Below, piece by piece: positions 1-26,677 of a stretch of 26,677 nt of DNA. The stretch covers positions 1 to 26,677 of the IMG/VR virus record IMGVR_UViG_3300011445_000548; one strand, written 5' to 3'. Source of the DNA: a virus. The notes under the pieces were generated by a model, which made no database searches, was not told where the DNA came from, and worked only from the letters and a program-made list of their open reading frames with translations. How positions within the stretch are numbered: position 1 is the stretch's first letter; every line of letters begins with the position of its first letter. The position numbers and the translations under genes are program-made.

Positions 1-841
1 AGTCATCATCACTACTAGAGCTTGATTTTGTAGTTCCTAAAAATCTACCCCAACAAAGATCACTTGGTTTAAGGAAATTACGATTGCCAACATCTTGAGC
101 TATAGCAGAAGCAACTGGTTCACCACCAGCTAAAGCAGCATCAGGTTCCCATGAATCACTATAGAAATTCCAAATAGAAACTTCAACAGCACAACCTACG
201 TCCATCCAATCATGCGCCCTCATTAGCATTAATGGTTTGAATTTTACATCATCTTTAGCTAAATAAGTTCGCAATACCCATATTCTTTGAGTAGTTGTAT
301 CTGGTTCTGAAACGCATACAAAATGCCCTTTATTATCACGATCTGAAAAAGTTTCAACTGCAAGAATAGTATCGCTACCCCCAACAAAAGCGCCAAAGAA
401 TTGCACCTTATCTCCAAATTGTGGCACTACTGAACCAGTATTAAATAATGTATAATGCACTAATCTTGGGGTATCATCACCAACGATAAAACAATCTAAT
501 TTCGAGCCAGTCTTTAATGGGAACGGTCCATTAGTGCAGAATATAGGTGATTCCCCTTCACCACTAAAATCGGCCGTAGCTATATACGGTAAAAATTCAT
601 GCCCATTGAATATTAAAGGAAATACAGAGTATGGCGGTATATCGTAAGTAAGATATTGATCGAATTTTACGTTGATAGTCCCAATATACGGACGATCTGG
701 AAGAATTGTATTTCCTAAATAATTTCTCTCCTGCATTGACCCGCTCGTTAGTCCACGGAGCATATTCAATATGACATTCATCTCTTGAAAATTCAAGAGT
801 TGATTATCTATTGTTCGATCACGAATGCTATCAATATTCAT
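1..841 (-). CDS. Distal tail/virion protein, 3' end outside window
   Basis: An open frame runs from an ATG at 841-839 to the window edge without a stop (280 codons seen). It starts MNIDSIRDRTIDNQLLNFQE and a weak GGGAA Shine-Dalgarno lies about 11 bases upstream. I do not recognise a family. The visible part is rich in aromatic and beta-type stretches with no signal peptide or membrane segment. It reaches a Ser/Asp run (SSSSSDDD) at the window edge. Its place, last in a tape measure-then-tail gene series and 6 bases after the previous stop, suggests a baseplate or tail-tip component; that is inference from order only. Confidence 0.7.
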   Translation of the reverse strand, partial: MNIDSIRDRTIDNQLLNFQEMNVILNMLRGLTSGSMQERNYLGNTILPDRPYIGTINVKFDQYLTYDIPPYSVFPLIFNGHEFLPYIATADFSGEGESPIFCTNGPFPLKTGSKLDCFIVGDDTPRLVHYTLFNTGSVVPQFGDKVQFFGAFVGGSDTILAVETFSDRDNKGHFVCVSEPDTTTQRIWVLRTYLAKDDVKFKPLMLMRAHDWMDVGCAVEVSIWNFYSDSWEPDAALAGGEPVASAIAQDVGNRNFLKPSDLCWGRFLGTTKSSSSSDDD

Positions 842-847
842 AATATA

Positions 848-1816
848 TTATTCCCAATATGCTTTATGATCGACAGCAGGAAACGGAATCACATTAGCAT
901 ATGGAGGTTCACTATCAATCATATGATAATATCCAGCTTCTGCGGCTTTAGGGGTATTCCTCCAAAACCTTTCCCATCCATCTTCTCTATACTCATATTG
1001 AAGTCTTAAAGTTAAAGTAGTTCTACCACTTCTTTCATATCTTTTAGGAAGCGGTGGAGTTGGAGTTGGTGGTGGTCCAGAAGGATTTTCGTCTCTGTAA
1101 CTACGAAATGAAAATAACGGTGTTGCAGTTATAGAACGTAATTTAAGCGTTAAAGCTGGAAAATCACGATCAAGGATAAAAGAATGTAATGCGCTGTCAT
1201 TAACCGTACCTTCAACAGCTACATTAGAAAGATCACAGCACCATCCTTCAATAGTTTTAACAATTGTTTCACCAATTCCAAATTTAACCGGCGCTTCATT
1301 AAAGGTTAATGAAGGCGCAGCTGCACCCTCAGTCAGTGTTACTGCACTACTGGAATTTTTACCCCATTTAAGCAATAAATGATTCATTGGCTGAGTTTCA
1401 ACACGATGCTGAATCTCATCTTCAACATATATTTCTTCATCATTATTGTTCAAAAAATACAATCCTTTTCTCGCCATATACACTACATCAAATATGGCAA
1501 AATGCTTATACTCAAACTTTTGTTTAGATGAGTCAGTAAGTGCGTCACCCTTATCATTAATCAATTGAATCGAAACCGCTGTAGCATCACTAATAGCTTT
1601 ATCAAAAACAGTTGGATGTGGCCACGGTTGCGGTTTACCCAATAATTCACTAACTACTCTTGAATATTGATTCCACGGACAAGCTAATCTAGCTCGAAAT
1701 GTCGGATTTCCACTAAGAATATTATGTGATTCATCATGTGATCCGTGAATTTCAGTTACTTCATCATCATCAGATGATGAGCTACCAAAAGTTGGATTAG
1801 GAATCCATATTGACAT
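848..1816 (-). CDS. Putative tail/baseplate protein, 322 aa
   Basis: The ATG overlaps the stop of the preceding gene by one base (TAATG), which implies translational coupling; an AGGAG lies about 11 bases upstream. The product has an N-terminal Ser/Asp linker (GSSSSDDDEVTE, residues 12-23) and a proline-rich linker (SGPPPTPTPPLPK) near residue 250 that separates a large N-terminal part from a C-terminal tail ending in AYWE. No catalytic motif, signal peptide or membrane helix is visible. I do not recognise the family. Position after the tape measure gene argues for a distal tail or baseplate protein. Confidence 0.75.
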   Translation of the reverse strand: MSIWIPNPTFGSSSSDDDEVTEIHGSHDESHNILSGNPTFRARLACPWNQYSRVVSELLGKPQPWPHPTVFDKAISDATAVSIQLINDKGDALTDSSKQKFEYKHFAIFDVVYMARKGLYFLNNNDEEIYVEDEIQHRVETQPMNHLLLKWGKNSSSAVTLTEGAAAPSLTFNEAPVKFGIGETIVKTIEGWCCDLSNVAVEGTVNDSALHSFILDRDFPALTLKLRSITATPLFSFRSYRDENPSGPPPTPTPPLPKRYERSGRTTLTLRLQYEYREDGWERFWRNTPKAAEAGYYHMIDSEPPYANVIPFPAVDHKAYWE

Positions 1817-2691
1817 TATTGTGCGGCTCCTAAGGAAACAGTAGCGGAAACTATTTCAGCAGTTTCAATATTCGTAAGTAAATTGCTTAGTCCAAGAACG
1901 TGCATCTTTGGAGGCTCAATTACTATAAGTGGATCGGGTCCAAAATGGAATCTATATAAGTTAGACTTCCGCATAGTACCTTCATAATTGATTTTATCAT
2001 ACCAATAATTAAAATCACCTTCTATCTCTAATTCAGCAGTCCAATCTCTTGTTCCATCTCCATTCGCAAATCTTGGATAAGACTTAGTGTCTATAAAGTC
2101 TAACATTTCTCTTTGAAATGTTAATACAGCTCTTTTAACATGATGCAGTATTAAATCATGGTAGAGCACGTCATCTGTTTCTATAGTTTTATCACATTGA
2201 CGAACAAAGCACTCTTGCTTAAATTTTTCAATTAATGATTCGGCTGAATCATCTTCTTCAAAAAAATATTTATCGTACTCGGCGTTACTATCATTTTCTG
2301 TAAAATCTACGAAATCGGCAGTCCATGAAAATGGTGGTGATTGCTGTCCTACGCGATAATCAAGCACATACTGAAATTTCTGCAATCTGGCTTTAACGCC
2401 AATAGAATGCAATTTATTCGTAACTAAATCAAACCAACCAATACGACCTTCAACTAAACCTTCTGTAGAAAAAGCAGGTGAATAATTAAATCCATATATG
2501 CTTAAAGTCTCACTAACTGGCATACCTGATCTAACAAAATTTGGGAATGATTTAGCTGTTCTATACATTGTCCTATTTTTAGTAACATTTAATTCCCAAC
2601 TACCTATTGGTAGCACGCTAATGGTGCTGTCCTCAAGATTATATTTAATAAAGTAGCCAAACTTACCGCTTCTAGGAAGCATCTCTGCCAT
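1816..2691 (-). CDS. Putative distal tail protein, 291 aa
   Basis: The first gene after the tape measure gene (10-base gap), the usual place of a distal tail protein in siphophages. The start has an AAAGG at a normal distance. The N-terminus (RSGKFGYFIKY from residue 7, then a conserved-looking W about 20 residues later) has the same layout as the protein at 5599-6507 (RSGRHGFVMEY from residue 11), so the two may share a tail-tube-like fold. The middle holds an acidic stretch (about residues 130-155). No enzyme motif is seen. The distal-tail assignment rests on gene order and this weak similarity. Confidence 0.7.
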   Translation of the reverse strand: MAEMLPRSGKFGYFIKYNLEDSTISVLPIGSWELNVTKNRTMYRTAKSFPNFVRSGMPVSETLSIYGFNYSPAFSTEGLVEGRIGWFDLVTNKLHSIGVKARLQKFQYVLDYRVGQQSPPFSWTADFVDFTENDSNAEYDKYFFEEDDSAESLIEKFKQECFVRQCDKTIETDDVLYHDLILHHVKRAVLTFQREMLDFIDTKSYPRFANGDGTRDWTAELEIEGDFNYWYDKINYEGTMRKSNLYRFHFGPDPLIVIEPPKMHVLGLSNLLTNIETAEIVSATVSLGAAQ

Positions 2692-2701
2692 AATTAAACC
2701 T

Positions 2702-4873
2702 TTAGAGAGAAGGTAACATTTTCAGATACCAAGGTAATGCCTCTGCCGACTTCTCTCTTGCTGCTCTTTCTCTTTCAATTTGAACCATTTCTTCTAATGT
2801 TTTCAACGAAGTTCTTGCTATTTCTAATTCTTCATTCTTACTCGTATCAAATGCAGCAGATTGAATTCTTTTCCATACTTCATAAGGGTCAGATTCAACA
2901 CCAACAGAACCTCCAAATACTTGTGCTCTTGCTGATTTTAAAGCTGATTCCATTTTTGGAAGTCTTGTTGCTTCTATTTCATCTTTCATCTCCATAAACT
3001 CGTCTACCCAACCTTGCAACCCAAAAGTAATATCGGCACCCATAGGTGGGCCAAATCGTTTACTTTGACCAGTCGCTAATTTTTGTATTTGTGTAAATGT
3101 AGCTTCTTTTATCGCACCCCATGTTTCATTCAATCCAACTCCAGTAAGTCCTGATGATGATAAATCTTCTTGTCGTCTGCGTAATCCAATTTCTCTTACA
3201 TTCAATGCACCAAAACCAGCAAAAGCTTCTATTGCTTGTTGTCTAGATTCAATAAGCTTTAACGATTTAGGCACAAATCCTAAGGTTCTTGCAGCACCTT
3301 CTGTTCGTTGAGCAAAACCGTCCAGCATTCGTATTGCTTCACCAAGTGCTGTAGTAAACCCAACTATTCCAGCAGCCATTTTACCACCGGACATTGCAGC
3401 AAAACCAACATTCAATAATGGAAATCCCATCGGACCAAGTAATCCAAGACCGGCACCAGCAGCAGATAATGCAATATTAGCAAAATTTCTTTTCTGATCT
3501 TGTGCAGTTCTATTTGCATTTTGCTGAATATTTCTTCTAGCTCGTCGTCTAGCTAGAATTGCTTCTCTCCTCATCCATCCTGTAGTAGTTTTAATTATTT
3601 CGGTATACGCATCTATCTGATCGTTAGAGCTGAGTAGCTGAACATCACGAAGTCTAGAATTAAAATCAGCCTTACGCTGCGTTCTACCTTTCGTAGCTCT
3701 AGTCTTTTCAAGACTACGCAATAAAGCTTTCGCTTGTTCTGGCATTCCAAGTCCATCAGCAATATGCTTTTGAACTATATCAATTGCATCATTAATTTCT
3801 CTACCAGTGATATCAACCTTCGTAGCAGCAAATTGCTTTTGTGCTAAGCTACCTCTTACTGCTTTAAATTTAAGACCTAATCTTTTCAGCAAAAGATTTG
3901 CATCACCAATTAAAGCGCCTTCTTCTTTTTTATAATCTTTTACAAATTTAATCCCACTAATCGGATCAAGTGACTGTGCGTGCGAACGTACACTAGCAAA
4001 TTCTTTTTTTGCTTCTGCTAATGCTTTATTATCAGCAGTTTGAATCGCATTCGCTTCTTGAATCCTAAGCTTTCTTAAAGCTGCTCGCGCAGGCCTAAAT
4101 TGCCTATGCTTAACTGCAAAATCTTTAACCATCGAAATTTGTTCAGGAATATCCCTCCCTGTCATTTCAACTTTTAACGACTGCCATTCTTCCTTTCTTG
4201 CAGCGAGTTTTTCCGATGAGAATCTCTTTTTAACCTCTGCTCGAATCTCATCGGCTTCTTTCACTAAGTCTGCATTATTCTTTACAAACCTATTAATTAC
4301 TTTAGTAACACCACTAGGATCGGTCATCCCAGCAATTTTTGCGCGTAAACCAGCAAGTTTCTCAACATTCAATTCCTTATTGATCTTATTAAGCCTAAAT
4401 TTTAATTCATTATTCACATCCTTGAATCCAGCAGTAAAGAACTTTTCAATTTCTGCCTTTTGAACATCTTTTTCTTGATATTTAATCTTCTGCTTTAATT
4501 CGCGAATTCTTTGTGCATCCTCACTAAGCACCTTTTTTGTAGTCTCACGAAGTTCCTTAACAGAAAGACGATATCCTCGATCTATATCCTCAAGAGTAGC
4601 TTTTCCAGTTTCTTTACTTCTATGAGGAACTTTTTTCGCAAACGTCTCAAGGGAAAATAAATACTTCTTACCTCCAATTTCTTCTACTCTTTGTAATTGA
4701 ACAGATGGCTTACCCGGTATCTTTCCTTCTGCTTTAGCTCCTGCAAAATGTAATGGCAAAGTCTTAGTAAGCTCTGCATGAGCTTGCTTTTTCATTTCAC
4801 CCATGATGCGCTTTACCTCATTTTGAGGTAAAGCCATCGAAATTTGCCATCTGATTTTATCGTCGGCTGCCAT
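2702..4873 (-). CDS. Tail tape measure protein, 723 aa
   Basis: It sets tail length by spanning the tail tube during assembly. Evidence: it is the longest protein in the tail block, lies directly after two small overlapping genes in the tail-chaperone position, is mostly charged helix in its first 460 residues, and has one hydrophobic Gly/Ala-rich block at about 466-515 (ALSAAGAGLGLLGPMGF and following), all typical of tape measures. Residues 175-447 look like five degenerate helical repeats of about 55-60 residues; copies 2 and 4 carry EMTGRDI and DITGREI at matching places. The start ATG has AGGA eight bases upstream. No lysozyme or peptidase domain is visible. Confidence 0.85.
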   Translation of the reverse strand: MAADDKIRWQISMALPQNEVKRIMGEMKKQAHAELTKTLPLHFAGAKAEGKIPGKPSVQLQRVEEIGGKKYLFSLETFAKKVPHRSKETGKATLEDIDRGYRLSVKELRETTKKVLSEDAQRIRELKQKIKYQEKDVQKAEIEKFFTAGFKDVNNELKFRLNKINKELNVEKLAGLRAKIAGMTDPSGVTKVINRFVKNNADLVKEADEIRAEVKKRFSSEKLAARKEEWQSLKVEMTGRDIPEQISMVKDFAVKHRQFRPARAALRKLRIQEANAIQTADNKALAEAKKEFASVRSHAQSLDPISGIKFVKDYKKEEGALIGDANLLLKRLGLKFKAVRGSLAQKQFAATKVDITGREINDAIDIVQKHIADGLGMPEQAKALLRSLEKTRATKGRTQRKADFNSRLRDVQLLSSNDQIDAYTEIIKTTTGWMRREAILARRRARRNIQQNANRTAQDQKRNFANIALSAAGAGLGLLGPMGFPLLNVGFAAMSGGKMAAGIVGFTTALGEAIRMLDGFAQRTEGAARTLGFVPKSLKLIESRQQAIEAFAGFGALNVREIGLRRRQEDLSSSGLTGVGLNETWGAIKEATFTQIQKLATGQSKRFGPPMGADITFGLQGWVDEFMEMKDEIEATRLPKMESALKSARAQVFGGSVGVESDPYEVWKRIQSAAFDTSKNEELEIARTSLKTLEEMVQIERERAAREKSAEALPWYLKMLPSL

Positions 4874-4886
4874 TCGTATTTCCTAA

Positions 4887-5069
4887 TTACAGCTTTCTAC
4901 TTGCTTGCCAAGCTTCAAATTCTTCAGTTGTAGAAAACTTCTGAATTTTCGATCCACGATAAAGGACATACTGCCGATGATGATTCATATCCGCAATTTC
5001 ATCGAAAGTAAGTCCTTTTTCGGTAAGCACCAAATACATATCCTCGCTATCCACTTTTCGAGTTCCCAT
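4887..5069 (-). CDS. Small tail-assembly-chaperone-position protein, 60 aa
   Basis: A 60-residue protein whose start overlaps the end of the 173-aa gene by 23 bases in another frame and which ends 13 bases before the tape measure gene. This is the place of the T part of the lambda gpG/gpGT tail chaperone pair. AGGAGG lies eight bases before the ATG, so it can be made by independent initiation. The frame is also open for ten codons upstream of the ATG, so a +1 or -2 shift could fuse it to the upstream protein; I see no classical -1 slippery heptamer. Sequence alone does not show a domain. Confidence 0.7.
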   Translation of the reverse strand: MGTRKVDSEDMYLVLTEKGLTFDEIADMNHHRQYVLYRGSKIQKFSTTEEFEAWQASRKL

Positions 5070-5568
5070 CAGGAGTTCCTCCTGTATTTTCTTCCTTTAC
5101 TCTTTTCGGGTAAAATCGCCCGTAAATCTTATCAATTTCAACAACAGTCTTATCTACATCTTTCCGCGCTTCTTTATCAAACTCTTTAAACTTCAAAGTT
5201 GGATGACGTTTACGACAAAATTGAAATCCTAACCGAATCATACCTTCACTCGTCATCATAAAATTCCAACCTTCATCACTACCCCATCCGATACTAGTTG
5301 CAGAAAGAAGTGCAGTTTCGATCATTTCCTTTCTTCGATTCAATGCAGAAGATCGCTCACGATCATTACTTGCTTCTTCAACAGCAAGATCAGCAGCTTC
5401 ATATGCCATGTTAATATACTTAGATTTAATCCACTGATCTAAATCTCCAAAATCTCGATCAGTAAGCATTGAAGCATAAAATACTTCATCACCTACCTTA
5501 AATTCAATTGCAGCGTCAAAAAGTTTTGAATCGTTTGCAGAAAGAGATGGAACATTTTTCTCAGACAT
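5047..5568 (-). CDS. Putative tail assembly chaperone (gpG-like position), 173 aa
   Basis: A soluble acidic helical protein located between the probable tail tube gene and the tape measure gene, where siphophages keep tail assembly chaperones that coat the tape measure before polymerisation. It starts MSEKNVPSLSANDSKLFDAA and contains W and charged helices but no recognisable enzyme motif. The leader before the ATG is GGGGG then TCTGCACAA, one of several copies of a repeated word near starts in this window. The last codons overlap the following 60-aa gene. Family is inferred from order, not from a signature motif. Confidence 0.75.
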   Translation of the reverse strand: MSEKNVPSLSANDSKLFDAAIEFKVGDEVFYASMLTDRDFGDLDQWIKSKYINMAYEAADLAVEEASNDRERSSALNRRKEMIETALLSATSIGWGSDEGWNFMMTSEGMIRLGFQFCRKRHPTLKFKEFDKEARKDVDKTVVEIDKIYGRFYPKRVKEENTGGTPDGNSKSG

Positions 5569-5578
5569 TTGTGCAGAC
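5569..5578 (-). promoter_or_regulatory. GTCTGCACAA word before a start codon
   Basis: Minus-strand GTCTGCACAA lies directly against the ATG of the 173-aa chaperone-position gene, preceded by a G-run that can act as Shine-Dalgarno. Same word as at 19256-19265 and, in different contexts, 22575-22584 and 18056-18065. Confidence 0.4.
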
Positions 5579-5598
5579 CCCCAACTAGACCAAAAGAA

Positions 5599-6507
5599 TT
5601 AAGAAGAACCAATTTGATACGGCCAAACTTGTCTCAAGTTTGGATCAAGAATTACTCCAAGTTCAGGATCAACGCAACAATTAATAGCTTGCATGTCAAA
5701 GCGACTTGTTTTCCCAATTACTGCACCATTTTCGATATCGACGAGATAATTGGTGACACCAGAATGATGACCCCATTTTAAATCCCAAGTCTTTCCAGCA
5801 GCATCAGTTGGAATCACAATATGATAGTCATCACCAATAATTGGAATCTTACAATTATTGTGATCCATAATATCTAAAGACCAATCAAGATTTCCGGCAA
5901 TTCGTTGCTTCTGACAAATCGTTGAACAATTTGAATACTCAATAAGATTTGGATTGAATGTGAGTGTTGCAGCATGAATGTTGCAAAAATCAAATTCAAC
6001 TTCATAGCAATCCCAAAACAACGGACACAGACATTGAAAATCTGGACAGTACAAAGCATCATCACATGGATCATCAAAATCAGGAATAAAGGTAGCTGCA
6101 CCTCTACTCATAAAATTAATCACCCAATCTGATCGACGTTCTTCATGTGTCCAACTCCAATTAATTGTTAATTCAGAAACAATTGCTGGAACACTGTACG
6201 CACAACCTGTAGTGCATGGTTGACCACTATCAGGTGCAGTATACCCAAGGAAAACAAAATTATCGCCAGCAAACAAAGGTGGAATTGATCCCCAACCTGC
6301 AAAACTTCCTTGATATTCAGGAATTCCTCTTTCTCGCTGAGTACCAAACCTTGTTCCAGAATAAACACGTAGCAATGGATTCGTAACTGTATCCAAAGTC
6401 CAATTACGAATACGTGACATTCTTTGATTTGTAACTGGAGCAGTATACTCCATCACAAATCCATGACGACCAGAACGTACTGGAGGAGGAGCTAAGCATA
6501 CTGCCAT
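5599..6507 (-). CDS. Probable major tail (tube) protein, 302 aa
   Basis: It lies between the tail terminator-like gene and the chaperone-position genes, exactly where siphophages encode the major tail tube protein. It begins MAVCLAPPPVRSGRHGFVMEY and is dominated by beta-type stretches. Cysteines are unusually frequent (for example DPCDDALYCPDFQCLCPLFW near the middle and NCSTIC later), which is odd for a cytoplasmically assembled protein. An AAGGA lies at a normal distance before the ATG. The N-terminal third resembles the 291-aa protein at 1816-2691. Tube function is inferred mainly from gene order. Confidence 0.7.
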   Translation of the reverse strand: MAVCLAPPPVRSGRHGFVMEYTAPVTNQRMSRIRNWTLDTVTNPLLRVYSGTRFGTQRERGIPEYQGSFAGWGSIPPLFAGDNFVFLGYTAPDSGQPCTTGCAYSVPAIVSELTINWSWTHEERRSDWVINFMSRGAATFIPDFDDPCDDALYCPDFQCLCPLFWDCYEVEFDFCNIHAATLTFNPNLIEYSNCSTICQKQRIAGNLDWSLDIMDHNNCKIPIIGDDYHIVIPTDAAGKTWDLKWGHHSGVTNYLVDIENGAVIGKTSRFDMQAINCCVDPELGVILDPNLRQVWPYQIGSS

Positions 6508-6531
6508 ATTAATGTCCTTATTTGGAAAGTG

Positions 6532-7050
6532 CTAAGGTAATGGGTCTAAACGAAGTAAACGAGTTTGAAATTCCATTTCAACGTCAATTGAAAGCATTGC
6601 TGCCCATCCTTCTACATTTTTATTCAATTCTCGCATCATTGTTCCAATTTCAGCACCAGTAAATATTAAATTCACTACAAATGGACAATCTTTCCATTTT
6701 AATGGTGCTAGTGTTGTTTCCCAATCAACTAAACATCTCATCAATTCAAATTCCATCCAATGAAACCTTGCGTTTTCCAAATCGCCAGTAGAAAGCGCCC
6801 ATGCGTATGATTTTCTAAATTTTGTAGTTGAACACGATGATATTAATTCATGCGTTCCACCAGTGATAAGTAGTGTTAATTCAGGCGTATCAGATTCAAC
6901 ATTTTCTTCCTTTGGAAGTGTCTCATTTCCATATTTAATACGATTTCCAGGAGGAATGTACTCTTTTAATTTTTGATTACGTTCAATCATTACCCATAGA
7001 GCATCATACACCATTGAAAATGGATCAAGATGTTCTTCTGAAAATTTCAT
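6532..7050 (-). CDS. Putative tail terminator / neck protein, 172 aa
   Basis: A mixed alpha/beta protein with an N-terminal helix (DPFSMVYDALWVMIERNQ) like the first helix of minor tail/tail terminator proteins, followed by beta stretches. Its ATG overlaps the TGA of the preceding gene as ATGA, and AAGGG lies eight bases upstream, so translation is coupled. It sits between the gpG/gp10-like completion protein and the tail tube gene, the usual place of a terminator that caps the tail tube. Family membership is inferred from order and general fold; no diagnostic motif. Confidence 0.6.
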   Translation of the reverse strand: MKFSEEHLDPFSMVYDALWVMIERNQKLKEYIPPGNRIKYGNETLPKEENVESDTPELTLLITGGTHELISSCSTTKFRKSYAWALSTGDLENARFHWMEFELMRCLVDWETTLAPLKWKDCPFVVNLIFTGAEIGTMMRELNKNVEGWAAMLSIDVEMEFQTRLLRLDPLP

Positions 7051-7547
7051 TGTTTACCCTTTCTATTCATCCTTTTAACTACTTTTCTAAATTCTTTTCT
7101 AATATCTTCTGTCATTTGTCTTTTTGTCGCTCGATCAGGTGGAGCAACTGCATCTCTATTATCTACGGCATGATGCTCAACTAGCCATATCATTGATTCT
7201 GAACTTATTGAATGATCTGGTTCATCGCCATGATATCCAACCCAAATTCCGTCATCATCTTCTTTAATTGATAAATTATTTAATAAATCATCAGACTCAC
7301 GTAAAATCCAATAAGGATTAATTGCTTCTGCTCTAGCTTCCTTTCGTAATATTGTAGTCTCTTTCAATTCTGGCCAATGTCCACCACCTGCTGAAAAAGC
7401 AACAAATCTTTTAGTCATCCATCTTAAATATCGTTCAGCAGCAGTACGTAAAAGAAGTGGACGATTCTTTTCTGCAAATCGCATTATATTAATAAACTCT
7501 GACACATCAGCAGTAACATCAATCCGAAGAAATATTTCTCCTGCCAT
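7047..7547 (-). CDS. Phage virion morphogenesis / head-tail completion protein (Mu gpG/HK97 gp10-like), 166 aa
   Basis: The layout fits the virion-morphogenesis family: an N-terminal beta/alpha part, then a segment with a Gly/Trp/Pro core (GGGHWPELKETTILRK, near residues 54-70) resembling the 'W-P-L-P-x-T-I-x-R-K' core of Mu gpG-type proteins, then ILRESDDLLNNLS matching the usual 'L-x-D-T-G-x-L-x-x-S' segment, and a basic C-terminal helix. It works at head-tail joining. The stop is TGA inside an ATGA overlap with the next gene. The start has only a weak Shine-Dalgarno and follows a terminator-like hairpin. Confidence 0.75.
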   Translation of the reverse strand: MAGEIFLRIDVTADVSEFINIMRFAEKNRPLLLRTAAERYLRWMTKRFVAFSAGGGHWPELKETTILRKEARAEAINPYWILRESDDLLNNLSIKEDDDGIWVGYHGDEPDHSISSESMIWLVEHHAVDNRDAVAPPDRATKRQMTEDIRKEFRKVVKRMNRKGKQ

Positions 7548-7560
7548 ACTTAAATTTCGC

Positions 7561-7602
7561 TAATAAAGAGGGGTGCAGGTACAGGCGAGAAACCTGCACC
7601 CC
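7561..7602 (-). terminator. Probable intrinsic terminator after the capsid gene
   Basis: A perfect 11-bp stem (GGGGTGCAGGT at 7570-7580, ACCTGCACCCC at 7592-7602) with an 11-base loop lies 34 bases after the capsid gene stop on the minus strand. It is followed by CTCTTTATTA, a short imperfect T tract, so it may attenuate between capsid and tail genes rather than stop fully. Confidence 0.6.
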
Positions 7603-7635
7603 CGCGACCATCCCGCCAGGGAAGCAAACAAACAA

Positions 7636-8670
7636 TTAAGCAGCAGCCCAAGTGCTCTTAATAACAACATCAGGTCGAGATGGAACAGGAAGAATGTTGT
7701 GTTGCGTGTAAAGTTGAATTCCAGTCTGATGAGGAAGGAATTCTTTACTTGCATACCAACGCTTTCCCTTCTTATTAATGAAAGGAATCATATCGGCAGG
7801 TGCCAATACTTCGATGAACAGATTGGGAATTCCGAACGGAACGTAATACGCTTCGTTCGTTGCAATGAATTTCGCGTCACCAATTTGACCACGGTAATTG
7901 ATGAAATAGATGTCTTGAAATTCAAAACCATTGTAACTTGCCGCTTTGTAGAATTGCGGACCAAGTTTATTCGTTCGGAAGAATTCACCAAACTTCCAAC
8001 GATCATACGCCGCGCGAACACTTGGATGCCCAATGACAGCATCAAAGTAATTATCACCACAGAATGCAACAATACCGCTAAACGATTGACTTCCGAGTTT
8101 ATCGGAAATTGTACGAATAACAGTATTCGTTGTCGTCACGAAAGAAACGTCAGTTGTCAACCAATTCACCGAAGTTTGGGACAAACCAAACTGAGTAAAG
8201 AAGTTGTAAATGACAGTGGTATTATCTGCGTCATAGACAATACCTTGAATTCCTTTCACACGACCGAATTCTTGCGTAACTTCGTGATCGTCTTTCATTC
8301 CTTCAAGTTGATCGTTCACATGCTCCGAAACTTCCATAAGTTCGTTGGAAGCAAATGCACGAACATTTTGAACATCATCAGCAAGAATGTTCTGATGATA
8401 AGGATAGTGAGGAATCTGAAACGGAACTGCGGAACGTGGCAATGTGGATCGAACATCTCCCATTGTTCCACGAGCGCTAGTTTTAATTAGCGCTAATTTC
8501 CCTTGTCGCTTTTCAATCCACGCAGTTGTAGTACGAATTGGATCTTCAGAATAAAGACCCATTTCACCAATCATTCGAGGCTTATAAGGCCCGGTTTGAA
8601 TTGCGACAGACAAACTCGACGCAGAAAATGCGTTGTTGTTGAAAATATCAAGCGTTGTTGACATCGGCAT
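7636..8670 (-). CDS. Major capsid protein (lambda gpE-like), 344 aa
   Basis: Forms the icosahedral shell. Length matches lambda gpE closely, and the layout fits the phage major capsid protein E family: N-terminal LDIFNNNAFSASSLSVAI, the 'T-T-x-W-I-E' strand (RTTTAWIEKRQGKLALI), the conserved PRSAVPFQIPHYPYHQNI segment, and a C-terminal part ending in IQLYTQHNILPVPSRPDVVI. The ATG at 8670 has CCGGAGA upstream; M3 is a close alternative. It follows the decoration protein gene, the same order as lambda D-E, and is followed by a hairpin. Assembled in the cytoplasm. Confidence 0.9.
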   Translation of the reverse strand: MPMSTTLDIFNNNAFSASSLSVAIQTGPYKPRMIGEMGLYSEDPIRTTTAWIEKRQGKLALIKTSARGTMGDVRSTLPRSAVPFQIPHYPYHQNILADDVQNVRAFASNELMEVSEHVNDQLEGMKDDHEVTQEFGRVKGIQGIVYDADNTTVIYNFFTQFGLSQTSVNWLTTDVSFVTTTNTVIRTISDKLGSQSFSGIVAFCGDNYFDAVIGHPSVRAAYDRWKFGEFFRTNKLGPQFYKAASYNGFEFQDIYFINYRGQIGDAKFIATNEAYYVPFGIPNLFIEVLAPADMIPFINKKGKRWYASKEFLPHQTGIQLYTQHNILPVPSRPDVVIKSTWAAA

Positions 8671-8725
8671 ATGAATTATCTCCGGTTAAGATGTGTAGCG
8701 AGAGAAGATTGCCCCGTGAGGATGA

Positions 8726-9163
8726 TTACAGCGTTGTCTTTTTCACAGGTTCAGTACGGAAATCGAAATCCTTGTTGAGTGCCAACAATGCAGTTACAAT
8801 TGAAGTAACATTCAATGCTGCACCAGCAATATCGACAAGTGAAATCTTGTCGCGATTAACGACAACTGGACCTTGTTTCAGAACTTGATACGGAAACTTG
8901 GAATTTGTTGTAGCAGCAACAGATTCAGCAGAACCGCCCGGCGGTCCTGAAAGAATTAAACCAAGTACGTTGGCTTCACCACCAGCAACCATGAGATTGT
9001 AACCAGCACCATTGGTGCCAAGTACAACTGGCATACCAACAATGTTATACAAACTCTGAACACCAGCAGTTGGGTTTCGGATAATAGCCGAAACAGTATT
9101 GAAGTGCGGGTTCAGCAAGTAAGGAACCAAATCGCCAGGAGTGCAAAGGCGTTCTGTAGCCAT
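8726..9163 (-). CDS. Head decoration protein (lambda gpD-like), 145 aa
   Basis: Trimeric protein that stabilises the expanded capsid. The N-terminus after MATERLCTPGDLVPYLLNPH and the beta-rich Gly-containing core (GMPVVLGTNGAGYNLMVAGG, then VLGLILSGP) fit the HDPD family. I chose the ATG at 9163 because AAGGAAAT lies at the right distance; an in-frame ATG at 9211 would add 16 residues without support. Position between protease/scaffold and capsid genes matches lambda C-Nu3-D-E. Confidence 0.85.
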   Translation of the reverse strand: MATERLCTPGDLVPYLLNPHFNTVSAIIRNPTAGVQSLYNIVGMPVVLGTNGAGYNLMVAGGEANVLGLILSGPPGGSAESVAATTNSKFPYQVLKQGPVVVNRDKISLVDIAGAALNVTSIVTALLALNKDFDFRTEPVKKTTL

Positions 9164-9236
9164 ATCAGTTATTTCCTTTGAATTTCGGAGATTACGGAGA
9201 AAAGACGTCAAAAAGGGAAAACCAAAGAGTTCCTTA

Positions 9237-9719
9237 TTATTGAACTCCCATTAATTTGTTCTGCTCATCCCATTGCTTTTTGCGATCAATCATGTTCGCA
9301 ATAAGAGGATTCTTTTTCGGATCAAGATTTTCTTCCGATTCTTCATCATCAGCCGGTGGATCATTAATCGGCTCTTGACGACCAGTTTTCGGATTGAAGT
9401 TCAAAACCTTCGGATTCTTTTTGATTGCTCCGATGATCTTGTTGAATTGCGAATTCGGATCATCTTTGATGCAATCCGACTTCATCGAATCATCATTCAA
9501 GAATTCGAGTTTCAAAGCATTGACGGTATCTGGCGTGCAAATACCGTCAGTAACAAGATACTCCAAATCTTTCTCGCGCGATTGTTTCACCATGTTCACA
9601 AGAGCAGGTGTGACAACCGGCGGCGCTTTGACTTGATTCTTCTGCAAGTTTGCAATCAAGGTTTCCAAAGCTGTTTCATCTGCAACACCAAACTTTGCAC
9701 AAAGTTCTTGGAGCGGCAT
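9237..9719 (-). CDS. Probable nested scaffold protein (Nu3-like), 160 aa, same frame as protease
   Basis: Inside the protease gene, the ATG at 9719-9717 (residue 231 of the protease, MPLQELCAKFGVADETALE) is preceded by GAGGAG with a nine-base spacing, as good a ribosome site as any in the window. Starting here gives an acidic, helical 160-residue protein ending NKLMGVQ. Lambda makes its scaffold Nu3 from the 3' end of the protease gene C in the same way, and the neighbouring gpD- and gpE-like genes fit that arrangement. Scaffold role is inference from position and precedent. Confidence 0.6.
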   Translation of the reverse strand: MPLQELCAKFGVADETALETLIANLQKNQVKAPPVVTPALVNMVKQSREKDLEYLVTDGICTPDTVNALKLEFLNDDSMKSDCIKDDPNSQFNKIIGAIKKNPKVLNFNPKTGRQEPINDPPADDEESEENLDPKKNPLIANMIDRKKQWDEQNKLMGVQ

Positions 9720-10409
9720 ATCTTTTTTCTCCTCAAGAAAGTTCATAATCTGAGCAGGAAAACCCAGATTTGAGATTGAACCAGGGTCACGATAAATTGG
9801 AATAATCCCGTCGATTATTCCTGCTGCTAACGCTTGGTCAGCAGTATAATAAGCGTCGCTGTTCATAATAGCGCGACATTCTTCTTCTGTTTTCTTGATC
9901 TTGCTTGCCATTGTTTTGACAAGCATATCTTCTGCTACACGCAAACCTGCTGCAACTTTTTCATATTCAGCAGCGTCTTTATACCCATCCTGTCGAGCAA
10001 TTGGAGCATGAAACTTCATTACTCCATTCTCAACCATATAAATCTCATCTGCGGACAACGCAAGAACAGCAGCGGCAGAAATCGCAAATGGATTTATATA
10101 AGCGGTGACTTTCTTACCGCTGTTGCGAATCTTATTGTGCATCGTAATTGAATCAAGAAAATCACCGCCTTGTGAATTAATTACAAGAGTGATCTCATTT
10201 CCAGCATTTGCAACCTTTTCATCAAAATTAAACGGTTGCAAAATCATACCGTCGAAAGTGATGTTCTGAGGTCGCGTTGTTTCATTCGCGTACAACGCAC
10301 GCATCTGCTTCATACAATCAGCTTGCGAATCGTGAGTTCCGAATGCTTTATCGGAACCACGTTTCGTCAAATGGTATTTCTCACCAACTGCTTTGCATGT
10401 ATATGGCAT
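9237..10409 (-). CDS. ClpP-type prohead protease (S49/ClpP fold) with C-terminal scaffold, 390 aa
   Basis: Matures the prohead by cleaving scaffold and other head proteins. Residues about 50-210 are ClpP-like: VINSQGGD (77-83), nucleophile Ser111 in the AISAAAVLAL helix, His134 in MKFHAP, and Asp185 in SDAYYTADQALAAGIID. The first about 45 residues (MPYTCKAVGEKYHL, then MRALYANE) are a short domain often seen at the N-terminus of such proteases. The ATG at 10409 has AGGGG nine bases upstream; an in-frame start at 10472 would overlap the previous gene and add a Leu-rich leader without support. The C-terminal 160 residues can also be made separately as scaffold. Confidence 0.88.
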   Translation of the reverse strand: MPYTCKAVGEKYHLTKRGSDKAFGTHDSQADCMKQMRALYANETTRPQNITFDGMILQPFNFDEKVANAGNEITLVINSQGGDFLDSITMHNKIRNSGKKVTAYINPFAISAAAVLALSADEIYMVENGVMKFHAPIARQDGYKDAAEYEKVAAGLRVAEDMLVKTMASKIKKTEEECRAIMNSDAYYTADQALAAGIIDGIIPIYRDPGSISNLGFPAQIMNFLEEKKDMPLQELCAKFGVADETALETLIANLQKNQVKAPPVVTPALVNMVKQSREKDLEYLVTDGICTPDTVNALKLEFLNDDSMKSDCIKDDPNSQFNKIIGAIKKNPKVLNFNPKTGRQEPINDPPADDEESEENLDPKKNPLIANMIDRKKQWDEQNKLMGVQ

Positions 10410-10420
10410 TGGTTTATCCC

Positions 10421-11005
10421 CTAATTTGCGTAAATGAGAACTCGTGAATTGATGCAAGAGTAACAATAGCAACTTGAGTTATGGCAGGTAGTAAAACAAC
10501 TCAACCAACGACAACAAGGACAATTACAACCTGCACAACAACCATTCCCGCTACCTGCACCGCTGCTGGGGGCTAACGCAACAGATGGTGCAAGGTAGCA
10601 GGAGGTTCCAAGGAGTTCACCAGATAAAGGATCTTCTAATTTCAATTGACCGCAAAGAATCTGTCGCATTAACTTTCCGAACTCACGACGACTCTTATTA
10701 ACCTCTTTATCCTCAGACATTACTCGATTAACTCTACCGTCAAATAGGAGAGCACCACCAAGCAAAGTTGTGATAAATTCAACCATGTGGGGTACATGGT
10801 CAACAACGAAAGGAATATCATCAGTGTAACGCGTGAGTTGGAATCTACCGTTAACATAAGAAGTTGCGATCAAACAGAAGTAGTCAATTCGATCCTTGAT
10901 TTCTTTGTTGTTGATGTTATTAGTGTTCGAGAGATTCGCCCAACGAATAACATTCGTTTCTCCGAACACAATATTTAACTTCTCTTGTGAAGTGTAATTA
11001 GGCAT
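10421..11005 (-). CDS. Head-tail connector (Mu gp36/DUF1320-like) with Cys-rich tail, 194 aa
   Basis: Residues 1-130 fit the gp36/DUF1320 pattern: short N-terminal turn, helix with INNKEIKDRIDYFCLIATSYVN, GRFQLTRY, then the P-containing helix pair DHVPHMVEFITTLLGGALLFDG. Such proteins act as adaptors under the portal. The C-terminus is odd: after a Pro/Ala/Ser/Gly linker, 11 cysteines fall between residues 156 and 184. The start has AAGGAG seven bases upstream and overlaps the end of the portal gene by eight bases. Order between portal and protease is a little unusual. I trust the connector core more than the tail. Confidence 0.7.
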   Translation of the reverse strand: MPNYTSQEKLNIVFGETNVIRWANLSNTNNINNKEIKDRIDYFCLIATSYVNGRFQLTRYTDDIPFVVDHVPHMVEFITTLLGGALLFDGRVNRVMSEDKEVNKSRREFGKLMRQILCGQLKLEDPLSGELLGTSCYLAPSVALAPSSGAGSGNGCCAGCNCPCCRWLSCFTTCHNSSCYCYSCINSRVLIYAN

Positions 11006-12380
11006 TCTTTTGCTCCTTCACTGTTGGCTTTCCAGGTTCTTTTTTCGGTGTAGCAGTTAATGAAGGAGGTCCGCCACCTGTCGGCTCTGGTTCAGGTAAT
11101 TCAGTTTTCTTTCCATCATTCGGTATTCCCAATTCTACTTTCATATCTACCATATTAATCCGTTCAACTTCAGCCTCAGCAACTCTTGGATTCTGAAGTA
11201 AAACTCGGTAGATGTCTTTAATAAGAGCAAACTGTGAATCAACTAGCGGAGCAGGTTCAATACCCGCTTCATACGCCATTTTCTTTCCAAAGTTTATACT
11301 GAGAGCATGAGGAATAGTTTGTAGATTAAGGCAAGTAGTGAGCAAGCGATGCCTAGTATCAACAATTGCGAGAGAAATATCTCCGTGTTCTTGTGCATCT
11401 TCTTTCGTTCCGTGCTTACCTTCGAGAATAGATCGTTCTGCGAATCCAAATCCTCGCATCATTAATACGTCGAGATACTTTTCTCGGTCGATGAACATAT
11501 CTTGTCCACCACCTGTTGCAGTAATAAGTTCTACTCGCCATTTCCCTTTGACTTCTCTATCAAGTGTATCATCCATCCAATCTTGTATTTCGTCAGGTAT
11601 TGCTAAACATCCTGATGATTCAAGCGTGGTGAGCAATCTACGAGCGATAACATCATTTTCCTCTGGCACTCCATTGTACGGTGTTTTGCCGACAGGATAA
11701 TAAATGACCCAGGTCGCTCCGGCAATTTTAGAATCATAGCGCGAAGCTGCTTTCTCCACATTGTTCCAAGCATTAATGGCGGGCGCGATGGTTTCATATA
11801 CCGATTCGCCATAATAATCTGTTCCTTCGTATTCAAAGTTCGTATTAAGAGCATACATTCCGAGAACTTTATTCGCGGAATTGTTTACTTCCGTAAATCC
11901 AAATGTTTCATTAGTAAAACCAGCAAATTGACCACTATCAACGTAAACAAGAATATCTGTAAAATCGTGGAGTAGTGCCTTAAAATCATGGATATACACA
12001 TATCCTTCTTCTGGTTTCCAAACAACTTCAAATGGTCCCCAACCATAATTAAGCGTATTAAATACTGCGTGCATCAAGAACAAATTTCGCAATGGAGTGA
12101 GGGACTGTTCGAGATAGTCCATCATCTCTTTTGTCGCTTTACCTCTGTAATTCTTTGGCACCCACGGCGTATGAATCATCTGCGAAAGAATTGCCCACGT
12201 TGCAAGTTTCGCAGTAGGGTTTTTCGAATAGCAGCGTATTTGACGATAATCAAGTGGATGTTGATGGTGAAAGATTCGAGAATCCCAACCAATATGATCG
12301 AGAATCTGCGCAGGAGTTTTCTCACTCTTTTTATTATCTGGATCAGATAATTTGATTACCGGCTCAAGTGCAAGTGGCAT
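10998..12380 (-). CDS. Portal protein (Mu gp29-like, DUF935), 460 aa
   Basis: Dodecameric portal at one capsid vertex, through which DNA is packaged. It resembles the gp29/DUF935 type: an N-terminal helical region, YGWGPFEVVWKPEEGYVYIH, the YYGESVYETIAPAINAWN segment that corresponds to the family's 'YGES/G-L-x-R-P-A-Y-W-x-W' motif, and a C-terminal helical stem around residues 300-400. The last about 40 residues are Pro/Gly/Lys-rich and probably disordered. Directly follows the terminase gene (17-base gap), as expected. Confidence 0.85.
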   Translation of the reverse strand: MPLALEPVIKLSDPDNKKSEKTPAQILDHIGWDSRIFHHQHPLDYRQIRCYSKNPTAKLATWAILSQMIHTPWVPKNYRGKATKEMMDYLEQSLTPLRNLFLMHAVFNTLNYGWGPFEVVWKPEEGYVYIHDFKALLHDFTDILVYVDSGQFAGFTNETFGFTEVNNSANKVLGMYALNTNFEYEGTDYYGESVYETIAPAINAWNNVEKAASRYDSKIAGATWVIYYPVGKTPYNGVPEENDVIARRLLTTLESSGCLAIPDEIQDWMDDTLDREVKGKWRVELITATGGGQDMFIDREKYLDVLMMRGFGFAERSILEGKHGTKEDAQEHGDISLAIVDTRHRLLTTCLNLQTIPHALSINFGKKMAYEAGIEPAPLVDSQFALIKDIYRVLLQNPRVAEAEVERINMVDMKVELGIPNDGKKTELPEPEPTGGGPPSLTATPKKEPGKPTVKEQKNA

Positions 12381-12397
12381 CTTCCAAAATTACAGCT

Positions 12398-13729
12398 TTA
12401 ACTCGCCGTACTCCATACTGCCGGAATCGAAGTATACTCAACACGAATTGGCATTAGCCAATGAACCTTATATCCAAAAGCATCTGACATATGCCCAATT
12501 TGCGTTCCGCTATAATCTTCTAATTCCATCGTGTTTTCAATGTAGCTCATCGAATTCAAATCGCGAATTAGTTTTTGGCACTTCGGATTGATGTAACAGC
12601 TAATCTCACCGGCTGCATTTTGAAATGCTCTATTGACTGAGGCGATTCTATCCCGCACGTGAGGATTACGTGGAGGGAAATGTACTTTCTTTTGTCCGAA
12701 TCTAGCATCGTTTTTAATAATTGCATAATCTGATCGAGTAGCTGAGGTTTTTCTTGCTCGTCCGCTTGCATCTCCAAAGAAACGCCATCCGGCCATGTGA
12801 GTGTAATACTTACCATGAAGATAATCCATCGTCGCTTGCGTATGCGTTTCTTCTAAATGAATTTCATCGAAGATGTAAAGTTTACCGTCTGTAAAGTGCC
12901 CTAATGTCCAACTCATCGGAGTAACATTAAAGTCACAACCAACCATTATTTCAAGTTTCGGATCGTATTTTGCTTCGTGCGAAAGGTTTGCTTCGGTAAA
13001 ACCATAGTAAACACTTCCACCAATATCCAACCATTTCGCTTCATATTGTTCTTCATAATTCTTCGGGTCCATATTGGCCCGACGTGCTTCAATCAATTCT
13101 AATTCTTTTGGGGTACACGTTTCAATCGTTTTCCAAAAAAAGGATTTAACTCCTCCCTCACCACGCATTCCACGTTCATAATACTCCCTAAACTCAACTC
13201 TCCCAATGCCTGTTCTTTTCGGAATACCCAATCTTGTAAACTTACCGTTTTTCCTTGTGAGCATAGGGAAAATTGTATTCTCAACCAATCCTGGTTTTTG
13301 GTCAGAACCTTCATCAACCATAACCCAATCGGCCTGATTTCCTTCAAGACGTGCTGGTTTATCTGCTCCAATGATGTAAAGTTTTGATCCATTATACAAT
13401 TCAATCGAGAGGTCAGTTCTGTTGACTCCTGTACGGGGATTATACCAATTCTTAGGTATATCTCGCAAAAAAGGATACCATGCAACTCGTTTTGCTTGCT
13501 GGAAAGTAGGTAATACATAATAATATAAAGGATCATTCCACGGCTTTGATAAAGCCATGTCAAGAATCATCTTTCTCCGACATAATACTGTTTTACCGCT
13601 ACCACGACCAGCAACAACTTCTTCGTGCTGACTTCGATTAACCCAAAGTGCAGATTGAACAGGATGATACCTGAATTTCTCCCAATGGCACTTCGGTGCC
13701 TCTGTAATTGGCTGTGTCTGGAGTATCAT
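12398..13729 (-). CDS. terL: Terminase large subunit, 443 aa
   Basis: ATP-driven DNA packaging motor and nuclease. Walker A GRGSGKT is at residues 41-47, Walker B WVMVDE at 135-140 (D139, E140), and the RNase H-like nuclease begins with MVGCDFNVTPMSW (D266), followed by LYIFDEIH (D288/E289) and RFFGDASG (D320) as the acidic cluster. The start is only weakly supported by a ribosome site (no clear GGAGG within 12 bases). No gene recognisable as the small terminase subunit lies immediately upstream; the upstream neighbours are tail-type proteins. Confidence 0.92.
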   Translation of the reverse strand: MILQTQPITEAPKCHWEKFRYHPVQSALWVNRSQHEEVVAGRGSGKTVLCRRKMILDMALSKPWNDPLYYYVLPTFQQAKRVAWYPFLRDIPKNWYNPRTGVNRTDLSIELYNGSKLYIIGADKPARLEGNQADWVMVDEGSDQKPGLVENTIFPMLTRKNGKFTRLGIPKRTGIGRVEFREYYERGMRGEGGVKSFFWKTIETCTPKELELIEARRANMDPKNYEEQYEAKWLDIGGSVYYGFTEANLSHEAKYDPKLEIMVGCDFNVTPMSWTLGHFTDGKLYIFDEIHLEETHTQATMDYLHGKYYTHMAGWRFFGDASGRARKTSATRSDYAIIKNDARFGQKKVHFPPRNPHVRDRIASVNRAFQNAAGEISCYINPKCQKLIRDLNSMSYIENTMELEDYSGTQIGHMSDAFGYKVHWLMPIRVEYTSIPAVWSTAS

Positions 13730-13738
13730 CGTTCATTT

Positions 13739-14608
13739 CTACACCGAAACCGTTGGTAATCCCAACTGGTTTTCCACGTAAACAATATCCTCATCCGAAG
13801 GAATTTCATCAACACTTTCTTCAACTGGACCAACCCAATACTTTACTTCTGAACCACGGGGTACCTCAAAATTCGCATAACCGTCAGCAGCAGTTTCTTT
13901 AACTTGAACCGATCTATCAAATATTTCACCAACTCCAGGTGGAACTTCTTCAACTTGTACTTTAACAGTTACACCTTCTGCTGGATTTCCACTTACTGTC
14001 CAAACTCTAATACGAAGAATACAAAAACCAGGTGGAACTGGCGGAATTGTACTACCTAATGGAGTTAGCTCATAAGTAATTGCAGCGTCAGCATTGACAA
14101 TAAGTGAAGCACCTGGAAAAGAATAACCAAAAGAAGTAATAGCAACAATCCAAGTTGCATCATCAACATTAAAAGTAACTTCGCCAACAGCATCAGTTGG
14201 TTGAACTCTAGTATTCAAACCAGAAGTTAAACGAACATTAGCATTTTCAACTGGAAGAAGTGTAACACCATCAATCACAGTAATAACTACTGTTCTTGCT
14301 CCGGTGCCAGAGCCACCAGAACTATCAACCACCACGTCACTGTAAACCATATCATAACAATATGAGATCGACCCGTCAACAGATGAAATATTGGCATGAT
14401 ATCTGGCATTTGCAACTGCACTACCGTTGTAAAAGAAGTTGATTTTGCAAAAACCTGTACTGAGAGGATCAGTTATTTCTCCTTGCCAAGTTGGTCCTTC
14501 TGCTGCAATTTGCGACATTACAATAGTTTCAACGACAACGCCACCAGCTATTACCTCAACGGTAAAAGAAGTAAGCGTTTCTGGCGCTGTGGCTTCTAAT
14601 GTACGCAT
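13739..14608 (-). CDS. Ig-like/carboxypeptidase-regulatory-like domain protein, 289 aa
   Basis: All-beta protein. Residues 1-90 form a domain I do not recognise; after a Ser/Gly linker, residues about 103-184 (RTVVITVIDGVTLLPVENANVRLTSG and following) look like a carboxypeptidase-regulatory/Ig-like beta sandwich with 'G-x-V-x-x-x-x-x-x-A-x-V-x-L' spacing, and a second such domain covers about 195-262 (FCILRIRVWTVSGNPAEGVTVKV). In phages these domains decorate tails or capsids and help surface binding. It sits four bases after the 114-aa gene and ten before terminase, so it belongs to the virion operon. No signal peptide. Confidence 0.75.
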   Translation of the reverse strand: MRTLEATAPETLTSFTVEVIAGGVVVETIVMSQIAAEGPTWQGEITDPLSTGFCKINFFYNGSAVANARYHANISSVDGSISYCYDMVYSDVVVDSSGGSGTGARTVVITVIDGVTLLPVENANVRLTSGLNTRVQPTDAVGEVTFNVDDATWIVAITSFGYSFPGASLIVNADAAITYELTPLGSTIPPVPPGFCILRIRVWTVSGNPAEGVTVKVQVEEVPPGVGEIFDRSVQVKETAADGYANFEVPRGSEVKYWVGPVEESVDEIPSDEDIVYVENQLGLPTVSV

Positions 14609-14612
14609 CGTA

Positions 14613-14957
14613 TTACTTCTCGGTTAATTCAGTCGGGTCCAAAATAGCATACGCAGCGCCCACGATGAGGGGGCTAAATCGAATACCAACTAGTTCTTTC
14701 AATGATTTCAATTCTTCAACTGAAAGTTGAAGAACCTCACCATTCGCATCATCAACCTTCTTGGCAATTCGGTATCGCTTCATCTTCTCAGTACCGCTTA
14801 TTTCTTCTTTTGGATAAGCGGTCAAAAGAGCTTCAACACATACCGTTTTTAAGGTAATAGGTTGCTCTTTTCCATCAGTAATATCCTTCAATTCCTCGCC
14901 ACGAAGATTTTTGAGCGGTGTGTTGAAATCTATACCAGCTTTTACGGTTCCAGTCAT
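14613..14957 (-). CDS. Conserved small phage protein, 114 aa
   Basis: It starts MTGTVKAGIDFNTPLKNLRG and carries EEISGTEKMKRYRIAKKVDD followed by LSVEELKSLKELVGIRFSPLIVGAAYAIL. This pattern (a short beta part, then 'G-x-x-K-x-x-R-Y-x-L-A-x-K-I', then a helix ending 'P-L-I-V-G-x-A-Y') is one I associate with small uncharacterised proteins in tailed-phage structural regions; function unknown. The ATG is preceded by AAGGAAG and a shortened copy of the repeated word (GTCTGCAC). Confidence 0.75.
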   Translation of the reverse strand: MTGTVKAGIDFNTPLKNLRGEELKDITDGKEQPITLKTVCVEALLTAYPKEEISGTEKMKRYRIAKKVDDANGEVLQLSVEELKSLKELVGIRFSPLIVGAAYAILDPTELTEK

Positions 14958-14965
14958 GTGCAGAC
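14958..14965 (-). promoter_or_regulatory. GTCTGCAC word before a start codon
   Basis: Eight-base version of the repeated GTCTGCACAA word, directly against the ATG of the 114-aa gene and joined to its AAGGAAG ribosome site. Confidence 0.3.
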
Positions 14966-14970
14966 TTCCT

Positions 14971-17736
14971 TTATGCGATTACTGCGAGTTTACGTGTTGT
15001 TCCTGCTTTATCTCGAATTGTGATATAACCGTTCAATGTTTCACCAGCAAGAGCAGCAAATGTACCGAATTGGACTACACCTGCACCATCAATCATAAAT
15101 GTGTCACCAGTACCTAATTGACTTCCATACGCAATCTTGAATTTATCACCATCACTATTATCTACGCCCATATACCAAACAGAAGCACCAGTAACGCCAA
15201 AAGAAATATACGGATCACCTGAATTCAAATCCGCAACACTGATGTTTAACGCAGTACCATTATTCACTGTTGAATTGGATGTATTACTTATATAGGTATG
15301 AAATGTGGCACCACTTCTAGCACCTTGGAAAGTAAAACTTTGTCCAGATGCTGTCTCAAAAGCAGTAGCTCCAGCGCTGTCAACAGTCACATTAAAGTAG
15401 TTAGCAGCATTATACCCAATTCGTAATTGAGTAAGTGTATGAATCACTTGCAACTTGGCAGAAGCAGTCAAACTCCCAATTGCAACATTGCCGGTATTAT
15501 CAATACGAAAATCTACTGTTGGTGCGGATACAAGAGTATCCGTCATCCTGCCAATACCAAAACCAGCAGAATCAACTACAAATGATTTATATTTACCATT
15601 TACGCCACCACCTGTCCAACCAATAGTTACATTAACACCAACTTGTAAATTATTATCAAAGAATGATGCAACGCGATCACCTTCAAAAGGTGAACTTGTA
15701 CCGACTACAAATAGTTTAGAGCCTGTACCTGTAAGAGTACCAATAAGAACATTACCTCTCGCAGCAGTACCATCATGACAAAGAATTACATTCCCAGCAG
15801 TACCACTAGCAGAACTTCCGCCGACAATGCGAACGTCGCCACCTGCGGCGGCTCCTGTAGAATTAGTCCCATGAATTGTGTAAGAGGTTGGAGTTGCTCG
15901 CAAAATACCTTGACCAAAATAAATATCATTAATTGGTGATGAATCACTACCTGCAACAAAATGATTTGCTGAAGCATTATATACATTATAACCCATTCCA
16001 ATACCACTATCAACAGTTACATTAGCTCTACCTCCTATTCCAATACCCCCACAAACAGCAAGAGTGCCTATTGCAATAGCATATTGATTCGTAATAACCC
16101 CAGCACTATGCCCTATCGCTACAGAATAGGCGGACACACCGGCAGAATTAGCGCTATAACCAACGCATGTAGAACCATAACCAACAGCAGATGAATTTCG
16201 TCCTAACGCAACACTAAAACTATTTCCAGCACCAGTAGTAGCATTATTACCAACGGCAAGAGAGTCTTGACCTCTTGCAACGGCACCTTCACCAAATTGT
16301 TCAGAATTAGCACCAGTTAAACCTTTATGCGAGAACTCACCATTCTTTGTTATTCTCGCTCGCTCGCCGGGAAGTGATGCAGCTGGATTCCATTGAGCCA
16401 TATCTACTAATTGGCCAACTGCGAAATCTAATCGGTGACCAACTTTATTAGTAGATACTGCTTGATAAACAAATCCATTTATGTTTATAGAAGCGTCACC
16501 TGATCCAAAAAAGATCATTCCAGAATCATTTGCACTTTGTAGTGTTAGATAACCAGCATTACTTGTATAAATCTTACCTGTATGCGATCCAGCATAGCTT
16601 GTTATTTGAATTACAGGACCGCTAGTTATTCCACCATAACCATCTGTGAATTGAATTGAACTATTTGGATAACCTGATGCGCGACTATCGAAAGTGCCAC
16701 ATTTGAACGGTGCAAAAGCTGAATCATCTGCCAACTTGCATTCTAAAGCGGTGAGATTACGTTTGAGGGCGGGAAAAGCATTTGTGGTACCACCGAATTG
16801 CAAGCGGTTGAAATCCGCTTCTGCGTTATTAGTTAGTCGAATAACTCCATCTGCTGGTGATTTAATTATTGATAAACCTGTCCAATAAAAAGCGGATACA
16901 GCACCAGTTTGAATATGACTCCCGGCAGTAATAGTATTACTGGTAGTAATAGGGCCATCAGTGCCAATGCCGCCAGTAACTGAAAGAGCACCAGTTGCAG
17001 CAACTCGAAAAACAGTAGCATTCGCAGAATTCCGCACTTCAATCGCTGGTGCAGTTTGCGAAACTGCTAAATCAATTCGATGACCAGTAACGTCGAGAGC
17101 GGGAACCTTTTGATGTAATTGAGCAATAGCAGTTACTAAATCCCTTCCAAGAGCAACATTCCCAATATTTCCCCCAACACTTTCTATATGAACATGATCT
17201 AAACCACCGTTATTAATCTTCAATACTCCTGAATGATTATATATTTGCCAAGAATTTGATCCAGAACGAAGGTCGAGAGTGCCACCATTACCAGAAGTAG
17301 ATAAAAGTGTAATGGTAGGCCAATTACTACTTGTAACAGTAATATCACCATTTGCGGCAACCTTAAAACGATCACCACCACTTCCACCGCTACTATTGAC
17401 TTCAATTGCATTAGCAGTTTGACCGGCGGCGAGGTTTAACTTAATTCCAATAGTATTAGGTGGATTTAATACTATATTTCTAGCGGTAAGTTCTCCTTCT
17501 AATCCTACATTATTTCCTGTAACACCATAAACATAACTACCGCTTACACCATTAAATTGACCACTACCACCATTATATTGAAGTTGACCATCTAATCCAC
17601 CAGGCAATGTTACTGGAGCATCACCCCATAATGTTTCAGATGGATTTGCACCACGGCGCAATACTTGATTTGCTGATCCTGCTGTAGCAGGACCAAGAAA
17701 TACTTCACCACCGTATGCAAATGCTGGGAATTCCAT
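14971..17736 (-). CDS. Tail fibre/spike with YadA-head-like repeats, 921 aa
   Basis: Likely trimeric receptor-binding fibre. Residues 1-50 form a short N-terminal part (VLRRGANPSETLWGDAP). A module 'G-x-(K/R)-(L/I)-(N/D)-(L/F)-A-x-x-Q ... F-x-V-x-x-x-G' recurs at about 97-135, 218-255 and 433-470. Residues about 483-585 carry repeats such as DSLAVGNNAT, FSVALGRNSSAVGYGS and YSVAIGHSAG, typical of the left-handed parallel beta-roll of the YadA head. Further Gly-rich beta-helical stretches follow and the protein ends TLNGYITIRDKAGTTRKLAV. AGGAT precedes the ATG. The gene lies upstream of terminase rather than at the end of the tail genes. Confidence 0.85.
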   Translation of the reverse strand: MEFPAFAYGGEVFLGPATAGSANQVLRRGANPSETLWGDAPVTLPGGLDGQLQYNGGSGQFNGVSGSYVYGVTGNNVGLEGELTARNIVLNPPNTIGIKLNLAAGQTANAIEVNSSGGSGGDRFKVAANGDITVTSSNWPTITLLSTSGNGGTLDLRSGSNSWQIYNHSGVLKINNGGLDHVHIESVGGNIGNVALGRDLVTAIAQLHQKVPALDVTGHRIDLAVSQTAPAIEVRNSANATVFRVAATGALSVTGGIGTDGPITTSNTITAGSHIQTGAVSAFYWTGLSIIKSPADGVIRLTNNAEADFNRLQFGGTTNAFPALKRNLTALECKLADDSAFAPFKCGTFDSRASGYPNSSIQFTDGYGGITSGPVIQITSYAGSHTGKIYTSNAGYLTLQSANDSGMIFFGSGDASININGFVYQAVSTNKVGHRLDFAVGQLVDMAQWNPAASLPGERARITKNGEFSHKGLTGANSEQFGEGAVARGQDSLAVGNNATTGAGNSFSVALGRNSSAVGYGSTCVGYSANSAGVSAYSVAIGHSAGVITNQYAIAIGTLAVCGGIGIGGRANVTVDSGIGMGYNVYNASANHFVAGSDSSPINDIYFGQGILRATPTSYTIHGTNSTGAAAGGDVRIVGGSSASGTAGNVILCHDGTAARGNVLIGTLTGTGSKLFVVGTSSPFEGDRVASFFDNNLQVGVNVTIGWTGGGVNGKYKSFVVDSAGFGIGRMTDTLVSAPTVDFRIDNTGNVAIGSLTASAKLQVIHTLTQLRIGYNAANYFNVTVDSAGATAFETASGQSFTFQGARSGATFHTYISNTSNSTVNNGTALNISVADLNSGDPYISFGVTGASVWYMGVDNSDGDKFKIAYGSQLGTGDTFMIDGAGVVQFGTFAALAGETLNGYITIRDKAGTTRKLAVIA

Positions 17737-17747
17737 TACTGCTTATC

Positions 17748-17963
17748 CTATAGCATTGATGCAATTACTTTAATTGCAAAAATTCCGACGATCACGGCTA
17801 ACACTATCCACAAAATTGCAATTAGCCAAGGTGGAATTGTTACACCAAGTTGCTTCAAAATCACTACTACGATAGCTACAACTCCAGCTACTACGATGAT
17901 AAAGATCGCAAGCTGGATTAAAGAATAACCACCGAATGCTGCTTGGGCAAGTAGACTGAACAT
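17748..17963 (-). CDS. Small two-helix membrane protein, holin-like, 71 aa
   Basis: Two long hydrophobic helices (about residues 15-36, LIQLAIFIIVVAGVVAIVVV, and 46-69, LIAILWIVLAVIVGIFAIKV) are joined by a short KQLGVTIPP turn. I chose the ATG at 17963 because AAAGG lies eight bases upstream and because a terminator separates it from longer frames beginning upstream. Size and shape fit a holin or another small phage inner-membrane protein. No endolysin gene is adjacent, so the lysis role is only plausible. Confidence 0.7.
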   Translation of the reverse strand: MFSLLAQAAFGGYSLIQLAIFIIVVAGVVAIVVVILKQLGVTIPPWLIAILWIVLAVIVGIFAIKVIASML

Positions 17964-18001
17964 TGTAATTACCTTTCTCAAAAGTTTTCGAGAAACACTT
18001 G

Positions 18002-18051
18002 AGAAAAATAACCTGCCGCACTTGCTTCCTCGCGGGTACAAGTACGACAGG
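18002..18051 (-). terminator. Intrinsic terminator (minus strand only)
   Basis: On the minus strand CCTGTCGTACTTG (18051-18039) pairs with CAAGTGCGGCAGG (18024-18012) over 13 bp including two G-U pairs, followed by TTATTTTTCT. The wobbles would be A-C mismatches on the plus strand, which shows that selection acts on the minus-strand RNA. It lies between the 85-aa gene and the 71-aa membrane gene. Confidence 0.65.
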
Positions 18052-18055
18052 CGGG

Positions 18056-18065
18056 GTCTGCACAA
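18056..18065 (+). repeat. GTCTGCACAA word, opposite orientation
   Basis: Plus-strand copy of the repeated ten-base word, lying between two hairpins and not followed by a start codon. GGGG precedes it, as at 5569-5578. Confidence 0.35.
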
Positions 18066-18120
18066 AGAACCCTATTGTTTCTCGGTAATGATATAATTGG
18101 CTATCATTACCGAGTTGTGC
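18060..18120 (-). repeat. Perfect 13-bp inverted repeat with outer arms
   Basis: CTCGGTAATGATA (18081-18093) and TATCATTACCGAG (18102-18114) form a perfect stem around an eight-base loop. GCACAA (18060-18065) and TTGTGC (18115-18120) can pair outside it. It begins nine bases after the stop of the 85-aa gene. There is no T tract on the minus strand, so it may protect the 3' end or bind a protein rather than terminate alone. Confidence 0.6.
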
Positions 18121-18128
18121 AAAGATCG

Positions 18129-18386
18129 TTATTTCTTCTTTGCTTCTTTTTCCTTCTCAGCAGCTTGCTTTTCTTCCCGTTCTCGATCTTCCTTTGCGAA
18201 TTCGTCCGGCCCTTTCGTAACTATTCTTTTGAATCCTGCCGGATCATTTGGCAAATTACCGTAAGGATTTTCTTCCGTGATTTGTGATGTTGGAACTCCA
18301 ACGTAGGAACTCGCGCCGGGTTGATCGTATTGCGTTGGTTTTGTTGCTGCGTGTTCATGCTTGGTTTCTTTTTGGGTTTCGGTCAA
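18129..18386 (-). CDS. Small charged protein, 85 aa, TTG start
   Basis: I place the start at TTG 18386-18384 because AAGGAG lies seven bases upstream (AAGGAGAAAAGAATTG); the in-frame ATG at 18428 lies only eight bases from the previous stop and lacks such a site. The product is hydrophilic: a polar N-terminal half (TQYDQPGASSYVGVPTS), NPYGNLPNDPAGFKRIVTKG in the middle, and a Lys/Glu/Ala helix at the end (REEKQAAEKEKEAKKK). Family unknown. Confidence 0.65.
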   Translation of the reverse strand: MTETQKETKHEHAATKPTQYDQPGASSYVGVPTSQITEENPYGNLPNDPAGFKRIVTKGPDEFAKEDREREEKQAAEKEKEAKKK

Positions 18387-18435
18387 TTCTTTTCTCCTTA
18401 TTTTCAAGAAAGGGTGATGCAAAATCAACTAACAA

Positions 18436-18894
18436 TTACTTTTGATTTGAAAGTAAATGTTTCCAAGTTCGATTACACACTATTGAGTAGATACCACTTA
18501 TTCCAACACTGAATTCCTCAGCAAGTACACGAAGTAATTCACTTTCTTCCCAATACCTACGACGAATCTCGATTACTTGTTCCACTGTCAAAGATGACAC
18601 AGAACGTCCTTTCCTAAGCATGTCACCAGTATTGTCTTTTCTACTGCCTAAGAAAAGATGCGCAACATTTACACAAAGTGTATTATCACAAGTATGACAA
18701 ACTAATAAATTCTCATCAAAATCACCGTGTTTAAGCCAATAGGCATAACGATGTGCCTTTATATTTAATCCGCGTTCAAGGGAAAATATACCATAACCAT
18801 CATCATTACGGTAAGCAAGCCACTCCATGCAGCCTGTATTTGTTACTGGTCCAACTTTTTTCCAAAATCTCTGTTCTACCGTTAAGCGAGCCAT
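18436..18894 (-). CDS. HNH endonuclease (HNH_3 type), 152 aa
   Basis: Likely a homing endonuclease. The core is at residues 48-86: AHRYAYWLKHG, then LLVCHTCDNTLCVNVAHLFLGS, the usual 'C-H-x-C-D-N-x-x-C-x-N-x-x-H-L' signature of phage HNH_3 enzymes with metal-binding Cys/His. After it comes SLTVEQVIEIRRRY and a C-terminal helix-turn-helix (VLAEEFSVGISGIYSIVCNRTWKHL) for DNA recognition. It has its own GAGG about ten bases before the ATG and lies downstream of a terminator, as an independent cassette. It cuts DNA; target site unknown. Confidence 0.88.
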   Translation of the reverse strand: MARLTVEQRFWKKVGPVTNTGCMEWLAYRNDDGYGIFSLERGLNIKAHRYAYWLKHGDFDENLLVCHTCDNTLCVNVAHLFLGSRKDNTGDMLRKGRSVSSLTVEQVIEIRRRYWEESELLRVLAEEFSVGISGIYSIVCNRTWKHLLSNQK

Positions 18895-18934
18895 AAAATC
18901 AACCTCGTTTCCTTGTTAATTTCCGCAAAAATTG

Positions 18935-18978
18935 ACAAGAAAACGTCCACTTCGCATTCTTGCGGGAATGCGAAGTGG
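18935..18978 (-). terminator. Intrinsic terminator closing the accessory operon
   Basis: CCACTTCGCATTC (18947-18959) and GAATGCGAAGTGG (18966-18978) form a perfect 13-bp stem with a six-base loop; on the minus strand it is followed by ACGTTTTCTTGT. Flanking ACG (18943-18945) and CGT (18981-18983) can extend the stem past a small internal loop. It separates the exported-protein genes from the HNH gene. Confidence 0.75.
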
Positions 18979-19006
18979 CGCGTTGATAAGTCCAATTTAA
19001 TGGACA

Positions 19007-19255
19007 TTATTTCTTTGACTTCTCCTTAATATTTGGATGCTTTGCATAATACGCTTGCTTTCGGTATTCTTTAGCCGCTGCATACTTTTCTGCGGCGGTT
19101 AAAGGTTTGTGTAATGATCCAGAACAAGACCTACTAACTGTAGGTTGGGAATATACTGGTTGTCACCTTCCATTCCTGCAAATAACATTTGTAGCTGCGT
19201 CAGCAGCGGCAAGAAAGAAGATAACAAACATTAGAAATAAAGGGATCTTCAACAT
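19007..19255 (-). pseudogene. Small exported protein ORF with in-frame TGA
   Basis: From ATG 19255 (GGAGG then TCTGCACAA upstream) the frame encodes a signal peptide, MLKIPLFLMFVIFFLAAADA, then ATNVICRNGR and a TGA at 19165-19163 (30 aa). The same frame then stays open for 51 codons to TAA at 19009-19007, ending in a helix-like AEKYAAAKEYRKQAYYAKH and a Lys-rich tail. The second part has no ATG, GTG or TTG, so it could only be made by readthrough. Either this is a one-base loss of a Cys/Trp/Arg/Gly codon, a sequencing error, or recoding. A 6-bp hairpin (19129-19145) begins 18 bases after the TGA. A terminator follows the TAA. Confidence 0.6.
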
Positions 19256-19265
19256 TTGTGCAGAC
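19256..19265 (-). promoter_or_regulatory. GTCTGCACAA word before a start codon
   Basis: Directly against the ATG of the small exported ORF and overlapping its GGAGG ribosome site (GGAG then GTCTGCACAA). Same layout as at 5569-5578. Confidence 0.4.
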
Positions 19266-19279
19266 CTCCGAGTAAAGAA

Positions 19280-19588
19280 TTAGTTTCCAAAGAACGATTG
19301 CGAGGAAAACGATTGACTACTGAACGACTGTTGAAAGCCACCACCAAATCCACCGAATCCACCAAAGCTATTACCGAAGCAATGACTTTGCGGAATAACA
19401 AGAATTTGTGGACGTGAGCGGAAACTGAAATCGTCGAAACTTCGTGAGCGTTGAACAACAACTTCACGCCGAACATTGACAGAACGTGAAAATCCACCAA
19501 AACGTGGTGGACGTGGCCATGCTTGAATATCATTCGTAATTACGAATGACGCAAGCAAAGTAACAGCGAGAATGAAGAACTTCTTCAT
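19280..19588 (-). CDS. Exported Gly/Ser/Phe-rich small protein, 102 aa
   Basis: The ATG at 19588 has AAGGAG ten bases upstream and gives a classic signal peptide (MKKFFILAVTLLASFVITND, cleavage probably after IQA). The mature part is basic and aromatic: PRPPRFGGFSRS, an Arg/Ser stretch, one Cys, a Gly/Phe run (FGGFGGFGGGF), then SSQSFSSQSF repeats. It looks disordered or fibre-like and secreted or surface bound. I do not recognise a family. It follows the 303-aa cytochrome-like gene by 16 bases. Confidence 0.7.
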   Translation of the reverse strand: MKKFFILAVTLLASFVITNDIQAWPRPPRFGGFSRSVNVRREVVVQRSRSFDDFSFRSRPQILVIPQSHCFGNSFGGFGGFGGGFQQSFSSQSFSSQSFFGN

Positions 19589-19604
19589 AATGAGAAACTC
19601 CTTA

Positions 19605-20516
19605 TTACTGGTTGGGGTTAATTTGAGGTGCAGGTGGAACAACATCATTTTCTGGAAGTTGGGCGGCTACTGGTTGTGAAAGTTCCAGAAGTTCATTTAA
19701 TACTTCTCCTGCTTCGCCAGGAGTAAGACTCCCATCGGGAGGCATACGAACTTTCGGATCATTTGATTTGATTCTAATAATAGCTTCTCTGAAAATTTCA
19801 GGTGAAATAGCACGATCAAGAACTAATTCACCTTTTGGTTCAGTGAGGGTTGAACTATGACATTTCAGACAGCGTGATGAGATTACACTATTTGATTGAA
19901 GTTGTGTCTGTTGACCTTTTTGGAAATAAGGTGCTTGAATTGGTGATGAAGATTGTTGAGATTTACCGTCAGCTTGAATTGGAGAATTCGGATCAGAAGA
20001 TTGCTGTTGTTGATCGACTCTCCAATTTCCATTACTCTCTTGATAAATACGTAATGAAATAGAAGATCGCTGCGCAGGAGCAGATTGGGATAATCCAGCA
20101 GCTTCTAAGAGCTGAATTGCTGCAGCGCTTCTGATAAGAGGTTCGTTCAAATGAGATTGTAATTGAAGCTGCGTGCTGGCTAATTGATTATAACCGTTTA
20201 CTGCGAGTTGTGAACTCTGGATACTGGCACGGCTGAAATCAGCAGCTTGGCGAAATAACTCAGCAGGTGAAACCGAATACTGAGTCGATGCTTGTTGATA
20301 AGAATAGACTGTATTTCCTTGAGCAGCTATTGGTGCAGGATAAGAATTTTGCACAACTAAAATATTCGGTTGTGCAATTTGCGCAGCAGGTACATACTGA
20401 ACAACTGGTGCTCTATAATAAATGCAAGAGCTACCAAATCGACGACAACGATTACAAGCATCTGAAGTTGCAGATGAAACCAAAAGTAAAAGTAATGCGA
20501 GGATTGCAAGTTTCAT
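19605..20516 (-). CDS. Exported c-type cytochrome-like protein, 303 aa
   Basis: Signal peptide MKLAILALLLLLVSSATSDA, then a Cys cluster (CNRCRRFGSSC, residues 21-31), a long Gln/Ser/Ala-rich helical or disordered region (about 40-210), and a C-terminal cytochrome c domain with haem motif CLKCH (216-220) and probable axial Met in VRMPPDG (M258), followed by a helix LTPGEAGEVLNELLEL. This CxxCH...MPPDG layout is common in Planctomycetota cytochromes. Haem attachment would occur outside the cytoplasmic membrane. The ATG overlaps the TGA of the upstream HNH gene (ATGA) and has AAGGA. Unusual cargo for a phage. Confidence 0.8.
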   Translation of the reverse strand: MKLAILALLLLLVSSATSDACNRCRRFGSSCIYYRAPVVQYVPAAQIAQPNILVVQNSYPAPIAAQGNTVYSYQQASTQYSVSPAELFRQAADFSRASIQSSQLAVNGYNQLASTQLQLQSHLNEPLIRSAAAIQLLEAAGLSQSAPAQRSSISLRIYQESNGNWRVDQQQQSSDPNSPIQADGKSQQSSSPIQAPYFQKGQQTQLQSNSVISSRCLKCHSSTLTEPKGELVLDRAISPEIFREAIIRIKSNDPKVRMPPDGSLTPGEAGEVLNELLELSQPVAAQLPENDVVPPAPQINPNQ

Positions 20517-21091
20517 ATAAGTTCCTTATTTTCAGGAAGGACAACTAAATTTTGGTTACTACGCGCACGTCGCTTACCCAACCAATAGTCATTCACAGTC
20601 TGATATGAAATATCAAAGCGCAAAGCAACCGATCTTTGCGATTCACCATTCTCAACACATTTAATAATTTCTCTCACTTCTTCATCTGAAACAGTGCAAT
20701 TGGAATTAGCTTCACCATGACTATTTCTTAATCCAAGTTTGAAAGCGTGCTTATGATTTTCTCCATAAGTACACCACTCTAAATTAGATTTAGAATTGTT
20801 TTGTTTATTTCCATCTTTGTGATTAACTGTTAATTCAGGTTGAAATCCTGACACAAAAGCCATTGCCACAAGACGATGGACAAGGAAAAACTTTCGTGGA
20901 GAATTTAATACTCTTAATCCAACTCTTAGATATCCAGCATTATCTCGACTTGGACTCATTTGAGTCCACCATCTTTCGATCCCTCTTTTATTACTTCTTT
21001 TACTGCAAACGGTTCCATCACTCCCAACTATATAGTCAGGATAACCTTCGATGATCTTAAATTCAACTCCATCTACTTCTGGCAAATCCAC
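20513..21091 (-). CDS. HNH homing endonuclease with NUMOD4-like N-terminus, 192 aa
   Basis: Residues 9-45 look like NUMOD4 (EFKIIEGYPDYIVGSDGTVCSKR), followed by FFLVHRLVAMAFV (69-80) and the HNH core VNHKDGNKQNNSKSNLEWCT (89-108, His91 and Asn103 visible), then a C-terminal helix-turn-helix (VSDEEVREIIKCVENGESQR... VNDYWLGKRR) for DNA binding. The start is GTG at 21091 with AGGAGA upstream in the tail of the previous gene; the stop TGA overlaps the next ATG. It sits tightly between two cytochrome-like genes without breaking either, as free-standing homing endonucleases do. Confidence 0.88.
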   Translation of the reverse strand: MDLPEVDGVEFKIIEGYPDYIVGSDGTVCSKRSNKRGIERWWTQMSPSRDNAGYLRVGLRVLNSPRKFFLVHRLVAMAFVSGFQPELTVNHKDGNKQNNSKSNLEWCTYGENHKHAFKLGLRNSHGEANSNCTVSDEEVREIIKCVENGESQRSVALRFDISYQTVNDYWLGKRRARSNQNLVVLPENKELI

Positions 21092-21093
21092 AA

Positions 21094-22593
21094 TTAATTC
21101 TCCTGCTTTTTTCTGGTGAGACTTACTTGCAATGCCATATCAGCATATACATGCTCATAATCGCTTCTATTTACTGAAATTCCTGCTTTCAAACTTCCTA
21201 CTACTGGATCGACGGCTTCACCTTCTCCAATTACAAATTCATCAAGTGAGTGAAGTCCTAACTCCAAAGCTGCTTTCTGCGGACTCACAACATCATATCT
21301 ATAATTAGCATAGATTTCAGATATGTGATTACTTACCGCGACAACAGGTGATACTTCATCAGGATATGAGTCTTGCGTTATTTTATAAACAGCAGCTTTA
21401 TAATCACGTCTCGCTCTACCAAGTGGCGCGTCAGGAAGATCAGGTTGACCAGAATAAAGTCCGGCAAGTCTGTCAATAATTGCTTCTCTTGAATTATTAA
21501 CATCTACTAAATCGGTAAAGACATCAAGTTTAGAAGTAAGGAGAGTTTGAACGTCATTTGGCAACGGATGATAACCATCGAACGGACCATGACATCTAAT
21601 ACAAGAAATTGCTGGCTGTAGGTTTTTAGTGTGTGGTGCAGGAACTAAATGATCGGCAGCAATATCAGGAGGAACTGCATCTTGAAAATTCCCTTTATTA
21701 TCAAAGAGGGCAAAAACGTGCATTCCATTTGCTTTCTGCACAATCACTTCTCTCGCTTTATCTTGAAAGGCTAAAAGATTTCTAAGTGGATGAGCTTCAA
21801 CTTGAACATCATTATCTGAAATATCATGAGTAATTGTTGCAAGTGCTCCTCGACGACCTAATCCATACAAAATATCCGCCCGACGTGCTTTTGAAGTCAC
21901 ATTTGAACGGAAAATAGCAATCCTTTCATCACCACTTATTAACTTAGTTTGTTCTTCAAATACACCTAAACTAGCTAAAAATACTCCTTGCGGTGTTCTA
22001 TTCTTTTCTACAACTCTTTGAATTTGCAAAAATTCGTAATAAGCTCCACCTTCTAATGTCGAAAGAGCTTTAGCAATAAACCAATCTCCCCTGTATATGC
22101 CACCGGATGATAGGTTTAATCCAGCTAATGCTACTGCTTCTGGTTGTTTCAAATGTGGTCCGAGTATTGCAGCAGGTAATTTGCTCACCCCCAGGGTAGA
22201 TGATGAGATATGAAAATAAGAATCCTGTAATGCAAGTGAGTCCCACGTCTGAATTAACTTCGCTAATTGCTGTGGTGAAGGTGCAAGACGACGAAGATCA
22301 TACCGCAATAACCATCCGTTTGCACATTCAGCACCTAATTGAATTACTGACGAATGAGATACTGCGGTATTGATTGTGAAATTTATTGCAGCTATCCATC
22401 GCTTATCGCCAAATGAAGGTATCCATATATACCGTTGAAATGGTCGATCTGATGCTTGGATGAGAGCTAAATCCGCAAGCGCCCAACCCGTAGCATCAGC
22501 AGGCGTCGGTATTCTTGCTGGTGTTGGCTCCTGTGTAATTCCCGGTAAAACAAATAGCGCGCTCACTACAATTATTGTGCAGACCACTCTCAC
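21094..22593 (-). CDS. Exported c-type cytochrome domain protein, 499 aa
   Basis: GTG start with AAGGAG ten bases upstream; signal peptide MRVVCTIIVVSALFVLPGIT. Two parts follow. Residues 50-270 carry RYIWIPSF, WLLRYDLRRLAP and YRGDWFIAKAL, and 285-345 carry EVIVQKANGMHVFALFDNKG followed by AISCIRCHGPFD with one haem motif CIRCH (331-335). This order ('L-R-x-D-L', 'R-A-D-W-F', 'N-G-L-x-x-x-L-x-x-x-x-G', 'G-x-S-C-x-x-C-H') matches a group of large secreted cytochrome proteins I know mainly from Planctomycetota. No clear Met ligand is seen; His/other ligation possible. Role in the phage is unknown. Confidence 0.8.
   Translation of the reverse strand: MRVVCTIIVVSALFVLPGITQEPTPARIPTPADATGWALADLALIQASDRPFQRYIWIPSFGDKRWIAAINFTINTAVSHSSVIQLGAECANGWLLRYDLRRLAPSPQQLAKLIQTWDSLALQDSYFHISSSTLGVSKLPAAILGPHLKQPEAVALAGLNLSSGGIYRGDWFIAKALSTLEGGAYYEFLQIQRVVEKNRTPQGVFLASLGVFEEQTKLISGDERIAIFRSNVTSKARRADILYGLGRRGALATITHDISDNDVQVEAHPLRNLLAFQDKAREVIVQKANGMHVFALFDNKGNFQDAVPPDIAADHLVPAPHTKNLQPAISCIRCHGPFDGYHPLPNDVQTLLTSKLDVFTDLVDVNNSREAIIDRLAGLYSGQPDLPDAPLGRARRDYKAAVYKITQDSYPDEVSPVVAVSNHISEIYANYRYDVVSPQKAALELGLHSLDEFVIGEGEAVDPVVGSLKAGISVNRSDYEHVYADMALQVSLTRKKQEN
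22575..22584 (-). repeat. GTCTGCACAA word inside a signal-peptide coding start
   Basis: Here the word lies at codons 4-7 of the 499-aa cytochrome gene (GTC TGC ACA A), ten bases after the start codon rather than before it. Confidence 0.3.
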
Positions 22594-22607
22594 GATAAAA
22601 TATCTCC

Positions 22608-23300
22608 TTACATTAGTAACTCTCCGGCGCGAGGTTGTGAAGGAACTGAGTTGAAAAGATCAACAAACTGCTCTGCATTAATTCCCTTCTCTTGCATATT
22701 TGTTGAAGTTGAAGGTAAGAGTTGATCTCTGTCGAGACGGCAAGCTGTCATTAACTCCGAAATACTATTATTCAAATTGAGACTTACAGACTCAGCTAAT
22801 TGGTCGTCACCGCTAATTCGACTGATGCTCTGTTTGACGAGAACAGGGATATTAACGACGATTGTTCTGAGGGCGCTCTTGTCAATATCAATAGTAGAGG
22901 CGTCTTTAATAAGACGAGTTACTTGGTGAACTGTTTCAATAAGAGACTTGCTCTTTGATTCGATAGTAGCAATTGCTGTCATTACATTAGTAAGAATATT
23001 TTTATCAATTGCATTTCCAGAATTCAGATTTGCAACTTCAAGAAACTTATTTAATATTTGAATAGCCTTGAAATAGGATTCAGCTTGTTGAGTAAGAGCA
23101 TACCGAGCAATTGAAATTTCTCGATTCGCTTGGAATATATTTGCCTCATCTATATCTTGATGAAGATATAGGGTAAGATTCTCTTGTAAAGATTGCTCGA
23201 AATTAGATTCAATTGCTGTCATTGCATTTTCCACGATAATTGGAACTACTGAATTAATTACTGCCGGAGGGGTAAAAATGTCATGTTCGCCAATGCTCAT
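22608..23300 (-). CDS. Helical protein of unknown function, 230 aa
   Basis: First gene after the leader at 23548-23301 and 15 bases before the 499-aa cytochrome gene, so co-transcribed with it. Almost entirely helical with Ile/Val/Asn/Ser-rich heptad-like stretches (VINSVVPIIVENAMTAIESN, ILTNVMTAIATIESKSKSLI) and no membrane helix or catalytic motif. No good Shine-Dalgarno precedes the ATG at 23300, so the true start is uncertain. Could be a structural, regulatory or terminase-small-like protein, but I see no HTH; function unknown. Confidence 0.65.
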   Translation of the reverse strand: MSIGEHDIFTPPAVINSVVPIIVENAMTAIESNFEQSLQENLTLYLHQDIDEANIFQANREISIARYALTQQAESYFKAIQILNKFLEVANLNSGNAIDKNILTNVMTAIATIESKSKSLIETVHQVTRLIKDASTIDIDKSALRTIVVNIPVLVKQSISRISGDDQLAESVSLNLNNSISELMTACRLDRDQLLPSTSTNMQEKGINAEQFVDLFNSVPSQPRAGELLM

Positions 23301-23438
23301 TGTACGCTGCCGAGAGGTGCAAAAGGAAGTGTATGTGGGGCCGGAATGTCTGGAAAGTGCATGTGCGTAACGGGTTAGGACGACAGAATTTTGCTGATGG
23401 ACAACGCTGGCGACGTGAAAAATGCAAAAGTGTTCACT

Positions 23439-23483
23439 TCATACGAGAGTTGAACAGGTTTTTGAATAGTTGCAGAGTTTCAT
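23439..23483 (-). CDS. Possible 14-aa leader peptide
   Basis: ATG at 23483 with GAGGG seven bases upstream encodes MKLCNYSKTCSTLV and stops at TGA. It lies in the 5' leader of the accessory operon, and its start lies within a 10-bp inverted repeat. No homologue is claimed; it may be a translated leader. Confidence 0.25.
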   Translation of the reverse strand: MKLCNYSKTCSTLV

Positions 23484-23502
23484 GGCATTACCCTCTGCAA
23501 CT
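23468..23502 (-). repeat. 10-bp inverted repeat in operon leader
   Basis: AGTTGCAGAG and CTCTGCAACT form a perfect 10-bp stem with a 15-base loop. On the minus strand the loop holds GGTAATGCCATGAAA, so folding would bury part of the GAGGG ribosome site of the mini-ORF. Confidence 0.5.
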
Positions 23503-23519
23503 CAAAATGTATGTGTAGT

Positions 23520-23548
23520 TTTATAGTAATGCACTACACAACTTTTAA
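23520..23548 (-). promoter_or_regulatory. Sigma70-like promoter with operator-like inverted repeat
   Basis: On the minus strand TTAAAA (23548-23543) and TATAAA (23525-23520) are 17 bases apart, close to TTGACA/TATAAT. An inverted repeat, TGTGTAGT (23540-23533) and ACTACACA (23519-23512), brackets the -10 box, where a repressor could bind. It would drive the accessory operon starting at 23300. Confidence 0.5.
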
Positions 23549-23615
23549 TTGATTGTGCCGGTGGTGGAAAATTGGTGTAAAAATGGTTCCCGTAAGTAGA
23601 GTGATGGGAGCACTT

Positions 23616-23652
23616 AAAGAAAAAGGCCGGGAGTGCGTAAACACTCCCGGCC
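23616..23652 (-). terminator. Strong intrinsic terminator
   Basis: Perfect 11-bp GC-rich stem (GGCCGGGAGTG at 23625-23635, CACTCCCGGCC at 23642-23652), six-base loop, and on the minus strand TTTTTCTTTAAG immediately after. It lies 12 bases past the stop of the 105-aa gene. Confidence 0.88.
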
Positions 23653-23663
23653 TGTCTGAACAA

Positions 23664-23981
23664 TTACCATATTTCGCTGGCGGAAACTGGTTTGATTTCA
23701 TGCGCGAATAATTCGCGCAATTCGTTTTTACGCTTTTCGCGCTGAAGCATGACATAGCGAAACATTTGCTCCGCTCCGCGTTTCATGCCTGCAAGGTATG
23801 CGAACACTGAAGCACAATTGCCGACGAATATCAATTCGTCAGTTTCATCAGACCACAATTCGTAAAGCCATTTATCGGATGGCTTGTGGCCTTTGTCTCG
23901 CACAAGCTTGAACCCACAAGCGGTTGCACGCGTTTCAAGATCATCACCACGTTCCCAATTACTGACGGCGATTGTTGTCAT
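23664..23981 (-). CDS. Small protein of unknown function, 105 aa
   Basis: ATG at 23981 with AGGAG nine bases upstream (TAGGAGAATAGAAGC); the stop of the previous gene lies inside this leader. Begins MTTIAVSNWERGDDLE and has an alpha/beta look with WLYELWSDETDELIFVG followed by basic helices (LQREKRKNELRELFAHE). No recognisable domain. Last gene of its transcription unit, followed by a strong terminator. Confidence 0.7.
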   Translation of the reverse strand: MTTIAVSNWERGDDLETRATACGFKLVRDKGHKPSDKWLYELWSDETDELIFVGNCASVFAYLAGMKRGAEQMFRYVMLQREKRKNELRELFAHEIKPVSASEIW

Positions 23982-23985
23982 GCTT

Positions 23986-24192
23986 CTATTCTCCTATGCA
24001 ATTATCAATTCTCATTTGAGCGATCAACAGACGTTCAATCCGGCTATGTAGCGCGATCGACATTTTCGATGCGCCATGTTTTGCGATCAGTCGTTTTGCT
24101 TCGCGCAAATAACGATTGAATTCGCGCTCATATGCGAATTCTTCGGCGTCGATCTTTTGTTGACAGGGGCTAAAGCTAACTAAGTATCTCAT
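23986..24192 (-). CDS. Small helical protein, 68 aa
   Basis: I choose ATG 24192 (MRYLVSFSPCQQKIDAEEFA), four bases after the previous stop, because AAGGG lies at the right distance; an upstream ATG at 24216 would overlap the previous gene. The product is basic and helical (EREFNRYLREAKRLIAKHG, then SRIERLLIAQMRIDN). Function unknown. Lies in a run of small genes on one transcript. Confidence 0.6.
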   Translation of the reverse strand: MRYLVSFSPCQQKIDAEEFAYEREFNRYLREAKRLIAKHGASKMSIALHSRIERLLIAQMRIDNCIGE

Positions 24193-24196
24193 AGTT

Positions 24197-24727
24197 TCAT
24201 CCCTTGAAGTTTCCATATGTGCGTTTCATGTACGCGTTCACAACGCGCTTCAATTCACGCTTTGAGATATGTTTCTTGCGTAACATTCGATCTTGCAACA
24301 ATGCAATCTCAAACTCTAATCGTTTGAGTTTGAGATAAAGTTTCAATCTATTGCGCGTGTTGCGTTGTAGGCGTTCCTCAATACGCTTAGCACGTTGCAA
24401 CCAGCGCTGTGCTTGCGATTCTAATCTCATAACGACTGACATTGTGATATCGGGATTAGCAACCGATACCAATGAACCAGAAACGCGTGCTAGGTTGCTT
24501 TGAACAACTAGCAACCGCTCCGCGATATCAAGTTTCCATCGGCGCGTTCCATGTTGCGTAGGACAACATATCTCGCACAAGCTTGCCAAAAGATCGCCAT
24601 CACTATTGCGCTTCGCATATATCTTGTTTCCGTTCATATCATATGCTTCGGCACAATCACGACAGCGCTTTCCTATTGGCGTTTCCTTTGCAAGATTTCC
24701 GCAACGAGGACATGTAAGATATTTCAT
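24197..24727 (-). CDS. Zinc-ribbon protein with basic coiled-coil, 176 aa
   Basis: The N-terminus has a zinc ribbon, CPRCGN (C6, C9) and CRDCAEA (C22, C25), then LCEICC (C51-C55), which could bind a second metal. The rest is highly basic and helical (LQRAKRIEERLQRNTRNRLK, KKHISKRELKRVVN), suited to binding nucleic acid. GGAG lies about ten bases before the ATG, which overlaps the stop of the 23-aa ORF (ATGA). It ends in TGA. A DNA- or RNA-binding role is inference from composition. Confidence 0.7.
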   Translation of the reverse strand: MKYLTCPRCGNLAKETPIGKRCRDCAEAYDMNGNKIYAKRNSDGDLLASLCEICCPTQHGTRRWKLDIAERLLVVQSNLARVSGSLVSVANPDITMSVVMRLESQAQRWLQRAKRIEERLQRNTRNRLKLYLKLKRLEFEIALLQDRMLRKKHISKRELKRVVNAYMKRTYGNFKG

Positions 24728-24795
24728 GCGTCAATATCTCCGTCGTCAACGAATACTTCAAACCATGCGTCACGCCAATCATTCAAATCATCCAT
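24724..24795 (-). CDS. Very small acidic ORF, 23 aa
   Basis: ATG at 24795 with AAGGAAA eight bases upstream encodes MDDLNDWRDAWFEVFVDDGD and three more residues, ending in TGA that overlaps the next ATG. The ribosome site and tight coupling suggest it is translated, at least to set up the zinc-ribbon gene. Eight of 23 residues are Asp. Confidence 0.5.
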   Translation of the reverse strand: MDDLNDWRDAWFEVFVDDGDIDA

Positions 24796-24819
24796 CTAAT
24801 CTTTCCTTGAATTAGAAAC

Positions 24820-24864
24820 GTAGAAACAAAAACACGCTGGCGGGAGAATTCTCCCGCCAGCGTG
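24820..24864 (-). terminator. Intrinsic terminator with 16-bp perfect arms
   Basis: CACGCTGGCGGGAGAA (24833-24848) is followed at once by its exact complement TTCTCCCGCCAGCGTG (24849-24864), a 32-base perfect palindrome; on the minus strand TTTTTGTTTCTAC follows. It lies 19 bases after the 238-aa gene. Confidence 0.85.
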
Positions 24865-24882
24865 ACGACGAACAACCGCAAA

Positions 24883-25599
24883 CTATCGTTTGCGCTTATT
24901 CGATTTAGTTTCATTGACGACGGTTTCCGAAACGGTTTCGGAAACTTCAATCACAACCGATTGCTGCGCGGATGCTTCAGCTTGCTCGGTTGCTTCAGCT
25001 TCAGCGTTGGCTGCCATTGATTCCGCAATTACGCGGGCCAATTCAGCTTGCATTTCGCGCATTTTGTCGATCATTGCATTAGTTGCTTTTGGCTTCGCAA
25101 CCGCCGTCGATTCATTTGATTTGAGTTTGCTCAAACCAGCGTTCAAAGCGGCGTTCAAATCGACATTCAAGGCGCGTTGTTCCTCAGTATCACCTAGAGC
25201 GCGATATTCGTCGCGCTCATATTTCGCCATCCGTGCGAATTCGTTGTGATACCATAATTGCCATTCAAACCAGTCCATCGGACAAGCAAAATCTTCCGGT
25301 TTGAGTTTTTTATGTCCGCCTTTGTTCTCAAAGCGACATTCAAATCCGGGAGTTTCCTTTGACAGAAACTTTCCTTCAGGAACGCCGAATTCGATCTTAG
25401 CTCCGGGTCGTTTGGAACCAGCTTTTGGCCCGCGTTTCTTACCTGTCGTTTCTGGTTGCGTTTCTGCCGTATCGGTCGAACCATTGTCCGTCGCATCCGT
25501 TTCTGGTTGCGTGACAGAATCAATTGGTTCGTCGATGATATCAGCTGAAGTTGGCAAACTGGAATCGACAACGCTGGCGGAACTAGTTGCAACTGACAT
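24883..25599 (-). CDS. Unknown protein with AT-hook-like basic patch, 238 aa
   Basis: ATG at 25599 with AAAGGA ten bases upstream. The first 52 residues are Ser/Thr/Asp/Glu-rich and likely disordered, followed by a basic patch KKRGPKAGSKRPG (54-66) that resembles an AT-hook. A compact middle part has conserved-looking aromatics (FACPMDWFEWQLWYHNEFAR, about 103-122). The C-terminal third is Ala/Glu-rich helix ending NETKSNKRKR. May bind DNA; no family recognised. It is a single-gene unit with hairpins before and a terminator after. Confidence 0.7.
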   Translation of the reverse strand: MSVATSSASVVDSSLPTSADIIDEPIDSVTQPETDATDNGSTDTAETQPETTGKKRGPKAGSKRPGAKIEFGVPEGKFLSKETPGFECRFENKGGHKKLKPEDFACPMDWFEWQLWYHNEFARMAKYERDEYRALGDTEEQRALNVDLNAALNAGLSKLKSNESTAVAKPKATNAMIDKMREMQAELARVIAESMAANAEAEATEQAEASAQQSVVIEVSETVSETVVNETKSNKRKR

Positions 25600-25633
25600 T
25601 TGAGATATTCCTTTGAGGAATAGAGGAAAGATT

Positions 25634-25656
25634 TCACGCGACAGAATGTCGCGTGA
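25634..25656 (-). repeat. 10-bp inverted repeat in 5' leader
   Basis: TCACGCGACA and TGTCGCGTGA around GAA, 35 bases upstream of the 238-aa start codon. It can act as operator or as an RNA hairpin. Confidence 0.55.
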
Positions 25657-25740
25657 TTGGTGATTGCTACTCAGTTTGGAAACGTCGCTTAATGCGGCAT
25701 ATGCTTGGCCATTGTCGTTTGCAACCGCTCCGCGCTCCGT

Positions 25741-25787
25741 CGTGAATTGAATTCACGTGACAGAAACTTTGCGGAACGTCGCGTGAC
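25741..25787. repeat. Clustered palindromes related to 25634-25656
   Basis: CGTGAATT-G-AATTCACG (25741-25757) is a perfect palindrome; TCACGTGACAGAA, beginning at 25753, and GTCGCGTGA after it repeat the half-sites of the inverted repeat at 25634-25656 with a longer spacer. Likely related protein-binding sites. Confidence 0.45.
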
Positions 25788-25948
25788 TAGGCGTCAACAC
25801 TCCGTCGCCAAAACCGAACCGAATTGTGAAAGAGCAAACAACCGACAACGGCAGTTTGATGACTATTGGTCAAACTGTCAATAGGGGTATCGTCAATTCG
25901 GTATCGAATTCTATTCCTTATATATAGCTCTCCCACAGGCCATTTTTT

Positions 25949-25972
25949 GTAGTGTACAAAGTAGTGTACAAA
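25949..25972. repeat. Two tandem GTAGTGTACAAA copies
   Basis: Two perfect adjacent 12-base copies, each containing the palindrome TGTACA, in the region upstream of the 238-aa gene; flanked by AGGCCATTT on both sides (about 25937 and 25977). Confidence 0.6.
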
Positions 25973-26097
25973 AATAAGGCCATTTCGCTCCGTTTGCGAG
26001 ATCTTTTGTTTTCTGTACTGGGATACCTCAAACAAGATCACGCAACGTAGAGCATTCTATGCGTTCTACAGGCATAGTTTCCAATTGCAAATTCAAT

Positions 26098-26150
26098 TCG
26101 TGCGCGAACAATATCATCCGAATTCGGGCAATTTGTATCGTGCGCGAACA
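26098..26150. repeat. TCGTGCGCGAACA direct repeat
   Basis: Perfect 13-base copies at 26098-26110 and 26138-26150, 40 bases apart. Confidence 0.6.
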
Positions 26151-26214
26151 CCCCTATTTAAACTACGCGTAATTCCAACGTAGTTATTTCAACATATTGT
26201 AACAACGTATTGTG

Positions 26215-26260
26215 CAACCATGCGTGCAATACATGCGAACAACCATGCGTGCAATACATG
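26215..26260. repeat. 21-base direct repeat
   Basis: Perfect copies at 26215-26235 and 26240-26260, sharing the core AACCATGCGTGCAATACATG, with a 25-base period. Confidence 0.75.
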
Positions 26261-26356
26261 TGTGTGATGACCGCGCACGATGACCGTAATTTGAATCAAC
26301 GCTGCAATTACGCGTGCGCACGATGACCGCCCAATGAAAGCCCCCTCCTAATTCGG

Positions 26357-26378
26357 AACTACCGCGAAAGCGGTAGTT
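26357..26378. repeat. 9-bp hairpin with GAAA loop
   Basis: AACTACCGC-GAAA-GCGGTAGTT, perfect stem and GNRA-type loop as read on the plus strand; no T tract on either side. Confidence 0.65.
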
Positions 26379-26537
26379 AAAGTTGTTCAAGTCCGTAAGA
26401 CCGCGTTATATACATACATACATACATACAATATATACCATATATAGGGTGTGTGTGTGTGTGTGTGTGGTGGTGGTGTGGGTGCGGCTTATATGAGTTC
26501 TGTATAACAGAGTCTTACGCCATCTGAACAACTTTAA
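26377..26537. repeat. Long-range inverted repeat around TACA/GT runs
   Basis: TTAAAGTTGTTCA (26377-26389) pairs with TGAACAACTTTAA (26525-26537), CGTAAGAC (26394-26401) with GTCTTACG (26512-26519), and GTTATA (26405-26410) with TATAAC (26503-26508). The enclosed loop has (TACA)5 at 26411-26430 and (GT)10 at 26449-26468. Confidence 0.65.
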
Positions 26538-26586
26538 TTAGGGTTTCCCCAATAATTCCGAACACACGCACGGACGATGACCGCCC

Positions 26587-26640
26587 ACTAATTGCAGCAC
26601 TAATTGCAGCACTAATTGCAGCATTAATTGCAGCATTAAT
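26587..26640. repeat. 12-base tandem repeats (iteron-like)
   Basis: Three perfect copies of ACTAATTGCAGC (26587-26622), one with a single change (ATTAATTGCAGC, 26623-26634), then a decayed copy; further TAATTC half-units continue to the window end. Confidence 0.75.
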
Positions 26641-26677
26641 TCAATTAGCACTCTAATTCCTAATTCAAGCCTAATAA

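Follow-up and report, generated by a model that had tools for sequence, protein, structure and literature searches.

We found a block of three genes, two for predicted exported proteins with c-type-haem motifs (termed CytA and CytB here) and one for a small predicted exported protein, in the same order in 17 phage lineages, many of them otherwise unrelated, on contigs of 20 kb up to a 595-kb genome. The block often lies beside a protease gene, and it looks like an undescribed phage tool that acts in the host's cell envelope. The starting point was a 26,677-nt stretch of viral DNA (IMG/VR virus record IMGVR_UViG_3300011445_000548, positions 1 to 26,677; hereafter the window). The original prediction described two same-strand genes for exported c-type cytochrome-like proteins close to holin-like and tail genes, and this observation was confirmed. 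The interpretation attached to it, that the phage supplies envelope redox or haem-binding proteins, perhaps to keep respiration going, alter the cell surface or exclude other phages, was supported only in part, as detailed below.

The three-gene locus in the window

Both ORFs are on the minus strand. CytA (21094-22593) is a 499-aa protein with a GTG start preceded by an AGGAG ribosome-binding site, and it carries one CxxCH motif, CIRCH at residue 331 (21589-21603, minus strand). CytB (19605-20516) is a 303-aa protein with CLKCH at residue 216 and a downstream RMPPDG; the PSCyt1-like domain from CLKCH to MPPDG occupies 19731-19871 (minus strand). Both have signal-peptide-like N-termini, although export was judged from the N-terminal sequence and a crude rule only. 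The description of the neighborhood also held: a small ORF with strongly hydrophobic segments lies at 17748-18065 (minus strand; holin-like by hydrophobicity only, with no PHROG match), and a 921-aa fiber-like gene at 14971-17736.

Two genes at this locus had been overlooked. An HNH endonuclease gene of the homing type (20513-21091, minus strand; HNH_3 1.7e-8, phrog_59 9.9e-44) lies between CytA and CytB. It is not part of the cassette elsewhere, since no HNH gene was found between the two genes in the other members except an HNH-like ORF on the opposite strand in one record (L079). A second HNH gene at 18436-18894 (minus strand) lies on the other side of CytB and the small gene, and such homing endonucleases may help spread this region. 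The third gene of the cassette (19280-19588, minus strand) directly follows CytB and encodes a low-complexity protein of 102 aa with a signal-peptide-like MKKFF start and an AGGAG ribosome-binding site. It is directly followed by a 30-aa ORF (19163-19255, minus strand) that is almost only a signal peptide and has a GGAGG ribosome-binding site; its membership in the cassette is uncertain.

A terminator-like hairpin is present downstream (18978-18947), and a second strong one upstream (23653-23624), both on the minus strand. The 230-aa ORF directly upstream of CytA (22608-23300, minus strand; no family match), CytA, HNH, CytB and the small gene therefore look like one transcription unit. A weak promoter-like match at 23581-23552 helps to bound this unit, but promoter-like matches in this region are no more frequent than in shuffled sequences. 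The strongest terminator-like site in the scanned region is a perfect 14-bp-stem palindrome followed by a T-run at 24833-24864, and a tandem 12-bp repeat, CACTAATTGCAG, is found near the window end (26586-26645). An Rfam search of the window returned nothing.

Two conditions that would have undermined the original prediction, a chimeric contig and a lack of CxxCH conservation in homologs, were examined and neither held. The window carries terminase, portal and major head protein genes, and all 26,677 bases are 100% identical to part of a 57,461-base IMG/VR phage contig that also encodes DNA polymerase A, primase and helicase. A third contig (27,592 bases) holds the identical locus over the 13.6 kb compared. 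No integrase appeared in the families covered for 46 ORFs of the 57-kb contig, among them 25 of 31 PHROG families. The cassette is flanked by phage genes in 17 lineages, one of them a contig that closes on itself. An assembly artefact joining host DNA to a phage contig, suggested only by the unexpectedness of such proteins in phages, is thus refuted.

Distribution and neighbors of the cassette

Scans of viral contigs and of one phage collection detected CytA relatives in 17 lineages after merging records of the same virus: the window; contigs of 176 kb (G003) and 146 kb (G004); a 33.6-kb contig (G005/L048); a 163-kb contig (G007; IMG/VR 3300027819_000007) with G006; a 27-kb contig (G009); the 595-kb LR756511; 341-kb L068; 408-kb L070; and eight further records (L071, L073, L074, L075, L076, L077, L078, and L079). 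G006 spans the two ends of G007, so G007 is a closed molecule. A scan of 84,980 genomes with two CytA patterns yielded no close cellular copy, although these patterns would miss the LR756511-like type. The only hit among genome contigs (QZIP01000023.1), binned in Candidatus Parcubacteria MAG SURF_62, was rejected as cellular because it carries terminase- and portal-like genes and is also an IMG/VR virus record; its binning is probably an error rather than a host link. A plasmid search with CytA and CytB of G004 gave no match. LR756511 encodes a second, lone CytA relative (CIACH) at about 361.7-362.8 kb (9713-10891 of the extracted locus), without CytB beside it.

In all 17 lineages CytA is followed on the same strand by CytB and then by a small secreted protein (predicted) rich in V, R, Q, F, N or G. 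Extra genes are inserted in a few: HNH in the window, and short ORFs in G005, G007, and L079. CytB, which was not used to find these loci, keeps one CxxCH in 17/17 and a C-terminal Met-Pro in 16/17, with Cys-Pro-Pro at this place in L077, which is more than chance. CytA also keeps CxxCH in 17/17. This count is partly biased, since the last scan used the motif as one of its two patterns, but six lineages (G003, G004, G005/L048, G007, G009, and LR756511) were found by patterns or searches that do not require it. CytA and CytB distances are correlated (Mantel r 0.81, p 0.0001, n 17), as expected if the two genes travel together.

The carriers otherwise have little in common. A tblastn search of 29 window proteins against G003, G004 and G005 found only CytA and CytB. 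All-against-all blastp of seven whole contigs gave four groups (the window phage; G003 and G004; G005 and G006/G007; G009), and the genes shared between groups are CytA and CytB plus a few weak hits. In the larger set, compared over flanking DNA only, L070 joins G003/G004, L075 and L078 share head-type genes with G009, L068 joins LR756511, and single proteases or CAP genes are shared by a few pairs. We concluded that the cassette has moved between phages or been taken up repeatedly.

Proteases of several unrelated families recur beside the cassette: subtilase S8 in G005, G007, L073, L074, and L076; S8/S53-like in G009, L075, and L079; papain-like in LR756511 (below the Pfam cut-off) and L068; matrixin in L071; astacin in L078 with a relative in L077; and trypsin-like in L070. 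A search of 17 whole records with the subtilase profile found eight records with exactly one match each (the G009 match is below cut-off and runs off the contig), and all eight lie within 3 kb of the cassette. The product of chances under uniform placement is about 2e-7; this is a post hoc test, but the effect is large. Ten of 13 proteases examined have no hydrophobic N-terminal segment, two have one, and one start is unclear. Leaderless enzymes near small membrane proteins are what a lysis region looks like, and endolysins likewise lack a signal peptide, but the membrane proteins found in several lineages are holin-like by hydrophobicity only, with one weak PHROG holin match. In L071 a matrixin with a weak peptidoglycan-binding match follows a two-TM protein and directly precedes CytA. 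CAP-domain genes lie near the cassette in L070, L075, and L076, and in several phages the cassette lies among structural genes.

The main gap in this argument is that no protease and no endolysin were recognized among 46 ORFs of the window's own 57-kb phage. No protease was found beside the cassette in the window, G003 or G004. The absence of a recognized endolysin may reflect divergence. G004 does encode a matrixin-like protease next to a secreted protein whose N-terminus resembles that of the window's CytB (81712-82221 and 82539-83453), but about 27 kb away from the cassette.

Haem motifs and the planctomycete link

The last part of CytB resembles PSCyt1 (PF07635; curated cut-off 22 bits). 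The window protein scored 18.7 bits by itself, or 24 when neighboring matches in the frame were counted; two relatives scored 22.4 and 25.0 bits, and others 15-18 bits. CytA matched no Pfam, PHROG or NCBIfam family and no PDB sequence, and CytB gave only chance-level hits in the PDB sequence search. AlphaFold models of CytA and CytB from four sequences had pLDDT of about 39 and were not used for fold searches. The LR756511 form of CytA is homologous (24.6% identity over 73%, E 2e-18) to part of a 1157-aa 'c-type cytochrome' from a Neorhizobium petrolearium plasmid (WP_227705619), which also has ordinary cytochrome c domains and is encoded next to a ferredoxin reductase-family gene.

Across the 17 CytA sequences the only invariant His is that of CxxCH and no Met is conserved, while Y185, R237, D257, E282, and D314 are invariant. 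We infer from this alignment an open or weakly ligated haem and hence possible catalysis. The lack of a profile match and of a conserved axial partner in CytA could also mean that the CxxCH motifs are structural or metal-binding and that the proteins are not cytochromes, since haem binding rests on motifs. We consider this very unlikely, given exactly one strictly conserved CxxCH in each of two predicted exported proteins, the PSCyt1 match and Met-Pro in CytB, and the fusion of a cellular CytA homolog to cytochrome c domains.

TIGR02996, a domain named after Gemmata obscuriglobus, is above cut-off in G007 and in the records of L073 and L077, weakly matched in LR756511, and absent from 14 control genomes. 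G007 alone has about 15 matches, an unusual expansion in a phage. Together with PSCyt1 this points to Planctomycetota or relatives as hosts of these phages; for the window's phage the host is an inference drawn from other phages of the set. PSCyt proteins are also found in Verrucomicrobia, with unknown function (PMC5615132). Planctomycetes of the Gemmata group may have proteins like CytA. The original prediction was supported as to phage-borne proteins with export signals and c-type-haem motifs and a planctomycete link, but corrected in that this is a conserved three-gene cassette of many phages rather than two stray cytochromes, and that CytA belongs to no curated family.

Possible roles and comparison with known systems

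Our tentative best explanation is that the three products are secreted into the envelope of the host, probably a planctomycete or related bacterium, where the host's cytochrome c maturation system would attach haem. In this view CytB is the electron carrier (His/Met c-haem), CytA is its one-haem, probably catalytic working partner, and the small protein is a wall- or surface-associated element. The cassette would be part of the late envelope-attack and release equipment, and the protease beside it in most lineages, usually leaderless, would take the place of an endolysin. What the data establish is the cassette, its order and conservation, its presence in otherwise unrelated phages, and the protease neighbors. 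Export, haem loading, host, the redox partnership, timing, and the role in breaking the envelope are inferred, and gene neighborhood does not prove joint action. A bolder version, in which a haem enzyme, its electron carrier and a wall-binding protein act chemically on the unusual planctomycete envelope together with an interchangeable protease that replaces the endolysin, is not excluded by the evidence but remains doubtful.

Surface remodeling or superinfection exclusion is a less likely alternative, in which the trio coats or modifies the host surface so that other phages cannot adsorb or inject, and the proteases clip surface receptors. The export signals on all three products, the low-complexity, surface-like small protein, and the patchy spread expected of a mobile accessory are in agreement with it. 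However, a fixed association of two haem proteins is not needed for exclusion, the cassette lies among late/structural genes in several phages, and most neighboring proteases lack a signal peptide. Respiratory or oxidative-stress support, in which CytB and CytA feed or drain electrons in the periplasm (for instance for peroxide removal) to keep the host energized during infection, appears similarly unlikely. The conserved His/Met site of CytB and the Neorhizobium fusion protein with its reductase-family neighbor favor it, but keeping respiration going was not specifically supported, because no oxidase, dehydrogenase, quinone-linked or other respiratory partner gene was recognized beside the cassette, where proteases and CAP proteins recur, and it leaves the low-complexity third protein unexplained. 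Still less likely, the cassette may mimic or replace a planctomycete envelope-protein set and build rather than break the wall, for example to keep infected cells intact during the long growth of large phages. The PSCyt1 and TIGR02996 links, the low-complexity third protein and the large genomes of several carriers fit this reading, whereas the neighboring proteases, the presence of the cassette in small phages and the absence of a close cellular copy in the pattern scan described above speak against it.

A fixed set of two predicted exported haem proteins and a small secreted protein, kept through deep divergence (CytA down to 18% identity) and shared by phages that otherwise have little in common, must do something important in infection. 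If it belongs to host-cell breakdown, it would be a route of phage release combining redox chemistry and proteases, in hosts (Planctomycetota) whose wall was long thought to be proteinaceous and where peptidoglycan was shown only later (PMC4432640). The cassette is also a ready sequence marker for phages of such hosts, and it makes the unexplained abundance of PSCyt proteins in these bacteria directly testable with a small, defined gene set. To our knowledge no phage system built on c-type cytochromes has been described, and searches of open-access literature found no phage-encoded cytochrome c and no such lysis cassette. While its parts touch known families, we regard the system as new in kind, with the reservation that host copies of the same set, if found, would make it a phage-borne form of an undescribed host system.

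Among known systems, PSCyt1 resembles the C-terminal domain of CytB, with the whole profile covered from CxxCH to Met-Pro. CytB differs in its long secreted helical or low-complexity N-terminal part, which is not among the PSD/PSCyt2 architectures described for PVC bacteria (PMC5615132), and in always coming with CytA. The Neorhizobium protein shares homology with one CytA form but has added cytochrome c domains and no CytB/small-protein pair annotated beside it. Phage lysis cassettes (holin, endolysin, spanin) are similar in their late-gene position, in the neighboring, mostly leaderless wall- or protein-cutting enzymes of interchangeable families that most lineages have, and in the small membrane proteins near the cassette in several, although neither kind of enzyme was recognized in the window's phage; here, however, the conserved core is two predicted exported haem proteins and a low-complexity protein, not the enzyme. 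The cytochrome b5 encoded by giant viruses (PMC11814380) is likewise a virus-borne electron-transfer haem protein, but it is a single gene with non-covalent b-type haem in eukaryotic hosts, whereas the cassette is a fixed three-gene set of bacterial viruses with c-type motifs and export signals.
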